Shown here: piece after piece, positions 1-64,000 of the stretch
Layout of the letters: each line of letters opens with the position of its first letter
Numbering within the stretch: position 1 is the stretch's first letter
Assembly (NCBI RefSeq): GCF_030687145.1
Contig: NZ_CP117460.1
Coordinates: 3,224,001-3,288,000, forward strand
From: Pseudomonas sp. FP1742
GTDB lineage: Bacteria; Pseudomonadota; Gammaproteobacteria; Pseudomonadales; Pseudomonadaceae
DNA length: 64,000 nucleotides
Direction of reading: 5' to 3'
Made by a program: the position numbers and the translations under genes
The notes under the pieces: model-generated
What the model was told of the DNA's origin: nothing
What the model saw: the letters and a program-made list of their open reading frames with translations, nothing else
Databases searched by the model: none

Positions 1-2786
1 TCGATGTGCAAAACCGCCTCAAAGCGGTTGAGTCGCGCCTGCCTCAGGCGGTCACCCAGCAAGGTTTGCAGGTGGAGAAAGTCTCCGCCGGTTTCCTGTT
101 GCTGATCACCCTCACCTCCAGCGACGGCAAGCTCGATGACGTGGCGCTCAGCGATTACCTGGCGCGCAACGTGATGAACGAGATCAAGCGTCTGGATGGC
201 GTCGGCAAAGCCCAGTTGTACGGCGCCGAACGAGCGATGCGGATCTGGATCGACCCGCAGAAGCTGATCGGCTTCAACCTGACCCCGGCTGACGTCAACG
301 CCGCCATCGTTGCGCAGAACGCTCAGGTTTCCGCAGGCAGCATCGGCGACTTGCCGACCCGCACCACTCAGGAAATCACCGCGACCGTTCTGGTCAAAGG
401 CCAGCTGTCGACGCCTGAAGAATTCGCCGACATCGTGCTCAAGGCCAATCCCGACGGTTCCACCGTGCGCATCCGTGATGTGGCACGGGTCGAGATCGGC
501 AGCCAGGAATACCAGTTCTCCACGCGCCTGAACGGCAAACCGTCCACCGCCGTCAGTGTGCAACTGTCGCCGGGCGCCAATGCCCTGAGCACGGCAACGC
601 TGGTGCGGGCGAAGATGGATGAACTGGCGCGCTACTTCCCGGCGGGTGTCGAATACAAGATCCCGTACGACACCTCGCCCTTCGTCAAAGTCTCGATCAC
701 CAAAGTGGTCTACACCCTCGGCGAGGCGCTGCTGCTGGTGTTTGCGGTGATGTTCCTGTTCCTGCAAAACATCCGCTACACGCTGATCCCGACGCTGGTG
801 GTGCCGGTGGCGTTGATGGGCACGTTTGCGACCATGCTCGCGCTGGGCTTCTCGATCAACGTGCTGACCATGTTCGGCATGGTGCTGGCCATCGGCATTC
901 TGGTGGACGACGCGATTGTGGTGGTGGAGAACGTCGAACGAATCATGGCCACCGAAGGCCTGTCGCCCAAGGAAGCGACGCGCAAGGCGATGAAGCAGAT
1001 CACCGGGGCGATCATCGGTATCACCCTGGTGCTGGTGGCGGTGTTCATTCCGATGGCGTTCATGCAGGGCTCGGTCGGGGTGATTTACCAACAGTTCTCG
1101 CTGTCCATGGCCACGTCGATCCTGTTCTCGGCGTTCCTCGCCCTGACGCTGACCCCTGCGTTGTGTGCGACGCTGTTGAAGCCGATTGCCAAGGGCGAGC
1201 ATCACGAAAAAGCCGGATTCTTTGGCTGGTTCAACCGGCGCTTCGAACAACTGACCGAGCGTTATCAGGGCTGGGTCGCCTATGCGTTGAAACGCACCGG
1301 TCGTTACCTGTTGATCTATGGCGTGCTGCTGGTCGGCCTGGGATTGTGTTTCAGTCGCCTGCCCTCCTCATTCCTGCCGGTGGAAGACCAGGGCTACACC
1401 ATCACCGACATCCAACTGCCACCCGGCGCGAGCAAGAATCGCACAATAAATGTGGTGGAGCAGATCGAAGCACACAACGCCACCGAACCGGGCGTCGGCG
1501 ACAGCACAGTGATTCTCGGCTTCAGTTTTTCCGGCAGCGGGCAGAACGCGGCGTTAGCGTTCACCACGCTCAAGGACTGGTCGGATCGGGGCAGCGACGA
1601 CTCGGCGAGTTCCATCGCCGATCGCGCCAACATCGCGCTGAGCCAGATCAAGGATGCCATGGCTTTCTCGGTGCTGCCGCCGCCGGTTGACGGTCTCGGC
1701 ACCTCCAGTGGTTTCGAGTTCCGCTTGCAGGACCGTGGCGGCCTCGGCCATGCCACGCTGATGAAAGCGCGCAGCGAATTGCTCGCCGCCGCCGAGAAAA
1801 GCCCGATCCTGATGAATGTGCGCGAAAGCGCCCTGGCCGAAGCGCCACAGGTTCAGCTGGAAGTCGACCGCAAACAGGCCAACGCCCTGGGCATATCCTT
1901 TGCCGACATTGGCAATGTGCTGACCACGGCGGTCGGTTCGGCCTACATCAACGACTTTCCCAACCAGGGGCGAATGCAGCGAGTGGTGGTCCAGGCTGAG
2001 GGCGATCAACGCAGCCAGGTCGCCGATCTGCTGAAGATTCACGTGCGCAACAACGCTGAAAAAATGGTGCCGCTGTCGGCCTTCGTCCGGGCCAACTGGA
2101 CCCAGGGCCCGGCGCAATTGACCCGATACAACGGCTACCCGGCCATCAGCATTTCCGGCGAACCGGCGCCCGGTTACAGCACTGGCGAAGCCATGGCGGA
2201 AATCGAACGGCTGGTGGCGCAAGGCCCGGCGGGGTTGGGTCAGGAATGGACCGGGTTGTCGCTGCAGGAACGCTTGTCCGGTAGCCAGGCACCGATGCTG
2301 CTCGGGCTGTCACTGCTGATCGTGTTCCTGTGTCTGGCGGCGCTGTATGAGAGTTGGTCGATTCCGACCTCGGTGCTGCTGGTGGTGCCGCTGGGTGTGC
2401 TCGGCGCGGTCCTGGCTGTAACCCTGCGCGGGATGCCCAATGACGTGTTCTTCAAGGTCGGGCTGATCACCATCATTGGCCTGTCGGCGAAGAACGCGAT
2501 CCTGATCATCGAGTTTGCCAAGAGCCTGTATGACGAAGGTCATGACCTGATCGATGCCACGCTGCAAGCGGCGCGCCTGCGGTTGCGGCCGATTGTGATG
2601 ACATCGCTGGCGTTCATTCTCGGGGTGGTGCCGTTGGCGATTGCTACCGGGGCCAGCTCGGCGAGTCAGCAAGCCATTGGTACCGGAGTGATCGGCGGGA
2701 TGATCACGGCGACATTGGCGGTGGTGTTTGTACCGGTGTTTTTTGTGGTGGTGATGACGTGGGTGAAGCGCTTGACCAAAGCGTGA
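1..2786 (+). CDS. RND multidrug efflux permease, HAE1 family (5' end missing)
   Basis: Inner-membrane proton-driven pump subunit of a tripartite efflux system. The frame is open from base 3, so the gene starts outside the window; about 105 N-terminal residues are missing compared with AcrB/MexB. Visible from the GTG at base 6: porter-domain sequence from residue 1, a membrane block around residues 235-395 with the proton-relay pair Asp301-Asp302 in the LVDDAIVVVENVE motif, a second porter half, and a last membrane block with the relay Lys in GLSAKNAILIIEF near residue 830. The sequence is clearly HAE1 (multidrug), not the heavy-metal class. The partner adaptor gene would lie upstream; no outer-membrane factor gene follows. 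The exact Mex/Ttg/Mdt paralogue cannot be told from this fragment. Confidence 0.93.
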   Translation, partial: DVQNRLKAVESRLPQAVTQQGLQVEKVSAGFLLLITLTSSDGKLDDVALSDYLARNVMNEIKRLDGVGKAQLYGAERAMRIWIDPQKLIGFNLTPADVNAAIVAQNAQVSAGSIGDLPTRTTQEITATVLVKGQLSTPEEFADIVLKANPDGSTVRIRDVARVEIGSQEYQFSTRLNGKPSTAVSVQLSPGANALSTATLVRAKMDELARYFPAGVEYKIPYDTSPFVKVSITKVVYTLGEALLLVFAVMFLFLQNIRYTLIPTLVVPVALMGTFATMLALGFSINVLTMFGMVLAIGILVDDAIVVVENVERIMATEGLSPKEATRKAMKQITGAIIGITLVLVAVFIPMAFMQGSVGVIYQQFSLSMATSILFSAFLALTLTPALCATLLKPIAKGEHHEKAGFFGWFNRRFEQLTERYQGWVAYALKRTGRYLLIYGVLLVGLGLCFSRLPSSFLPVEDQGYTITDIQLPPGASKNRTINVVEQIEAHNATEPGVGDSTVILGFSFSGSGQNAALAFTTLKDWSDRGSDDSASSIADRANIALSQIKDAMAFSVLPPPVDGLGTSSGFEFRLQDRGGLGHATLMKARSELLAAAEKSPILMNVRESALAEAPQVQLEVDRKQANALGISFADIGNVLTTAVGSAYINDFPNQGRMQRVVVQAEGDQRSQVADLLKIHVRNNAEKMVPLSAFVRANWTQGPAQLTRYNGYPAISISGEPAPGYSTGEAMAEIERLVAQGPAGLGQEWTGLSLQERLSGSQAPMLLGLSLLIVFLCLAALYESWSIPTSVLLVVPLGVLGAVLAVTLRGMPNDVFFKVGLITIIGLSAKNAILIIEFAKSLYDEGHDLIDATLQAARLRLRPIVMTSLAFILGVVPLAIATGASSASQQAIGTGVIGGMITATLAVVFVPVFFVVVMTWVKRLTKA

Positions 2787-2797
2787 TTGGGGTCCTT

Positions 2798-2823
2798 CGG
2801 GCGACGGTTGCCAATGTCGCCCG
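2798..2823 (+). terminator. hairpin after the RND permease gene
   Basis: Eight-base stem CGGGCGAC/GTCGCCCG with a 10-base loop, 12 bases after the stop codon. No T-run follows, so it may be a weak or Rho-assisted terminator, or only an mRNA-end hairpin. Confidence 0.4.
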
Positions 2824-2872
2824 CAGACTAAATTGGCATACATAATTGTTATAAGAAACGATTTTCTTACAC

Positions 2873-2888
2873 CTGCCACATTTGACAG
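2873..2888. promoter_or_regulatory. dyad CTGCCA-N4-TGACAG, copy 1 of a shared operator
   Basis: CTGCCA catt TGACAG lies 76 bases before the ATG at 2964. Apart from one base it equals two other intergenic dyads (5021-5036 and 11506-11521), each also 68-90 bases before the start of an accessory gene. It is read here as a binding site for one common regulator, not identified in the window. Confidence 0.55.
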
Positions 2889-2963
2889 TATCGGAAATAG
2901 CCATGAGCTCATAAGCTGCATTCGCCAGTTTGTTAAACAATTCAGGCTAATTCAGGGGTACTT

Positions 2964-3869
2964 ATGAGCAGGAACACTACCGGCACTGTTACAGCGAAGA
3001 TAAAAGATCGTCCGGACTATATCGCCAATAAGTTTTTTAAACTCTACCTCAACCCCAAAGACAATTATTTACATGCGATGTCGTCCCACTACCTGGATTC
3101 CAACTATGAAGGCATGATCAGTTTACGAATCCCCTATAACGGAGATGTCACCAACGAGACCTACAAAATTGACGACGACTACAACGACACCACCACTGCG
3201 AAGGCGTCATATATCGTTTTTTCAGCCGGCGCACAACCTTATGTCGCGCATTCAGGTGAGCTGACCCTCGTCAACATTAACATGGCAAGCCAGACAGCAA
3301 CCTGCTCTTTCAAGTTTAGCGCCAAGTGGGGGGCGGACGAAGTTGAAATCAGCGAAGGACTTTGTGATCTTAAAGGTTTTGATGATAGTATTCGCGTCCG
3401 CTCGGAAAGTGAAAACAAAGTATCCATTCCTGAACTTTCTGGTGCGCAGCACAACAGATACGATGCAAACCTGTTTGATCTATCCTGGAAGCAAAAGATG
3501 GAAGTTGGTATGCCTTATGACAATTGGACAGGATGGTCTGCTTGTCATTCGTCCGAAATCCCAGCTGGGATCCAAAGTGTACTTTCTGTCAAAATCGCGG
3601 ATCATCTAACAGTGGGCACGTACGATCTTGATACCAACAAGGATAAAATTCACGTGCTTTACATGGATGTTTATCCCGGCGCCATAGCTTTCAGCACAAT
3701 TAGTGGGAGCCTGACGCTTGAATCGGTTCCGCCGAAGGGGTCGTCGGGAGGTATCTTGAAAGGCGTCATCAACGACTACAAGGGCGAGGCGCATACCTCG
3801 GATGGAATAAAAAATATTTCTTTTATAAGCGGAACGTTCCTTATCGAGGGGAAAACAGCACACGTTTGA
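2964..3869 (+). CDS. protein of unknown family, two related beta-rich halves
   Basis: 301 residues with no signal peptide or membrane segment; function not recognised. By eye the protein looks like a tandem duplication. Residues about 55-145 and 205-300 each contain a Y-rich strand segment, an SGxLTL motif (SGELTL, SGSLTL) and a closing strand with a Gly-Phe pattern. The 165-residue product at 5135 carries one similar unit (SGSITL). The gene is visibly AT-richer than the flanking core genes, which suits acquisition by transfer. A dyad shared with two other accessory genes lies upstream. The RBS (AGGGG, 8 bases before the ATG) is weak but usable. It could be a secreted effector or a beta-sandwich binding protein; neither can be shown here. 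Confidence 0.75.
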   Translation: MSRNTTGTVTAKIKDRPDYIANKFFKLYLNPKDNYLHAMSSHYLDSNYEGMISLRIPYNGDVTNETYKIDDDYNDTTTAKASYIVFSAGAQPYVAHSGELTLVNINMASQTATCSFKFSAKWGADEVEISEGLCDLKGFDDSIRVRSESENKVSIPELSGAQHNRYDANLFDLSWKQKMEVGMPYDNWTGWSACHSSEIPAGIQSVLSVKIADHLTVGTYDLDTNKDKIHVLYMDVYPGAIAFSTISGSLTLESVPPKGSSGGILKGVINDYKGEAHTSDGIKNISFISGTFLIEGKTAHV

Positions 3870-3980
3870 GCCGTTGCAAGGGCATTCGGTGATTCGACGA
3901 ACTTCAATAACCTCTTACTCCCTGTATCAACTCACGACAAGGCTGCTAAGGTGCTGAAAAGCCCCTGACCGTGAGCCCCC

Positions 3981-4622
3981 ATGCCCTTCCTCGCCCGCAC
4001 CCACCCTCGCCTGTCCGCCGCCGCCACCTTTGGCGTCGCGGCAGGCATTCTGACTCCGGCCGATTCGGTCATCAGTAAAATTCTTATCGGCTGGAATGTC
4101 GGGGTCTGGACTTATCTGATCCTGATGCTCTGGCTCGCCACACGCGCCAAAGCCCCGGACGTGAGGCGCATTGCCGAGATCGAAGATGAAAACGCTGGGT
4201 TGGTGTTGTTCGTGGTGTGCATCGCGGCGCTGGCCAGTCTGGCGACTATCACCTTCGAACTGGCAGGCAGCAAGGACTTGGAAACCACCCGCAAGCTCAT
4301 GCACTACGGTTTCACCGCCCTCACGGTGATCGGTTCATGGCTACTGATCGGCGTGATTTTCAGCGTGCACTATGCCCGCCTGTTCTACACCTGGGACGGC
4401 AAAGACCTGGCGCTTCGCTTCGCTGAGGGGCTTGAAACCCCCAATTATTGGGACTTCCTGTATTTCTCGTTCACCATCGGTGTGGCCGTGCAAACTTCGG
4501 ACGTCGGAGTGGCTACTCGGGACTTGCGCAAAATAGTATTGGCGCAATCGTTGATCGGGTTTGTGTTTAATACTGCGATTCTGGGGTTTTCGATCAATAT
4601 TGCGGCGGGGCTTTTCAACTGA
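3981..4622 (+). CDS. DUF1345 family membrane protein
   Basis: 213-residue polytopic inner-membrane protein with five to six hydrophobic segments (about 17-35, 40-55, 72-92, 108-130, 155-172, 185-210). The stretch [21 protein letters not shown] around residue 155 is the most conserved part of DUF1345 proteins, whose biochemical role is unknown. It is a monocistronic plus-strand gene between two accessory genes and has ordinary Pseudomonas composition. A hairpin (4683-4718) follows, with no T-run. Confidence 0.85.
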
Positions 4623-4682
4623 TTATTCAATGCACATAAAAGCAGGCTTAGACGACGTATTCCACAGGCCTCGCCCTGCCCG

Positions 4683-4718
4683 CCCACAGGCATGAACCAT
4701 CCAACGCATGCCTGTGGG
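4683..4718. repeat. 12-bp perfect inverted repeat
   Basis: CCCACAGGCATG and CATGCCTGTGGG are separated by 12 bases, 60 bases after the DUF1345 gene. There is no T-tract on either side. It may be an mRNA 3' stabilising hairpin or an orphan half of a REP-like element. Confidence 0.5.
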
Positions 4719-5011
4719 ATGATCTATCAACCGTAACTCGTCGCACAAAGCTTCTAGATATTGTCCCCCTGCTACACGCTAGGCTTATGGGTTGACGCCA
4801 GCGCTGTGCCGCAAGTGCTGCGCAAATGTTCCAGACGCGTGATTCTTTGACCGTAAAAGTCGGCTCCACGGGAATGAATTTTCGCTCTTCTTTTATTGCT
4901 GCGGCCCTGCAGAATGCTGTTCGTAACGGCAAATCTGCACAAGTGCCCTGAATAAAGTCTTGTAATGGAAGAAAAAAGCGCAAAAGCGGCAAAAAAATCA
5001 CAAAAAAAAAA

Positions 5012-5045
5012 GGTTGTAAACTGTCAACCCTGACAGTTTACAACC
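5012..5045. promoter_or_regulatory. 15-bp perfect dyad; operator copy 2 and/or leftward terminator
   Basis: GGTTGTAAACTGTCA and its exact complement are separated by ACCC. The core CTGTCA-N4-TGACAG is shared with 2873-2888 and 11506-11521. It lies 90 bases before the ATG at 5135. A run of ten A bases precedes it, so on the minus strand the dyad followed by T10 also has the form of an intrinsic terminator. Both roles are possible. The shared core at the other two sites, which lack T-runs, favours a protein-binding site. Confidence 0.6.
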
Positions 5046-5134
5046 GAGTCCTATTTAAGTTTCCATACAACATCCAGAATTAGGACTGCTCAGTCTTTGG
5101 ATGCCTCTAAACCATTATGTATGGAGATAAACTC

Positions 5135-5632
5135 ATGAGCTTCGCAGCCCGAGCCTATGCGACAAATATTCAAGCGCAAGCATACTTGTCCGCCACCATC
5201 AATGGCGATTCCAATCCAAGTTTCAGACACGTCAAAATCCCCGCATTCAAGGAGTTTCGCTCTACCTCTATCCCTTCAATAGAATTGAAGGATTTCCCCG
5301 ATGGTCAGCATTACTGGTTAAGAGCTGGACACACTGAAAATGGCATGACACAAACGATCGAATTTGTTTTTTTCACAAAACCTGCACCGGGAATCTTTTC
5401 AATATCCAAGGACATTGAAGATATCAGAGTAACTTACAACTCAAATCCTGTGAATGGTGATTTACACGTAGCCGATAGCGGTAGCATCACGCTTCAATAT
5501 GATAGAGACGAACAAACCCTGACCGCAATGTGGAGCGGTTTGTTTGATCATGGCGGGGCAGATGGCAACAGTCTGTTTCCGATCCAAGGAGAATTTCTTA
5601 TTAACTACGATCTGATCCGGAGCCGAAAATAA
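5135..5632 (+). CDS. small protein of unknown family, single-unit relative of the 2964 product
   Basis: 165 residues. The start is the ATG at 5135, which has GGAGAT seven bases upstream; the upstream in-frame ATG at 5117 overlaps that RBS. There is no signal peptide or membrane segment. Residues about 45-160 resemble each half of the protein encoded at 2964: VADSGSITL compared with VAHSGELTL, then QT-T and GAD at matching spacing and a closing G-x-F-L-I strand. Function is unknown. The gene is AT-rich and ends in a strong bidirectional terminator. It is probably co-regulated with the 2964 and 11438 genes through the shared dyad. Confidence 0.75.
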   Translation: MSFAARAYATNIQAQAYLSATINGDSNPSFRHVKIPAFKEFRSTSIPSIELKDFPDGQHYWLRAGHTENGMTQTIEFVFFTKPAPGIFSISKDIEDIRVTYNSNPVNGDLHVADSGSITLQYDRDEQTLTAMWSGLFDHGGADGNSLFPIQGEFLINYDLIRSRK

Positions 5633-5651
5633 GTCGCCAACAGCCCATAAT

Positions 5652-5680
5652 AAAAAGGAAGCTTTCAAGCTTCCTTTTTT
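5652..5680. terminator. bidirectional intrinsic terminator
   Basis: Stem GGAAGCTT/AAGCTTCC flanked by A5 on the left and T6 on the right. It lies between two convergent genes and can serve both the 5135 gene and the autotransporter gene. Confidence 0.85.
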
Positions 5681-5695
5681 ACGCCGTCACTCTAC

Positions 5696-8137
5696 TTAGA
5701 AGTTAACATTTAACCCCACGCTCCCCCCCAGCGCCTGGTCAACTTTAGTGCCACGACTGGTTCCGACCTCGGCATACACCTGCCATTTATTCTTTGCAGG
5801 TATCCAGTTCAGTCCGCCGGTCAACTCCAGGCTGGTGCTGGACAAATCATTGTTGAACTTAGTGCGGTTCACACTGACACGATTATTATTGACGAACTCA
5901 TGACTGACCGCGGCATGCAGGCGGGGTTGAAGCTTGCTGCCATTGTCCAAAACCCATTCACGACCAACCGTCATGCCGACCTTGCCGAGCAAAGAGCGGG
6001 TCTCATCGCTGTCCACGTGCAATCCGTTGTCCAAACGGTACGTTTTACCTTCCACGGCCGCGGCACCCAGTTGTGCAGAAGGCTCGATGAAATATCCTTT
6101 GTTCAAAACGATGTGCTTGCCGACTTCGACGGAACCACTCACGCCCACATTGTCGAAGTTACCCTTTGTACGAGTGTCATCACTCAGCGTGACTTTAACG
6201 TCGTTATTGAAACGGTTGACCTTGGCGACGGTATCAACGTAATACCCGCTGTCTTCGTCATACCAGGTCAGGTAAGTACCCAGATAAATGCTGTCGATCG
6301 TGCCAGAGCTGCCACGCGCCAGATTCAGGCGAGTGGTACTGTAACCACCAAAAGCACCGATCAGCCATTGGCCGTCACCCACAGGCAGTGGCGTGTCCAC
6401 CCCCACGGAGACACCCGTCTGATTTTGTTTATAACCGTCACCGTACGCGTTTTTGACGTTGTACTGATTTCCGTAAGTACGTATCCAGAGACCGGATATC
6501 GAGCCTTGAGTGTCCGAGTCCAGGACAGCGGAGGACCTCGTCCGAGGCTGGGTGCCGGCCATTCGGCGGTCGCCGAGACGGGTATTGAGGGTGGTCCTTT
6601 CAGAATAAATCACTGTGGGAACAGTACCGGCAATTGCCATGGCTGTTTTCGACCCCGTGCTTGGCGTCGCCGCATCGGGTTGCAGGAACAGTCCTTGGTC
6701 TTTTTTCACCAACTTGTAGGCTAAAGCGCCAACGTCTACCTGACCGTTTTTCAAGGAGAACTCCGCACCTCCCGAGGCGATGTTACCCACCTTGACCGGC
6801 GCACCGTTGACTGCTTCGCTGGCAGTGGCAGCCACCACCAACTCATGCTTGCCCGATGCCGATTCCGTGACATTCAAAAAATCGGTATTGCCGGTGGCAA
6901 CATCCGTGCCCATAAAGAACTGACCGTTGCCTGACAGGTTGGCGATGTCCAGGCGTGTGAACGCCTGATTCGTTCCGAAGCGTACGCTGCCGCCCTGCAT
7001 ATCAAGGCTGGTGAGAGCATTGCTGCCCACCATGTTCCACTCCGCACCACGGCTGATCGACATGTTGCTGACCCCCGTGACGGCACCCTGCAGGATCGCA
7101 TTATTGTCCAGCGTCACGACGCCAGCTCCGGAACCTTCGATGTTGCCGGTCAGCGCGCTTCGGGTATCGAGTGTCACCAAATCAACGTTAACCAAATTGC
7201 CGTCAAGGCTTGCAGCGTTTCGCAACAGCACGCTGGCTTGTCCACCCTCAGCGACTTCGATGTTGCCAAATAGCTTGCTGTTGTCGACCTGGAATCGGGC
7301 AGCGGCACCCTCAATCACCTCCAGGAGGTTGCCGTTGCCTCCGATCAGGTTGGAACCGTTGTTTACTTCGATCAAGACCGGCTGGCCCGCCGGAGTTGCG
7401 AAATTGACATTAATCGCAGCACCCGTACGGCCCTGCACGGTTGATCCGTCCAACTTCAACTGGCTCTGCCCGGTCCGGTCGCCGGGATTCAGCACCGTAT
7501 CCTCCCCGAACATGACGCCATTGAGACCGCCGATGATCTGGCTGCCGGCACTGACATTGGCGTGGCCGCCGACCAGCTCCAGACCAATGCCATCCGGATC
7601 CGTTCCCTCCACCCGGGTATCGGCGAGGTTCAAAGTACTGAGCGACGTCACTGCGGCACCTGAAATACCTCCAAGCAACGTGCTGCCGGTCACGGTCGCG
7701 GTTGATCCCACAGGTATCTGCAGGTCCCGAGCCAAGGACATTGCCCTGCCTTGACTGGTCAACGTACTGCCTATGACAGTGGCCGAGCTGTCAGTCAATG
7801 CGAGTGCGGTATCAAAACCTGTACTGGTCACCGTAGATCGGGCCAGATTGATGCGGGCACCTGAAGATGCATCTATCTGTGATGTGGCAGCGGTGTCGCC
7901 GTTGAGCGTTCCACCACCGACTAAGATATTCAGCGCGCCGGCACCATTAATGTTTAGAGTTGCCGTTGCGGGGATAAACCACGCTTCGGGTGTTGCACCA
8001 CTGGAGACGGTTTCCACCTCTCCCGGCAGAAGATTTCGCGAATAGGCGGACTCTGAAGCGGCCATGATTGCCACTGCATAAGAGAGCACACCTGTGAACT
8101 TCATAACTGTCAGTCCCAGTATCTTTTCAAACTTCAT
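5696..8137 (-). CDS. type Va autotransporter, pertactin-like passenger
   Basis: 813 residues from the ATG at 8137 (GAGAG about nine bases upstream; a longer frame begins at 8197 and another ATG lies at 8104). The order is a long signal sequence with a hydrophobic core and probable cleavage after ASESAYS; a passenger of about 480 residues, rich in short Gly/Ala/Ser/Asn repeats typical of a right-handed beta-helix; a pertactin-like junction; and a C-terminal 12-strand barrel of about 265 residues starting near SGLWIRTYGN and ending in the outer-membrane signature phenylalanine (NVNF). It is likely a surface adhesin or biofilm factor. No protease triad or Cys is evident in the passenger. It lies between genes for other presumed surface proteins. 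Confidence 0.92.
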   Translation of the reverse strand: MKFEKILGLTVMKFTGVLSYAVAIMAASESAYSRNLLPGEVETVSSGATPEAWFIPATATLNINGAGALNILVGGGTLNGDTAATSQIDASSGARINLARSTVTSTGFDTALALTDSSATVIGSTLTSQGRAMSLARDLQIPVGSTATVTGSTLLGGISGAAVTSLSTLNLADTRVEGTDPDGIGLELVGGHANVSAGSQIIGGLNGVMFGEDTVLNPGDRTGQSQLKLDGSTVQGRTGAAINVNFATPAGQPVLIEVNNGSNLIGGNGNLLEVIEGAAARFQVDNSKLFGNIEVAEGGQASVLLRNAASLDGNLVNVDLVTLDTRSALTGNIEGSGAGVVTLDNNAILQGAVTGVSNMSISRGAEWNMVGSNALTSLDMQGGSVRFGTNQAFTRLDIANLSGNGQFFMGTDVATGNTDFLNVTESASGKHELVVAATASEAVNGAPVKVGNIASGGAEFSLKNGQVDVGALAYKLVKKDQGLFLQPDAATPSTGSKTAMAIAGTVPTVIYSERTTLNTRLGDRRMAGTQPRTRSSAVLDSDTQGSISGLWIRTYGNQYNVKNAYGDGYKQNQTGVSVGVDTPLPVGDGQWLIGAFGGYSTTRLNLARGSSGTIDSIYLGTYLTWYDEDSGYYVDTVAKVNRFNNDVKVTLSDDTRTKGNFDNVGVSGSVEVGKHIVLNKGYFIEPSAQLGAAAVEGKTYRLDNGLHVDSDETRSLLGKVGMTVGREWVLDNGSKLQPRLHAAVSHEFVNNNRVSVNRTKFNNDLSSTSLELTGGLNWIPAKNKWQVYAEVGTSRGTKVDQALGGSVGLNVNF

Positions 8138-8197
8138 AGTCACTACTCTCTGAGTTTTGACGGGACGGTAGAAAGACGGTTCAAACAAATGCTCCAT

Positions 8198-8388
8198 CAG
8201 ACGTCCGTCGTTGGCGGCGTCGGAGAATACCTACAACCCGGAACCTTCTATGTAGGACTATTCCTTTTATAAGTGGGATTTATCCCTTACCCTTGAAATA
8301 CATCTGTGTTTTTACGACAGACAGCGACAGCACTGCCGGGAGAGTCGGTCTCTCCCGGCGAATGCAGCTCTGAACTTTTATACGTTGG
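8198..8388. promoter_or_regulatory. autotransporter upstream region with a small palindrome
   Basis: The stretch between the autotransporter gene and the upstream minus-strand gene is AT-rich around 8255-8290. It has a GGGATTTATCCC palindrome near 8272 and a TATAAAAG box on the minus strand. A promoter here is plausible but not proven. Confidence 0.35.
8335..8359 (-). terminator. hairpin after the Ig-module gene
   Basis: Ten-base perfect stem GCCGGGAGAG/CTCTCCCGGC with a 5-base loop, about 30 bases after the minus-strand stop codon. No clear T-run follows on the minus strand. Confidence 0.55.
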
Positions 8389-10467
8389 TTATGGCGCGGG
8401 ATCCCAACCCGGTTCCGATTCACAGTACAAGAAGTCGGCATTGAGCAAATAAATCGTCATTTCCGTTACCCCTGACGTGGGAACAGTCGGTGTCGAATAC
8501 CAGACTTTTACATAGCCAGCGTAAAAATCTGATGGATCCGGGGTTTCCGGTGGGGGCACTGGAACATTGCGAATCACCGGACTATAAGGCCCAACATCAA
8601 AGATCATCCCGGCCGTCAGTTCGGCAGCGGTAATTTTCCGGGTTTCGGTGAACTCAGTATCAGCCGGCGCCGGTATTGTATAATCGTCCTTGTGGAATCC
8701 ACGCCAGTTAAAGGTGATCTCCATATCCTGGACGAAGTGGTTATTTGGTGGGATCCGGAATCTCGCCACATGATCCGCACCGGTCAGACTCTCGCAAATG
8801 ATGAATGGATCTGCTGTGCCATCTCCGGCTGGCCGTACGAACTGCGGCGGATCAAGGTTGATGACTACGGTGTTGACCGTTACAGGCGTTTTGACCGACG
8901 GTTGAGTGTTGTTACGGTTGGGGTTTTCATACTCCCACCATGCTTGTTTCGTCCCCTGACCGCCTTGGCTGACAACATCGTAAGGCAATTCAACTTGAAT
9001 GATTGTATTGATATTTGTATCGGACAACGGCTCTGAATTTACAACCACCTCGTCCTTATCGCCATGGTACTTCAGGGTTACCTGATCACCCGGTGCCGGG
9101 TCTGGAAATGTACCGCCACTCGCAGGCGAAACATCGATGTACGCTATAGCCGTTTGATTGGCGTCGTGTGGGCCTAGCACGTTATCCGTGACAGGTGCCT
9201 GTCCCCGCACAATCAATGGCCTGAAATCAGGATTGACCTCAGGAGGCGGGTTGGATGGATCGACGATATAGGGAGGGTTCGTCGAGAAATCCGTGTTGAC
9301 CGTCGTATCCACTTTACTGACGGATAAATTGCTACGCATCAAGTCAGCCTTGACCAGAACAGGCAGCTCGTAATTTGTGCCGGTCTGATTATCGAAATAC
9401 TCTTTGCTCAGACCCTCCCAGGGAATGGTGAAAATCAGCTTGTTGAGGGTGCTGAACGGCAAGTCCTGGGCCGGCTGGGCTCCCCACTTGACACTCACCT
9501 CGTCGTCGTTGCGTGTGTCATTCGGCCGAGCCACTTCCACCGTTACACCTTCACGCGCATCCTTCAGATCGATCAGACCATCGTTGTTTGCCGGGACGAC
9601 CAATGGACCCAATTCTGGCAGCGGCAGAAAACGAGTGTTTTTGAAATTCACTGACCAAGCACTTTCGTTGCCTGCATCATCAGTAATAATGAACCAGATG
9701 AAGGCCCTGCCGGTGGTTATTCCTCTCAACTCGGAAGTTGGAATCACTACCTCACCATCGGCAGGCATAGCGTTATCGTAGAAGGGCGAAACCTGAGGAG
9801 GATTGGTTCGTTGACCTGCCACATACAGTCGCACGTGGTCTGTTGGCTGAGCATTGGCGTAATTGGTGTCAATCGCTACCCTCAACCCCATTGCGCTTTC
9901 CGGGAGACTCGCCCAGTTGTCGTCGAGGTCGCCGGGAGCATTGGGAAACGTCACCCGCGGAGTTGATTTAACGCCGGGTGTTTGCCCGGGATTGGTGCCC
10001 GTCTGCACCGGTTTCGCTTGCCACGGCGCGGTACGGTCAATGAACAACTGCATGACAGGCGATGTCAGCGGATTGAGGCCCCCTTGAAAAAGAACGCATC
10101 TGACCCAGATCGGTGTCGGGCCATCTGGCGTAGCATCTTCTCCCAGATATTCGGTAGGTAATGTGACCGTGAATTTGCGAGGCCTGTTCGCTACGACACC
10201 GAGATTCACGCGTGAAAGCCTTGTGAAGTCTGAGGGTTGTGGGTTGTCAGGTGGCTGGGTTCGTGTGACCTCCAGCGCCACCTGATCACGATCATTCGGC
10301 GACAACCAGACGCCTGTATCCAGTAAAAGATCGAGAGTGCGTCCCACAGGAATTGCGGCTACAGGAATAATGTCGGCGGTGGGGCCGCGACCATCTGGTA
10401 ATTCAGGTGTAGGAGCAACCAGTGTTCCGTTATCCTGCCCCGATACCCCAACTTGATAAATTGTCAT
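8389..10467 (-). CDS. large protein of repeated Ig-like modules
   Basis: 692 residues with no obvious signal peptide. The start is supported by GGAG seven bases before the ATG. It contains several modules of about 110-130 residues with the recurring pattern GDxVxLxW/KWxG...FxIP and Pro/Asp-rich linkers, for example DDEVSVKWGAQP, GDQVTLKYHG and DMEITFNWRGF. This suggests a string of beta-sandwich domains. The last module ends in a short Cys-containing tail (FLYCESEPGWDPAP). The neighbouring 286-residue protein has the same last module and a similar tail (GFCSDASWM). It is read as a surface-associated or effector protein of unknown function. It probably forms an operon with the gene upstream (110-base gap). 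Confidence 0.75.
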   Translation of the reverse strand: MTIYQVGVSGQDNGTLVAPTPELPDGRGPTADIIPVAAIPVGRTLDLLLDTGVWLSPNDRDQVALEVTRTQPPDNPQPSDFTRLSRVNLGVVANRPRKFTVTLPTEYLGEDATPDGPTPIWVRCVLFQGGLNPLTSPVMQLFIDRTAPWQAKPVQTGTNPGQTPGVKSTPRVTFPNAPGDLDDNWASLPESAMGLRVAIDTNYANAQPTDHVRLYVAGQRTNPPQVSPFYDNAMPADGEVVIPTSELRGITTGRAFIWFIITDDAGNESAWSVNFKNTRFLPLPELGPLVVPANNDGLIDLKDAREGVTVEVARPNDTRNDDEVSVKWGAQPAQDLPFSTLNKLIFTIPWEGLSKEYFDNQTGTNYELPVLVKADLMRSNLSVSKVDTTVNTDFSTNPPYIVDPSNPPPEVNPDFRPLIVRGQAPVTDNVLGPHDANQTAIAYIDVSPASGGTFPDPAPGDQVTLKYHGDKDEVVVNSEPLSDTNINTIIQVELPYDVVSQGGQGTKQAWWEYENPNRNNTQPSVKTPVTVNTVVINLDPPQFVRPAGDGTADPFIICESLTGADHVARFRIPPNNHFVQDMEITFNWRGFHKDDYTIPAPADTEFTETRKITAAELTAGMIFDVGPYSPVIRNVPVPPPETPDPSDFYAGYVKVWYSTPTVPTSGVTEMTIYLLNADFLYCESEPGWDPAP

Positions 10468-10577
10468 GTGCTTTCTCCATTATGCTGAAAATTGAATATC
10501 AATCCTTACCTCATCGATAAAAGCGTTTGCCGCCAACATCAGTCATTACAGCTTTTTCAGTTACAACAACGTACTTG

Positions 10578-11438
10578 CTACATCCAGCTTGCATCCGAAC
10601 AAAAGCCACTCTCGCCTGGAATAACCCTGTCTATCTTCACAAGCCCTGTATAAGAGCTGAAGATCGGAACGCGATTACGCACCAACACATAACTTGTAAC
10701 TGCAGAATCATTGTTAGTCATTGGTTCGATATGAGTGGCGAATGGCTCTATCACAATCGAAATCGGTTTTTTATCCCTTATATCTGCTGCAGTGATGGTC
10801 TTTGTAAACGTCACCAGAGGCGTCAATGCCGTACCCGAGCCGTTTAAAGAGTCCCACCCTTGCCACTTCAATTCGATGGCATCCTGCGCTTGAAAACGAT
10901 CGTCGAACGGAATGGATACGCGTATACCCTCCCAAACAAATAAAGCATCAGGATCATGGGGATTGTTTTTAGTGCAATTTATATAGCCCCACGGAGTGGC
11001 ATCGGGGAAAGTCGGCTCTTTAAGAACTTTGGGCGGTGGCGTAATTGCAAACGTCAAACGCCGCGGCAGGGACGTCGTATCGTTGACCGACCGAACCATG
11101 TACCTGATTTCGAAGGAAGGCACATCAGGAAGTAATGTCGGCTCTACCGGGATAAGAAACTCCAGTGCGTCATCGGCAGCCCCGTAGAAGCGCTCCTTGA
11201 CTGGATCCGGTGTTCCCACTATGTAAATTTGGACCCTGTCAATCCGAGCGTCCACCGGGAAGGCCAGCCAGCGGGAAATGATGACGCCGATGCCCTTCTG
11301 TTTCGCATCTGCCGGCAACGTACCCGCAGGATCCGAAGCGTCGACCCCCTCCACTCGCGGAAGATCAAGCAATACACCTGCATCGGAGGTGTTCGCGGTT
11401 GCGGCTTTATCAGGATCACTAGGCACTGGCATCGGCAT
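10578..11438 (-). CDS. two-module relative of the 692-residue Ig-like protein
   Basis: 286 residues. The N-terminal half (about 40-145) and C-terminal half (about 160-270) are both beta-rich modules. The C-terminal one aligns by eye with the last module of the 8389-10467 product: IELKWQGW / ITFNWRGF, then TITAADI / KITAAEL, then a GxVKI/GYVKV strand and a Cys-plus-Trp tail. No signal peptide is seen. The RBS is weak (GCGAGAA); the second Met (residue 3) could also be used. A CTGTCA-N4-TGACAG dyad lies 68 bases upstream. It is likely the first gene of a two-gene unit. Function unknown. Confidence 0.7.
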   Translation of the reverse strand: MPMPVPSDPDKAATANTSDAGVLLDLPRVEGVDASDPAGTLPADAKQKGIGVIISRWLAFPVDARIDRVQIYIVGTPDPVKERFYGAADDALEFLIPVEPTLLPDVPSFEIRYMVRSVNDTTSLPRRLTFAITPPPKVLKEPTFPDATPWGYINCTKNNPHDPDALFVWEGIRVSIPFDDRFQAQDAIELKWQGWDSLNGSGTALTPLVTFTKTITAADIRDKKPISIVIEPFATHIEPMTNNDSAVTSYVLVRNRVPIFSSYTGLVKIDRVIPGESGFCSDASWM

Positions 11439-11505
11439 TTCTCGCGCTTGAATAATTGCCCCATCACATGGGTGAAATTAAGCGCTCGTCCCTCAACGCT
11501 GGCTA

Positions 11506-11521
11506 CTGTCATATCTGACAG
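11506..11521. promoter_or_regulatory. dyad CTGTCA-N4-TGACAG, copy 3 of a shared operator
   Basis: CTGTCA tatc TGACAG has exactly the same 12 fixed bases as the core of 5012-5045, placed 68 bases before the minus-strand ATG at 11438. It is also 152 bases before ptxS, but ptxS has its own operator. Confidence 0.6.
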
Positions 11522-11610
11522 GTAAATCGACCGTCTGTCGGGAATTTTTAAATGCCGTGCCTGTCGCTCAGCGGAACTCAGTTGACGGCGAGGCCCATAA
11601 TAGGGTTTCC

Positions 11611-11624
11611 TGAAACCGGTTTCA
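11611..11624. promoter_or_regulatory. PtxS operator upstream of ptxS
   Basis: Exact palindrome TGAAACCGGTTTCA, the sequence established as the PtxS binding site in P. putida and P. aeruginosa. It lies 50 bases before the ptxS start, consistent with autoregulation released by 2-ketogluconate. Confidence 0.93.
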
Positions 11625-11673
11625 GTCGCTTGACGGAAGCAACGTCAATAGCGCCAATAATAAGGTCCATACC

Positions 11674-12699
11674 GTGAATGACTTCTCCGCCGCCCAGCGC
11701 AGCCGCGTGACCATGCTCGACGTCGCCGAACACGCCGGCGTCTCCAAGGCCAGCGTCTCGCGCTTCATCGGCGACGACCGCGCCCTGCTCTCCGATGCCA
11801 CGGCCCTGCGCATCGAGCAGGCGATTGCCGAACTCGGTTATCGCCCCAACCAGATGGCCCGTGGCCTGAAGCGTGGGCGCACCCGCCTGATCGGCATGTT
11901 GGTGGCCGATATCCGTAACCCTTATTCGATTGCCGTGATGCACGGGGTGGAAACCGCCTGCCGTCAACACGGCTACAGCCTGGTGGTGTGCAACACCGAT
12001 CGCGATGACGAACAGGAGCGGCAGCACCTGGCGTTGCTGCGCTCGTACAACATCGAAGGCTTGATCGTGAATACCTTGGGTCATCACCGCGATGAGTTAC
12101 GCGAGCTGCATCGGGAAATGCCCATGGTGCTGGTGGATCGCAAGGTCGAGCAGCTCGATAGCGACTTGGTGGGGCTGGATAATCCGGCCGCCGTCGAGAT
12201 GGCCGTTGCTCACCTTGAAGCACGCGGTTATCGCGATGTGCTGATGGTGACCGAGCCGTATGACGGCACCAGTTCGCGGATCGAGCGGGTCAGCAGTTTC
12301 AAGGCGCAGATCGAGCAACGTACGGCGCTCTCGGGCGCGGTGGTGGAAACCGGTGGCGATCTGACCGCGCGTTTGAACACCTTTCTGCAAACTCCCGGCC
12401 CTGGCCCCAAAGCGCTGTTTTGCGCCAACGGCATCGCCGCGCTGGCCAGTACCCACGCGTTGCGTGAGTTGCAGTGCAATCTGTTCGAGGATGTCGGGCT
12501 GATCGCCCTGGATGATCTGGATTGGTATCCGCTGGTGGGCAGCGGGATTACCGCCCTTGCCCAGCCGACCGAGGACATTGGCGCGAGTGCGTTTGAGTGT
12601 TTGCTCAAGCGGTTACGGGGGGATGACGGGCCGGTGCGGACTCTGGATTTTCCGGCCCAGTTGGTTGTGCGGGGGTCGACCCTTGGAAATCTTCAGTGA
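11674..12699 (+). CDS. ptxS: LacI-family regulator of 2-ketogluconate catabolism
   Basis: 341 residues starting at GTG 11674 (AGG eight bases upstream). The N-terminal helix-turn-helix VTMLDVAEHAGVSKASVSRF (about residues 12-31) is followed by a LacI hinge and a periplasmic-binding-protein-like effector domain. In Pseudomonas, PtxS represses its own gene and the kgu operon and dissociates on binding 2-ketogluconate. Identity rests on the family, the adjacent kguEKTD genes and the two exact TGAAACCGGTTTCA operators at 11611 and 12838. A REP pair separates it from kguE, so the two units are probably transcribed separately. Confidence 0.93.
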   Translation: MNDFSAAQRSRVTMLDVAEHAGVSKASVSRFIGDDRALLSDATALRIEQAIAELGYRPNQMARGLKRGRTRLIGMLVADIRNPYSIAVMHGVETACRQHGYSLVVCNTDRDDEQERQHLALLRSYNIEGLIVNTLGHHRDELRELHREMPMVLVDRKVEQLDSDLVGLDNPAAVEMAVAHLEARGYRDVLMVTEPYDGTSSRIERVSSFKAQIEQRTALSGAVVETGGDLTARLNTFLQTPGPGPKALFCANGIAALASTHALRELQCNLFEDVGLIALDDLDWYPLVGSGITALAQPTEDIGASAFECLLKRLRGDDGPVRTLDFPAQLVVRGSTLGNLQ

Positions 12700-12710
12700 C
12701 TGGACTGGCC

Positions 12711-12790
12711 TCTTCGCGGGCAAGCCCGCTCCCACAGGGATCTATGGCGTTCACAAAACCTGTGAAAGCGGGCTTGCCCGTGATGGGGCC
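12711..12790. repeat. REP doublet between ptxS and kguE
   Basis: Two inverted copies of the GCGGGCTTGC-type REP around about 25 bases of spacer. The right copy is diverged (gtgaaagcgggcttgcccgtg). Confidence 0.85.
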
Positions 12791-12837
12791 CTGAAGAACC
12801 CCCCATAACTCAACATCAATATTTTTTTGAACAAAAA

Positions 12838-12851
12838 TGAAACCGGTTTCA
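12838..12851. promoter_or_regulatory. PtxS operator upstream of kguE
   Basis: Second exact TGAAACCGGTTTCA, ending 13 bases before the kguE ATG. Repressor bound here would cover the promoter or the start of the kgu transcript. Confidence 0.93.
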
Positions 12852-12864
12852 GAGGTGTAGAACA

Positions 12865-13647
12865 ATGAACAAACCACCCGTTTCCATCAGCCTGTCCAGC
12901 TACGGCGCAGAACTCGTCCGCCAACGCGGCCAAGGCAGTTTCATCGAGGTATTGGCCGCTGCCCATGCCACGCACATCGAGTGGCGCGAAGAGTTGCTGA
13001 CGGACGAAAGCCCGCTGCAACTGGCCACCGACACCCAGTCCCAAGGCTTGGAAAGCATCTATTCCTCGCCGATAGAACTATGGCTGGCGGGTCAGTCGAA
13101 ACCCAATCCCGAACTGATCACCACCCTGGCGCGCGCCGAAACGTTCGGCGCCAAATGGCTGAAGGTCTCCCTGGGTTACTTCACCAACAAGAATGACCTC
13201 CAGACCCTCAGTCGCGCACTGACCCGGAGCCCGGTACAGCTGCTGGTGGAAAACGACCAGACCTTGCACGGCGGTCGCATCGAACCGTTCCAGCGCTTTT
13301 TCGCCGATGTCGAACAACATCAGCTGCCGATCAAAATGACTTTCGACATCGGCAACTGGCAATGGCAGGACCAATCCGCCGCCAGCGCCGCGCGGTTGCT
13401 CGGTCGGCATGTCGGCTACGTGCACTGCAAGGCAGTGGCGCGCCGGGCCGACGGCAAACTGGTGGCGGTGCCACCGGCCGCCAGTGACCTGCATCTGTGG
13501 GGCCAACTGCTGCGGCACATGCCCCAAGGGGTGATGCGCGCGGCGGAGTATCCATTGCAAGGCGATGACCTGGTGCAACTGACTACCGAACATGTCGCCA
13601 CCCTCGCCTGTCTCGGCCAATTACGTCTGGAGAACGCGCATGTCTGA
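12865..13647 (+). CDS. kguE: sugar phosphate isomerase/epimerase-like protein KguE
   Basis: 260-residue TIM-barrel protein of the xylose-isomerase-like (AP endonuclease 2) fold. Conserved features include VENDQT near residue 128, MTFDIGNW near 157 and GYVHCKA near 187, the usual metal/substrate-binding strands. It is the first gene of the 2-ketogluconate operon. Its exact role in the pathway is uncertain in the literature, and isomerase activity is inferred from the fold. AGAGGTG six bases before the ATG is the RBS. It overlaps kguK by eight bases, indicating translational coupling. Confidence 0.88.
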
Positions 13648-14677
13648 GTTCGATATCCTGTCGTTCGGCGAAACCATGGCGATGTTTGTCGCCGAGCAGA
13701 ATGGCGATCTGGCCGACGTCGGCCACTTCCACAAACGCATTGCCGGGGCGGACAGCAACGTCGCCATTGGCTTGTCGCGGTTGGGGTTTAACGTCGCCTG
13801 GCTGAGCCGGGTGGGCGCTGATTCTCTTGGCCGGTTCGTCATCGATACGCTGGAGAAAGAAGGCCTGGATTGCAGCCACGTTGACATCGACCCGGCGCAC
13901 CCCACCGGGTTTCAACTCAAATCCCGCGCAGATGACGGCAGCGATCCGGTGGTCGAGTATTTCCGTCGCGGTTCGGCGGCCAGTCACTTGTCGGTGCAGT
14001 CGATTTCCCTGTCGCTGCTCAACGCCCGGCACTTGCACGCCACCGGCATTCCCCCGGCGCTATCCGCGTCGGCCCGGGCAATGTCCTTCGAACTGATGAC
14101 CCGCATGCGCGATGCCGGGCGCAGCGTGTCCTTCGACCCGAACCTGCGGCCGAGCCTGTGGGCCAGCGAACAGCAGATGATCAGCGAGATCAACCGCCTC
14201 GCCGCCCTCGCCCATTGGGTACTGCCGGGGTTGAGTGAAGGACGGTTGCTGACCGGTTTCGAGGAACCGGCTGACATCGCGGCGTTTTACCTCGACCAGG
14301 GCGCCGAAGCCGTGGCGATCAAGCTTGGCCCGCACGGTGCGTATTACCGCACGCATCAGGATGAAGGTTTCGTTGCCGGCGTGCCCGTGGCAACGGTGGT
14401 CGATACGGTCGGTGCCGGTGACGGGTTTGCCGTCGGCCTGATCAGCGCCCTGCTGGAGAACCACAGCGTTGCCCAAGCCGTGCAGCGTGCCAACTGGATC
14501 GGCAGCCGCGCGGTACAGAGCCGTGGGGATATGGAAGGGTTGCCCAATCGACTGGAAATGTCCGCCGAGTTTGCGGCCGTCATTCGCGAGCAAGCCCGCT
14601 CCCACAGGGGATCTGTGTCTGAACCCGATCCAATGTGGGAGCGGGCTTGCTCGCGAAGAGGCCATCACAGTCACTGA
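13640..14677 (+). CDS. kguK: 2-ketogluconate kinase with a REP-encoded C-terminal tail
   Basis: 345 residues from ATG 13640, PfkB-family carbohydrate kinase. It phosphorylates 2-ketogluconate to 2-keto-6-phosphogluconate in the cytoplasm. Visible motifs: the N-terminal Gly-rich [34 protein letters not shown], and the C-terminal PfkB signature [13 protein letters not shown] with the catalytic Asp. The catalytic domain ends near residue 314. The last 31 residues (from REQARSHRG) are encoded by a complete REP doublet that has replaced or displaced the original stop codon. The tail is Arg/His/Ser-rich and unlikely to be functional. The upstream GTG at 13592 is not used. Confidence 0.92.
14583..14657. 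repeat. REP doublet inside the 3' end of kguK
   Basis: TTCGCGAGCAAGCCCGCTCC and its inverted copy flank about 25 bases. The element is entirely within the kguK reading frame. Confidence 0.92.
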
Positions 14678-14737
14678 ATGATCTGAACCCAAACCGTTAC
14701 CTGCTGCGACAAAAACAACAAGCTCAGGAGCATCACT

Positions 14738-16036
14738 ATGAAAACCGCAACACTGGCCACCCGCCGCTGGTGGTACATCATGCCCATCGTCTTCATCACC
14801 TACAGCCTGGCGTATCTGGACCGCGCCAACTACGGGTTCGCCGCCGCTTCGGGCATGGCCGCCGACCTGATGATCACGCCCGGCCTGTCGTCAATGCTCG
14901 GCGCCCTGTTCTTTCTCGGCTATTTCTTCTTCCAGATTCCGGGCGCGATCTACGCCCAGAAGCACAGCGTGAAGAAACTGATTTTCGTCAGCCTGATCCT
15001 CTGGGGCGGCCTGGCGACACTGACCGGGATCGTCTCCAACGCTTACTGGCTGATCGTGATCCGCTTCATGCTCGGAGTGGTCGAAGCCGCGGTGATGCCG
15101 GCGATGCTGGTGTACCTGTGCCATTGGTTCACCCGTGCCGAACGCTCGCGGGCCAACACTTTCCTGATCCTCGGCAACCCGGTGACCATGCTCTGGATGT
15201 CGGTGGTGTCGGGCTATCTGGTGCAGCATTTCAGCTGGCGCTGGATGTTCATCATCGAAGGGCTACCGGCGGTGCTGTGGGCGTTTATCTGGTGGCGTCT
15301 GGCCGATGATCGTCCGGCCCAGGCCAAATGGCTGACCGGCCAGGAGAAGCAAGATCTGGAAAGCGCCCTGGCCGCCGAACAGGTCGGCATCAAAGCGGTG
15401 AAGAACTATGCCGAAGCCTTCCGCTCGCCGAAAGTGATCATCCTGGCGTTGCAGTTCTTCTGCTGGAGCATTGGCGTCTACGGCTTCGTGCTGTGGCTGC
15501 CGTCGATCCTCAAGGCCGGCGCGCAAATGGACATGATCGAAGCGGGCTGGCTGTCGGCGTTGCCGTACCTGGCGGCAGTGGTCGGCATGCTGCTGGTGTC
15601 CTGGGGCTCGGACAAATTGCAGAAGCGCAAACGTTTCGTCTGGCCGCCGCTGCTGATTGCCTCCATAGCGTTCTATGGTTCCTACGCCTTGGGTGCTGAA
15701 CATTTCTGGTGGTCCTACACCCTGCTGGTGATTGGCGGCGCTTGCATGTATGCGCCTTACGGTCCGTTTTTCGCGATTGTTCCCGAGATTCTTCCAGCCA
15801 ATGTCGCTGGCGGCGCGATGGCGTTGATCAACAGCATGGGCGCGTTGGGTTCGTTTGGCGGTTCGTATCTGGTCGGTTACCTGAACAGCTCCACCGGGTC
15901 GCCCGGCGCTTCCTACTTACTGATGAGCGGCGCGTTGATGCTCTCGGTGGTGCTGACGATTTTCCTCAAGCCTGGCGCCAGTGACCGGGTCGTGGCCAAG
16001 GCCGCTGCGCACCCGCCAGTGACTGCTCACCCTTGA
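14738..16036 (+). CDS. kguT: 2-ketogluconate transporter (MFS)
   Basis: 432-residue major facilitator permease of the anion:cation symporter type with 12 predicted membrane segments. The first follows an Arg-rich N-terminus, and the signature YLDRANYGFAA is near residue 28. Imports 2-ketogluconate made in the periplasm from gluconate. The start is supported by CAGGAG seven bases before the ATG. It sits between kguK and kguD in the PtxS-controlled operon, which fixes the substrate assignment. Confidence 0.9.
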   Translation: MKTATLATRRWWYIMPIVFITYSLAYLDRANYGFAAASGMAADLMITPGLSSMLGALFFLGYFFFQIPGAIYAQKHSVKKLIFVSLILWGGLATLTGIVSNAYWLIVIRFMLGVVEAAVMPAMLVYLCHWFTRAERSRANTFLILGNPVTMLWMSVVSGYLVQHFSWRWMFIIEGLPAVLWAFIWWRLADDRPAQAKWLTGQEKQDLESALAAEQVGIKAVKNYAEAFRSPKVIILALQFFCWSIGVYGFVLWLPSILKAGAQMDMIEAGWLSALPYLAAVVGMLLVSWGSDKLQKRKRFVWPPLLIASIAFYGSYALGAEHFWWSYTLLVIGGACMYAPYGPFFAIVPEILPANVAGGAMALINSMGALGSFGGSYLVGYLNSSTGSPGASYLLMSGALMLSVVLTIFLKPGASDRVVAKAAAHPPVTAHP

Positions 16037-16051
16037 ATTGAAGTTGAGACG

Positions 16052-17035
16052 ATGACGATGAAAAAGCAGGTCGTGCTGTACAAGAAACTCTCGCCGCTGT
16101 TGATGGCTCGCCTGCATGAGCACACCGAGGTGACGCTGATCGACAGCCTCGATGCCGAGGGCCTGGCCAAGCTGCGCCAGGCCCTGCCCCGTGCCCAAGG
16201 GTTGCTCGGCGCCAGTCTGAAACTGGACGCCGGGCTGCTGGATCTGGCGCCGAACCTGGAAGCGATTGCCAGCGTGTCCGTGGGCGTCGACAACTACGAC
16301 ATCGACTACCTGACCGAGCGGCGGATCCTGCTCAGCAACACCCCCGACGTGTTGACTGAAACCACCGCCGACACCGGCTTCGCGCTGATCCTGGCCACCG
16401 CCCGGCGCGTGGTGGAACTGGCGAACATGGTTCGCGCCGGCCAGTGGAACCGCAACATCGGCCCGGCGCATTTCGGCAGCGATGTACACGGCAAGACGCT
16501 CGGCATCATCGGCATGGGACGGATTGGCGAGGCGTTGGCGCAACGCGGGCATTTCGGTTTTGGCATGCCGGTTGTGTATCACAGCCATTCGCCGAAACCG
16601 GCGGTGGAACAGCGCTTCAACGCGCAATACCTCAGCCTGACCGAGTTGTTGCAACAGGCCGATTTCATTTGCCTGACCTTGCCGCTGACCGCCGAAACCG
16701 AAAAGCTGATCGGCGCCAGGGAATTTGCCTTGATGCGCCCGCAAAGCATCTTCATCAACATTTCCCGGGGCAAAGTGGTGGATGAAGCGGCGTTGATCGA
16801 AGCGTTGCAGCAGAACCGGATTCGCGCCGCCGGGCTGGACGTGTTCGAGCGCGAACCGCTGCGCCCTGACTCGCCGTTGTTGCAGTTGAACAATGTGGTG
16901 GCGACGCCGCATATCGGCTCGGCGACTCATGAGACGCGGGAGGCGATGGCGACTTGCGCGGTCGAAAATTTGTTGGCGGCGTTGGCGGGTCAGCGGCCGG
17001 CAAATCTGGTGAATGGGCGAGCGTGGAAAGGTTGA
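16052..17035 (+). CDS. kguD: 2-ketogluconate 6-phosphate reductase
   Basis: 327 residues, D-isomer-specific 2-hydroxyacid dehydrogenase. It reduces 2-keto-6-phosphogluconate to 6-phosphogluconate with NAD(P)H, delivering it to the Entner-Doudoroff pathway. Rossmann motif GIIGMGRIGEA near residue 150; catalytic Arg in INISRGKVVDE (about 236), Glu in FEREP (about 267) and His in ATPHIGSATHE (about 287). Start ATG 16052 or 16058; the RBS is weak (GTTGAG) and the gene is probably coupled to kguT, 15 bases upstream. Last gene of the operon. Confidence 0.92.
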   Translation: MTMKKQVVLYKKLSPLLMARLHEHTEVTLIDSLDAEGLAKLRQALPRAQGLLGASLKLDAGLLDLAPNLEAIASVSVGVDNYDIDYLTERRILLSNTPDVLTETTADTGFALILATARRVVELANMVRAGQWNRNIGPAHFGSDVHGKTLGIIGMGRIGEALAQRGHFGFGMPVVYHSHSPKPAVEQRFNAQYLSLTELLQQADFICLTLPLTAETEKLIGAREFALMRPQSIFINISRGKVVDEAALIEALQQNRIRAAGLDVFEREPLRPDSPLLQLNNVVATPHIGSATHETREAMATCAVENLLAALAGQRPANLVNGRAWKG

Positions 17036-17131
17036 GGCATTTGATCGGATGCGCCGAATCCAGGTAGCCAGGTGCCGAAAAAGGTAGCTCAGTGATGTGC
17101 GGCCGCTGAGCAATCCCGCTGACTTCTTTTA

Positions 17132-18316
17132 TCAGAAAGCAGGCAGATCGCCGCGCACCAAACGTGCAGTGGTACGTTCGATGTCGGACAGGTGGGCATA
17201 CGCAAGGTTTTGCGCGGCCTGGCGCATGGCCGCACTCAAAGGCATGCGGCAGCCCAGTTCGACAGCAACCAGTGCCGGGCGGTCAACCGGCTGGCCGATG
17301 CGCGACAACAGTTGCACCGTGGCTTCTTCCACGCCCTCGACTTCGGCAACGATGGCGCGTGCCACTTCCCACGCCAGCGCGTTGTACAGCTTGCCGACAT
17401 GGGAAACCGGTTTTTTCCCCGCCACCGCTTCAAGCGACATGCTGCGGCAAGGTGTGATCAGGCCGTTCATGCGGTTACCGCGCCCAACCTGGCCGTCGTC
17501 GCCCTGCTCTGCGCTCAACCCGGTGACGGTCAGGTAAATCCCGTCCACGCCGATCGCGTTCGTATCGTCGAGTGTATTGACGGCTAGATCACAAGGGCTC
17601 GCCAGGGTCGCGCGTAAATGCTCCGTGATCGACTGTTTGACCGCGAAATACTCTGCTGCATGGTGAATCTCCCGATCGATAAGCGCCAACGCGACGGTGA
17701 ATGTCATCCTGTCGCCAACCCGCACCCCCATGACCTTATAGTCGTCGCCCGCCGCCGGAAACCGCGCTTGAAACTCGGCCGAGTGCAACAGCGTCCCCAG
17801 TAGCAGCACCTGTTTTTCAAGGGGTGAGTATGGCGCGAAACCGACGCCGAAGGAGGTGTCGTTGGCCAGCGCGTGAGACATACCGCGCACAAAAGCCTGC
17901 TGCAGATTGGGGCTGCCGCTACGTACCGCACATTCGATTCCGAACAACGCCGGATCGCAGCGCAGGTTCTCGGACAAATAGCGACGTGCGGCTGCATGCA
18001 CACTTTCGGCCAGCCCGGCGTCCGGCAAGGAACTGGCTCGGCCGCACAGGATCAGGCGCATCGGCGTCAGCACCTGTCCACCACCAAAGTGCGGCTGGCT
18101 CTGGCCGCCGATCAACAAGGCCTTGTCGACGTTGTAATGCTGAATGCGCCCATAGGCTTGCAGGTACGCGCGGTTGAGCGCCAACGACACGGCTTCCGCG
18201 ACACCATCGCACAGGCTGTCCGGATGACCGATCCCCTTGTGTTCACACATTTCGACTTCGCTCATCCGGTGCAAGCGTTCACAGGCAGAAATGACGAACC
18301 GGGTCCTGACGCTCAT
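17132..18316 (-). CDS. archaeal-type S-adenosylmethionine synthetase
   Basis: 394 residues from ATG 18316 (GGAGGGG five bases upstream; the longer frame from 18370 has no RBS). It makes S-adenosylmethionine from ATP and methionine. It belongs to the archaeal MAT family (AdoMet_Synthase), not the usual bacterial MetK: visible motifs are EHKGIGHPDSLCDGVAEAVS near residue 23, HYNVDKALLIGGQ near 58, a VNTLDD motif near 247, and GRGNRMNGLI near 280. A Pseudomonas already has a housekeeping metK, so this is a second, horizontally acquired enzyme. It is the last gene of the island, downstream of AMP phosphorylase and PRPP synthetase genes. A SAM-dependent methyltransferase is encoded in the same run (24634). 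Confidence 0.87.
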   Translation of the reverse strand: MSVRTRFVISACERLHRMSEVEMCEHKGIGHPDSLCDGVAEAVSLALNRAYLQAYGRIQHYNVDKALLIGGQSQPHFGGGQVLTPMRLILCGRASSLPDAGLAESVHAAARRYLSENLRCDPALFGIECAVRSGSPNLQQAFVRGMSHALANDTSFGVGFAPYSPLEKQVLLLGTLLHSAEFQARFPAAGDDYKVMGVRVGDRMTFTVALALIDREIHHAAEYFAVKQSITEHLRATLASPCDLAVNTLDDTNAIGVDGIYLTVTGLSAEQGDDGQVGRGNRMNGLITPCRSMSLEAVAGKKPVSHVGKLYNALAWEVARAIVAEVEGVEEATVQLLSRIGQPVDRPALVAVELGCRMPLSAAMRQAAQNLAYAHLSDIERTTARLVRGDLPAF

Positions 18317-18424
18317 GTTCCCCTCCGCGTTACCTTCCGATCGGCCGGGTCTACTCAGTACCTCGTGCACGACGGCGCTGTTTGCGATCAGCCCGTGAGT
18401 GCCCGTGATGAGTGAGTACGGAAG

Positions 18425-19309
18425 TCATGGCGCAAGCTCCGTGATGGCTTGTGCAAGCAGTGTCGACAGATCGATGGCGTTGCTGGCGTGCCGGATGCTA
18501 TTGCTGGTGAAGACCTGAATACCGGCCGCTTGCAGGTCGCGTTGGGCGTGTTCCGCATACACTCCGTGCACCGCCAAGGCCACCGGTGGGCGCATGCCTG
18601 CTCGTTGCAGGTGCCCGGCGGTTTCGAGCAGGGTATGCCCCGTCGAAATGATGTCGTCGATCAACACCGGGGTGTGTTCTCGCCAACGCTGGATATCGGG
18701 CACGGAGACCGCGACCTCCCGATCGCCGAGTCGCATTTTCTGCAACACGATGAATGGCGCTTTCGCCAGCCGGGCGACCTCCGATACCCATTGCTCGCTT
18801 TCGCTATCCGGACCGATCAACAAAGGTCGGGCGATCTTGCCGGGGATCCAGGTTGCCAGGGCCGGCGCGGCATGTACGACTCGATGCGGTACCGGGTATA
18901 GGGTGCCAAGATCATGGATACGATGCAGGTGCGGATCCACCGTCACCAACCAGTCGATGTGCGGGGCCAACAGAGCGGCGAACAGACGCGCGCTGACAGC
19001 CTCACCCGGATGAAAACGCTGGTCCTGGCGCATATAGGCCAAGTAGGGAGCAACCAGGCCCACAGAGCGGGTACCCATCTCGCGCAGGGTTTCCATAAGG
19101 AAGCACAGCGGTATGAACCGTTTGTCCGGGCAGTGCAGGCTGCACAAAATCACCGCGTCACGGCCCTGCACGTCGCTCAACACACGCACATAGCTTTCCT
19201 CGTCGGGAAACTGCCTCAATTGGCAGGCGGCGGGTTGCAGCCTCGCTGCCGCCGCCAGCCCGGTCTGTAAGGCCAGATTACCGTCGAGGCAAAACAGCAG
19301 GGGATTCAT
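18425..19309 (-). CDS. ribose-phosphate pyrophosphokinase (PRPP synthetase) homologue
   Basis: 294 residues, PRPP synthetase fold: two phosphoribosyltransferase-like domains. Motifs: FPDEESYVRV near residue 34, YLAYMRQDQRFHPGE near 90 (ATP/R5P loop), VTVDPHLHR near 122 (divalent metal site), and the PRPP-binding loop VLIDDIISTGHTL near 215. The canonical enzyme makes PRPP and AMP from ribose 5-phosphate and ATP. Somewhat shorter than the housekeeping Prs (about 313) and divergent, so it is a paralogue. Its ATG overlaps the stop of the AMP phosphorylase gene by four bases (translational coupling). Since AMP phosphorylase yields ribose 1,5-bisphosphate, this enzyme could instead act on that product; that is inference. 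Confidence 0.87.
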   Translation of the reverse strand: MNPLLFCLDGNLALQTGLAAAARLQPAACQLRQFPDEESYVRVLSDVQGRDAVILCSLHCPDKRFIPLCFLMETLREMGTRSVGLVAPYLAYMRQDQRFHPGEAVSARLFAALLAPHIDWLVTVDPHLHRIHDLGTLYPVPHRVVHAAPALATWIPGKIARPLLIGPDSESEQWVSEVARLAKAPFIVLQKMRLGDREVAVSVPDIQRWREHTPVLIDDIISTGHTLLETAGHLQRAGMRPPVALAVHGVYAEHAQRDLQAAGIQVFTSNSIRHASNAIDLSTLLAQAITELAP

Positions 19310-20823
19310 GACGCATCCTCCTCGATGAAGAAGAGTTCCGGGTGCTGCTGCGCATACTCCAGCGCATAGGCCAGTTCGCCCGGGCTTTCAGCATGTACGG
19401 TATAGAGCGGCTGATCGGCTTCGACCCGTTCTCCGAGCGCCGTACCGAGTACCAGCCCGGCCGCGGGGGCCGCCGGTGCCCCGGCCAATTTCCCGATGCG
19501 CGACAGTACGCGGTTGTCGATGCGGCACACACGGCCTTCACGGCCGGCCAGGACCGGGTGCCTATAGCGCGCCTGCGGTGGCTCTCGCAGTCCGCCCTGG
19601 GCGTTCGCGATGGCCTGGAATTTTCGCCAGGCGCTACCGCTCGCCAACGTTGTGGCGGCGAGTGCATAGCCACTATCGGCCGGCGCCTTGCCGGCCATTT
19701 CCAGTAACAGGCCGGCGAGGTCGAGGGTACGCTCACGCAAATCCGACGGCGCCTGCGCATCGCCGCGCAGCACCGCCAGAACATCGCGCGCTTCCAATGC
19801 CGGACCGATACCCCGCCCAACAGGGCCATCACCGTTCGAGACATGCACCTTGACGTTGAGGCCAAGCCGACCGCCGACCTCGACCAACAGCGTTTGCAAT
19901 CGTATCGCCGCCGGCAGATCGCGTACTTTCGCGGTAGCGCCGACCGGGATATCGATCAACACATGACTGGCACCGGCCGCCAGTTTCTTCGACAACACCG
20001 AGGCCACCAACTGACCCTGGCTGTCCAAGTCCAGGGCTCGTTCGACCCGGATCATGACATCATCGGTGGGGCTCAGTTGCACGGCCGCGCCCCACACGAC
20101 ACAACCGTTTTCTTGCTCCACGACCTTGCGCATCGCCGGCAAATCGAGAGCGACCGGGGCCAGGGTCTCCATGGTATCGGCTGTACCCGCTGGCGAGGTA
20201 ATGGCGCGGGAGGAAGTCTTGGGTATGCAAAGGCCGTTGGCCGCGACGATGGCCACCACGATGGGCGTGGTCCGATTCCCCGGCAGCCCACCGACGCAGT
20301 GCTTGTCCAGCACCGGTGACCGGTCCCAGTGCAGACGCTCGCCGGTTTCAACCATGGCTTCGGTCAGATAGCGGATCTCGGTGAGCGACAGTTGGTTGCC
20401 GGTACAGCCGGTTAGAAAGGCCGCCAGCTCCACGTCGCTGAATCGGCCGGCGTCGATGTCATTCACGATCGCGGTCAGCGCCTCCCGCGACAGCGCACTT
20501 CCATAGATCTTCCCGCGCACGGCGCTCATCGACTCTACCGGCGCCGGGTGACGCACGGCAACGCTTTCACCCTCCCGGGCACCGAGCAGCCGCCAGGCCG
20601 ATTCCGATAGCCCAACCTCACCGCCGGCTATCCACCGTCCATCCACCACCATCAGCGTCGCGATGACGCGACGCGTGCCTTTGACCAGTTCGATACGTGA
20701 CAAGGCGGAAAAACCTTCCGAGCGGCAGACGTGACAATCCCGCGGCATGAACGCCACCGGCTGCTGGTGGGTATCGATGCCGAGCCGGCGGACGCGTAAC
20801 TCAAGCGCACTGCGTATCGGCAT
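19306..20823 (-). CDS. AMP phosphorylase / thymidine phosphorylase-2 family
   Basis: 505 residues from ATG 20823 (GGGAG nine bases upstream), matching the about 500-residue archaeal AMP phosphorylases rather than the about 440-residue DeoA. It has an N-terminal extra domain (about 1-85), then the nucleoside phosphorylase core with DKHCVGGLPGNRTT near residue 175 (phosphate loop), KTSSRAITSPAGTADTME near 205, and a C-terminal domain. Archaeal members convert nucleoside 5'-monophosphates plus phosphate into free base and ribose 1,5-bisphosphate. Bacterial copies are usually annotated as putative thymidine phosphorylase. Start of a three-enzyme block; 108 bases after the copper cassette, same strand. 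Confidence 0.87.
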   Translation of the reverse strand: MPIRSALELRVRRLGIDTHQQPVAFMPRDCHVCRSEGFSALSRIELVKGTRRVIATLMVVDGRWIAGGEVGLSESAWRLLGAREGESVAVRHPAPVESMSAVRGKIYGSALSREALTAIVNDIDAGRFSDVELAAFLTGCTGNQLSLTEIRYLTEAMVETGERLHWDRSPVLDKHCVGGLPGNRTTPIVVAIVAANGLCIPKTSSRAITSPAGTADTMETLAPVALDLPAMRKVVEQENGCVVWGAAVQLSPTDDVMIRVERALDLDSQGQLVASVLSKKLAAGASHVLIDIPVGATAKVRDLPAAIRLQTLLVEVGGRLGLNVKVHVSNGDGPVGRGIGPALEARDVLAVLRGDAQAPSDLRERTLDLAGLLLEMAGKAPADSGYALAATTLASGSAWRKFQAIANAQGGLREPPQARYRHPVLAGREGRVCRIDNRVLSRIGKLAGAPAAPAAGLVLGTALGERVEADQPLYTVHAESPGELAYALEYAQQHPELFFIEEDAS

Positions 20824-20931
20824 GAGCACGCTCCCTTCGGCGCCTTGGCGCAGCAAGTCGATTTGCTGAAGAAACCACTGTCCAGGACTTGTTCACTACT
20901 GCTGTCCTCCATGCGGTATACGGCACGGCGC

Positions 20932-21261
20932 TCATGGGGCTGGGCGTTGCGTCGCGTCGTCCGACTGACCGACGGATTCGGGCGCATGGCCTGCGTGATC
21001 GTCGCGGTGCTGGTGGCCGCAGCAGCCACCGTGCGCGTCATGCTCACCGCGATTGGCCTGTTCGTGACCGCCATGCCCACCGTGTCCACGATGCATGAAC
21101 AAATGCATGAGCGGACAGGCCAGCAACAACAGGAATGGCAGGTAGGGAATGACGTGGGCCCGGTGCTCGGTCAACAGGAAGTACCCGGCGATGGCAAGAA
21201 AGCCGAGGAAGAACCCGTTGACACGGCCGGCGCTGCGAAGGGGGGCGTCATGGCGTCTCAT
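20932..21261 (-). CDS. DUF2933 membrane protein with His-rich tail
   Basis: 109 residues. One or two hydrophobic segments (about 15-55) are followed by a tail with about 14 His residues and a Cys pair (RGHGGHGGHEQANRGEH...GGCCGHQH), typical of DUF2933 proteins linked to heavy-metal resistance. It probably binds copper at the membrane. GGAGGAATCAGTT before the ATG is a strong RBS. Start overlaps the stop of the upstream 72-residue gene. Confidence 0.85.
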   Translation of the reverse strand: MRRHDAPLRSAGRVNGFFLGFLAIAGYFLLTEHRAHVIPYLPFLLLLACPLMHLFMHRGHGGHGGHEQANRGEHDAHGGCCGHQHRDDHAGHAPESVGQSDDATQRPAP

Positions 21262-21476
21262 AACTGATTCCTCCTGTGGGGTTTGCGACGGGCCTCGGCC
21301 ATGTCCTTATCGAATTGGCGGACGCCGCGAAAAAGTTGCACCCCGACCAAGACCGGGCATAGCAGGAATATCGCCGCTATGGCCAACGATTTGCCCGTCA
21401 GCCCCAACAGGTAAATCACCGTTGAAATACCTGCGACACTGACCAGAAGGCAGATAATCAAAACTTCGCGTTTCAT
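21258..21476 (-). CDS. small two-segment membrane protein in the copper cassette
   Basis: 72 residues with hydrophobic segments at about 5-24 and 29-49, then a basic tail ([10 protein letters not shown]). No known domain recognised. It overlaps the P-type ATPase stop codon (ATGA) and the DUF2933 start, so all three are translationally coupled. A subunit or assembly helper of the copper exporter is plausible. Confidence 0.7.
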
Positions 21477-23656
21477 GATGTGGCCTCCTGGCTTAAACCA
21501 ATACGGGCACGTTTAAGCAGCGCGGAGTTGGCGATGACCGACAGGGAGCTGAGTGCCATGGCGGCGGCAGCGATGATGGGGTTAAGCAGTCCAAAGGCCG
21601 CGATTGGAATGCCGATACTGTTGTAGATGAATGCCCAGAACAGGTTTTGTTTAATCTTGACCATGGTTGCGCGCGACAGCTTGATCGCGTTAACCACGTC
21701 ACGCACATCGTTCTTGAGCAGGATGATGCCGCCGGTTTCCTTGGCTACATCGGAACCCGAGCCGATGGCGACGCCGATATCCGCGGCAGCCAGGGCAGGC
21801 GCATCGTTGACACCATCACCAACCATGGCCACGACCTGCCCTTCGCTTTGCAATTGACGGATCACTGCGACCTTGTCGTCCGGCAAGACCTCGGCAATCA
21901 CTCGCTCGATGCCCACCTGGCGTGCGACCGCTTCGGCAGTACGGTGGTTGTCACCGCTCAGCAGCACGACCTTGATGCCGCTGGCCTGCAACGCCGCAAC
22001 GGCCTCGGCTGCTTCAGGTTTAATGGTATCGGCCACGGCGATCACACCGAGCAAACGGTCATCGACTCCGACCAGCATGGCGGTTTTGCCATCGGCTTCC
22101 AGACGGATGAGGTGCTCCTCGGCAGCCTCGGTCGAAATGCCTTGGCGGGCGAATAAACGCCGGTTGCCCAGCCAGAGGGTGCGATTGTCGATCTTGCCTT
22201 CGATGCCGTGACCGGCAATCCCTTTGATGTCGCTCGCTTTCGGCAGGCTGATATCGCGATGCCGGGCGGCGCGCACAATCGCGGCACCAAGCGGATGTTC
22301 CGAACCGGACTCCACGGCGGCAGCGAGCATCAAAACCTCGTGTTCCGACGCTGCGCCTAGCGAAATCACATCGGTTACGTTGGGTTCGCCTCGGGTAATC
22401 GTGCCGGTTTTGTCGAACACCACCGTACTCAGTTTTTCTGCCCGCTCCAGCACTTCGCCGCCGCGAATCAGGATGCCGTTGTCGGCCCCCTTGCCAACAC
22501 CGACCATTAACGCAGCGGGCGTCGCCACGCCCAGGGCGCAGGGGCAGGAAATGATCAGCACCGCGATAAAGGCCAACAGCCCTTGCGGAAAACTCCCCGC
22601 AACAGACCAGCCGACCAGGGCCAGTATCGCGACCGTCACCACCGCAGGCACAAAGTAGCCGGTGACCTGATCGGCCAACCGCTGGATCTGTGCCGTGCTG
22701 GTCTGTGCTTCCTCAACCATCCTGATGATCTGCGCCAGTGCGGTATCGGCACCGATCCTGCTCGCCTTGAAAGTGAGCACCCCGCTGCCATTGAGCGTCC
22801 CTCCAATCACCGGACTGCCCGGGTGTTTGTCGACCGGCATCGACTCGCCGGTCAGCATGGACTCATCCACCGTTGACTGACCTTCACTGACATCGCCATC
22901 GGTAGGGATTTTCTCGCCTGGCTTGACCATCAGAAACTCCCCGGCCATGACGTTTTCAGCGGGCAAGTCGACCTCTTGTCCGTCACGAATCACATGCGCA
23001 ATCGCAGGCTGGAGATCAAGTAAGCGCCGTACCGCCGCCGAGGACTTTTTCTTGATGATCTCCTCCATGTACCTGCCAAGCAGTACGAAGGCGATGATGA
23101 CCGCCGACACCTCGAAATAGACGTCGCGCTCGGCTACCTTGACCGGCAGGACATCCGGGAAGAACAACACCGCGACACTGTAGAAATAGGCGACCGATGT
23201 GCCGAGGGCGATCAGAAAATCCATGTTGATGCTACGGGTGCGAATGGCATTCCACGCCCCCTTGTAGAAACTCCAGCCACCGATGAACTGCACCGGTGTT
23301 ACCAGCAGGAATAGCCAGATACCCCACGTGAACCAAGGGAGCGCCGGGATCGGCACCCAAGTCAGCAAGGTGGCACCCGCGGCCAGCGCGATGAAGGCGC
23401 CCGCACGCAGCAGTGCCAAGGCCAGTACACCGGTCAGGGCGATAGTCACGCGGGTTTTCATCGCCTTCAGTTCATTTTCTGGCGACTCGAAGATGCGCAG
23501 GCAGCTATCGCTGCAAAAGTAATAGGTGCGCCCGCCACGTTCTCGTGACAACGCCATGGTCATATCAACCATCATCCCGCAGATCGGGTCTTTCGCCATT
23601 TTCCCTGATGCAAGCGCCTGCTGGTGTTGGCTGTGCTGCATGTGTGATTCGCTCAT
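21473..23656 (-). CDS. Cu(+)-translocating P-type ATPase with N-terminal YHS domain
   Basis: 727 residues from ATG 23656 (GGAGG five bases upstream). Exports Cu(I) from the cytoplasm using ATP. Domains: His/Met-rich start, YHS metal-binding domain (about 20-60, with DPICGMMVD and FCSDSC) replacing the usual HMA domain, eight membrane helices, actuator TGES near 270, CPC at 371-373, phosphorylation site DKTGT at 415, and [16 protein letters not shown] hinge. The TM7 FIYNSIGIP and TM8 MALSSLSV motifs mark Cu(I)-specific P1B-1 pumps. It clusters with small His-rich and Met-rich proteins. No CueR- or CopR-type regulator lies in the island, so control is external or absent. Confidence 0.93.
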
Positions 23657-23681
23657 CACGGCCTCCTACTCGAAGCAGCTA

Positions 23682-23951
23682 TCAAGGCCTGCCATGCAGC
23701 TTGGCGGACAGCCACGCAAACAAGGTACCGACCACCGCGCCCCATACACTCAAGACCAGCAGTGGTCCGACGAAAGTCGCCACACTGTAGTCTTGCGGAG
23801 CTTGAAGACGACTGAAGTCGAGCCCATGGAACAAGGCGCTGAGAAAGGCGATACCCTGCGCCGGCCATAGCGCATAGAGCAACGCACAGATGGTGTAGGA
23901 AATGGCCATGGTCAGGGCCAGAGAAATGCCGGTTTTCCAGGGAGCGTTCAT
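23682..23951 (-). CDS. DUF5676 family membrane protein
   Basis: 89 residues with two hydrophobic segments (about 8-42 and 58-82). It matches the short DUF5676 proteins found beside copper P-type ATPases; function unknown. Starts within the stop of the methyltransferase gene (four-base overlap) and ends 25 bases before the ATPase start. Confidence 0.78.
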
Positions 23952-24634
23952 GGTTGTTTTCCTGAGCCTGGAGGGCTACCAGTCGGAGTGTTGGGGCTGT
24001 GGGGGGCTGACCAGGGCAGGAATGCCGGAGTCTGTTCACAGTAAGTTCGGTAGGCATCACCGAAGTGCGCAAGCATCTCCTGCTCTTCTCGCTTCGCCAG
24101 CCTGGCGTAGACCAACAGGAGAATTGGAAACATTGCCAGGGTGATCAATGTCGGCCATTGCAACAAAAAGCCAAACATGATCAGCACGAAGCCAGCGTAC
24201 TGCGGGTGACGGATCCGTGAATACGGTCCGTCGAGCGCCAGTTGGCCAGTGCTTTGGGCGTTGTAGAGCACACGCCAGGCGGCTGCCAATAACCAGAAGC
24301 CGCCGGCGATCAGCAGGTTGCTGACAATGTGGAATGGACCCCAGTGTGGATTGACCTTCCACCCCATCATTACTTCGAGCAAATGCCCAGCGTCGTGCGA
24401 GAGGAAGTCGACGCCAGGGAAGTGACGGGTGAGCCAGGGCATCAACAGGTAGATCGTCAGCGGGAAACCGTACATCTCGGTAAACAGAGCCACCAGGAAC
24501 GCCGAGAACACACCAAAGGAGCGCCAATCGCGGCTCGTCCTGGGCCGGGTGAAGCTGAAGGCAAACAGGATAAACACCAATGAGTTGATGATAACCAGCG
24601 ACCAGAGACCGTAGGCCGATTCAGTATGGTTCAT
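23948..24634 (-). CDS. isoprenylcysteine carboxyl methyltransferase-like membrane protein
   Basis: 228 residues with about five membrane segments. C-terminal ICMT/PEMT signature: [14 protein letters not shown] near residue 138 and [17 protein letters not shown] near 185, which form the SAM-binding site in this family. Bacterial members methylate lipid or unknown substrates. The start is supported by GAGGAG eight bases upstream. It would use S-adenosylmethionine, which the archaeal-type MAT encoded at the end of the same gene run makes. Proline-rich C-terminus (about 207-228). Confidence 0.82.
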
Positions 24635-24731
24635 GGTGGGTGCTCCTCAACAACACACATCAGACGGGTGTTGGCTGCATTCACCCATCCAGCGCCAGAG
24701 CCATGTCATTTGCAGCAGCTCTACCGCACAT

Positions 24732-25139
24732 TTACTTTTTCATTGGCATTTCCATCATGGACGACTGCTGCTCCATCATCTGCATCATCATGTCCATCAT
24801 TCCTTTGCCTGTACCGTCCTTGGCGCCAGACATACCCATACACCCCATTGCACTCTGCTCCTTGCTCATCATGGCCATGCTGTCTTTCATCGCTTTCATG
24901 CCTTCTTGCAACGCCGCCTGGCGCTCAGCGGGAGTTTCAGCCGCTGCCGCTTTGTCATGTGCCGCCTGCATTTTCTGCATTTGCTCGGTCATGGCTTTGG
25001 TTGTGGCCGTCGATGCCGGAGCGGTGCTCACGGTTGCGTCGGCTGGCGCGTCAGCCGGGTGATGCGCATCCTCGGCAGCGACCATGAATGCATTGCTAAC
25101 CAAGACGGCAGCCAGAACCCATTTAGAATGCACTTGCAT
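24732..25139 (-). CDS. periplasmic Met-rich protein, probable copper binder
   Basis: 135 residues: signal peptide (about 1-22, cleavage near FMVAAE), Ala/Thr-rich spacer, a helical Gln/Ala/Lys segment, then a C-terminus with about 20 Met in 60 residues (KDSMAMMSKEQSAMGCMGM, then MMDMMMQMM). Methionine clusters of this sort bind Cu(I) in the periplasm. AGGAG precedes the ATG. No catalytic domain. Confidence 0.8.
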   Translation of the reverse strand: MQVHSKWVLAAVLVSNAFMVAAEDAHHPADAPADATVSTAPASTATTKAMTEQMQKMQAAHDKAAAAETPAERQAALQEGMKAMKDSMAMMSKEQSAMGCMGMSGAKDGTGKGMMDMMMQMMEQQSSMMEMPMKK

Positions 25140-25244
25140 GATGAACTCCTGAGATTGTGAGGGGATAAGCAGGAATGACCGAGTCGCGAAAAAGCGACGC
25201 AGCAGGACAGAGCAACCAGTGCTCCGCCACTCTGAGGCAGGGGG

Positions 25245-25643
25245 TCAATCGTTGAAACGGAGGAACATCAGCCGTACCGGGCTTTCCGGCGGCGCGGGAC
25301 GTTTCAGTACAAGAGTGGCGTGGGAGGATTTTTGCTCAGGATCAAGCACCAGGATCATGACTGCCGCCGTGAGCAGTAACAGGGCGGCCCAGTGGGCAGG
25401 ATCCAATGCTGGCGTCTGCAATCCAGGTTTTATCGCCGTGGCAGTGTCCTCACAGTTTTGAAGGCAACCATTGGCGTGAAGCGCATGACCATCCAAAACA
25501 TGCTGCTCGACAGTGTGTGGCGCGGCCAAATTGTGAATCGGCTGTACCAGACACCCCTGGATTGCCATTACGGCCACAGCAACCACCCATCCTGCGAGGA
25601 TCAGGCGCAGTAGGCGTTGGCGGTGCCGGCGGAACCAGTACAT
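25245..25643 (-). CDS. membrane-anchored small protein, first gene of the copper cassette
   Basis: 132 residues from ATG 25643 (GAGG nine bases upstream). Basic N-terminus, membrane segment about 10-32, a soluble loop with three Cys and several His (GCLVQP..HNLAAPHTVEQHVLDGH..NGCLQNCED), then a second membrane segment about 85-105. The layout recalls DUF2946-type copper-associated proteins, but assignment is tentative. It begins the leftward gene run that ends with the SAM synthetase. Confidence 0.62.
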   Translation of the reverse strand: MYWFRRHRQRLLRLILAGWVVAVAVMAIQGCLVQPIHNLAAPHTVEQHVLDGHALHANGCLQNCEDTATAIKPGLQTPALDPAHWAALLLLTAAVMILVLDPEQKSSHATLVLKRPAPPESPVRLMFLRFND

Positions 25644-25739
25644 GAAGTACAACCTCGACTTATTACGTCGTATTGATTTTCAGTCTAGCCAGCAAAGCGA
25701 TGAAGAAGTTGATCAATATCAAATTAGTCGATGACTCAG

Positions 25740-26927
25740 TCAGGCCCGCCGCGCCTGCAGCAAATCCACCGCACACAAGGCAATCCGCCGACACGCATCC
25801 GCCAGCCTCACCTGATCCACCACCAATCCTATGCGGATATGCCCCGCCGCACTCGGCCCGAAGGCTTCGCCGGCCAGCACCGACACGCCATAGCCTTCCA
25901 GCAGGCGCTCGGCAAAATCCTGGGCGCCGAGCCCGGTCTGGCGCACATCGACCATCACGAACATCCCGCCATCGGGTTTGATCGGCCGGATGCCGGGGCA
26001 ACCGCTCAACCTCGCACACACCAGGTCGCGACGCTGGCGATATTCCTCGCGCATCAGCGCCACTTCCGGCAAGTCTTTATCCAGTGCTGCTTGCGCGGCA
26101 TTCTGGACGAAATCCGGAATCCCGAACAGCATGCACAACGACAGATGCATCACGTGATCGGCCAGGGGTTTCGGGCCGATCATCCAGCCCACCCGCCAGC
26201 CGGTCATGGCATGGGACTTGGACAAACTGTTAAGGGTCGCGGTGCGTTCGGCCATGCCCGGCAGGCTGGCCGGGCTGATGTGCTCGCCCTCGTACAACAA
26301 ATCGCTATAGACCTCATCGCTGATCAGCCACAGGTCGTGCCGCACGCACAGCGCCGCCAGTTCCTGCCAGATATTCAAGGACAGGCTGGCGCCGGAAGGG
26401 TTGTTCGGACTGTTGAGCAGAATGGCTCGGGTTTTCTCGGTGATCAGCGCCGCGATATCCGCCGGTTCGACCCGAAAGCCGTTTTCCGGACGCACCGCCA
26501 CCGGCACCACGCTGGCGCCGCAGGCACCGAATACACCTTCATAGGTGACGTACATCGGCTCGGCGACGATCACTTCATCACCCGGATCGAGCAGGCATTG
26601 CGCAACCGAATACACCGCGCACTGCGCACCGGGCAGCACGATCACATGATCGGCGTCCACCTCCTGGCCACTGCGCCGCTGATGACGTTTGGCGATGCTG
26701 CTGCGCAGCGTTCGGCTGCCACGAACATCGGAATAATGGGTATCGCCGGCCAACAGGCTGTCGATCGCGGCGTGAACGATCGGCAGCGGTGTGTCGAAAT
26801 CGGGATCGCCGATAGAAAGCAGCAGCACGTCGACGCCCTGCTCTCGCAACTCCAGCGCTCGATCGTGAATCTTCCAGGCTGCGGCTCCATCACCGGCGAT
26901 TCGCTGGGTCAAGGCTGAATAGCGCAT
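25740..26927 (-). CDS. aruH: arginine:pyruvate transaminase
   Basis: 395-residue class I/II aminotransferase. AruH in P. aeruginosa converts L-arginine and pyruvate to 2-ketoarginine and alanine in the arginine transaminase pathway; this product is closely similar along its length, beginning MRYSALTQRIAGDGAAAW. The PLP lysine lies in LNSLSKSHAMTGWRVGW near residue 233, with NSPNNPSGAS near 173 and a final Arg in GHIRIGL. AGGAGAAGTAC precedes the ATG. The decarboxylase partner aruI is not adjacent here. Confidence 0.82.
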   Translation of the reverse strand: MRYSALTQRIAGDGAAAWKIHDRALELREQGVDVLLLSIGDPDFDTPLPIVHAAIDSLLAGDTHYSDVRGSRTLRSSIAKRHQRRSGQEVDADHVIVLPGAQCAVYSVAQCLLDPGDEVIVAEPMYVTYEGVFGACGASVVPVAVRPENGFRVEPADIAALITEKTRAILLNSPNNPSGASLSLNIWQELAALCVRHDLWLISDEVYSDLLYEGEHISPASLPGMAERTATLNSLSKSHAMTGWRVGWMIGPKPLADHVMHLSLCMLFGIPDFVQNAAQAALDKDLPEVALMREEYRQRRDLVCARLSGCPGIRPIKPDGGMFVMVDVRQTGLGAQDFAERLLEGYGVSVLAGEAFGPSAAGHIRIGLVVDQVRLADACRRIALCAVDLLQARRA

Positions 26928-26967
26928 GTACTTCTCCTAACGCGCGAGTTCCAGTTTCAACCCTATC

Positions 26968-28593
26968 TCAAATCACGAAACGCGCCACCAAAGCGTTCAA
27001 ATTTACTGCCAGGCGCGACAGTTCATGGGTGGCGGTGCTGGTCTGGTGGGCACCGGTGGCCGACTGGGTCGCCAGGTCGCGAATGTTGACCAGATTGCGG
27101 TCGACTTCGCGGGATACCTGAGCCTGTTCTTCCGAGGCACTGGCGATCACCAGGTTGCGTTCGTTGATCAGCTGAATCGATGAAGTGATCTGCTCCAGGG
27201 CGACACCCGCCGCACGGGCCATTTCCAGGGTGCTTTGGGTGCGCTGGTTGCTTTGTTGCATCGAGGAGACCGCCTCACCGGTGCCGTTCTGAATGCCGGC
27301 GACCATTTTCTCGATTTCCTGGGTCGATTGCGCGGTGCGATGAGCCAACGCCCGGACCTCGTCCGCCACCACCGCAAAGCCACGCCCGGCCTCCCCTGCA
27401 CGGGCCGCTTCGATGGCGGCATTGAGGGCCAGCAGGTTGGTCTGCTCGGCAATGGCGCGGATCACGTCCAGCACTTTGCCGATGTCGCGGCCCTGAGCGG
27501 CCAGGCCTTCGATCATCAACGCGGTGTTTTGCACGTCGTGGGTCATGGTCTGAATCGCGTCGACGGTTTCCACCACCCGGTCACGACCCTCACGGGCGGC
27601 CTGGGTCGACTGCTTCGAGGCTTCGGAGGTCGACACCGCATTGCGCGCCACTTCTTCCACCGCGGCGGTCATTTCGTTGACGGCGGTGGCGGCCTGTTCG
27701 ATTTCGTTGTTTTGCTGTTGCACGCCACGGGACGCTTCCTGGGTCACGGTACTGAGTTCTTCGGCGGCGGCGCCCAGTTGCGTCGCGGAGCCGGCGATCT
27801 GTTCGATGGTCTTGCGCAGGTTCGTCTGCATGGTGGCCAGGGCGCCGAGCAAACGGGCCGGTTCGTCGTTGCCGTCGACTTCGATGACCTTGCTCAGGTT
27901 GCCGCCGGCAATGGTCTCCGCCGCCAGCACCGCACGGTTCAGTGGCGTGAGGATGCTGCGGGTCAGCAGCCAGGCCAGCAGCACGGTCAACAGCGAAGCC
28001 ATCACCGCAACCACGACGATACCGGTAAAGGCGCTGCTGTAATATTCACCCGCTTTGGCCGACGCGGCTTTGGCATCGGCGGCGTTGATCGCCACCAGTT
28101 TGTTCAGCTGCTCGCCCATCTGATCGGTGCCTTCCTTGATCCGCGTATTGATCAGGGTGCGCATCTCATCCAGTTTGTTCTGCCGCGACAGCTCCAGCAT
28201 CTGGTTCTGGGCTTGCATGTAATTATCGAGAGTTGCCGAGAAGGTTTTGTACAGTGCCGCTTCTTCAGGGCCGGCCGGCAAGGCGGCGTAACTGGCTTGG
28301 GCGCTGCGCACCTTGTCGACGAGCACGCCGATGCGGGTCTGGGCTTCCTGCAACGCCGCCGGATCACGGTTGACCAGCACACGAAACGAGAGAATCCGCA
28401 GGCGCAGAACGTTTTCTGTCACATTGCCCAGAAACTCGATGCTGGGTAACTGCGTGGCTTCCATATCAATAGAGGCCTGTCGGATGATCGACATGCGATT
28501 CGCCGCAAACACACCCAGCACAATGACCAGCAAGGCGATGAAGGCGAAACCGAGGAAAGCTCGAGGCGCGATGTTCAGATTACGCAGTGACAT
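26968..28593 (-). CDS. methyl-accepting chemotaxis protein
   Basis: 541 residues. Membrane segment about 11-31, periplasmic four-helix-bundle ligand domain about 32-190, second membrane segment about 190-210, HAMP about 212-265, then a long coiled-coil signalling domain with the invariant hairpin tip [32 protein letters not shown] near residue 385-415 (quoted only in part by the key residues E-Q-T-N-L-L-A-L-N). Signals to CheA/CheW at the cell pole. The ligand cannot be predicted. Transcribed alone. Confidence 0.93.
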
Positions 28594-28924
28594 AGGATGA
28601 TCTCGGTAATTGAGGCGGCGAGCATCCTTGCGGTGATCACTGTCGGGCGGGCGATGGCGCGCACCTTTCAGTTTGGCGCCACTGTTGTAATAGGTTTGTG
28701 TACGCCTATTGGCTGTATCGGCCGGGGTTTAGGATTTTTGCAGGGGGTTGGAGAAATATTTTTCAAGGGGAACAGCAGTGTTTCAGCGGTGAAACACTTA
28801 TGAGTCAAAACGCAAAACCTGTGGGAGCGGGCTTGCTCGCGAAAGCGGTGTGCCAGGCAACATCAATATTGACTGTGCCGCCGCTTTCGCGAGCAAGCCC
28901 GCTCCCACAAGGGCTGCGTGTTAA
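28594..28924. other. 331-base gap: small hairpin and REP doublet
   Basis: Contains a 9-bp hairpin AGTGTTTCA/TGAAACACT at 28777-28798 and the REP doublet at 28819-28911. A 68-codon plus-strand frame here lacks coding character. Confidence 0.6.
28819..28911. repeat. REP doublet (REPIN)
   Basis: TGTGGGAGCGGGCTTGCTCG and its inverted copy enclose about 45 bases that resemble the spacers at 46324 and 61028, so the whole doublet is a repeated unit. Confidence 0.92.
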
Positions 28925-30067
28925 TCAGGCCTTGCGGGCAGCCACCCGCCAAACCCGCGCGATATCGCTGGCGCGCTCACGCAGCAATCGCGGCGCCTCG
29001 GCGCAGGCCTGTTCCAGGGTCATCGGCCCGCTTGCCAAGGCGAACGCCGCGTCGATGCCATGCTCGTACAGGGCCTGATACCCCTCGCCCAAGGTGCCGG
29101 CGATGACGATGACCGGCACGCCGTGTTGGCGTGCAATGCGCGCCACGCCAAACGGGGCTTTGCCGCGCAACGTCTGGGCATCGAAACGGCCTTCGCCGGT
29201 GATCACCAGGTCGGCGCCTTTGACCGCTTCGGCCAGCCCCACCAGTTCGGCGACCACTTCCACTCCGGCCTGGAATTGCGCGCCAAGAAACGCCTTCGCG
29301 GCAAACCCCAGGCCGCCCGCCGCACCGCTGCCCGGTTCATCGCGCACGTCTTTGTCCAAGGCTTGCGCGCAATGTTCGGCAAAGTGCCCGAGGGCTAGAT
29401 CCAGTTGCAGGACTTGTTCGGGCGATGCGCCTTTCTGCGGGCCGAAAATCGCTGAGGCACCGTGAGGGCCGCACAGCGGATTATTGACGTCGGCAGCAAT
29501 GTCGAAACGCACCGCGGCCAGACGCGGGTCGATGTCGCTCAGATCGAGACGGGCCAGTTGCGCCAGCGCCAGACCACCCGGCGCCAGGGTTTGGCCCTGC
29601 GCGTCCAGCAGCTTCACCCCCAAGGCCTGCATCGCCCCGGCGCCGCCGTCGTTGGTGGCGCTGCCGCCAATCGCCAGAATCACCCGTTGCGCCCCGGCAT
29701 CCAGCGCCGCGCGGATCAATTCACCGGTGCCGAAGGTGCTGCTGGTGCAGGCATCGCGCAGGTTGAGCGGCACCCGTTGCAAGCCACTGGCCTCGGCCAT
29801 TTCGATGATCGCGGTATGACTCTGCGGCAACCAGCCCCAAGCGGCATCGACCGTGGCGCCCAATGGCCCGCGAACACGGGTGCGGCGCAGTTCGCCGTCG
29901 CACGCCGCCAGAATCGACTCGACTGTGCCTTCGCCACCATCGGCCATCGGGCACTTGAGCAATTGTGCGTCTGGCCAAACCTGCGCCAACCCCAGCGCAA
30001 TGGCCTCGGCCACGCCCTGGGCACTGAGGCTGTCCTTGAACGAATCGGGGGCAATGACGATTTTCAT
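28925..30067 (-). CDS. glxK: glycerate kinase, GarK/GlxK type
   Basis: 380 residues from ATG 30067 (GGAGAATTCGC upstream); the track-length start at 30145 is unsupported. Type I glycerate kinase: phosphorylates D-glycerate to 2-phosphoglycerate (or 3-phosphoglycerate) in the glyoxylate/sugar-acid pathway. N-terminal IVIAPDSFKDSLSA and PMADGGEGTVE (about 37), central AIGGSATNDGGAGAMQALG near 125, and GEGRFDAQTLRGKAPFGVAR near 290 are diagnostic. The flanking CdaR-family regulator and MFS permease suggest a sugar-diacid or glycerate utilisation unit. Confidence 0.92.
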   Translation of the reverse strand: MKIVIAPDSFKDSLSAQGVAEAIALGLAQVWPDAQLLKCPMADGGEGTVESILAACDGELRRTRVRGPLGATVDAAWGWLPQSHTAIIEMAEASGLQRVPLNLRDACTSSTFGTGELIRAALDAGAQRVILAIGGSATNDGGAGAMQALGVKLLDAQGQTLAPGGLALAQLARLDLSDIDPRLAAVRFDIAADVNNPLCGPHGASAIFGPQKGASPEQVLQLDLALGHFAEHCAQALDKDVRDEPGSGAAGGLGFAAKAFLGAQFQAGVEVVAELVGLAEAVKGADLVITGEGRFDAQTLRGKAPFGVARIARQHGVPVIVIAGTLGEGYQALYEHGIDAAFALASGPMTLEQACAEAPRLLRERASDIARVWRVAARKA

Positions 30068-30192
30068 GCGAATTCTCCAGTTCCAATGCGTCCATGCTGC
30101 CAGCAGGGCTGAACAATAACGCCGGTCCGCTGCACAAGCGGCCATGTGGATTATTGTTCATTTCCACAAAACCCTTGTCCGCACTGTTCGTC

Positions 30193-30337
30193 GTAGCAGC
30201 TGCCGAGCCTGCGAGGCTGCGTTCGGCGGCGAAGCCGTCGTGAAATCATGCGGCGCGGTGTGTCAGGTAAGCCGTATTTATAGAATTTACGACGACTGCG
30301 TCGCCGAACGCAGCCTCGCAGGCTCGGCAGCTGCTAC
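30193..30337. repeat. long inverted repeat of a second REP class
   Basis: 36-base arms (30193-30228 and 30302-30337), perfectly complementary, beginning GTAGCAGCTGCCGAGCCTGC, enclose 73 bases. The outer end supplies the TAG stop codon of the cdaR-like gene. It is unrelated in sequence to the GCGGGCTTGC class. Confidence 0.9.
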
Positions 30338-31464
30338 GGAGCGGTGGTCGGCAGCTCGGTTTGTGGCAGGAGCTGGACGCCAAGGTACAGTGCGAGCATT
30401 CCGTCGAGCTTCAGCGGGTCGACGCCGCTGAGTTCGGCGATTCGCTCCATGCGGTAGCGCAAACTGTTGCGGTGGATGCCCAGGGCATCGGAGCAGGCCT
30501 GGCTCTGGCCGTCGTGTTCGCACCAACTGCGCAGGGTCGCCAGCAGTTGCCCGTTGCCGTCCTTGGCGATGACTTTACGCAGCGGCCGCAGCAGTTCATC
30601 CAGCGCATCGTCGTCGCGGTGCCGCCAGAGCATCACCGGCAGCCGATAACGGTTCAGGATCAACAAGCGCGAATGCGGCAACACATCGCGCCCGTAGGCC
30701 AGCAAATCGCCGACCCGCCGATAGCAGCGACGCAACCCCGACAAGCCGTCGGCCTGCCCGCCCACGGCGATGCGCAAAATGTTCCAGCCCAGGCCATCGA
30801 GTTTTTCCAGCAGCCGTTCATTCTCAACGGTTGGCGTAGCCGGGCGGCACCAGAGCAATGAAGATTTGGCCGAGCTCACGCACCAACTGTCCGGGTAGCG
30901 TGACGTCAACCAGGCGCTGAGCGCTTCGACGGTCTGGCTCGGGCCGTGTTCGATGCCCAACTCGAACAGATACGGCACCCGTGTCAGCTGTGGCTTGAGT
31001 CCCAGTTGCTGCGCTTCATCCAGCAACCGCGGCGAATCCCCCGCTTCGCTTAACAGCAATGCCAACAGATCGTCGCAACGCTGACGCCGCCATTGCTGCT
31101 CGGCCTGCTGATTGCGCTGGGCCACCAGCATCTCGGCGGTCATGCGCACCAGTTCGGCGTAGGTGCGCAATTGCTCCGGTTCGCCGGTAATGCCCAACAC
31201 ACCGATCAAACGCTGATCGAGCAACAGCGGCAGGTTGATGCCCGGCTGCACGCCTTTGAGATGGATCGCTGTTTGCGCGTCGATCTCCACCACGCGCCCG
31301 TTGGCCAGCACCAGTTGCGCGCCTTCGTGACGGGTGTTGATGCGCTCCGGCTCGCCGCTGCCAAGAATCAGCCCCTGACTGTCCATGACATTGACGTTAT
31401 AGGGCAGGATGGCCATCGCCCGGTCGACGATGTCCTGGGCCAGGTCGTGATCGAGTTCGAACAT
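30334..31464 (-). CDS. cdaR: CdaR-family sugar-diacid regulator
   Basis: 376 residues. N-terminal sugar diacid recognition domain (about 1-135, with ILPYNVNVMDSQGLILGSG and INLPLLLDQRLIGVLGITGEP), a GGDEF-like middle region, and a C-terminal PucR-type helix-turn-helix (about 320-365: ACSDALGIHRNSLRYRMERI). CdaR activates glucarate/galactarate/glycerate genes in enteric bacteria; here it lies between glycerate kinase and a divergent MFS permease. Stop codon TAG lies in the adjoining inverted repeat, so the exact C-terminus may have been set by that insertion. Confidence 0.85.
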   Translation of the reverse strand: MFELDHDLAQDIVDRAMAILPYNVNVMDSQGLILGSGEPERINTRHEGAQLVLANGRVVEIDAQTAIHLKGVQPGINLPLLLDQRLIGVLGITGEPEQLRTYAELVRMTAEMLVAQRNQQAEQQWRRQRCDDLLALLLSEAGDSPRLLDEAQQLGLKPQLTRVPYLFELGIEHGPSQTVEALSAWLTSRYPDSWCVSSAKSSLLWCRPATPTVENERLLEKLDGLGWNILRIAVGGQADGLSGLRRCYRRVGDLLAYGRDVLPHSRLLILNRYRLPVMLWRHRDDDALDELLRPLRKVIAKDGNGQLLATLRSWCEHDGQSQACSDALGIHRNSLRYRMERIAELSGVDPLKLDGMLALYLGVQLLPQTELPTTAP

Positions 31465-31633
31465 AGCGCGGATCCTTGAAAACGTGATGGGATGGGTTGT
31501 TCACCCGCACAGGCCAGGGTCGCAAACCCTGTGCTCAGGCACAAAGACAACCACCCAGGGGGTGGCCGAGACTCACCGGGCGATCAACGTTACCCTTGCG
31601 TCGCAAAAAATCATAATAAAGAGAGAGCCCGCC

Positions 31634-32944
31634 ATGTCACAGAGCGCTACTGCTACCCTGGCCAACGCTGACGACAAGAACGCCGTCTACAAACGCATTA
31701 CCCTGCGTTTGATCCCCTTCATCTTCATCTGCTACCTGTTCAATTACCTCGACCGGGTGAACGTCGGGTTTGCCAAACTGCAGATGCTCGACGCGCTGAA
31801 ATTCAGCGAAACCGTGTACGGCCTCGGTGCCGGGATCTTCTTCATCGGCTACGTGTTGTGCGGCGTGCCGAGCAACCTGGCCCTGACCAAATTCGGCCCG
31901 CGACGCTGGATCGCGTTGATGATGATGACTTGGGGCGCGCTCTCGACCTGCCTGCTGTTCGTCACCACACCCACCGAGTTCTACACCCTGCGCCTGTTCA
32001 CCGGCGCCGCCGAAGCCGGGTTCTTCCCGGGCGTGGTGCTGTACCTTTCGCAGTGGTTCCCGACGTTCCGCCGTGGTCGCATCATGGCGCTGTTCATGTC
32101 GGCGATCCCGGTATCGGGCCTGCTGGGTAGCCCGTTTTCCGGCTGGATTCTCAATCACTTTGGTGCGGGCCAGGCTGGTTTGGCCGGCTGGCAGTGGATG
32201 TTCCTGCTGCAAGGCATCCCGACCGTGATTCTCGGCGCCCTCGCCTATTTCCTGCTCAGCGACAGTTATGCCAACGCCAAGTGGCTGACCCCGTACGAGC
32301 GTTCAGTGCTTGAAGCCGACCACGCAGAAGACCTGGCCAGTAAACCGAAAACCACCACCGACTCCTTGCGGGCAGTGTTCAAGAACCCGGCGATCTGGGC
32401 CTTTGGATTGATCTACTTCTGCATCCAGAGCGGTGTTTACGCGATTAACTTCTGGCTGCCGTCGATCATCAAGAACCTGGGTTTCAGCGACAACCTGGTG
32501 ATTGGCTGGTTGAGCGCGATTCCGTACTTGCTGGCGGCGGTGTTCATGTTGATGGTCGGTCGCTCGGCGGACCTGCGCAAAGAACGTCGCTGGCATTTGG
32601 TGGTGCCGATGCTGATGGGCGCGGTGGGTCTGTTGATCGCCGTGAACTTCGCGACCACCCCAGCCATCGCAATTCTCGGCCTGACCCTCGCCACCATGGG
32701 CGCCCTCACCGGCTTGCCGATGTTCTGGCCGGTGCCGACGGCGATGCTGAGCGCGGGTGCGGCAGCCGGTGGTCTGGCGTTGATCAACTCCATGGGGCAG
32801 ATGGCGGGTTTCCTTAGCCCGTATCTGGTGGGTTGGGTCAAGGACAGCACCGGGTCGACCGATGCGGCGTTGTACCTGCTGGCGGGTGTGATTGTGTGTG
32901 GGAGTTTGCTGGCGTTGCGCATGACCCGGACGTTGCGGGTTTAA
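31634..32944 (+). CDS. MFS permease, anion:cation symporter family (sugar acid type)
   Basis: 436 residues from ATG 31634 (GAGAGAG eight bases upstream). 12 membrane segments; signature YLFNYLDRVNVGFAKLQM near residue 37, LFTGAAEAGFFPGVVLYLSQWF near 125. This family imports glucarate, galactarate, tartrate and related acids. Divergent from the CdaR-type regulator, which probably controls it; substrate is inferred to be a sugar diacid or glycerate. Ends in a clear terminator. Confidence 0.88.
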   Translation: MSQSATATLANADDKNAVYKRITLRLIPFIFICYLFNYLDRVNVGFAKLQMLDALKFSETVYGLGAGIFFIGYVLCGVPSNLALTKFGPRRWIALMMMTWGALSTCLLFVTTPTEFYTLRLFTGAAEAGFFPGVVLYLSQWFPTFRRGRIMALFMSAIPVSGLLGSPFSGWILNHFGAGQAGLAGWQWMFLLQGIPTVILGALAYFLLSDSYANAKWLTPYERSVLEADHAEDLASKPKTTTDSLRAVFKNPAIWAFGLIYFCIQSGVYAINFWLPSIIKNLGFSDNLVIGWLSAIPYLLAAVFMLMVGRSADLRKERRWHLVVPMLMGAVGLLIAVNFATTPAIAILGLTLATMGALTGLPMFWPVPTAMLSAGAAAGGLALINSMGQMAGFLSPYLVGWVKDSTGSTDAALYLLAGVIVCGSLLALRMTRTLRV

Positions 32945-32961
32945 GCTGCTGCGAAAATAAA

Positions 32962-32990
32962 AACGGCCCTCTCGGGCCGTTCTTCATTTC
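32962..32990 (+). terminator. intrinsic terminator of the MFS gene
   Basis: Stem AACGGCCC/GGGCCGTT, 4-base loop, followed by TCTTCATTTC; 17 bases after the stop codon. Confidence 0.8.
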
Positions 32991-33010
32991 ATGGATGCAC
33001 CACTGCTTTC

Positions 33011-33140
33011 GTGGCGAGGGGCTTGCCCCCGTTGGGTTGCGAAGCGACCCCAAAACCTGTAACCACGGTGTATCAGAGAAATCGCATACACCGGATTGAC
33101 GACTGCTGCGCAGCCGAACGGGGGCAAGCCCCCTCGCCAC
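33011..33140. repeat. REP doublet of a third class
   Basis: GTGGCGAGGGGCTTGCCCCC at 33011 and its inverted copy ending at 33140 (23-base arms) enclose about 83 bases. It differs from both other REP classes in the window. Confidence 0.9.
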
Positions 33141-33169
33141 AACAAGCCCCCCTCTCCACAATGGATCAA

Positions 33170-33529
33170 TCAGTTCTGAGGATCGAGGTTATCCAGCACC
33201 CGGTTGACAGCCAGCTCGCCGAGCATGACCACCGATTGAATCCCCAGCATCACGTTGCGATGCGGCATGTCCATCAGCCCGGCGAACTCACTGAGCATCA
33301 TGCTCGCGGACGCCAGGGATTCGCAGGCGTTGACCAGCAGGGTTTCGTTATCGACCTTTTCACCGACATGGTAAATGGTGCTGGGTTTGCGCTGGGTGTC
33401 TTTGGGGATGGGTGGTTTGAGGTAATGGTCGAGGGCGCGGTCGGCGGCTTCGTGGAGTTTTTTGGAATCGAGGGATTCGTAGGGGGAAACGTCGTCGGGT
33501 GCTGGTGGATTGGGTGTTGGTTTGAACAT
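33170..33529 (-). CDS. DUF6124/DUF3077-type Pseudomonas protein
   Basis: 119 residues. N-terminal PTPNPPAPDDVSPYESLDSKKL motif (residues 4-25 in outline P-N-P-P...P-Y-E-S-L-D-S-K-K-L) is the hallmark of this Pseudomonas-only family; C-terminal helical part (about 55-115). Soluble, function unknown. Strong RBS (AGGAGTTTC) and a long structured leader of the C4 type upstream suggest tight post-transcriptional control. Confidence 0.8.
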   Translation of the reverse strand: MFKPTPNPPAPDDVSPYESLDSKKLHEAADRALDHYLKPPIPKDTQRKPSTIYHVGEKVDNETLLVNACESLASASMMLSEFAGLMDMPHRNVMLGIQSVVMLGELAVNRVLDNLDPQN

Positions 33530-33570
33530 AGATGAAACTCCTAAAGCGCTTAAAAGGAGCCATCACCCTC

Positions 33571-33581
33571 GCTACCAAACG
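33571..33581 (-). promoter_or_regulatory. putative C4 target segment in the DUF6124 leader
   Basis: On the minus strand CGTTTGGTAGC, complementary over CUACCAA to the loop segment of the C4-like RNA just upstream. It lies 42 bases before the DUF6124 start codon. Confidence 0.5.
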
Positions 33582-33584
33582 ATG

Positions 33585-33661
33585 GGTGGAGGCCATACGC
33601 AGGTTGGTAGACCGGGCTCTAGGAAAACGGCGCACCCGAAGGTGCCCTGCGCATGACCACC
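33585..33661 (-). ncRNA. C4-like antisense RNA in the DUF6124 leader
   Basis: 77 nt on the minus strand. GGTGG and CCACC plus ATGCGCAGG/CCTGCGTAT form a closing stem; inside is a GCACC-UUCG-GGTGC tetraloop hairpin and a single-stranded CGGTCTACCAACC segment. That layout and the conserved words match the phage P1/P7 C4 antisense RNA family as I remember it. The CUACCAA segment can pair with GTTTGGTAG downstream (33571-33581) or with TTTGGTAGCC upstream (33718-33729). C4 RNAs regulate the gene encoded downstream on the same transcript. Confidence 0.62.
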
Positions 33662-33717
33662 ATAAAGACGAGACGAAAAGGCTCGGCAAAAGGCAGTGCT
33701 TTGCAATTAGAGACCCG

Positions 33718-33752
33718 GGCTACCAAACCCGATCGCTGTTTTTCAGCGACAA
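33718..33752 (-). promoter_or_regulatory. upstream pairing segment and hairpin of the leader
   Basis: GGGTTTGGTAGCCCGGGTCTCT on the minus strand (33707-33730 in part) is nearly complementary to the AGAGCCCGGTCTACCAACC part of the C4-like RNA. A 5-bp hairpin CGCTG/CAGCG at 33734-33750 lies just before it. Confidence 0.4.
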
Positions 33753-33872
33753 GGAAACGATACTGCCCAGGCTCAAGGCGCACTAGCCGGCGGATTCTGG
33801 CGCAGTCGTAGGCAGTGGCGCAAGAATATGTAGCCTCAGTGAGTATCTGGAGATGTCTTTTAAACATCGCCG

Positions 33873-34247
33873 TTAAACACCCTCCGGACTCCCCGCCTTG
33901 GCATCCAGCTCAATCAACAACCCACCCGGCATCTGCACGAAAATCTGCCAGATCCCGTCCTCCGGCACCTGCGCCACCTGATACGGTAAACCGCTGGACC
34001 GGACCCGCTGCAACACCGTCGCGGCCTCCTCGTCGGTGCGAAAGGCAATGTGGCTCAACGCCGTTTCATCGAACGTCGGCTGTTCGATCACATGCACCAG
34101 CGCCTGCGCATCCTGATACAACCAGCGTCCGGGGAACGGGAATGGCGGACGGCGTCCCGGCGCCAATCCCAACAACGAACCGAAGGCCTCCTGCAACGGT
34201 TGCCCGTCGGGGGTGTTGAAGGCCAGATGATCAAAGTGCCAACTCAT
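33873..34247 (-). CDS. VOC-superfamily (glyoxalase/dioxygenase-like) protein
   Basis: 124 residues, paired beta-alpha-beta-beta-beta units. Starts MSWHFDHLAFNTPDG with His in the metal position of the first strand, second His in ALSHIAFRTDEE near residue 66, and Glu in GLLIELD near 114. Metal-binding set (H, H, E) is therefore present; substrate unknown. Overlaps the stop of the SDR gene by four bases, so the two are co-translated and may act in the same conversion. Confidence 0.82.
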   Translation of the reverse strand: MSWHFDHLAFNTPDGQPLQEAFGSLLGLAPGRRPPFPFPGRWLYQDAQALVHVIEQPTFDETALSHIAFRTDEEAATVLQRVRSSGLPYQVAQVPEDGIWQIFVQMPGGLLIELDAKAGSPEGV

Positions 34248-34960
34248 AGCAACCCTCCTCCGTCGACGTCGATGACGGTGCCGCTGATAAAGTCGTTTTC
34301 CATGGCCAGAATAAACGCTGCCGCCAGATCTTGCGGGGTGCCGACCCGGCCCACCGGCAATGCGGCGGCGGTACGGGCAAACATCGCGGCGCGTTGGGTT
34401 TCGTCCATTCCGGCGTAAGCCTCGGTGTCGGTCACGCCGGGGCTTATGACGTTGACCCGGCGCGGTGCCAGTTCCTTGGCCAGTTGCTTGCCCAAAGCCT
34501 CCAGCGCCGCATTCAAGGTGGTTTTGATGAACTGCCCGGAGACGAATTTGCGCGACAACAAACCCGAGGTCAGCGTGATGCTGCCACGTGCGCTCAAGTA
34601 TGGCAGCGCGACCTGGATCGCCCGCAGCGTACCCCAGAATTTGACGTCGAAGGCCTGTTGGGCGTGCTGCAAATCGCTGTCGGCCAGCGGTCTGGCACTC
34701 ACACCCGGACCGGCCGTGATCACCAGATGATCGAAAGGGCCGATGCGTTCGAACAGCTGTCGCAACGACGCTTCATCGGTAACGTCCGCCGCTTCGTGTC
34801 GGATGTTTGCATCAAGGTCAACCGCTGGCTGGCGGCGACTCACCGCCACCACACGGGCTTCACGCTCGGCTGCGGCCCGGGCGACGGCTGCGCCTATTCC
34901 GCTGCTGCCACCGATCACCACGACGGTCTGATTGTGCAAGCAAGCGTTGAGTTGTGTCAT
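34244..34960 (-). CDS. short-chain dehydrogenase-like protein lacking the Tyr-Lys catalytic pair
   Basis: 238 residues from ATG 34960 (GGAGATCGGCTC upstream). NAD(P)-binding Rossmann start VVVIGGSSGIGAAVA near residue 12 and the catalytic-strand Ser in ITLTSGLL near 135. Where classical SDRs have Tyr-x3-Lys, this sequence reads FVSGQFIKTTLNAALEAL, with no Tyr and no Lys four residues on. It may be a non-catalytic or atypical SDR. Divergent LysR gene next door and co-translated VOC gene downstream suggest a small catabolic or detoxification unit. Confidence 0.83.
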   Translation of the reverse strand: MTQLNACLHNQTVVVIGGSSGIGAAVARAAAEREARVVAVSRRQPAVDLDANIRHEAADVTDEASLRQLFERIGPFDHLVITAGPGVSARPLADSDLQHAQQAFDVKFWGTLRAIQVALPYLSARGSITLTSGLLSRKFVSGQFIKTTLNAALEALGKQLAKELAPRRVNVISPGVTDTEAYAGMDETQRAAMFARTAAALPVGRVGTPQDLAAAFILAMENDFISGTVIDVDGGGLL

Positions 34961-35060
34961 GAGCCGATCTCCGGTCGGGTTAGGGAGATTCAATCTTCTC
35001 CGGTTGCCAATCGAAGAAAAATCCCGGTAAATCAGAAGGATCTTTAAAGGATTTTTACCA

Positions 35061-35960
35061 ATGAGCTCGATTCTCGACCTGGAGATCTTCGTCCGCACCG
35101 CCGATTCCGGCAGCATTTCCGCCGCCGCCCGCGCCCTGGAGCTGACCCCGGCGGCGGCCAGCATCGCCCTCAAACGCCTGGAAACCCGCCTCGGCATCCG
35201 CTTGCTGGCCCGTTCCACGCGAAGCATGCGCCTGACTGAAGAAGGCCGGCGTTATCTGGAAAGTGTGCGACTGGCGCTCGCCGCGTTGGCCGAGGGTGAG
35301 CAAGCGCTCAAGCAACAGACCCAAGGCCTGAGTGGTGTGCTGCAACTGGCCGCGCCGTCGGACTTCGGGCGCAATGTGCTGTTGCCGTGGCTGGATGATT
35401 TCAAGCGCCAACACCCACATATTCAATTGCAGCTATTGCTCAACGATCGCCATGCCGACCTGTTCCGCGAGACGGTCGATGTGGCCCTGCGCTTCGGTGT
35501 GCCGAGTGACTCGACGTTGGTAGCGCTGCCGATTCTGCCGCAGCATCGCCGCGTGGCCTGCGCCAGCCCCGAGTACCTGGCCCGCCACGGCACGCCGCAG
35601 CATCCCGAGGAACTGGGCGAACACGGCGCCCTGCTCTACCTGCGCAATGGTCGGCCCTATAACAATTGGCGTTTCAGCCGTGGCGATGAGGTGCTGGAGG
35701 TCGATGTGCACGGCGACTACCTGAGCGATGACGGCGAAGTTGCCCGCCGCTGGGCATTGGCCGGCCATGGCATCGCCTATAAGGCCTGGCTCGATATCGC
35801 CGCCGATGTGCAGGCCGGGCGGCTGGTGACGCTGTTCGATGACTGGCAAGGCGAAAGCGTGCCGTTCAATTTGCTGTGCCCGCATCGGGTGCAGGTGTCG
35901 GAACGGGTCAAAGTGCTGCAAGCGTTTTTGCAGGAGCGTTGTGAGGCACTGCGTCGATAA
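35061..35960 (+). CDS. LysR-family transcriptional regulator
   Basis: 299 residues. Helix-turn-helix about 17-40 (GSISAAARALELTPAAASIALKRLE in part: S-I-S-A-A-A-R-A-L), LysR substrate-binding domain after residue 90. Divergent from the SDR/VOC pair, which it probably controls; the 100-base intergenic region has an imperfect dyad GGTAAATC/GATTTTTACC (35026-35059). AAGGA precedes the ATG. Confidence 0.92.
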   Translation: MSSILDLEIFVRTADSGSISAAARALELTPAAASIALKRLETRLGIRLLARSTRSMRLTEEGRRYLESVRLALAALAEGEQALKQQTQGLSGVLQLAAPSDFGRNVLLPWLDDFKRQHPHIQLQLLLNDRHADLFRETVDVALRFGVPSDSTLVALPILPQHRRVACASPEYLARHGTPQHPEELGEHGALLYLRNGRPYNNWRFSRGDEVLEVDVHGDYLSDDGEVARRWALAGHGIAYKAWLDIAADVQAGRLVTLFDDWQGESVPFNLLCPHRVQVSERVKVLQAFLQERCEALRR

Positions 35961-36029
35961 TTCAGATTGCTCCGCGCTGCGGTTCTTGGTATTTGATTGA
36001 GGCTTTCTCACCGGTAAAAGGATTTCGTC

Positions 36030-37043
36030 ATGAGCTATCGCACGCTGGGTCATTCGGGTTTACAGGTGTCGACCCTCACATTGGGCACCATGATGTTCGG
36101 CGAACAGACCAGCACCGAAGATTCCCTGCGGATCATCGGCAAGGCCTGGGACCAGGGCATCAACTTCATCGACACCGCGGACGTGTACACCAACGGCCGC
36201 TCCGAAGAGATCGTCGGTGAAGCGATCGCCAGTCACCGCCACGAATGGGTGCTGGCCACCAAAGTCGGCTACGGTCCGGTGGACGGTGTGCCGAACCGTA
36301 CCGGTTTGAGCCGCAAGCACCTGTTCAATGGTATCGAGGCCAGCCTGACCCGTCTGGGCACTGACTACCTCGATATCTATTACCTGCACCGCGAAGACCA
36401 CACCACGCCGCTGGAAGTCACGATTTCGGCCATCGGCGATTTAATCCGTCAGGGCAAGATTCGCTATTGGGGTCTGTCGAACTATCGCGGCTGGCGCATC
36501 GCCGAGGTGATTCGTTTGGCCGACAAACTTGGCGTCGACAGGCCGGTGATCAGCCAACCGCTGTACAACATCGTCAACCGCCAGGCGGAAACCGAGCAGA
36601 TCACCGCCGCGCAAAACTATGGCCTCGGCGTGGTGCCTTACAGCCCGCTGGCGCGGGGTGTGCTCAGTGGCAAGTACGCGCCGGACGTGACCCCGGACGC
36701 CAACAGCCGTGCCGGACGCCAGGACAAACGCATCCTGGAAACCGAATGGCGGATTGAGTCTTTGCGCATTGCCCAGCAGATCCAGCAATACACCCGGGAC
36801 CGTGGCGTGGGCATCGTCGAGTTCGCCATCGCCTGGGTGCTGAACAACAGCGCCGTCACCTCGGCCATCGTCGGCCCGCGCACCGAAGCACAGTGGGATG
36901 CGTACACCAAGGCGCAGGCGGTGAAGATCACGGCGGAAGATGAAGCCTTTATCGATTCGCTGGTGACATCGGGGCACGCGTCGACGCCGGGGTTCAATGA
37001 TGTGAGCCATTTTGTGTCAGGGCGTAAACCGCGTTCGGCTTGA
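36030..37043 (+). CDS. aldo/keto reductase
   Basis: 337 residues, AKR superfamily TIM barrel. Active-site tetrad: Asp and Tyr in FIDTADVYTNGRSEE (about residues 50-56), Lys in VLATKVGYG (about 76), His in YYLHREDHTTP (about 112). NADPH-binding GLGVVPYSPLARGVLSGKY near 200. Uses an aldehyde or ketone; physiological substrate unknown. AAGGA precedes the ATG. Not obviously tied to the LysR gene 70 bases upstream. Confidence 0.9.
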   Translation: MSYRTLGHSGLQVSTLTLGTMMFGEQTSTEDSLRIIGKAWDQGINFIDTADVYTNGRSEEIVGEAIASHRHEWVLATKVGYGPVDGVPNRTGLSRKHLFNGIEASLTRLGTDYLDIYYLHREDHTTPLEVTISAIGDLIRQGKIRYWGLSNYRGWRIAEVIRLADKLGVDRPVISQPLYNIVNRQAETEQITAAQNYGLGVVPYSPLARGVLSGKYAPDVTPDANSRAGRQDKRILETEWRIESLRIAQQIQQYTRDRGVGIVEFAIAWVLNNSAVTSAIVGPRTEAQWDAYTKAQAVKITAEDEAFIDSLVTSGHASTPGFNDVSHFVSGRKPRSA

Positions 37044-37050
37044 GATTTAT

Positions 37051-37209
37051 CGCGGGCAAGCCCGCTCCCACAGGGTTTTGTGTCGACCGCAAATTCTGTG
37101 TACGACACCGGCCAAAAATGTGGGAGCGGGCTTGCTCGCGAAAGCGGTGGGGCATTCAACATTGACGTCGACTGACACGGCCTCTTCGCGAGCAAGCCCG
37201 CTCCCACAT
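37051..37209. repeat. cluster of three REP units
   Basis: Three GCGGGCTTGC-class units: inverted at 37051, direct at about 37118, inverted ending at 37209. The last two form a doublet with about 45 bases of spacer. Confidence 0.9.
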
Positions 37210-37262
37210 TAGGTTTGTGTTGATCAACCACGTATCCTCTGCGCCCGCTTCATGCTCAATCA

Positions 37263-38159
37263 ATGTCACGCGAGGACAGTTTGTCTAAAGGTATCGCTCT
37301 ATCGGTCACAGCCTCGATGCTGTTTGCCGTCATGTATTACTACACCTCACTGCTCTCCCCCTTGAGCGGCGTGGAGATTTTCGGTTGGCGGATGCTGCTG
37401 ACCGCGCCCTGCATGACGGTGTTCATGGTGGTGTCCGGGGAATGGAAACGCGTGGTCGAGATTGTTCGGCGGCTGGCCGCCAAGCCGAAGTTGCTCGTCG
37501 CCCTGATCGGGTCTGCAGCATTGCTGGGCCTGCAACTCTGGCTATTCATGTGGGCGCCGCTCAACGGCTATAGCCTTGATGTGTCGCTGGGGTATTTCCT
37601 GTTGCCGCTGTCGATGGTCCTGACCGGGCGAATCGTTTATGGCGAGCGACTTTCCTACCTGCAGAAAATCGCCGTGTTCTTCGCCAGCCTCGGCGTGCTC
37701 AACGAGTTGTATCAGGTCGGCGGTTTTTCCTGGGCGACGTTGCTGGTGGTGATCGGCTATCCAATCTATTTCATCCTGCGCAAACGCTTGGCCACGGACA
37801 ACCTTGGCGGGCTCTGGCTGGACATGGCGTTGATGCTGCCGGTGGCGCTCTGGTTCGTGCAGGGAGGTGAACAAGGTTTTAACGTATTCGATCAACATCC
37901 GTGGCTGTCGCTGTTGATTCCGATACTCGGGGTAATCAGCGCTTCGGCGCTGGTGGTGTACATCATTGCCAGCCGGCTGCTGCCGTTCAGCCTGTTCGGG
38001 TTGTTGAGTTACGTCGAGCCCGTGCTGTTGCTGGGCGTTGCGTTGCTGCTCGGGGAAAGCATCAAGGCCGGCGAATGGCTGACCTACATTCCGATCTGGC
38101 TGGCGGTGGTGGTGTTGGTGTTTGAAGGGTTCAAGCATTTGATGCGGCATCGACGATAA
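37263..38159 (+). CDS. rarD: RarD, EamA-family permease
   Basis: 298 residues, ten membrane segments, two EamA repeats. N-terminal KGIALSVTASMLFAVMYYYTSLLSPLSGVEIFGWR (key residues G-I-x4-A-x-L-F...E-I-x-G-W-R) and NGYSLDVSLGYFLLPLSMVLTGR region are typical of RarD (chloramphenicol-sensitivity protein family). Real substrate unknown. Confidence 0.85.
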   Translation: MSREDSLSKGIALSVTASMLFAVMYYYTSLLSPLSGVEIFGWRMLLTAPCMTVFMVVSGEWKRVVEIVRRLAAKPKLLVALIGSAALLGLQLWLFMWAPLNGYSLDVSLGYFLLPLSMVLTGRIVYGERLSYLQKIAVFFASLGVLNELYQVGGFSWATLLVVIGYPIYFILRKRLATDNLGGLWLDMALMLPVALWFVQGGEQGFNVFDQHPWLSLLIPILGVISASALVVYIIASRLLPFSLFGLLSYVEPVLLLGVALLLGESIKAGEWLTYIPIWLAVVVLVFEGFKHLMRHRR

Positions 38160-38178
38160 GCCAGGCAATGACGAACCC

Positions 38179-38200
38179 TGTGGGAGCGAGCAAGCCCGCT
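38179..38200. repeat. left part of the REP palindrome split by the IS110 element
   Basis: TGTGGGAGCG AGCAAGCC CGCT, continued after the insertion by CTCCCACA at 39367-39374. Removing 38201-39368 restores a perfect 10-bp inverted repeat TGTGGGAGCG/CGCTCCCACA. Confidence 0.88.
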
Positions 38201-38216
38201 TGTATGTTTAGACTTG

Positions 38217-38361
38217 AAGGGGTGGGTGGGACTAAAAGCCCGATTCTGACTCTAGCCAGTACAGACCGTGGGAGACTTCGTCCCACCCCTTCTACCTAAA
38301 AGCGCCAATAAGGAATTCATCGGCTAGGCCGACGATAGAGACAAGCCAGCGCAACGGTAGA
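38217..38361 (+). ncRNA. candidate IS110 bridge RNA (target and donor loops)
   Basis: Stem-loop 1: AAGGGGTGGG (38217) pairs with CCCACCCCTT (ending 38291). Its loop contains AAGCCCG (38236-38242), identical to the left target half, and GTGGGAG (38268-38274), the exact complement of CT plus the right target half CCCAC. Stem-loop 2: TCTACC (38291) pairs with GGTAGA (38356-38361). Its loop contains GAAT (38313-38316), identical to the base run before CT at the right end, and ACAAG (38341-38345), the complement of CT plus the left-end TGT. This matches the LTG/RTG and LDG/RDG layout known for the IS621 bridge RNA. The actual transcript ends are not known. Confidence 0.75.
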
Positions 38362-38400
38362 CCCCAACAAGCTCTTAAACCCTAGCTCCGAGGATTCGTC

Positions 38401-39363
38401 ATGACAATCCTTACTTCGCAAGCGGTCGTGGGTGTTGATGTGGCCAAGGCTGAGGTGCTCGTCTATCGCGCCGATCTGCAAACCACACAAGCCATCTCCA
38501 ATAATCGAGCAGCACTCAAACGTTGGCTCAAGACGCTGCCCGCCAAAAGTGGCATTGCCGTTGAGGCCACCAACATTTACCACTTGGACACGGTTGAGTT
38601 GGCCTATGAGTTGGGTCATCAGGTCTACGTCGTGGACGGTTATCGCTTGAGTCATTACCGCCGCGGTGTCGGCCAACGAGCTAAAAATGATCCGTGTGAT
38701 GCTCGTCTTCTGGCTCGGTATCTGGCGCATGAACAGGGTGGGTTACGCGCTTGGAGCCCGCCGCCCAAGGCTTACAAGGCCCTGCAAAGCCTGCTTCATC
38801 GACGGGCAGCACTGATCAAGGCGCGTGTCAGCCTGGCTCAGAGCTGGGCCAATGAGCCGCGCCTGGAAGAAGAGCTGAAATGTCTGATGGAGACGTTTAA
38901 GCGCTCGGATTTGGCCATTCAAAAACAGCTGCGTGACCTGAGCAAAGAGGCCGGAGCCGCCGAAAATATTGAGCGTTGCAAGGCCATTGAAGGCGTTGGT
39001 GTACTGACGGCAACTGGATTTGCGACGGCTTTTTTGCGTGGCGAGTTTAAGGACAGCAATGCCTTCATCGCTTTTTTGGGCATGGACTTGAGGGTCGATG
39101 ACTCGGGAAAAAAGACGGGGAGTCGCAGTCTGACCAAGAAAGGGGATCCGGAAATACGACGTCTGGCCCACAACTCGGCCATGGCCGCCTGTCGTTCAGC
39201 GACCTGGAAACCATTTTATGAAGGGTACCTGGCCAGAGGTTTCAAGAGGACTCAGGCCCTGGTAATCCTTGCCCGAAAACTCGCCCGGGTGGCGTTCGCT
39301 CTGATGAAAAACCAGAGCGAATACCAACCGAATCGACCGTTGCAGGGTTGTCCTGCAACATAG
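38401..39363 (+). CDS. IS110-family transposase (serine-containing DEDD recombinase)
   Basis: 320 residues. N-terminal RuvC-like DEDD domain: Asp in VVGVDVAKAEV (about residue 13), Glu in AVEATNIY (about 57), Asp-Asp in RAKNDPCDARLLARYL (about 98-101). Coiled-coil about 135-185. C-terminal Transposase_20 domain with EGVGVLTATGFATAFL near 198 and GDPEIRRLAHNSAMAA near 250, which carries the Ser region. Length is usual for the family and the frame is intact. Start has GAGGA eight bases upstream. Confidence 0.93.
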   Translation: MTILTSQAVVGVDVAKAEVLVYRADLQTTQAISNNRAALKRWLKTLPAKSGIAVEATNIYHLDTVELAYELGHQVYVVDGYRLSHYRRGVGQRAKNDPCDARLLARYLAHEQGGLRAWSPPPKAYKALQSLLHRRAALIKARVSLAQSWANEPRLEEELKCLMETFKRSDLAIQKQLRDLSKEAGAAENIERCKAIEGVGVLTATGFATAFLRGEFKDSNAFIAFLGMDLRVDDSGKKTGSRSLTKKGDPEIRRLAHNSAMAACRSATWKPFYEGYLARGFKRTQALVILARKLARVAFALMKNQSEYQPNRPLQGCPAT

Positions 39364-39391
39364 AATCTCCCACATTGGATTTGCGCCATCC

Positions 39392-39433
39392 AAAAAAAAA
39401 GCCTGGCCAGCATTACTGCTGACCAGGCTTTTC
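39392..39433 (-). terminator. intrinsic terminator of hpd
   Basis: Stem GCCTGGCCAGCA/TGCTGACCAGGC with one mismatch and loop TTAC; the A9 run at 39392-39400 is the T-run on the minus strand. A short T-run lies on the other side, so it may also stop plus-strand reading. Confidence 0.9.
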
Positions 39434-39448
39434 TACAGGTGAACCGGC

Positions 39449-40525
39449 TTAATCAGTGGCGAGCACGCCCCGACGAACCTGATCACGCTCGATGGATTCG
39501 AACAGCGCCTTGAAGTTGCCTTCGCCGAAACCATCATCACCTTTACGCTGGATGAACTCGAAGAACACCGGGCCCATCAGGGTTTCCGAGAAAATCTGCA
39601 GCAGCAGACGCTTGTCGCCCGGCTCGGATGAACCGTCCAGCAAGATGCCCCGTGCTTGCAGTTGATCGACCGGCTCGCCGTGGTTCGGCAAACGGCCTTC
39701 GAGCATTTCGTAGTAAGTGTCCGGCGGCGGCGTCATGAAGCGCATGCCGATTTTCTTCAGACGGTCCCAGGTATCGATCAGGTTATCGGTGAGGAACGCC
39801 ACATGCTGGATGCCCTCGCCGTTGAACTGCATCAGGAACTCTTCGATCTGCCCGGCGCCCTTGGACGACTCTTCGTTCAGCGGGATGCGGATCATGCCAT
39901 CCGGTGCGGTCATCGCTTTGGAAGTCAGGCCGGTGTATTCGCCTTTGATGTCGAAGTAACGGATTTCGCGGAAGTTGAACAGCTTCTCGTAGAAGTTGGC
40001 CCAGTAGGCCATGCGACCGCGATACACGTTGTGGGTCAGGTGGTCGATGATCTTCAGACCGGCACCAACCGGGTTTCGGTCAACACCTTCGATGAATACG
40101 AAGTCGATGTCGTAGATCGAGCTGCCTTCACCGAAACGGTCGATCAAGTACAGCGGCGCGCCGCCAATGCCTTTGATCGCCGGCAGGTGCAGTTCCATCG
40201 GGCCGGTTTCGATGTGGATCGGCTGGGCGCCGAGTTCCAGGGCACGCTTGTAGGCCTTTTGCGAATCCTTGACCCGGAACGCCATGCCGCACACCGACGG
40301 GCCGTGCTCGGCCGCGAAGTACGAGGCCACGCTGTGGGGTTCGTTGTTGAGGATCAGGTTGATCGAGCCCTGGCGATACAGGTGCACGTCTTTGGAACGG
40401 TGGGTCGCGACCTTGGTGAAGCCCATGATCTCGAAGATCGGCTCCAGGGTGTTCGGGGTCGGTGATGCGAATTCGATGAACTCAAAGCCCATCAGGCCCA
40501 TTGGGTTTTCGTATAAATCTGCCAT
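39449..40525 (-). CDS. hpd: 4-hydroxyphenylpyruvate dioxygenase
   Basis: 358 residues, the size of the well-studied P. fluorescens enzyme. Converts 4-hydroxyphenylpyruvate to homogentisate in tyrosine catabolism with Fe(II). Two VOC-type halves. Iron ligands: His162 in [10 protein letters not shown], His241 in GIQHVAFLT, Glu near 323 in [13 protein letters not shown] about nine bases before the ATG. Monocistronic with its own terminator. Confidence 0.97.
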
Positions 40526-40771
40526 TTTGGCGCCTCATCATGCTTTTAGAATTAACGGATCGTTAGTTGCTAGCAATGCTGAGACCGGCGGGTGGCGCGC
40601 AGGAGATGCCCCTCACGCTGCGGGCGAGGAAGTCACCGTAGATCAATTGAAACCCAAATATCTTCATTGTCGACCCAAGGCTCTTGCGGGCGAGGCTTCT
40701 GCTGCCAGAAGACGATTATTCTTATATGCGTAACCGGATTCTACACAGCGTAAATCAGTTTGTCCGCCTTC
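40526..40771. promoter_or_regulatory. hpd upstream region with a small palindrome
   Basis: TAACG-GAT-CGTTA at 40553-40565, 30-40 bases before the hpd start, could be a regulator site. No gene is seen in the remaining about 200 bases. Confidence 0.35.
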
Positions 40772-41719
40772 TTATACAATCCCCTTTTTCGTGGCCCGCG
40801 CAAGCGGTTTGTTGCACAGGAAAATCCCCGCCAGGATCAGCCCGCCGCCCAGGCACATCGCCAGTGTCAGCTGTTCGCCCAGCAACAACGCGCCAAGAAG
40901 AACAGCCGTCAACGGGTTCAAGGCGATGAACACGCCCGAGCGCGTCGCGCCGATTTTGCGGATGCCGTCGTAATAACCAATGTAGGCCAATGCCGAACCC
41001 AGCACGCCCAGGTACATCAGGCTCAACCATTGTTGTGCGCCGAGCCCGGTGAGCGCCGCGACACTCAACTCGCCCCGCACAGCGCTGGTCACCCAGAGCA
41101 TCAGCGTGCCGAGCAAAATCGAATACGTCACCGTCTGCACCGGCCCCAGTGTTTGATTCAGGCCTTTGGAGAACAGCGAATAAATGCCCCAGCCGAGCAC
41201 GCAACCGAAGATCAACAGATCGCCGATCCAGGCATCGGCGTTGCCGGCCAGTAATTGCGGATTGCGACTGACGATCACCAGACTGGCGCCGGCAATACAG
41301 ATCGCAATACCGGCCACTTTCGCCCGGCTCAGTCGCTCCTTGAACAGCAGCCACGACGCCAAGCCGATCACGGCCGGGTTCAACGCAACGATCAATGATG
41401 CCCGAGACGCGTTGATGTAATGCAGCCCGTAAAAGAAGCACAGGTTGTAGAAGAAAATCCCGAAGAATCCCAACAGCGCCAATTGCAACCATTGCCTGGG
41501 GCTGGGTCGCACCAAGGGCACCCGCGCCAGCAGCAGGAACAACAGCAACGCCACGCTCGCCAGCAGGAACCGCAGACTCGCAGCGAATAACGGACTGAGG
41601 CTGTCGGCCAGAAACCGGCCGGCGACGAACGTCCCGCCCCAGATCATGGTGACCGCCGCCAGTTTCAGATAAACCGGCACATCCGAAGAGTTCGCAAGGG
41701 TCTGTTCACACGTAGTCAT
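40772..41719 (-). CDS. EamA/DMT-superfamily exporter
   Basis: 315 residues from ATG 41719 (GGAGACTT upstream; the frame extends to 41758 without an RBS). Ten membrane segments, two EamA repeats: TMIWGGTFVAGRFLADSLSP near residue 25 and INASRASLIVALNPAVIGLASWLLFKERLS region near 105. Substrate unknown, often amino acids or metabolites. Divergent from the LysR gene at 41798, its probable regulator. Confidence 0.9.
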   Translation of the reverse strand: MTTCEQTLANSSDVPVYLKLAAVTMIWGGTFVAGRFLADSLSPLFAASLRFLLASVALLLFLLLARVPLVRPSPRQWLQLALLGFFGIFFYNLCFFYGLHYINASRASLIVALNPAVIGLASWLLFKERLSRAKVAGIAICIAGASLVIVSRNPQLLAGNADAWIGDLLIFGCVLGWGIYSLFSKGLNQTLGPVQTVTYSILLGTLMLWVTSAVRGELSVAALTGLGAQQWLSLMYLGVLGSALAYIGYYDGIRKIGATRSGVFIALNPLTAVLLGALLLGEQLTLAMCLGGGLILAGIFLCNKPLARATKKGIV

Positions 41720-41765
41720 AAGTCTCCACCGCCAGCAATCGGGCATGTGGCGTATCATTCGACTA

Positions 41766-41777
41766 ATGATCGATCAT
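41766..41777. promoter_or_regulatory. palindrome ATGATCGATCAT between DMT and LysR genes
   Basis: Perfect 12-base palindrome in the 78-base divergent intergenic region; candidate LysR site. Confidence 0.4.
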
Positions 41778-41797
41778 CGTAAAATGAGTAAAAGCTC

Positions 41798-42670
41798 ATG
41801 ACCCTCACTCAACTCGAGATTTTCTCGCTGGTGGCCGAACTGCGCGGCTTCACGGCGGCCGCCCATCGTTTGGAGATTTCCCAGTCTGCGGTCTCCCACG
41901 CACTCAAGTCGCTGGAGCAGGAGTTGGGTGTCGAGCTGCTGCGTCGGCATCAGTCCCAGGTCGAGTTGAGTGACATCGGCCAGCAGCTATTAATGCGGGC
42001 TCGGGCGATGCTCGGGCTGGCCAACACTTTGCGCCAGGAGGCGGCCGATTCACGCGGGATGAAAACCGGCACTCTGCGTATCGGCTCGTTCGGCCCGACC
42101 TCATCGATCAAGCTGTTGCCCAGGATCTTGCAGCACTACCGCGCCTCGCATCCGGGCATCGAGGTTCATATCGATGAAGGGCCGGATCGCCAGGTGATCC
42201 AGTGGCTGGAAGAACGGCGTATCGATATTGGTTTCGTGGTGTTACCCCAGGAACGTTTTGACACGATTGCACTGATCGAAGACCAGATGGTCGCGCTGCT
42301 GCCTGCCGATCATGCACTGGCCGGTCGCGACAGCGTGAGTTTGAGCGACTTGTGCCACGACCCTTTTGTACTGACCGAAGCCGGGTCTTCAGAGCTGGTG
42401 TCGCGCCTATTCAATGCAGCGCGGTTGACACCGAACATTCGCTATCGCTGCTCGCAGTTGCTCAGCACATTGGACGTCGTAGGCCGTGGGGATGCCTTGA
42501 CTGTCGTCGCCGAAAGCTCACTGCCTGACGACAACGACAACCGCTACGTGAAAAAACCGCTGTCACCCCCCATCAGCCGCCAGGTTGGTCTGGCGGTGCT
42601 CGATCAGCGTCAGTCATCCCCCGCGACGCTGGCCTTTATTAAACTGGCCTCAAGATTGATTAAAGGTTGA
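41798..42670 (+). CDS. LysR-family transcriptional regulator
   Basis: 290 residues. Helix-turn-helix about 15-38 (FTAAAHRLEISQSAVSHALKSLE), substrate-binding domain from about 92 (TLRIGSFGPTSSIKLLPRIL). Divergent from the DMT exporter gene with 78 bases between. The intergenic stretch is AT-rich with ATGATCGATCAT (41766-41777), a perfect palindrome that may be its operator. Confidence 0.92.
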   Translation: MTLTQLEIFSLVAELRGFTAAAHRLEISQSAVSHALKSLEQELGVELLRRHQSQVELSDIGQQLLMRARAMLGLANTLRQEAADSRGMKTGTLRIGSFGPTSSIKLLPRILQHYRASHPGIEVHIDEGPDRQVIQWLEERRIDIGFVVLPQERFDTIALIEDQMVALLPADHALAGRDSVSLSDLCHDPFVLTEAGSSELVSRLFNAARLTPNIRYRCSQLLSTLDVVGRGDALTVVAESSLPDDNDNRYVKKPLSPPISRQVGLAVLDQRQSSPATLAFIKLASRLIKG

Positions 42671-42761
42671 GCGGCATAAGCGCCGATAGCCAACTATCAT
42701 GGCTGAACTCTTTTGGGAGGCATGTCGACCTGCCAACCGTTGAGAGCCCTCTTTTATCGCG

Positions 42762-44309
42762 ATGGATTTGCGAATGCCACTGAACCTCAAAAGTCGCCGC
42801 AAGCGTGGCATCCGGATCACTGTGACTGTTTTGAGCGGTTTGCTCCCGGTGTTGCTGGGAGTCGCCATTCTCTATCTGCAAGCTGAACGTACCCTCAAGC
42901 AAAGTACTGAACTGACTGGCGAAGAATCCATTCGCCAGTTCGAACTGATGCTCGACAACACCGCCCAAGCGGCGCAGGAGCTCCTGCCGCTGGCTGGCAA
43001 AAACTGCAATGACGTCAAACTGGCCTTGCGCGAACAAGTTACGCGCCGGCCCTTCGTGCGCTCGACCAACCTGGTGTGGGACGACAACCTCTATTGCAGT
43101 TCGTTGTTCGGTGAATATCAGGAAAAGGTCAATCCCGGTGACTACACCCAAGGTCAGTTATGGCTCATGAACGGCAACTCGGTCACGCCCAATACCGCGC
43201 TGTTGGTGTACCGGCTCAGCGAAGGAAATAAAGGGGCATTGACCACGCTGAACGGTTATCACCTGAGCAACGAATTGCGCCTGATCGGCCGCAAGACATT
43301 ACTGTTGCTACAAGTCGGTCCCAACTGGTTGTCTGCCGACGGCAAAGTTCACGAGGACGCCCTGCCCGCCTTGCCGGTAGCACAAAGTACGCTGACGTCC
43401 TCGCGTTATGCCTTTACGGTGGCCGCCGGTTTCCCCGAAGGAGAAACCTGGCGTTACATGCGTAGTGAATACCCGCCACTGTTCAGTCTGTTGATGTTCT
43501 TCGGCGTGGTGTCAGGTTCGATCGGGCATGTGCTGCAGAAGCGCTCGATGTCGCCCAGCCGTGAAATGCAGCGGGCGCTGGAGGCCGCAGAATTCATTCC
43601 TTACTTTCAGCCCGTGGTGCATGGCGACAATAAGCTGTGGTCTGGCACCGAAGTATTGATGCACTGGAAACATCCCCGGGAAGGCCTTGTAAGCCCGGAC
43701 CTGTTCATCCCGTTTGCCGAACATTCCGGGCTGATCGTGCCAATGACTCGTTCGTTGATGCAACAGACCGCCGCATTACTGGCGCCCTTGTCGGCGTCGT
43801 TCGACGGTCCGTTTCACATTAGCATCAACATCACCGCCAGGCACTGTCGGGACCTGGAGCTGGTCGAGGACTGCCGTGAATTTCTCGGCACCTTTGCGCC
43901 GGGCAGTGTCCACCTGGTGCTGGAGTTGACCGAGCGTGAACTCATCGAACCGACAGCCATCACGCTGCAGTTGTTCGAGCAGCTTCGCGCGTTGGGTGTG
44001 ATGATCGCCATCGACGACTTTGGCACCGGCCATTCAAGCCTTGGTTATTTACGTCAGTTCAATGTGGACTTCCTGAAAATCGACCAGAGCTTTGTCGCCA
44101 TGATCGGTGCCGACGCCCTTTCCCGACACATTCTGGACAGCATCATCGAACTCTCGGTCAAGCTCGATCTGGGTATCGTCGCCGAAGGCGTGGAAACCGA
44201 GGAGCAAAGTGACTATCTGACCGCCCACGGTGTGAACTTCCTGCAAGGTTATCTGTTTGGACGGCCGATGCCCGGTACCGAATTCATTAGTGCATTAAGT
44301 GATCATTAA
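42762..44309 (+). CDS. CSS-motif EAL-domain c-di-GMP phosphodiesterase
   Basis: 515 residues. Membrane segment about 20-42; periplasmic CSS-motif domain about 45-240 with NCNDV and LYCSSLFGEY; second membrane segment about 242-260; EAL domain about 270-510. Catalytic motifs are kept: EVL (GTEVLMHW) for EAL, ELTERE, AIDDFGTGHSSLGYL, KIDQSF, and AEGVETEEQ. The CSS class is redox-controlled through the periplasmic cysteines (Dsb pathway) in E. coli PdeB/PdeC. Lowers c-di-GMP, favouring motility. Confidence 0.9.
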   Translation: MDLRMPLNLKSRRKRGIRITVTVLSGLLPVLLGVAILYLQAERTLKQSTELTGEESIRQFELMLDNTAQAAQELLPLAGKNCNDVKLALREQVTRRPFVRSTNLVWDDNLYCSSLFGEYQEKVNPGDYTQGQLWLMNGNSVTPNTALLVYRLSEGNKGALTTLNGYHLSNELRLIGRKTLLLLQVGPNWLSADGKVHEDALPALPVAQSTLTSSRYAFTVAAGFPEGETWRYMRSEYPPLFSLLMFFGVVSGSIGHVLQKRSMSPSREMQRALEAAEFIPYFQPVVHGDNKLWSGTEVLMHWKHPREGLVSPDLFIPFAEHSGLIVPMTRSLMQQTAALLAPLSASFDGPFHISINITARHCRDLELVEDCREFLGTFAPGSVHLVLELTERELIEPTAITLQLFEQLRALGVMIAIDDFGTGHSSLGYLRQFNVDFLKIDQSFVAMIGADALSRHILDSIIELSVKLDLGIVAEGVETEEQSDYLTAHGVNFLQGYLFGRPMPGTEFISALSDH

Positions 44310-44395
44310 CTAACCACTTTAAGCGCCGAGACCATCATGATGCGCACCAAATTGAATCAAAAGACTACTCTTGTTACATGAAGAAAAAGTCAGGA

Positions 44396-44424
44396 TTTAC
44401 TCTTGACCAATTAACTACTACAAT
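44396..44424 (+). promoter_or_regulatory. possible sigma-70 promoter of the H-NS-like gene
   Basis: TTTACT, 17 bases, TACAAT, about 120 bases before the TTG start, in an AT-rich stretch suited to autoregulation by an MvaT-type protein. Confidence 0.4.
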
Positions 44425-44542
44425 TTTTCATACCTGTGCAAAATCGGCAGGTGAGTCATTATCACCGAGTCGCTTCAAGGCTCTTGGCTTATAGCTTTGT
44501 TTGCGGTTGGTATCAGCCAAACACACTATTGGAGTAAAGATA

Positions 44543-44905
44543 TTGTCCAGACTCGCTGAATTCCGTGCAGCTGAAAAGGCCCTTCAAGAACAGCTCAAGC
44601 AGTTGGAATCTTTGAAGAACGATGCCGGGCTCAAAAAAGAAATCGAATTCGAAGAAAAGCTCCAGGGGCTGATGAAAACCTACGGCAAGAGCTTGCGCGA
44701 CATCAAAGCCATCCTCGACCCGCACCCGGCAAAATCCGGCCTGCAGGCAACAGCACCTAAAACCCGCCGCGCTCGGGTGGTCAAGGTTTATCAGAACCCG
44801 CACACCGGTGAGCTGATTGAAACCAAGGGCGGCAACCACCGTGGCCTGAAAGCCTGGAAGGAACAATACGGTGCCGCTACCGTTGATTCCTGGCTGCGTG
44901 GCTAA
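44543..44905 (+). CDS. MvaT/MvaU-family H-NS-like xenogeneic silencer
   Basis: 120 residues starting at TTG 44543, chosen because GGAG lies eight bases upstream and the product then begins MSRLAEFRAAEKALQEQ as in the family; the longer frame adds 14 unrelated residues. N-terminal coiled-coil oligomerisation domain (about 1-60), linker with KTRRARVVK, and C-terminal AT-minor-groove binding loop NPHTGELIETKGGNHRGLKAWK. Binds AT-rich DNA and represses transferred genes. Which paralogue (MvaT, MvaU or another) is not resolved. Strong terminator follows. Confidence 0.9.
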   Translation: MSRLAEFRAAEKALQEQLKQLESLKNDAGLKKEIEFEEKLQGLMKTYGKSLRDIKAILDPHPAKSGLQATAPKTRRARVVKVYQNPHTGELIETKGGNHRGLKAWKEQYGAATVDSWLRG

Positions 44906-44920
44906 GCACTCGCGGCAATA

Positions 44921-44948
44921 AAAAAGCCCTGCCAATGCAGGGCTTTTT
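44921..44948 (+). terminator. intrinsic terminator of the H-NS-like gene
   Basis: AAAAAGCCCTGC CAAT GCAGGGCTTTTT, perfect 12-base arms, 16 bases after the stop codon. Confidence 0.95.
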
Positions 44949-45059
44949 CATGTGTGGCGCCTAAATGCGACGATCAATTCCAATCAACTTTGTGCTTAAT
45001 CCCTTTGGCTATCTAAAAAAGCTCAGTGCGCTGAAATCGGCTGATTCGTAAACCTTGAA

Positions 45060-45596
45060 CTAAAGTTTCAAGCTGTTTCGAGCGACCTCGATGTCCTCCT
45101 GACTTGCCTTATAAACCTCAGCCTGCCCCGCATAGGAAAGAACATAGGCCTTATCGGCGTCCACCGCGGCGACCAATGTTTGAGACAGAACATGTCGACC
45201 GTTCTGCGTAATCGTACAAGTAGTTTCCAGCGCCGATAGCCGGCTCAAGGTAGTCGCGTGAATTTTGGTGCAAACGCTCTGATACCCGCCCTGGAAAAAG
45301 TCCTTCTGCACGGACTTGCGCATTTCCAGCAACACACCCTCCAGGTTCACCTGATGACCGCTTTCCACTTGAGTCATGGTCAGCTCCATTACCATCACCG
45401 GTGTGCCGTTCTGGTCGTTCTTTACTGCGCGTTGCCGGGAAACCTGGGGCTTGGCCTCGTCTTGCGGGACGGTTTCGACTACCCATCCGTTTGGCCAAGT
45501 CACGACCGGAGCCTCTGCATGAGCACTGGTAACACCTGTAAGCAGATACATCAGGACGAACATCAATTGACAGGATCGGATCATTGCAATGAACAC
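45060..45596 (-). CDS. exported DUF4946-type protein
   Basis: 178 residues (or 174 from the Met at residue 5). Signal peptide about 8-28 with cleavage after SAHA. Mature part starts EAPVVTWPNGWVVE, a typical opening of this Pseudomonas family, and contains a Cys pair (SVCTKIH..ETTCTI) likely to form a disulfide. Periplasmic; function unknown. Confidence 0.72.
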   Translation of the reverse strand: MFIAMIRSCQLMFVLMYLLTGVTSAHAEAPVVTWPNGWVVETVPQDEAKPQVSRQRAVKNDQNGTPVMVMELTMTQVESGHQVNLEGVLLEMRKSVQKDFFQGGYQSVCTKIHATTLSRLSALETTCTITQNGRHVLSQTLVAAVDADKAYVLSYAGQAEVYKASQEDIEVARNSLKL

Positions 45597-45699
45597 TCAC
45601 GGATTGAGACGCAAAGTCTGAGCCTCACCCGACGGCCAGGCAAGCCTGTGGTTTTGGTTTGGTGATGTCGGAGCCCTTGCGTATCATTGTGATCATCAG

Positions 45700-45757
45700 G
45701 GGGGCGTTCTCAATCAGTTTCCCCGCCGCACCGGGGAAACTGATTGAGAACGCCCCC
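45700..45757. repeat. perfect 26-bp hairpin before gloA
   Basis: Arms 45700-45725 and 45732-45757, exact complements, beginning GGGGGCGTTCTCAATCAGTT, with a 6-base loop. It ends 27 bases before the gloA ATG. No T-run follows. Too long and exact for a chance feature. It could be the terminator of upstream plus-strand reading, a leader hairpin, or a miniature mobile element. Confidence 0.85.
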
Positions 45758-45784
45758 TAGCCCCACATATTTTCCGGAGGGCCC

Positions 45785-46306
45785 ATGAGCCTGCAAGAAC
45801 TCAATACATTTCCCGGTGTGACCGCCCAACCCGACACCGCCACCCAAAAGTTCGTCTTCAACCACACCATGCTGCGGGTCAAGGACATCACCAAATCCCT
45901 GGATTTCTACACCCGTGTGCTGGGTTTCTCGCTGGTGGAAAAGCGCGATTTTCCGGAAGCCGAGTTCAGCCTGTATTTCCTGGCGCTGGTCGACAAAACC
46001 CGGATCCCGGCCGATGCCGCGGCACGCACCGAGTGGATGAAATCGATCCCCGGCATTCTCGAACTGACCCACAACCATGGCACCGAGAACGATGCGGAAT
46101 TCGCCTACCACAACGGCAACACCGATCCGCGCGGCTTCGGCCATATCTGCATTTCGGTGCCGGATGTCCGCGCCGCGTGCGAACGTTTTGAAGCGCTGGG
46201 CTGCGATTTCCAGAAACGCCTGAACGACGGCCGCATGAAAAGCCTGGCCTTCATCAAGGACCCGGATGGTTACTGGGTCGAGATCATTCAGCCGGCACCG
46301 CTGTAA
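45785..46306 (+). CDS. gloA: lactoylglutathione lyase (glyoxalase I)
   Basis: 173 residues, the long glyoxalase I form. Isomerises the methylglyoxal-glutathione hemithioacetal to S-lactoylglutathione. Metal ligands on the VOC fold: His in [10 protein letters not shown] (about residue 28), Glu in ILELTHNHG (about 97), His in GFGHICISV (about 122), Glu in YWVEIIQP (about 168). TCCGGAGGGCCC upstream gives a good RBS. Confidence 0.95.
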
Positions 46307-46323
46307 AACTCACCACAAATCTA

Positions 46324-46415
46324 GTGTGGGAGCGGGCTTGCTCGCGAAAGCAGTGTGTCATTCACCAGTGATGTTGGCTGACAGGCCGCCTTCGCGAGCA
46401 AGCCCGCTCCCACAT
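46324..46415. repeat. REP doublet (REPIN)
   Basis: GTGTGGGAGCGGGCTTGCTC and inverted copy, spacer similar to those at 28819 and 61028. Confidence 0.92.
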
Positions 46416-46433
46416 TCGGGATGTGCAATACAT

Positions 46434-46463
46434 AAAAACCCCATGATCACTCATGGGGTTTTG
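46434..46463. terminator. bidirectional terminator between gloA and ahpF
   Basis: ACCCCATGA/TCATGGGGT with a 4-base loop, A5 to the left and TTTTGTGTTTT to the right. Confidence 0.85.
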
Positions 46464-46481
46464 TGTTTTCAGCTTCGGCGT

Positions 46482-48044
46482 TTATGCCGGCGCCGAGGTG
46501 CGGATCAAGTGATCGAATGCGCTCAGGGAAGCCTTGGCGCCCTCGCCCACTGCAATCACGATCTGCTTGTACGGCACGGTGGTCACGTCACCGGCCGCGA
46601 ACACGCCGGGGATCGACGTCTCACCACGGGCATCGACAATGATCTCGCCGCGCGGCGACAGCTCGATGGTGCCTTTGAGCCAATCGGTATTAGGCAGCAG
46701 ACCGATCTGCACGAAGATCCCTTCCAGCTCGACAGTACGCAGCTCGTCCGACTGACGATCCTTGTAGCGCAGGCCGTTGACCTTCTGGCCGTCGCCGGTC
46801 ACTTCAGTGGTTTGCGCACTGGTGATCACGGTGACGTTCGGCAAGCTGTGCAACTTGCGCTGCAGTACCGCATCGGCGCGCAATTGCACGTCGAACTCCA
46901 GCAGGGTTACGTGGGACACGATCCCTGCCAGGTCGATGGCTGCTTCGACGCCGGAGTTGCCGCCACCGATCACCGCGACACGTTTGCCCTTGAACAGCGG
47001 ACCGTCACAGTGCGGGCAGTACGCCACACCCTTGTTGCGGTATTGCTGCTCACCCGGAACGTTCATTTCACGCCAGCGCGCGCCGGTGGCGAGGATCACG
47101 GTCTTGGCTTTCAAGGACGCGCCGCTGGCGAAATGGATTTCGTGCAGCTCACCGTTTTTGCCCGGCACCAGCTTGTCGGCGCGTTGCAGGTTCATGATGT
47201 CCACGTCGTATTGCTTGACGTGTTCTTCCAGCGCCACGGCCAGTTTCGGCCCTTCGGTTTCCTGTACGGAGATGAAGTTCTCGATGGCCATGGTGTCGAG
47301 CACCTGCCCGCCAAAACGTTCCGCCGCCACACCGGTGCGAATGCCTTTACGAGCCGCGTAGATCGCCGCCGAAGCACCGGCCGGGCCACCGCCGACGACC
47401 AGCACGTCGAAGGCTGGTTTGGCGCTGATTTTCTCGGCCTGACGCTCGATGCCGCTGGTGTCGATCTTGGCGAGGATTTCTTCCAGACCCATGCGGCCCT
47501 GGCCGAAGATCTCGCCATTGAGGTAAATGCTGGGCACGGCCATGATCTTGCGCTCATCGACTTCGGCCTGGAACAACGCGCCGTCGATAGCGACATGGCG
47601 GATGTTCGGGTTCAGCACGGCCATCAGGTTCAGCGCCTGAACCACATCCGGGCAGTTCTGGCAGGACAGCGAGAAGTAAGTCTCGAAGTTGAACTCGCCT
47701 TTGAGCGAGCGGATCTGTTCGATAACGTCGGCACTGGCTTTCGATGGGTGGCCGCCGACTTGCAGCAAGGCCAGCACCAGGGATGTGAATTCGTGGCCCA
47801 TCGGGATGCCGGCGAAACGCAGGCTGATATCGGCTCCCGGGCGATTGATCGAGAACGATGGTTTACGCGCATCGTCACCGTTGTCGAGCAAAGTAATCTG
47901 GGTGGAAAGACTGGCAACGTCTTTGAGTAATACGAGCATTTCCTGGGATTTCGCACCGTCGTCGAGGGAGGCAACGATCTCGATCGGCTGGGTGACCCGT
48001 TCCAGGTACGATTTCAACTGGGCTTTAAGATTGGCGTCCAACAT
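46482..48044 (-). CDS. ahpF: alkyl hydroperoxide reductase subunit F
   Basis: 520 residues from ATG 48044 (matching the 521-residue E. coli enzyme; the frame opens five codons earlier). NADH-dependent disulfide reductase that recycles AhpC. N-terminal tandem thioredoxin-fold domain with Cys128-x2-Cys131 (SCQNCPDV), FAD motif [16 protein letters not shown], catalytic CPHC near 344-347, NADH motif [13 protein letters not shown]-terminal FAD motif [11 protein letters not shown]. Follows ahpC after an internal terminator. Confidence 0.96.
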
Positions 48045-48088
48045 ACGGGCGATTTCCATGTATTTGATAAAAAGAAGTCGAAAAAAAA

Positions 48089-48113
48089 CGCCCGAGCGAA
48101 TCTCGCCCGGGCG
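48089..48113 (-). terminator. attenuating terminator between ahpC and ahpF
   Basis: ACGCCCGAGCGA and TCGCCCGGGCGT, one mismatch, loop ATC; the A8 run at 48081-48088 is the T-run on the minus strand. It should reduce ahpF relative to ahpC. Confidence 0.85.
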
Positions 48114-48180
48114 TTTTTATAGGGCGGTGCAGCTTACTTAGGAGGTGCGGAGTTCCGCCCTGATGAAGCGCGTCACAGAG

Positions 48181-48744
48181 TTAGATCTTGCCGACCAGGT
48201 CCAGGGACGGAGCCAGAGTGGCCTCGCCTTCTTTCCACTTGGCTGGGCAAACTTCGCCCGGGTGAGCAGCGACGTATTGAGCGGCCTTGATTTTGCGCAG
48301 CAGCTCGGAAGCGTCACGGCCTACACCGCCATCGTTGAGTTCAACGATTTTGATCTGGCCTTCAGGGTTGATCACGAAAGTGCCACGGTCAGCCAGGCCA
48401 GCTTCTTCGATCAGCACGTCGAAGTTGCGGGAGATGACATGAGTCGGGTCGCCGATCATGGTGTACTGGATTTTGCCGATGGCTGGCGAAGTGTTGTGCC
48501 AGGCAGCGTGGGCAAAATGGGTATCAGTGGAAACGCTGTAGATCTCGACGCCCAGTTTCTGGAACTCGGCGTAGTTGTCAGCCAGGTCTTCCAGTTCAGT
48601 CGGGCAAACGAAAGTGAAGTCGGCCGGGTAGAAGAAAACGACAGACCACTTGCCTTTCAGGTCAGCGTCCGACACGTGTACGAAGTCGCCATTTTTGTAG
48701 GCGGTAGCTTTGAACGGTTTAACTTGGCTGTTGATGATAGGCAT
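48181..48744 (-). CDS. ahpC: alkyl hydroperoxide reductase peroxiredoxin subunit
   Basis: 187 residues from ATG 48744 (GGAGAGTCAACG upstream). Typical two-Cys peroxiredoxin: peroxidatic Cys47 in [16 protein letters not shown] and resolving Cys near 166 in [10 protein letters not shown]. Reduces organic peroxides and H2O2; AhpF is the reductant. Probably OxyR-controlled. Confidence 0.97.
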
Positions 48745-48835
48745 CGTTGACTCTCCGTCAGGGGTTAAGAAGTTGATGAAGTGAATCCTACCCACCCGAT
48801 CGACGGTTGGCTCATTGGCAAACCTGATGCTACTG

Positions 48836-48850
48836 ATTGGTTTTCGCTAT
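48836..48850 (-). promoter_or_regulatory. possible OxyR half-site upstream of ahpC
   Basis: ATTG-N7-CTAT about 95 bases before the ahpC start resembles an OxyR ATAG-N7-CTAT element; the second element is weak. Confidence 0.3.
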
Positions 48851-48882
48851 TAGCTGAACGTATTAATAGAAGAAAACGTGAT

Positions 48883-49821
48883 CTATGGCGCCAACGGCTT
48901 TTCAGCGATTCGGGTCATCCCGAGAAACGGGCTGGCTTCAACATAGCGCATGGCGGACTTCATATCCTTCCAGCCCACGTAATTCATCAACGACTTCAAA
49001 TCCCAACCGCTCTGATGAGCCCAAGTGGCAAAGCCACGACGCAAGGAGTGACTGGTGTAGTGCTCGGCCGCAATGCCGGCGCGCTCCAGTGCCTGGCGCA
49101 ACAACGGAATCACGCTGTTGGCGTGCAAGCCCTCCTCGCTCAAATGGCCCCAGCGGTCGATACCCCGAAACACCGGGCCGCGGACCAACGCCGCTTCAGT
49201 GATCCATTCGATATAGGCCTGCACCGGACACAGGCGCTGCAAGGCCGGTGTCTGGTAAGTCTGGCCGAGGTTCTCGCGGTCGCCCTTGCTGCGTGGCAGG
49301 TAGAGGGTGATACCTGAGCCCGCATGGGCCTGCACATGTTCAATCTGCACGCGGCACAACTCATCGCTGCGGAATCCACGCCAGAAGCCCAGCAAGATCA
49401 GTGCGGCATCTCGCCGGGCCCTCAGCAATCCGGGGCGATCGCCTTGCGCCCTGGCGGTTTGCGCTTCCTGCTCCAGCCAGGCGATCACTTGCTCCAGATG
49501 TTGAAGCTGCAAGGGTTCAGCCTGTTTTTCCTGAGCCGGGTGCAGCGCGCGAATGCCTTTGAACACTTTGCGCACCACAGGCGCCTTGGTGGGATCGGCA
49601 AAACCCTGGCTGTTGTGCCACTGCGCCAACGCGGACAGGCGCAACTTCAAGGTATTGATCGACAGCACGCCCGCGTGAGCCACGAGGTAACGCGCCACAC
49701 TATCGCCAGTCGCCGGCAGGAACCCGCCCCAGCTGACTTCGAAGTGCTCGATGGCCGCGCGATAGCTGCGACGGGTGTTGTCGCGGGTGGCGGCTTGCAG
49801 GTAGCGATCCAGATCGGTCAT
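48883..49821 (-). CDS. tyrosine recombinase/site-specific integrase
   Basis: 312 residues from ATG 49821 (the frame opens at 49911; RBS weak). SAM-like N-terminal core-binding domain (about 1-95), then catalytic domain with Arg in FWRGFRSDELCRV (about 145), HSLRRGFATW (His-x2-Arg, about 262-265) and Tyr in MNYVGWKDMKSAMRYVE (about 291). Compact, resembling XerD-like chromosomal integrases of Pseudomonas. Divergent from a KfrA-like gene across 177 bases. No phage or att sites are evident, so it may be domesticated. Confidence 0.88.
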   Translation of the reverse strand: MTDLDRYLQAATRDNTRRSYRAAIEHFEVSWGGFLPATGDSVARYLVAHAGVLSINTLKLRLSALAQWHNSQGFADPTKAPVVRKVFKGIRALHPAQEKQAEPLQLQHLEQVIAWLEQEAQTARAQGDRPGLLRARRDAALILLGFWRGFRSDELCRVQIEHVQAHAGSGITLYLPRSKGDRENLGQTYQTPALQRLCPVQAYIEWITEAALVRGPVFRGIDRWGHLSEEGLHANSVIPLLRQALERAGIAAEHYTSHSLRRGFATWAHQSGWDLKSLMNYVGWKDMKSAMRYVEASPFLGMTRIAEKPLAP

Positions 49822-49942
49822 GGGCTCGTGCTCGAAAACGTACTGCCTAGTTATATGAAAACCCGGTTTATCAGTGATCACACGGGGTAATACCAGTATA
49901 TCCCGCATCAACTATCACAAGTTTTTAACTTTATTCGTGGCA

Positions 49943-49975
49943 TGGTACATTGTGTATATTAGTGGTATGTACCAC
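49943..49975. promoter_or_regulatory. operator-like dyads upstream of the KfrA-like gene
   Basis: TGGTACAT (49943) and ATGTACCA (49967) form an interrupted dyad; the second half is also the perfect palindrome GTGGTA-TG-TACCAC (49962-49975). Located 24-56 bases before the ATG at 49999, over an AT-rich promoter. KfrA proteins autoregulate through such repeats. Confidence 0.55.
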
Positions 49976-49998
49976 AGTATCAAATCGTAGGAGAAGAC

Positions 49999-51018
49999 AT
50001 GGCACGTGGCGGCGTAAACAAGGCACTGGTGCAAGCGGCACGCTCGGCAATCCTTGCCCGCGGCGAACACCCGAGCATCGACGCGGTACGGATCGAAATG
50101 GGCAATACCGGCTCGAAAACCACGATCCATCGCTATCTGAAAGAGCTCGATGACGGTGCAGAGCCCGCGCAAACACCTTCCGAGCCGATCGATGATGAGC
50201 TGACAGCGCTGGTAGCGCGGCTGGCGCAACGCCTGAAAGAGCAGGCGCAAGAGCCCATCGACCAGGCGCGCGCGCAGTTCGAGCAACAACGAAAAGAACT
50301 GGAAACCCAGCTGCACGAGGCCCGCGAGGCCAATACCGAATTGCAGCAGCAATACGAAATTCAAAGCCTGGCACTGACCCAGGAATCGGCGGAACTGCAC
50401 GACACCCGTTCCATGCTGCAAACCGAGCAAACCCGCAACGCCGGGCTGAACCAGGCGCTGGCGGATTTCGAATTGCGCTTGCAGGACAAGGACGAGCAGA
50501 TCCGCTCACTGGAAGAAAAACACCTGCACGCCCGCGAAGCACTGGAGCACTATCGCAACGCCGTCAAAGACCAGCGCGAACAGGAACAGCGGCGCCACGA
50601 AGGCCAGGTGCAGCAGATTCAGATGGAGTTGCGTCAAGCCCAGCAAAGCGCACTGGTGCGCCAGGATGAAATCACCCAACTGCATCGCGATAACGAACGC
50701 CTGCTGACCGAAAACCGTGGCACGCTGCGGGAGTTGAGTTTGTTGCAGGAGCAACTCAAACACACCAACAGCCGACAGGATCAGCTGCTCGAACAGGTCA
50801 ACCGCATCGACAGCGAGCGCACCCTCCTCCAGGAACGCTTGCGCATTGCCTTGCTGGAAAGCCAGTCACTCAAGCAGAACATCGACGAGCAGTCGCACAT
50901 CAACAAAGCGCTGGAAGTTGAACTGATCAAGTTGCAGGCAAGCCTGGATGAAAGCGCGCGCCTGGCCGCTGTCGTTGCGACAGCGCCAGACGCATCAGCG
51001 CCACGGAAGGACGATTAA
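49999..51018 (+). CDS. KfrA-like DNA-binding coiled-coil protein
   Basis: 339 residues. N-terminal KfrA_N helix-turn-helix (about 1-50: [22 protein letters not shown] then [13 protein letters not shown]), then an almost unbroken coiled coil of about 270 residues (heptads rich in Gln, Glu, Arg, Leu). Plasmid KfrA proteins autorepress and form filaments aiding segregation; chromosomal Pseudomonas copies sit beside an integrase, as here. RBS AGGAGAAGAC. Its 3' end overlaps gor by four bases, tail to tail. Confidence 0.87.
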
Positions 51019-52373
51019 CCCGCGACCGGCGTACGCATGGTGACGAATTCCTCGGCGGCCGTCGGATGCACGCCGATGGTTTCGTCGAAATCGCGTTTGG
51101 TCGCGCCCGCTTTCAGGGCAATCGCCAACCCTTGCACGATCTCGCCGGCGTCCGGGCCGACCATGTGGCAGCCCATGACCTTGTCGGTCTTGGCGTCGAC
51201 CACCAGTTTCATCAAGGTGCGCTCCTGGCATTCGGTCAGGGTCAGTTTCATCGGCCGGAAACGGCTTTCGAAGATCACCACATCGTGCCCGGCCTCGCGC
51301 GCCTCCTCTTCAGTCAGGCCGACAGTGCCGATGTTCGGCAAGCTGAACACGGCGGTCGGGATCATCTTGTAATCCACCGGACGATATTGCTCGGGCTTGA
51401 ACAAGCGCCGCGCCACGGCCATGCCTTCAGCCAGAGCGACCGGCGTCAGTTGCACTCGACCGATCACATCGCCCAGCGCCAGGATCGACGGCTCTGCGGT
51501 TTGATACTGCTCATCCACCTCGACAAAACCTTTCTTGTCGAGTTTGACGCCGGTGTTCTCCAGCCCCAGGTTGTCGAGCATCGGACGCCGACCGGTGGCA
51601 TAGAACACGCAGTCCGCTTCCAGCTGACGACCATCCTTGAGCGTCGCCTTCAGGCTGCCATCGGCCTGTTTGTCGATACGCTCGATGTCGGCATTGAATT
51701 GCAGGTCCATGCCGCGCTTGGTCAGCTCTTCCTGCAGATGTTTGCGTACCGCACCGTCGAAGCCGCGCAGGAACAGATCACCGCGATACAGCAGCGTGGT
51801 CTCGGCTCCCAGCCCGTGGAAAATCCCGGCGAACTCCACCGCAATGTAACCCCCACCGACCACCAGAACACGCTTAGGCAGCTCTTTAAGGAAGAACGCC
51901 TGGTTGGAGCTGATGGCATGCTCGTGCCCCGGAATCTGCGGAATCTGCGGCCAGCCACCGGTGGCAATCAGGATGTTTTTGGCGGTGTAACGCTCGCCAT
52001 TGATCTCGACCTGATGCGGATCGACGATCTTCGCGTGGCCTTCATGCAAGGTCACGCCACTGTTGACCAGCAGATTGCGATAGATGCCGTTCAGGCGATT
52101 GATCTCGCGATCCTTGTTGGCGATCAGCGTCGCCCAGTCGAATGTCGCTTCACCCGGGGTCCAGCCGAAACCTTGGGATTGCTCGAAGTCTTCGGCGAAA
52201 TGTGCGCCATACACCAGCAATTTTTTCGGCACGCAGCCGACGTTCACGCACGTGCCGCCCAGGTAGCGGCTCTCGGCCACGGCGACTTTCGCACCAAAAC
52301 CGGCCGCGAATCGCGCAGCCCGCACACCGCCGGAACCGGCGCCAATCACATATAGGTCAAAATCGTAGGCCAT
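51015..52373 (-). CDS. gor: glutathione-disulfide reductase
   Basis: 452 residues from ATG 52373 (GAGGAGATAGTA upstream). NADPH-dependent, FAD-containing homodimer. FAD motif [13 protein letters not shown], redox-active [14 protein letters not shown] (Cys42/Cys47), NADPH motif [16 protein letters not shown] motif [10 protein letters not shown], and C-terminal His-Pro-Thr in [11 protein letters not shown]. Confidence 0.95.
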
Positions 52374-52455
52374 TACTATCTCCTCGGCAGGACACCAGCA
52401 TACCTGCGGGCGGCCTTTGGGCAAGCGTTGCAAACTATTTGGGGCCGGAAAATGA

Positions 52456-52479
52456 AAAAGCCACCCGAAGGTGGCTTTT
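52456..52479. terminator. intrinsic terminator of galU
   Basis: AAAAGCCACC CGAA GGTGGCTTTT, arms perfect; A-run and T-run on opposite sides, so it can act both ways. Confidence 0.9.
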
Positions 52480-52503
52480 CAGTACAAACAGGTCAGGCCG
52501 CTA

Positions 52504-53343
52504 TCAGTAAGCCTTGCCAGTCTTGTAGAAGTTCTCGAAGCAGAAGTTGGTCGCGTCGATGTAGCCTTCGGCGCCACCGCAGTCGAAACGCTTGCCTTTG
52601 AACTTGTAGGCCATGACGCAGCCGTTTTGGGCTTGCTTCATCAGGGCGTCGGTGATCTGGATTTCACCGCCCTTGCCTGGCTCGGTCTGTTCGATCAGGT
52701 CGAAAATGTCCGGGGTCAGGATGTAACGGCCGATGATCGCCAGGTTCGACGGTGCATCTTCAGGCTTTGGCTTTTCGACCATGCTGTGAACGCGATAGAT
52801 GTCGTCGCGAATCATCTCGCCGGAAATCACGCCGTACTTGTTGGTTTCCTGAGGATCGACTTCCTGGATGGCCACGATCGAGCAGCGGAACTGCTTGTAC
52901 AGCTTGACCATCTGGGTCAGTACGCCGTCGCCTTCGAGGTTGACGCACAAGTCGTCCGCCAGTACCACGGCGAAAGGTTCGTCGCCAATCAGTGGACGGC
53001 CGGTCAGGATTGCGTGGCCCAGGCCTTTCATTTCGGTCTGGCGAGTGTAGGAGAACGAGCACTCGTCGAGCAGCTTACGGATGCCGACCAGGTATTTCTC
53101 CTTGTCAGTGCCCTTGATCTGGTTTTCCAGCTCGTAGCTGATGTCGAAGTGGTCTTCCAGAGCGCGTTTGCCGCGACCGGTGACGATGGAGATTTCAGTC
53201 AACCCGGCGTCCAGGGCTTCTTCGACGCCGTACTGGATCAGTGGCTTGTTTACCACCGGCAGCATTTCTTTGGGCATGGCTTTAGTCGCTGGCAGGAAGC
53301 GAGTACCGTAACCGGCTGCTGGGAACAAGCATTTCTTGATCAT
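52504..53343 (-). CDS. galU: UTP-glucose-1-phosphate uridylyltransferase
   Basis: 279 residues. Makes UDP-glucose for LPS, exopolysaccharide and trehalose. Nucleotidyltransferase start FPAAGYGTRFLPATKAMPKEMLPV with the Arg/Lys of the active site, FAVVLADDLCV near 125 (metal Asp), EKPKPEDAPSNLAIIGRY near 190, GGEIQITDAL near 222. AAGGA precedes the ATG. Confidence 0.96.
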   Translation of the reverse strand: MIKKCLFPAAGYGTRFLPATKAMPKEMLPVVNKPLIQYGVEEALDAGLTEISIVTGRGKRALEDHFDISYELENQIKGTDKEKYLVGIRKLLDECSFSYTRQTEMKGLGHAILTGRPLIGDEPFAVVLADDLCVNLEGDGVLTQMVKLYKQFRCSIVAIQEVDPQETNKYGVISGEMIRDDIYRVHSMVEKPKPEDAPSNLAIIGRYILTPDIFDLIEQTEPGKGGEIQITDALMKQAQNGCVMAYKFKGKRFDCGGAEGYIDATNFCFENFYKTGKAY

Positions 53344-53623
53344 ATAAGTCCTTGAAAGGGCTGTGTGTACGAGTTTCGGCGCAGTCTAATCAGGCGGCGT
53401 GCACCTTACAATGCCCCGCACTGGCTAACCGATGCCAACATAGAGAAATATTCTGATGGATAGTTCCGCAGATAACCTGCACAACCTCTTATAGATAGCA
53501 GAGATCTACAGATCTGCATCACCATCAGTCGAAAGACAACCCGCCTACCCTACACCCATCGGCACCTGTTGAGGGCATTTGGCGCTATCATTGCCCACTT
53601 GAACCAGCCAACGAGGCAGATAG

Positions 53624-53812
53624 ATGTCGGCAGCAAAAAGCGTCAACGGGTACCTGATCAATCAGGTGAAAGACGGCCAGTGGTGGGTAGACAGTGTCGG
53701 CGGAGAGAATATTGCCGGGCCGTTCCCCACAGAAGCGTTGGCGATTGAAGTGGCATCGGTGTTGCAAGATCAACCCGCAGCGCCAAAGCGGCGTGGCAAG
53801 GACAAGCCTTGA
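53624..53812 (+). CDS. small conserved hypothetical protein
   Basis: 62 residues, GAGGCAG before the ATG, strong terminator after. A short beta-hairpin-like part (NGYLINQVKDGQWWVDSVGGENIAGPF) followed by an amphipathic helix and a basic tail (KRRGKDKP). Function unknown. Confidence 0.7.
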   Translation: MSAAKSVNGYLINQVKDGQWWVDSVGGENIAGPFPTEALAIEVASVLQDQPAAPKRRGKDKP

Positions 53813-53832
53813 ACTGAACCTGTCGCGACCGC

Positions 53833-53859
53833 AGCCCTGTCTTTGCGCAGGGCTTTTTT
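53833..53859 (+). terminator. intrinsic terminator
   Basis: AGCCCTG/CAGGGCT stem, 8-base loop, T6 after; 20 bases beyond the 62-residue gene. Confidence 0.9.
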
Positions 53860-53952
53860 GTGATTGCCTGCAATACAGTGGCCATTCGCTATAACCTTTC
53901 GATGCCGCCGCTGTCACAGCGTTTAGCCCCCATCACTGATGATGACCACGAC

Positions 53953-54234
53953 ATGAAAATATTTTTGCCACTGTTTGCGGTACTGGCCCTGAGCGGTTGT
54001 GCCACGTCCGAAACCACTTACCTGAAAAATGGCGAGCAAGGCCTGACTATCGACTGCTCCGGCGAAGCCAACGCCTGGGCCACCTGCTATGAAAAAGCCG
54101 ATGCTTCTTGCGCCGGCACCGGCTATCGGATTGTGGGTACCGACGGTACACCTTCGACCAAGGACAGCGACAAAACCCTGGGCGTCGACGTCGGTAACTA
54201 CAAAAATCGCAGCGTGGTGGTGGTCTGCAAGTAA
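53953..54234 (+). CDS. small lipoprotein of unknown function
   Basis: 93 residues from ATG 53953. Signal peptide with lipobox ALSGC (Cys17), mature part of about 77 residues with four further Cys (DCSG, TCYE, SCAG, VVCK) that could form two disulfides. Resembles small outer-membrane or periplasmic lipoproteins common in Pseudomonas. Confidence 0.75.
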   Translation: MKIFLPLFAVLALSGCATSETTYLKNGEQGLTIDCSGEANAWATCYEKADASCAGTGYRIVGTDGTPSTKDSDKTLGVDVGNYKNRSVVVVCK

Positions 54235-54245
54235 GGTGCCCTGCC

Positions 54246-54476
54246 CTACATATGGATTTCCGCGAATTTGATCCCGAGCCCACGCACGGTCTCGATCAAA
54301 TCGTCGAGGCGACTGAAGGATTCGACTTCATCGTTTTCATCCACCAGGAAATAACTGCGCCCGGCACTTTTCTTGAAAAACACGATCCACTCCCCCGGAT
54401 TCGCCGGGTTCTGAATCACATGGGTGGCAGAGATATGACCCTCTGCATGGCGCTCCCGCACCTGCTCTCGCTTCAT
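54246..54476 (-). CDS. small conserved hypothetical protein
   Basis: 76 residues from ATG 54476 (GGAG eight bases upstream; frame opens ten codons earlier). Soluble, with a beta-rich middle (EWIVFFKKSAGRSYFLVDENDEVESF) and helical end (LDDLIETVRGLG). No known domain recognised. Convergent with the lipoprotein gene, 12 bases apart. Confidence 0.72.
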   Translation of the reverse strand: MKREQVRERHAEGHISATHVIQNPANPGEWIVFFKKSAGRSYFLVDENDEVESFSRLDDLIETVRGLGIKFAEIHM

Positions 54477-54548
54477 GCTCGACTCCAGAAATGACAATGC
54501 CGTCAAAGCGCGACTTTGACGGCATCGATGTTGACCGGGGGTAGTTTA

Positions 54549-54905
54549 TCAGCCGGAGATGCACGCGGTGGCGGCATTGCGCACATCCCATGGGCGCAAG
54601 GGCACATTGGAAATACGCTCGTGCAGCTTGATGCTGCTGCCGCCGGAACGGTCTTCAATGTCAAACACCGCTGCCGGCCCCGAGGAGAACTTCTGCGGCA
54701 CAATAACCCGCATGCCTTCCTTATGCGGTTCGACTTGCAACGCCCCACGGCTATCAGCCAGCTTCTCCGACAGGCACTGGGCATATTCGTGGGGTTTCTT
54801 GCCTGAAATCACGCTCATGGTAGGCAACGTCGCAGTGATGTCCGAGACCGTCGCACATCCACCCACCGCCAATGCCAACGGTACGACCAGAACACCCCAT
54901 CTCAT
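54549..54905 (-). CDS. lipoprotein of unknown function
   Basis: 118 residues from ATG 54905 (GGAGG eight bases upstream). Lipobox AVGGC at Cys17. The mature part contains two more Cys (QCLSEK, ATACISG) and a stretch suggesting a single beta-rich domain. Likely outer-membrane anchored. Confidence 0.75.
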   Translation of the reverse strand: MRWGVLVVPLALAVGGCATVSDITATLPTMSVISGKKPHEYAQCLSEKLADSRGALQVEPHKEGMRVIVPQKFSSGPAAVFDIEDRSGGSSIKLHERISNVPLRPWDVRNAATACISG

Positions 54906-55117
54906 ACGAAACCTCCGATAAAGACCCTCCGACAGCACAAACGCTGTTTTTCTCCAAGGCTCCCTGCTTTTATCGCTCATAGAATTCCGAATAACTGTTT
55001 TTAATTGTCAAAGCAGACCCCGACAGCCAGATAATAACCTGTTCGGGCTGATAAACTGCGCCAATCGCCCATGCTATCGTTTTGATTTTGTAGAAAAAGC
55101 CCTTCTGGAGGCGCCTC

Positions 55118-55420
55118 ATGAAATTTATCCACCAGCGCGAGCACCTCAACGAAGACGACATCGTCGTCATCCAGTGCTCCCAAATGTGCAACATCCGCTT
55201 GATGAACGACGCCAACTTCCGCAGCTTCAAGAACGGCGGTCGTCACACATACCACGGCGGCGCATTCGACACCTTCCCGGCCCGGATCACCGCGCCGAGC
55301 ACCGGTTTCTGGAATATCACCATCGACACGGTCAACCGCCGGCCGATCAGCGTGACCCGCAAGCCGACCCTGACGCACTCGATCAAGATCATCCGCCGCT
55401 CCAGCTCGAAGCTGAGCTGA
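55118..55420 (+). CDS. DUF1883 family protein
   Basis: 100 residues. MKFIHQREHLNEDDIVVIQCSQMCNIRLMNDANFRSFKNG pattern (key residues V-x-C-S...C-N-I-x-L-M) and GFWNITIDT match the DUF1883 fold, a small beta-rich soluble domain of unknown role. RBS GGAGG seven bases upstream. Followed 28 bases later by the 56-residue gene. Confidence 0.85.
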   Translation: MKFIHQREHLNEDDIVVIQCSQMCNIRLMNDANFRSFKNGGRHTYHGGAFDTFPARITAPSTGFWNITIDTVNRRPISVTRKPTLTHSIKIIRRSSSKLS

Positions 55421-55448
55421 GCCCATACGAACACAAGCAGGTACGACC

Positions 55449-55619
55449 GTGGCCCAGACGACCAAATACGTCATTAAATACAAACTCAACGGCGAGCGTC
55501 GCTTCGAATTCGCCCAGCTTGAAAATGGCACCCCAGAAGAAGCCAAGGCTGCATTGGACAAGCTGCATGGTCAGAGCGAAGACGTCATTAGCGAGATCAG
55601 CGTCAGCAAAGCGCTGTAA
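55449..55619 (+). CDS. 56-residue hypothetical protein
   Basis: Starts at GTG 55449 (AGG about seven bases upstream), ends at TAA 55619. The product begins MAQTTKYVIKYKLNGERRFEF and continues as beta-beta-alpha with a helix TPEEAKAALDKLHG and a final strand ISEISVSKAL. Regular codon use and gene-like spacing after the DUF1883 gene support it. Function unknown; probably co-transcribed with the DUF1883 gene. Confidence 0.7.
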   Translation: MAQTTKYVIKYKLNGERRFEFAQLENGTPEEAKAALDKLHGQSEDVISEISVSKAL

Positions 55620-55746
55620 CGCGATCCGGAGCGGCAACATGGACGTCTGCTCCCCTCGCGAATTCGACCGCAAGCGCCGGAGTGTCCACTCTTGCAACGC
55701 GCAATAAACTGGCCGCCTCGACCTTTTGGTCAAGGAGTCAGAACCC

Positions 55747-56457
55747 TTGCTTACCGATCCGATTCACCACGATGCCCTCGACTGGGGCGCGCTCGAGCAG
55801 CAACTCGATCAGGATGGCTGCGCAATCGTCAGGTCGCTTTTAAACCATGAAACCTGCGATGAAATCAGCGCCCTGTACGCCCGGCCCGAACCCTTTCGCT
55901 CGAAAGTGGTAATGGCGCGCCACGGTTTTGGCCGTGGCGAGTACAAATACTTCAGATACCCGCTGCCGGATCCGGTGGCCCGCTTGCGCAGTGCGCTCTA
56001 CCCTCGACTGGTTCCCATCGCCAATCGCTGGTAAGAATGCATGGAGCTGCCGACCCGTTTCCCCGAATCCCATGAAGCGTTTCTGCAACGCTGCCATGCC
56101 GCCGGTCAGGAACGGCCGACACCTTTATTGCTGCAATACGGCCCGCAGGACTACAACTGCTTGCATCAGGACCTGTACGGCGAGCACGTGTTCCCGCTAC
56201 AAATGGCGATTCTGCTGTCATCACCTGGAGAAGACTTTACCGGCGGTGAATTTGTGTTGACCGAACAACGCCCGCGGATGCAGTCACGCCCGCAAGTGAT
56301 TGACCTGAAGAAAGGTGATGCGTTGATTTTTGCCGTCAGTCAGCGTCCGGTGAAAGGCATTCGCGGCTATTACCGAGTGACCCTGCGTCACGGCGTGAGT
56401 CGTCTGCACAGCGGAAAACGGCATACCCTTGGAATCATCTTTCACGATGCGTTATGA
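55747..56457 (+). pseudogene. 2OG-Fe(II) oxygenase interrupted by an in-frame stop
   Basis: Starts at TTG 55747 (AAGGAG eight bases upstream). One TAA at 56032-56034 splits an otherwise open frame: the first part ends PRLVPIANRW and the same frame resumes ECMELPTRFPESHEAF. Together they give about 236 residues of a normal 2OG-Fe(II) oxygenase; the Asn of a usual ANRWNE motif would be at the stop. The iron/2OG residues lie after the stop: His-x-Asp in CLHQDLYGEH, distal His in TLRHGVS, Arg nearby. The 3' part overlaps the alkB start region. Most likely inactive unless read through or corrected by re-sequencing. Confidence 0.82.
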
Positions 56458-56461
56458 CCCC

Positions 56462-57127
56462 ATGAGCCCAATCACTTTCGATCTGTTTGCCGACGCCGAA
56501 CCCGAACAGCAGCCGAGGCGCGAGCAGATCGGCGAACAATCCTGCGTCCTCAGAGGCTTCGCCCTGCCCTGGCTAGACCGGTTGCTGCCGGCTCTGGAGA
56601 CGGTTCTGACAGCGGCGCCGTTTCGGCAAATGATCACACCCGGCGGCTTTACCATGTCGGTGGCCTTGAGCAGTTGCGGCACCTGGGGCTGGACCACCGA
56701 TCGCAGCGGCTACCAATACACCCGCCACGATCCGCAGACCGGCGCCCCCTGGCCTGAAATGCCCAAGGTGTTTTTCGAACTGGCCCAGGCCGCGGCGCAA
56801 GAGGCCGGGTTTGTGGGTTTCGTAGCGGATTCCTGCCTGATCAACCGCTATGTTCCCGGGGCCAGGATGTCATTGCATCAAGACAAAAACGAAAACGCCT
56901 ATACAGCCCCCATCGTCTCGGTATCTTTGGGATTGCCGGCGACGTTCCTGTTCGGCGGCTTCGAACGCAGCGCCAAAAGCCAACGGGTGCCGCTGTTCCA
57001 TGGCGATATCGTGGTCTGGGGCGGCGTGGATCGTTTGCGTTATCACGGCGTATTGCCGATCAAGGAGGGTTATCACCCTCAGTTGGGCGAACAACGGATC
57101 AACTTCACCTTTCGTACCGCGGGATGA
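56462..57127 (+). CDS. alkB: DNA oxidative demethylase AlkB
   Basis: 221 residues from ATG 56462 (product then starts MSPITFDLFADAEPEQQPR, as in AlkB). Fe(II)/2-oxoglutarate dioxygenase that reverses N1-methyladenine and N3-methylcytosine. His139-x-Asp141 in LHQDKNE, His195 in LRYHGVLP, and Arg residues in RINFTFR bind iron and 2OG. Lacks a clear RBS and starts five bases after the oxygenase stop, so probably translationally coupled. Confidence 0.93.
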   Translation: MSPITFDLFADAEPEQQPRREQIGEQSCVLRGFALPWLDRLLPALETVLTAAPFRQMITPGGFTMSVALSSCGTWGWTTDRSGYQYTRHDPQTGAPWPEMPKVFFELAQAAAQEAGFVGFVADSCLINRYVPGARMSLHQDKNENAYTAPIVSVSLGLPATFLFGGFERSAKSQRVPLFHGDIVVWGGVDRLRYHGVLPIKEGYHPQLGEQRINFTFRTAG

Positions 57128-57214
57128 AACAGTCGAATTCGACCGCAAGACCCGGAGTGTGGCGTCTCTACCGGCTGGTTAATCTGCATGAAACGGGTCA
57201 ACGGACATGAAGCC

Positions 57215-58288
57215 ATGACAACTCAATCGATAACAATCGCCACCGAAAACGATCCTCGCTGGGCCGCCGTGGTCGCGCGTGATCCTCGCGCCGACGGGCA
57301 GTTTGTATATGCGGTGAAAACCACCGGTATCTATTGCCGCCCCAGCAGCCTGGCACGCCTGCCGAAACCGCAGAACGTCGAGTTCTTCGACACCGCCGAG
57401 CAAGCTCAGGCGGCGGGTTATCGCCCCAGCAAGCGGGCCGCGAAGGATCAAAGTGACGTCGCCGCGCAACACGCCGCCACCGTGGCCGCCGCATGCCGTC
57501 ACATCGAATCCGCCGAGACGCTACCGGCCTTGAATGAACTGGCGGATGCCGCCGGTCTGAGCAGCTTTCACTTCCATCGCGTGTTCAAGGCCATCACTGG
57601 CCTGACGCCCAAGGGCTATGCCTCTGCCCATCGCTCACGCAAGGTTCGCGAATGCCTGGCGGATGGCGGCACGGTCACCGACGCGCTGTACGACGCCGGA
57701 TTCAACTCCAACAGCCGTTTCTATGAGGCGGCGGACCAATTGCTGGGCATGAAACCTGGCGACTATCGCGCGGCCGGGCAGAACAACGACATTCGCTTTG
57801 CCGTCGGCCAGTGCTCTCTGGGAGCGATTCTGGTGGCACAAAGCGAGCGTGGCGTCTGCGCGATCCTGTTGGGGGACGACCCGCATCAACTGGTCTGCGA
57901 CCTGCAGGACAAGTTTCGCCGCGCCAACCTGATTGGCGCCGATCATGAGTTCGAGCAGTTGATCGCCAAGGTCGTCGGCTTTATCGAAGCACCGGCCCTT
58001 GGCCTGGACTTGCCGCTGGATGTACGCGGCACAGCGTTTCAGGAGCGAGTGTGGCAAGCCCTGCGGGAGATTCCCGTCGGCAGCACCGCCAGTTACGCCG
58101 ATATCGCTCAGCGCATCGGCGCACCGAAAGCCATGCGCGCCGTGGCCCAAGCCTGTGGCGCGAACAGTTTGGCGGTGGCGATCCCCTGCCATCGCGTGGT
58201 GCGCAGCGACGGCAACCTGTCGGGCTATCGCTGGGGGGTGGAGCGTAAGCGTCAGTTGCTGGCGCGCGAAAACGCGTTTGAGTCCTGA
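57215..58288 (+). CDS. ada: Ada methyltransferase/regulator with degenerate zinc site
   Basis: 357 residues from ATG 57215 (an ATG at 57188 is also possible). Domains: N-terminal methylphosphotriester domain, AraC-type helix-turn-helix (about 105-185), and C-terminal O6-alkylguanine transferase with active-site PCHRVV near residue 318. The N-terminal acceptor Cys is present (Cys41 in IYCRPSS), but the other three zinc-coordinating Cys of E. coli Ada (42, 69, 72) are Ser45, Ser72 and Ala75 here. The repair half should work. The phosphotriester switch is doubtful. Follows alkB. Confidence 0.88.
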   Translation: MTTQSITIATENDPRWAAVVARDPRADGQFVYAVKTTGIYCRPSSLARLPKPQNVEFFDTAEQAQAAGYRPSKRAAKDQSDVAAQHAATVAAACRHIESAETLPALNELADAAGLSSFHFHRVFKAITGLTPKGYASAHRSRKVRECLADGGTVTDALYDAGFNSNSRFYEAADQLLGMKPGDYRAAGQNNDIRFAVGQCSLGAILVAQSERGVCAILLGDDPHQLVCDLQDKFRRANLIGADHEFEQLIAKVVGFIEAPALGLDLPLDVRGTAFQERVWQALREIPVGSTASYADIAQRIGAPKAMRAVAQACGANSLAVAIPCHRVVRSDGNLSGYRWGVERKRQLLARENAFES

Positions 58289-58740
58289 ATGCCGATATAG
58301 ACCGCCACGGATTCCGGGCCGGTGTAGACCTCGAAGTCCGTGGCGAACTTGCGGCGAACCTGCGGGTTGTCTTCGAAGTAAGCCCAGATAAAGCCCCAAG
58401 CCTGAATGACGCTGTCCGGCATCGCCCCTTTGGCGCTGAACACCAGGTAATCGCCGCCCTCAACCTGAATCTGCGCAAAGTCCTCGGAGGGTGCGGTGAC
58501 TGCCGCACCCGCGGTTACATCGAAGTGGCCTGAAGCGTCGGACTCGTAGTTGGAATACACGCCGTACATAAAGGAATCCGGCTGTTTGTGGGCGATTTTG
58601 TCGAAAACGTCCTCGACGAAAAATTGTTCCCACATAGGGCCGATACGTGCGGTATCCGGTTGTTGCTCGGCGGCATTGCGGGTTCGCACCTGCAAACCCG
58701 AGACGCTGAAGGGCAGCACTTCACGCAGTTTTACATCCAT
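58252..58740 (-). CDS. GyrI-like/AraC effector-binding domain protein
   Basis: 162 residues from ATG 58740 (AAGGAAATAGC upstream). Stand-alone SOUL/AraC effector-binding fold: opening VLPFSVSGLQVRTRNAAE, middle MYGVYSNYESDASGHFDVTAG, and end FEVYTGPESVAVYIGI. Members bind small ligands or interact with DNA gyrase. The 3' end overlaps ada by 37 bases, convergently. Confidence 0.83.
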   Translation of the reverse strand: MDVKLREVLPFSVSGLQVRTRNAAEQQPDTARIGPMWEQFFVEDVFDKIAHKQPDSFMYGVYSNYESDASGHFDVTAGAAVTAPSEDFAQIQVEGGDYLVFSAKGAMPDSVIQAWGFIWAYFEDNPQVRRKFATDFEVYTGPESVAVYIGIQDSNAFSRASN

Positions 58741-58793
58741 TGTCGCTATTTCCTTTTCACTACAGTTTGTCTGTTTGATGGGTGCCAAGACGA

Positions 58794-59777
58794 TCAACGA
58801 TTGACGTCGACCACCACCCGGCCGCGCAGCTGACCGGCAAGTAAACGTGGTGCGGCGTCGATGGCCTCGCTCAAGCCGATTTCATGACTGATCAGCGGCA
58901 GCAAGGCGATATCCAGGTCCTTGGCCAGGCGATTCCAGGCCAGTATCCGCCGGGCTTTGGGTTGGGTCACGCTGTTGATCCCGGCCAGGTTCACACCGCG
59001 CAGAATGAACGGTGCGACGGAAGCCGGGAAGTCCATGCCCTGGGCCAGACCGCAGGCAGCGACGGTGCCGTTGGCCTTGGTGCTTGCGCAAGCGTTGGCC
59101 AGCGTGTGACTGCCGACCGAGTCGATCACCGCCGCCCAACGCTCCTTGGCCAACGGCTTGCCCGGCTCCGACAATGTGGCGCGGTCGATGATTTCACTGG
59201 CGCCCAATTGCTTGAGGTAGTCGTGCTCGGCGGTGCGGCCGGTGGAGGCCACCACGCGATAACCGAGTTTGCTCAGTAGCGCGATGGCGAAACTGCCTAC
59301 GCCACCGTTGGCGCCCGTCACCAGTACGTCGCCCTGCTCTGGACTCACGCCGTTGTGCTCCAGCGCCAGGATGCTCAGCATCGCCGTGTAGCCGGCCGTG
59401 CCAATGGCCATCGCTTGCGCGGCGGTGAATCCTTTGGGCAACGGAATCAGCCAGTCGCCATTCAAGCGAGCTTTCTGCGCCAATCCGCCCCAATGTCCTT
59501 CGCCGACGCCCCAGCCATTGAGCAGGACTTGATCACCGACCTTGAAGTCCGGATGACTGCTGACTTCGACAGTGCCTGCCAGATCGATCCCCGGCACCAT
59601 CGGGAATTTGCGCACCACCGGGCTGCGGCCGGTGATCGCCAGCCCATCTTTGAAGTTCAGCGTGCTGTACGCCACACGCACCGTCACATCGCCTTCAGGC
59701 AATTGATCATCAGCGATCTCTTGCAACGTGGCCCGGTAACCGCTGTCGTCTTTGTCGATCAGAATGCCTTTGAACAT
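58794..59777 (-). CDS. acuI: acrylyl-CoA reductase-like MDR oxidoreductase
   Basis: 327 residues from ATG 59777 (GGAGG five bases upstream). YhdH/AcuI branch of the medium-chain dehydrogenase superfamily, NADPH-dependent: start FKGILIDKDDSGYRATLQE, MVPGIDLAGTVE near 60, VLVTGANGGVGSFAIALLSKLGYRVVASTG near 150. Reduces acryloyl-CoA to propionyl-CoA in known members. No zinc Cys set, as expected. Confidence 0.87.
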   Translation of the reverse strand: MFKGILIDKDDSGYRATLQEIADDQLPEGDVTVRVAYSTLNFKDGLAITGRSPVVRKFPMVPGIDLAGTVEVSSHPDFKVGDQVLLNGWGVGEGHWGGLAQKARLNGDWLIPLPKGFTAAQAMAIGTAGYTAMLSILALEHNGVSPEQGDVLVTGANGGVGSFAIALLSKLGYRVVASTGRTAEHDYLKQLGASEIIDRATLSEPGKPLAKERWAAVIDSVGSHTLANACASTKANGTVAACGLAQGMDFPASVAPFILRGVNLAGINSVTQPKARRILAWNRLAKDLDIALLPLISHEIGLSEAIDAAPRLLAGQLRGRVVVDVNR

Positions 59778-59953
59778 CACTGCCTCCTGGTGGAATCGTT
59801 CAGTTGTCGTGCTGTTGAGATAACACATGAAAACACATCGATGCAGCCGACTTTAAGCCAATCTTCAAACTCGACTGGCCTTGTGTCAGTCATTACTGAT
59901 ACAAATTCGCTTCTACCGTCCCTGCCCTGTTTCGACGTCGGAGAGCACTGCAC

Positions 59954-61018
59954 ATGAGCCAATGGCCAGACACCCGCATTCTTGACCTGCTCGGGATCGA
60001 GCTGCCGATCATCCAGGGCCCTATGGCCGGCGCGACGACTTCGGCCATGGTGATTGCTGTGTGCAACGCCGGCGGCCTGGGCTCGATGCCCGCCGCAATG
60101 CTGAGCATCGAGCAGTTGCGCGAAGAATTGAAAACGATACGCCAACACACCCAGCGCCCGTTCAACGTCAACTTCTTCTGCCATCAGCCTCCACTGCCGG
60201 ATGAGCAGCGCGCCCGGGACTGGAAAAATCTGCTGGAACCGTACTACCGGGAATTGGGCGTCGACTTCGACGCACCGACGCCGGTGTCCAATCGCGCGCC
60301 CTTCGATCACGCGGCCTGCGAAGTGATCGAAGAGTTTCGTCCCGAAGTGGTGAGTTTTCACTTTGGCCTGCCGGAAAAGTCCTTGCTGGATCGGGTAAAA
60401 GCTACTGGGGCGAAAATACTTTCCTCGGCCACCACCGTCGATGAAGCCATCTGGCTGGAGCAGCATGGCTGCGATGCGATCATTGCGATGGGTTACGAGG
60501 CTGGTGGTCACCGGGGGATGTTTCTCAGTGATGACTTGAGCAGCCAGGTGGGCACTTTTGCGCTGGTGCCACAAATCGTCGATGCGGTGAAAGTGCCGGT
60601 GATTGCGGCGGGCGGGATTAGCGATGCGCGTGGCGTCGCAGCGGCTTTCATGTTGGGCGCATCGGCGGTTCAGGTAGGTACGGCTTATTTGTTCACGCCA
60701 GAGGCCAAGGTCAGCGCGTCCCACCACAAGGCGTTGCGCACGGCCAAGGAAAGCGAGACAGCGGTCACCAACATTTTCACCGGGCGCCCGGCGCGCGGGA
60801 TTCTCAATCGGGTGATGCGTGAGCTCGGACCGATAAGCGCCAAGGCACCGGCCTTCCCCTTGGCGGGCGGTGCGCTGATGCCATTGCGGGCTAAAGGGGA
60901 AGCGGATTTCAGCAACCTTTGGGCCGGGCAGGCATTCACCCTGGGCGTTGAACTGAGCACGGCAGAGCTGACCCGGCGATTGGCGGATGAAGGATTGGCC
61001 AAGCTAACCCATCGCTAG
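59954..61018 (+). CDS. nitronate monooxygenase
   Basis: 354 residues, FMN-dependent TIM barrel. LPIIQGPMAGATTSAMV near 17, FNVNFFCHQPP near 70, GYEAGGHRGMF near 180 (active-site His region), PVIAAGGISDARGVAAAFMLGASAVQVGTAYL near 215. Oxidises alkyl nitronates such as propionate-3-nitronate. Divergent from acuI. Confidence 0.92.
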   Translation: MSQWPDTRILDLLGIELPIIQGPMAGATTSAMVIAVCNAGGLGSMPAAMLSIEQLREELKTIRQHTQRPFNVNFFCHQPPLPDEQRARDWKNLLEPYYRELGVDFDAPTPVSNRAPFDHAACEVIEEFRPEVVSFHFGLPEKSLLDRVKATGAKILSSATTVDEAIWLEQHGCDAIIAMGYEAGGHRGMFLSDDLSSQVGTFALVPQIVDAVKVPVIAAGGISDARGVAAAFMLGASAVQVGTAYLFTPEAKVSASHHKALRTAKESETAVTNIFTGRPARGILNRVMRELGPISAKAPAFPLAGGALMPLRAKGEADFSNLWAGQAFTLGVELSTAELTRRLADEGLAKLTHR

Positions 61019-61027
61019 GCGCAAAAC

Positions 61028-61120
61028 CTGTGGGAGCGGGCTTGCTCGCGAAAGCGGTGTGTCAGGCGACATTAATGTTGACTGTGCCCCCGTCTTCGCG
61101 GGCAAGCCCACTCCCACAGG
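61028..61120. repeat. REP doublet (REPIN)
   Basis: CTGTGGGAGCGGGCTTGCTC and inverted copy; spacer AAGCGGTGTGTCAGGCGACA resembles the one at 28819. Confidence 0.92.
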
Positions 61121-61131
61121 TTTGTGTTTGA

Positions 61132-61986
<855 letters not shown>

Positions 61987-62667
61987 ATGACGCTATCGAG
62001 TGCCGACTATTCCGCCATCTGGCTGACCCTGAAACTGGCGTCCCTGACCACGGTCATCCTGCTGATCATTGGCACTCCGATAGCGTTGTGGCTGTCGCGG
62101 ACCCAATCCTGGTTGCGCGGCCCGGTCGGGGCGATCGTCGCCCTGCCCCTGGTGCTGCCGCCCACGGTGATTGGCTTTTATTTACTGTTGGCGCTCGGCC
62201 CTAACGGGTGGGTCGGTCAGTTCACCCAATCACTGGGTTTCGGCACCCTCACCTTCAGTTTTGCGGGGTTGGTGATCGGCTCGGTGCTGTACTCGATGCC
62301 GTTCGTGGTCCAGCCGCTGCAAAATGCCTTTTCCGCCATTGGCATTCGACCGCTGGAAGTGGCCGCTACCTTGCGCGCCAATCCGTGGGATACGTTCTTC
62401 CGCGTGATGGTGCCACTGGCCCGCCCCGGATTCGTCACTGCGGCCATTCTCGGATTCGCCCACACCGTCGGCGAGTTCGGCGTGGTGCTGATGATCGGCG
62501 GCAACATTCCCGACAAGACCCGCGTGGTCTCGGTGCAGATCTACGATCACGTCGAAGCCATGGAATACGCCCAGGCTCATTGGCTGGCCGGGGCGATGCT
62601 GGTGTTCTCTTTTGCGGTGTTGCTGGCGCTCTACTCCAGCCGTAAAACCAAAACGGGTTGGGGTTGA
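61987..62667 (+). CDS. modB: molybdate ABC transporter permease
   Basis: 226 residues, about five membrane segments. EAA loop for ATPase contact: [26 protein letters not shown] near 120; ModB end ARPG...[28 protein letters not shown] (key residues E-F-G...M-I-G-G-N-I-P). Start is directly at the modA stop. Confidence 0.95.
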
Positions 62668-62670
62668 TCG

Positions 62671-63750
62671 ATGATTCAAACGCGCTTGAAGCTGAGTTAT
62701 TCGGGGTTCGTCCTGGATGTCGATCTGCAACTGCCCGGCCGTGGAGTGACTGCGCTTTATGGTCACTCCGGCTCGGGCAAAACCACCTGCCTGCGTTGCA
62801 TCGCCGGCCTGGAACACGCCGAACAGGGGTTTATCCAGATCAACGATGAAGTCTGGCAGGACAGCGACCGGCGGATTTTCATCCCGCCGCATAAACGCGC
62901 CGTGGGTTATGTCTTCCAGGAAGCCAGTCTGTTTCCCCATCTGTCGGTGCGGGGCAATCTTGAGTTCGGCCTCAAGCGTATCCCCCGCCAACAGCGCCGG
63001 GTCGATATGGCCCATGCCACTGAACTGCTGGGAATCAGCCATTTGCTCGACCGCAGCCCGCAGAACCTTTCCGGTGGCGAGCGCCAGCGGATCGGCATCG
63101 CTCGCGCCTTGCTCACCAGCCCCAGATTGTTGCTGATGGACGAACCGCTGGCGGCACTCGATACCCAGCGTAAAAACGAAATCCTGCCGTACCTGCAACG
63201 GTTGCACGATGAACTGGATATCCCCGTGCTGTACGTCAGCCATTCCCAGGATGAAGTTGCGCGGCTCGCCGACCACCTCGTCCTGCTCAGCGACGGCAAG
63301 GCCCTGGCCAGCGGCCCCATCGGCGAAACCCTGGCCCGGCTCGATCTGCCGCTGGCGCTGGGCGACGACGCTGGTGTGGTGATCGAAGGACACGTCAGCG
63401 CTTATGACGCCGACTATCAATTGTTGACCTTGCAACTGCCCGACACCAACCTGAGCATTCGGGTTGCCCACGCGCCGATGACCAAGGGCCAGGCCCTGCG
63501 CTGCAAGGTTCAGGCGCGGGATGTCAGCCTGAGCCTGCAGGGCGTCGAACAGAGCAGCATCCTCAATCGCCTGCCGGTCACGGTGATCAGCGAAATCGGC
63601 GCCGACAACGCCGCTCACGTACTGATCCGCCTCAACGCGGCCGGCACACCGCTGCTGGCGCGAATCACCCGCTACTCCCGGGATCAACTGGGCGTGCACC
63701 CCGGCCAGCAACTGTGGGCGCAAATCAAAGCGGTGGCGGTGCTGGCCTGA
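62671..63750 (+). CDS. modC: molybdate ABC transporter ATPase
   Basis: 359 residues. Walker [10 protein letters not shown] (about 31-39), signature [15 protein letters not shown] near 130, Walker [13 protein letters not shown] near 150, H-loop SHSQDE, then a C-terminal molybdate-responsive TOBE (Mop) domain from about 285. Three bases after modB. Confidence 0.95.
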
Positions 63751-63846
63751 AATCTGTCGGCATTCTCCAGACATTCTCCTGGCACCCCGGCAACGGCGCG
63801 TGGTCAATGGCTTAACACCCTGACTCGCCGCCCGGGATTGCCTGCC

Positions 63847-64000
63847 ATGCCAGATACCGCGTTGTCCGATGGACTGCCGTCCGACCTGCATTACGTCGAC
63901 GACAGCCAACCCGGCATCACCCGCAAGAAGCTGCGCGGCGCATTCGGCTATTTCGCTCCGTCGGGTCAGCGCATTACCGATCGGGATGAGATCAAACGCA
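63847..64000 (+). CDS. DNA topoisomerase IB, N-terminus (runs off the window)
   Basis: 51 codons visible: MPDTALSDGLPSDLHYVDDS, then QPGITRKKLRGAFGYFAPSG and QRITDRDEIKR. This is the N-terminal beta-rich DNA-clamp start of bacterial (poxvirus-like) topoisomerase IB, which relaxes supercoils through a 3'-phosphotyrosyl link. The catalytic Tyr lies beyond the window. Confidence 0.8.
   Translation, partial: MPDTALSDGLPSDLHYVDDSQPGITRKKLRGAFGYFAPSGQRITDRDEIKR

Follow-up and report, generated by a model that had tools for sequence, protein, structure and literature searches.

An ISPpu10-like IS110 element of Pseudomonas with a predicted bridge RNA whose guide loop follows the REP variant occupied

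Background

An insertion sequence in the genome of Pseudomonas sp. FP1742 breaks a REP sequence at one exact point, which raises the question of how that point is chosen and whether an RNA from the element's own left end reads the target. That ISPpu9 and ISPpu10 insert into REPs was described in 2006 (PMC1525189); each of the two elements had seven copies in P. putida KT2440, all of them interrupting a REP after its 9th base, and the insertions carried a 2-bp direct repeat. A bridge RNA has been predicted for ISPpu10 (PMC11208160, Extended Data Fig. 10), and natural re-direction in IS1111 types is described in the seekRNA paper (PMC11187229). Insertion into REPs, the bridge RNA prediction for ISPpu10 and the concordance of guides with targets are thus already in the literature; the interest here is in a clean natural series of guide-target pairs and a possible tracking of host repeats. 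The window analyzed is a stretch of 64,000 nucleotides (G000:C1:3224001-3288000) from the FP1742 genome, a single contig of 6.67 Mb.

Results

An ISPpu10-like element of the IS110 group

The element is complete and 1168 bp long (38201..39368, forward strand), with CT at either side; its ends were those common to ten full-length copies in the genome, whose flanks beyond the REP differ. It encodes a transposase/recombinase of 320 aa (38401..39363, forward strand), which was identified by domain matches and by alignment with chain 8wt6_A of IS621. Both Pfam domains of IS110, DEDD_Tnp_IS110 at the N-terminus and Transposase_20 at the C-terminus, were found in the protein, which with a conserved serine place it in the IS110 family, and it scored above the NCBIfam cut-off for NF033542, "IS110 family RNA-guided transposase". 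In the alignment the DEDD residues were D13, E55, D97 and D100, joined by S235 (numbering by eye), and we take these to be the catalytic positions in IS621. The relatives of solved structure at E ≤ 0.001 were IS621 and ISCro4, and no others.

There are 200 nt of noncoding sequence before the ATG and 5 nt after the stop codon, which is the arrangement of the IS110 group and not of IS1111. In IS1111 types the noncoding region is described as lying downstream, with subterminal inverted repeats (PMC11187229), while the FP1742 element has it upstream. Among the best 120 of 1896 relatives, ISPpu10 was the specific name given by the sources, to proteins of 74% (P0061) and 64% (P0108) identity; the element is ISPpu10-like by the names that those sources gave to its relatives. 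In plasmids, 1,824 of 72,556 records matched, with the best places all below 60% identity.

A candidate promoter would be formed where the right and left ends meet in a circle, with a possible -35 hexamer TTGTCC (39348..39353, forward strand) and a -10 hexamer TATGTT (38203-38208) at a spacing of 17, although it is weak and a second pair of hexamers within the 120 joined bases has an equal consensus score. At that spacing, the upstream hexamer started with TT in 37 of 48 distinct right end-left end junctions, and the downstream hexamer read TATG.T in all 48. The possible -35 box overlaps a palindrome, TTGCAGG..CCTGCAA (39340-39358), just inside the right end. In two relatives (L105 and L110) this palindrome reads TTTGGGGG..CCCCCAAA, with pairing kept in other letters; it was not clear in every relative, and it is perhaps a terminator or an end structure.

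At the Rfam gathering cut-off the element had no match, and the sole match in the window was a C4 antisense RNA elsewhere (33582-33667, reverse strand; 76.5 bits against a gathering cut-off of 45). C4 antisense RNA is a regulator of phages P1 and P4, and the match suggests a prophage or satellite remnant nearby.

A single REP point is occupied throughout the genome

The left part of the split REP (38180..38200, forward strand) contains the left half of the target, AAGCCCG (38192-38198), and the core CT (38199-38200). The core CT at the right end and the right half CCCAC follow at 39367..39373 (forward strand), as judged from the sequence and from the other copies in the genome. In other words, the element divides the REP between AAGCCCG-CT and CCCAC. 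The genome holds the element at 11 places, ten full-length copies and one 277-bp left part, and AAGCCCG|CT lies on the left and CCCAC on the right at all 11 (for the 277-bp piece the right side was read by eye). The ten full copies all show the fixed REP point and the 2-bp core on both sides that characterize the ISPpu10 group. A base-by-base comparison with the copy in the window covered seven of the other nine full-length copies and showed 0 to 2 differences; it left out L016 and L018, of which L018 is one base shorter. The copies represent separate insertions, because their outer flanks differ.

The 277-bp piece (L019, G000:C1:376706-376982) spans the predicted RNA region in full and reaches 77 bp into the gene. 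Its left side is the same as in the full copies, and it ends in ..GATCT on an internal CT that is followed by CCCAC. Apparently this CT acted as the right end, through mis-recombination or ATCT microhomology, in what is a single case in this genome.

Intact copies of the 14-base target AAGCCCGCTCCCAC were far more numerous than occupied ones. The original prediction spoke of at least six in the window; 11 exact ones were counted, and one more with one mismatch, where shuffles gave 0.04 expected. Genome-wide there were 1238 (621 + 617), and the reversed control pattern had none; with that many sites still intact, occupancy is under 1%. An empty-site search found flanks that align across the joint without the element, over the same interval, for 7 of 19 loci in relatives; by eye, none of these seven candidates had an intact 14-mer at the joint.

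A predicted bridge RNA with two guide loops

A consensus fold of the left ends of 24 relatives (RNAalifold, about positions 1-185) consisted of a closing helix, a target-binding stem-loop and a donor-binding stem-loop. In the window the core of this predicted RNA lies at 38213..38371 (forward strand; coordinates assigned by hand), and the closing helix pairs 38213-38221 with 38363-38371 (forward strand). The fold has 34 pairs, with 99.8% of cells paired and three pairs with two-sided changes. Its covariation score, cells paired and cells with a two-sided change were above those of all 500 column shuffles, and the score was also above that of every slid version. The number of pairs with a two-sided change (reached by 112 of 500 shuffles) and of further pair types (438 of 500) showed no excess over shuffles. 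The covariation support for the fold is real but modest, because most pairs are invariant. Folding of 38201-38400 as a single sequence gave a modest z of -2.0, with 6 of 200 shuffles equally good, and the case for a bridge RNA is one of covariation rather than folding energy.

The first loop carries letters of both target halves, as the original prediction had pointed out. The left target guide AAGCCCG (38236..38242, forward strand) is identical to the left half at 38192-38198; among relatives it varies in step with the left flank. The right target guide GTGGGAG (38268..38274, forward strand) is the exact reverse complement of CT plus CCCAC at 39367-39373, and in L187 and L188 it reads GTAGGAG with CCTAC flanks. 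The letters noted earlier in the second loop were also present: a left donor guide GGAAT (38312..38316, forward strand) fits the right end, ..AGAAT, through GAAT, and a right donor guide ACAAG (38341..38345, forward strand) is the complement of CTTGT, the core CT plus the TGT of the left end. Four of the five letters of each donor guide were invariant across the 24 aligned relatives. Taken alone, two 5-nt donor matches would be weak evidence.

The arrangement resembles that of IS621 of E. coli (structures 8wt6 and others), in which an RNA of the left end, upstream of the gene, likewise has a target loop and then a donor loop. In both, the 5' side of each loop pairs with the bottom strand and the 3' side with the top strand, and a REP target and a CT core are common to both. 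The protein is distant (phmmer E 1.2e-21), the REP is different, and the right guide of 7 nt is at the long end of the described 4-7. The two guide loops around a CT core that define an IS621-type bridge RNA are found here as sequence and covariation, the donor loop as short conserved matches. The seekRNA of ISEc21, an IS110 type, is described as similar in that the RNA comes from a noncoding region that lies upstream and matches both target strands (PMC11187229).

Guides and targets vary together among relatives

A search of the genus found a match in 99 of 398 genomes; scoring was limited to the best two candidates in each genome, so the copies are a sample. Left ends came from 72 loci of named genomes, many of them fragments, and 66 further stretches. 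Twenty-seven of 127 left ends were dropped, four for a short flank or false match and 23 for an identical flank and left end, some of which are true second copies. The test set was made up of 100 distinct copies, drawn from 58 genomes or records. Their 11-nt loops fell into 23 types, and the 7-nt guide is identical in some of these types.

The guide matched the commonest target of its own type at a mean of 5.70 of 7 letters, compared with 4.67 ± 0.17 when targets were shuffled among types, and none of 20,000 shuffles reached it. Related elements share guide and target alike, so the test was repeated within three left-end clades, where the mean was 5.80 against 4.89 ± 0.17 and again 0 of 20,000 shuffles reached it. 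The counts overstate independence because the copies are related; the clade-stratified test nonetheless holds. By copy, 49 of the 100 matched at 7 of 7 letters, 33 at 6, 10 at 5 and 8 at fewer; in other words, 82 matched at 6 or 7 and 18 at 5 or less. The core was CT in all 100. The guide loop, on this evidence from aligned sequences, follows the REP variant that is occupied, also inside sequence clades.

There were exceptions. In P. entomophila, L042 and L043 have the loop CTAGATCCGCT and the targets ACTACGA and GGGGCCG, with at best 4 of 7 letters matched, and the match in G091 was 3 of 7. Some of the poorly matching copies are contig ends or decayed. The original prediction had named identical loops with unrelated flanks as the observation that would count against guidance: at the 11 places in FP1742, where other copies were expected at the same REP half-sites and lie there, this was never seen, but it does occur in a few relatives, such as L176, with the guide AAGCCCG and the left flank TTGGTAG. 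Across the whole set guide and flank change together, and guidance of the element to REP by an RNA is supported at that level. In the mismatches there was no preference for G-U wobble (12 wobble-compatible against 13 transitions in the reverse direction).

The right half of the target was CCCAC in 79 copies, CCTAC in three and CTCAC in one, and was missing in 17. This near uniformity, 79 CCCAC and four one-letter variants among 83 readable flanks, would also be expected if the transposase alone read the REP by its sequence or hairpin, with the loop matches incidental, and a palindromic repeat is something that a protein could read. In the same direction, ISPpu9 and ISPpu10 are reported to share the REP point though the elements are not highly similar (PMC1525189). 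Against recognition by protein alone, the guide letters track the flank letters within clades.

Several relatives had right ends joined to other DNA with no left end, which was read as ordinary decay. L055, L082, L084, L085 and L086 are such remnants inside contigs, with CCCAC still on the 3' side, and represent one-sided loss of the element. L030 (the same as L112, G066:C45) contains two related copies in the same orientation, with left ends at 2799 and 4151 and about 182 bp between them. Both have the identical 22-nt left flank, so that either neighboring REPs were both occupied or there was a duplication. Mobile guide-only derivatives were considered for G046, seemingly internally deleted, and dropped as evidence, the copy printed out having a run of 100 N, either an assembly gap or a withheld stretch.

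The right guide and distant relatives

GTGGGAG was the right guide in all loop types except two, those of G094 and of a decayed copy in G221. In G094 the right guide is GTAGGAG and CCTACG follows both copies fetched, which places them at CTCCTAC. The right guide changed and the right target changed along with it, which a protein reading the REP unaided would not explain. The G094 genome has 149 TTCGCTCCTAC and 35 TTCGCTCCCAC sites, where FP1742 has 2 and 4, and the altered right guide fits the commoner REP form of its host. G018 has 135 TTCGCTCCTAC and 142 TTCGCTCCCAC sites, the guide GTGGGAG and both copies fetched at CCCAC; alone it is no test because there are two copies only. Against joint change, L095 is flanked by CCTACA and L127 by CTCACA, with the right guide unchanged in each.

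More distant relatives with other guides occupy other sequences, several of which fit those guides, and this too argues against recognition by protein alone. An element of the Ectothiorhodospiraceae (50% protein identity) has the left guide GACGCCGC, which matches 8 of 8 letters at L034, and L036 and L037 have the same target. The left flanks were GACGCCGCT in three of four copies and GACATCGCT in the fourth, L033, which goes against the pattern in reading GACATCG where its three sisters read GACGCCG. The right guide of this element is GTGGGAG, and CCCAC was on the right side of the nine copies seen. The right guide GGCAAAG of L048, from a gammaproteobacterial MAG, matches the flank CTTTGCC at 7 of 7, and GTCTGAG in L051 (Herminiimonas) and L045 (Xylophilus) matches CTCAGAC at 7 of 7 in each; L046 matches at 6 of 7 and ties with other elements. 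Left matches were 7 of 8 in L047 and L051, 6 of 8 in L048 and 5 of 8 in L046.

When each target was compared with all eight elements (L045 has no left flank and the right flank of L047 is too short), the left guide of its own element was the single best for the window copy, L034 and L187, tied for L047, L048 and L051, and was beaten for L046. The right guide of its own element was the single best for L048 and L187 and tied in the remaining rows; the window ties with L034, and L051 with L045, because each pair has the same right target.

Guides and the REP population of the host

Five REP 14-mers were counted across 55 genomes. The comparison of guide and host used 44 genomes, out of 55 counted and 49 with a guide; six with copies filed under record names were left out. 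The variant best matched by the guide was the commonest REP of the host in 25 of the 44 (shuffled mean 11.1, maximum 22 in 20,000), in a comparison that covers five variants, leaves aside copies at other targets and uses genomes that are not independent. With one genome per loop type the count was 10 of 17 against 3.95 expected, which 7 of 20,000 shuffles reached. Guides tend, statistically, to match the commonest REP of their host.

Such a match could make the guide trivially predictive of the target, and each copy was accordingly judged against its own host's pool. Eighty of the 100 copies entered this test: their target was one of the five variants, and their genomes had 50 or more sites of these variants. 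Of the 80, 78 had a single best variant. Sixty-three of the 78 were in the variant best matched by their guide, where 46.0 ± 3.2 were expected. For 29 copies the best-matched variant accounted for less than half of the host's pool, and 15 of them were in it, against 6.0 ± 2.0 expected. By these counts the guide predicts the occupied REP variant beyond its abundance, which recognition by protein alone would not account for, and we regard that alternative as very improbable.

Tracking of the host has clear exceptions. In 19 of the 44 genomes the guide did not match the commonest variant; all four distinct copies in G290, G205 and G267, with the guide AGGCTCG, are in AAGCTCG, and the elements of G367 and G100 sit in AAGCCCG contrary to their guides. 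The match of guide and host could also come from sorting rather than adaptation.

Discussion

The element is very probably an autonomous ISPpu10-like insertion sequence of the IS110 group that inserts by bridge-RNA-guided recombination. By analogy with the family, the transposase would excise it as a circle in which right end, CT and left end are joined (as in the account of PMC11208160). The left end would then give an RNA of roughly 160-180 nt, which would be loaded and used by the transposase. Recognition by the guides is supported by covariation for the target half and by short conserved matches for the donor half, and the strands would be exchanged at CT by the DEDD recombinase. By inserting into REPs the element probably avoids genes.

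The left-end RNA might instead mainly regulate translation of the transposase, with the target match secondary. Its region may, by position, double as the leader of the transposase mRNA, and in ISPpu9 tnp is reported to be affected by a leader of 244 nt and by two sRNAs, Asr9 and Ssr9, each about 180 nt long (PMC8450116). This would leave unexplained the matches to both target halves and their joint change, and as a main function it is highly unlikely, though regulator and guide are not mutually exclusive roles. Asr9 is described as a highly stable RNA of about 180 nt that is antisense to the tnp leader (PMC8450116), whereas the RNA predicted in the FP1742 element is sense. As an idea only, Asr9 might be the bridge RNA of ISPpu9 read from the other strand (direct repeat AG). 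Finally, that the loop took its REP letters by recombination with flanking REPs, with no guidance, would suit guides that look like pieces of REP and in 25 of 44 genomes fit best the most frequent REP counted in the host, but is scarcely credible for left and right guides that are sense and antisense, 25 nt apart over a conserved stem, unlike a REP fragment, and for a single guide type that serves 11 sites in one genome.

Guidance by the predicted bridge RNA would explain the fixed insertion point in REP. The FP1742 element is like ISPpu10 in its IS110 family membership, its one fixed REP point and its 2-bp core; it differs from ISPpu10 and ISPpu9 of KT2440 in its host, a different Pseudomonas that has its own REP variant and 1238 intact targets of that variant. 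If the guides are read correctly, a left guide AGGCTCG would direct insertion to AGGCTCGCTCCCAC and a right guide GTAGGAG to AAGCCCGCTCCTAC. Over evolution, the target loop would be rewritten and would tend toward the REP class that its present host has in abundance. We put at about even the chance that selection makes the guide follow the REP population of its host, with the target loop rewritten on entry to a Pseudomonas with a new REP. Among the listings of open-licence PMC papers, nothing was found on guides following host REP classes.

Conclusions

Bridge RNAs are being developed as recombination tools, and little was found in print on natural guide change. In one lineage left guides, one right guide and target variants change together, which is a natural test of guide evolution, and the same series also informs mismatch tolerance and site choice; many hosts of the lineage offer hundreds to over a thousand countable target sites. 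If guides do follow their hosts, repeated changes of the left guide and at least one of the right guide would each have kept plenty of harmless sites open to the element. Such change would amount to a natural, ongoing reprogramming of an RNA-guided recombinase inside one bacterial genus.
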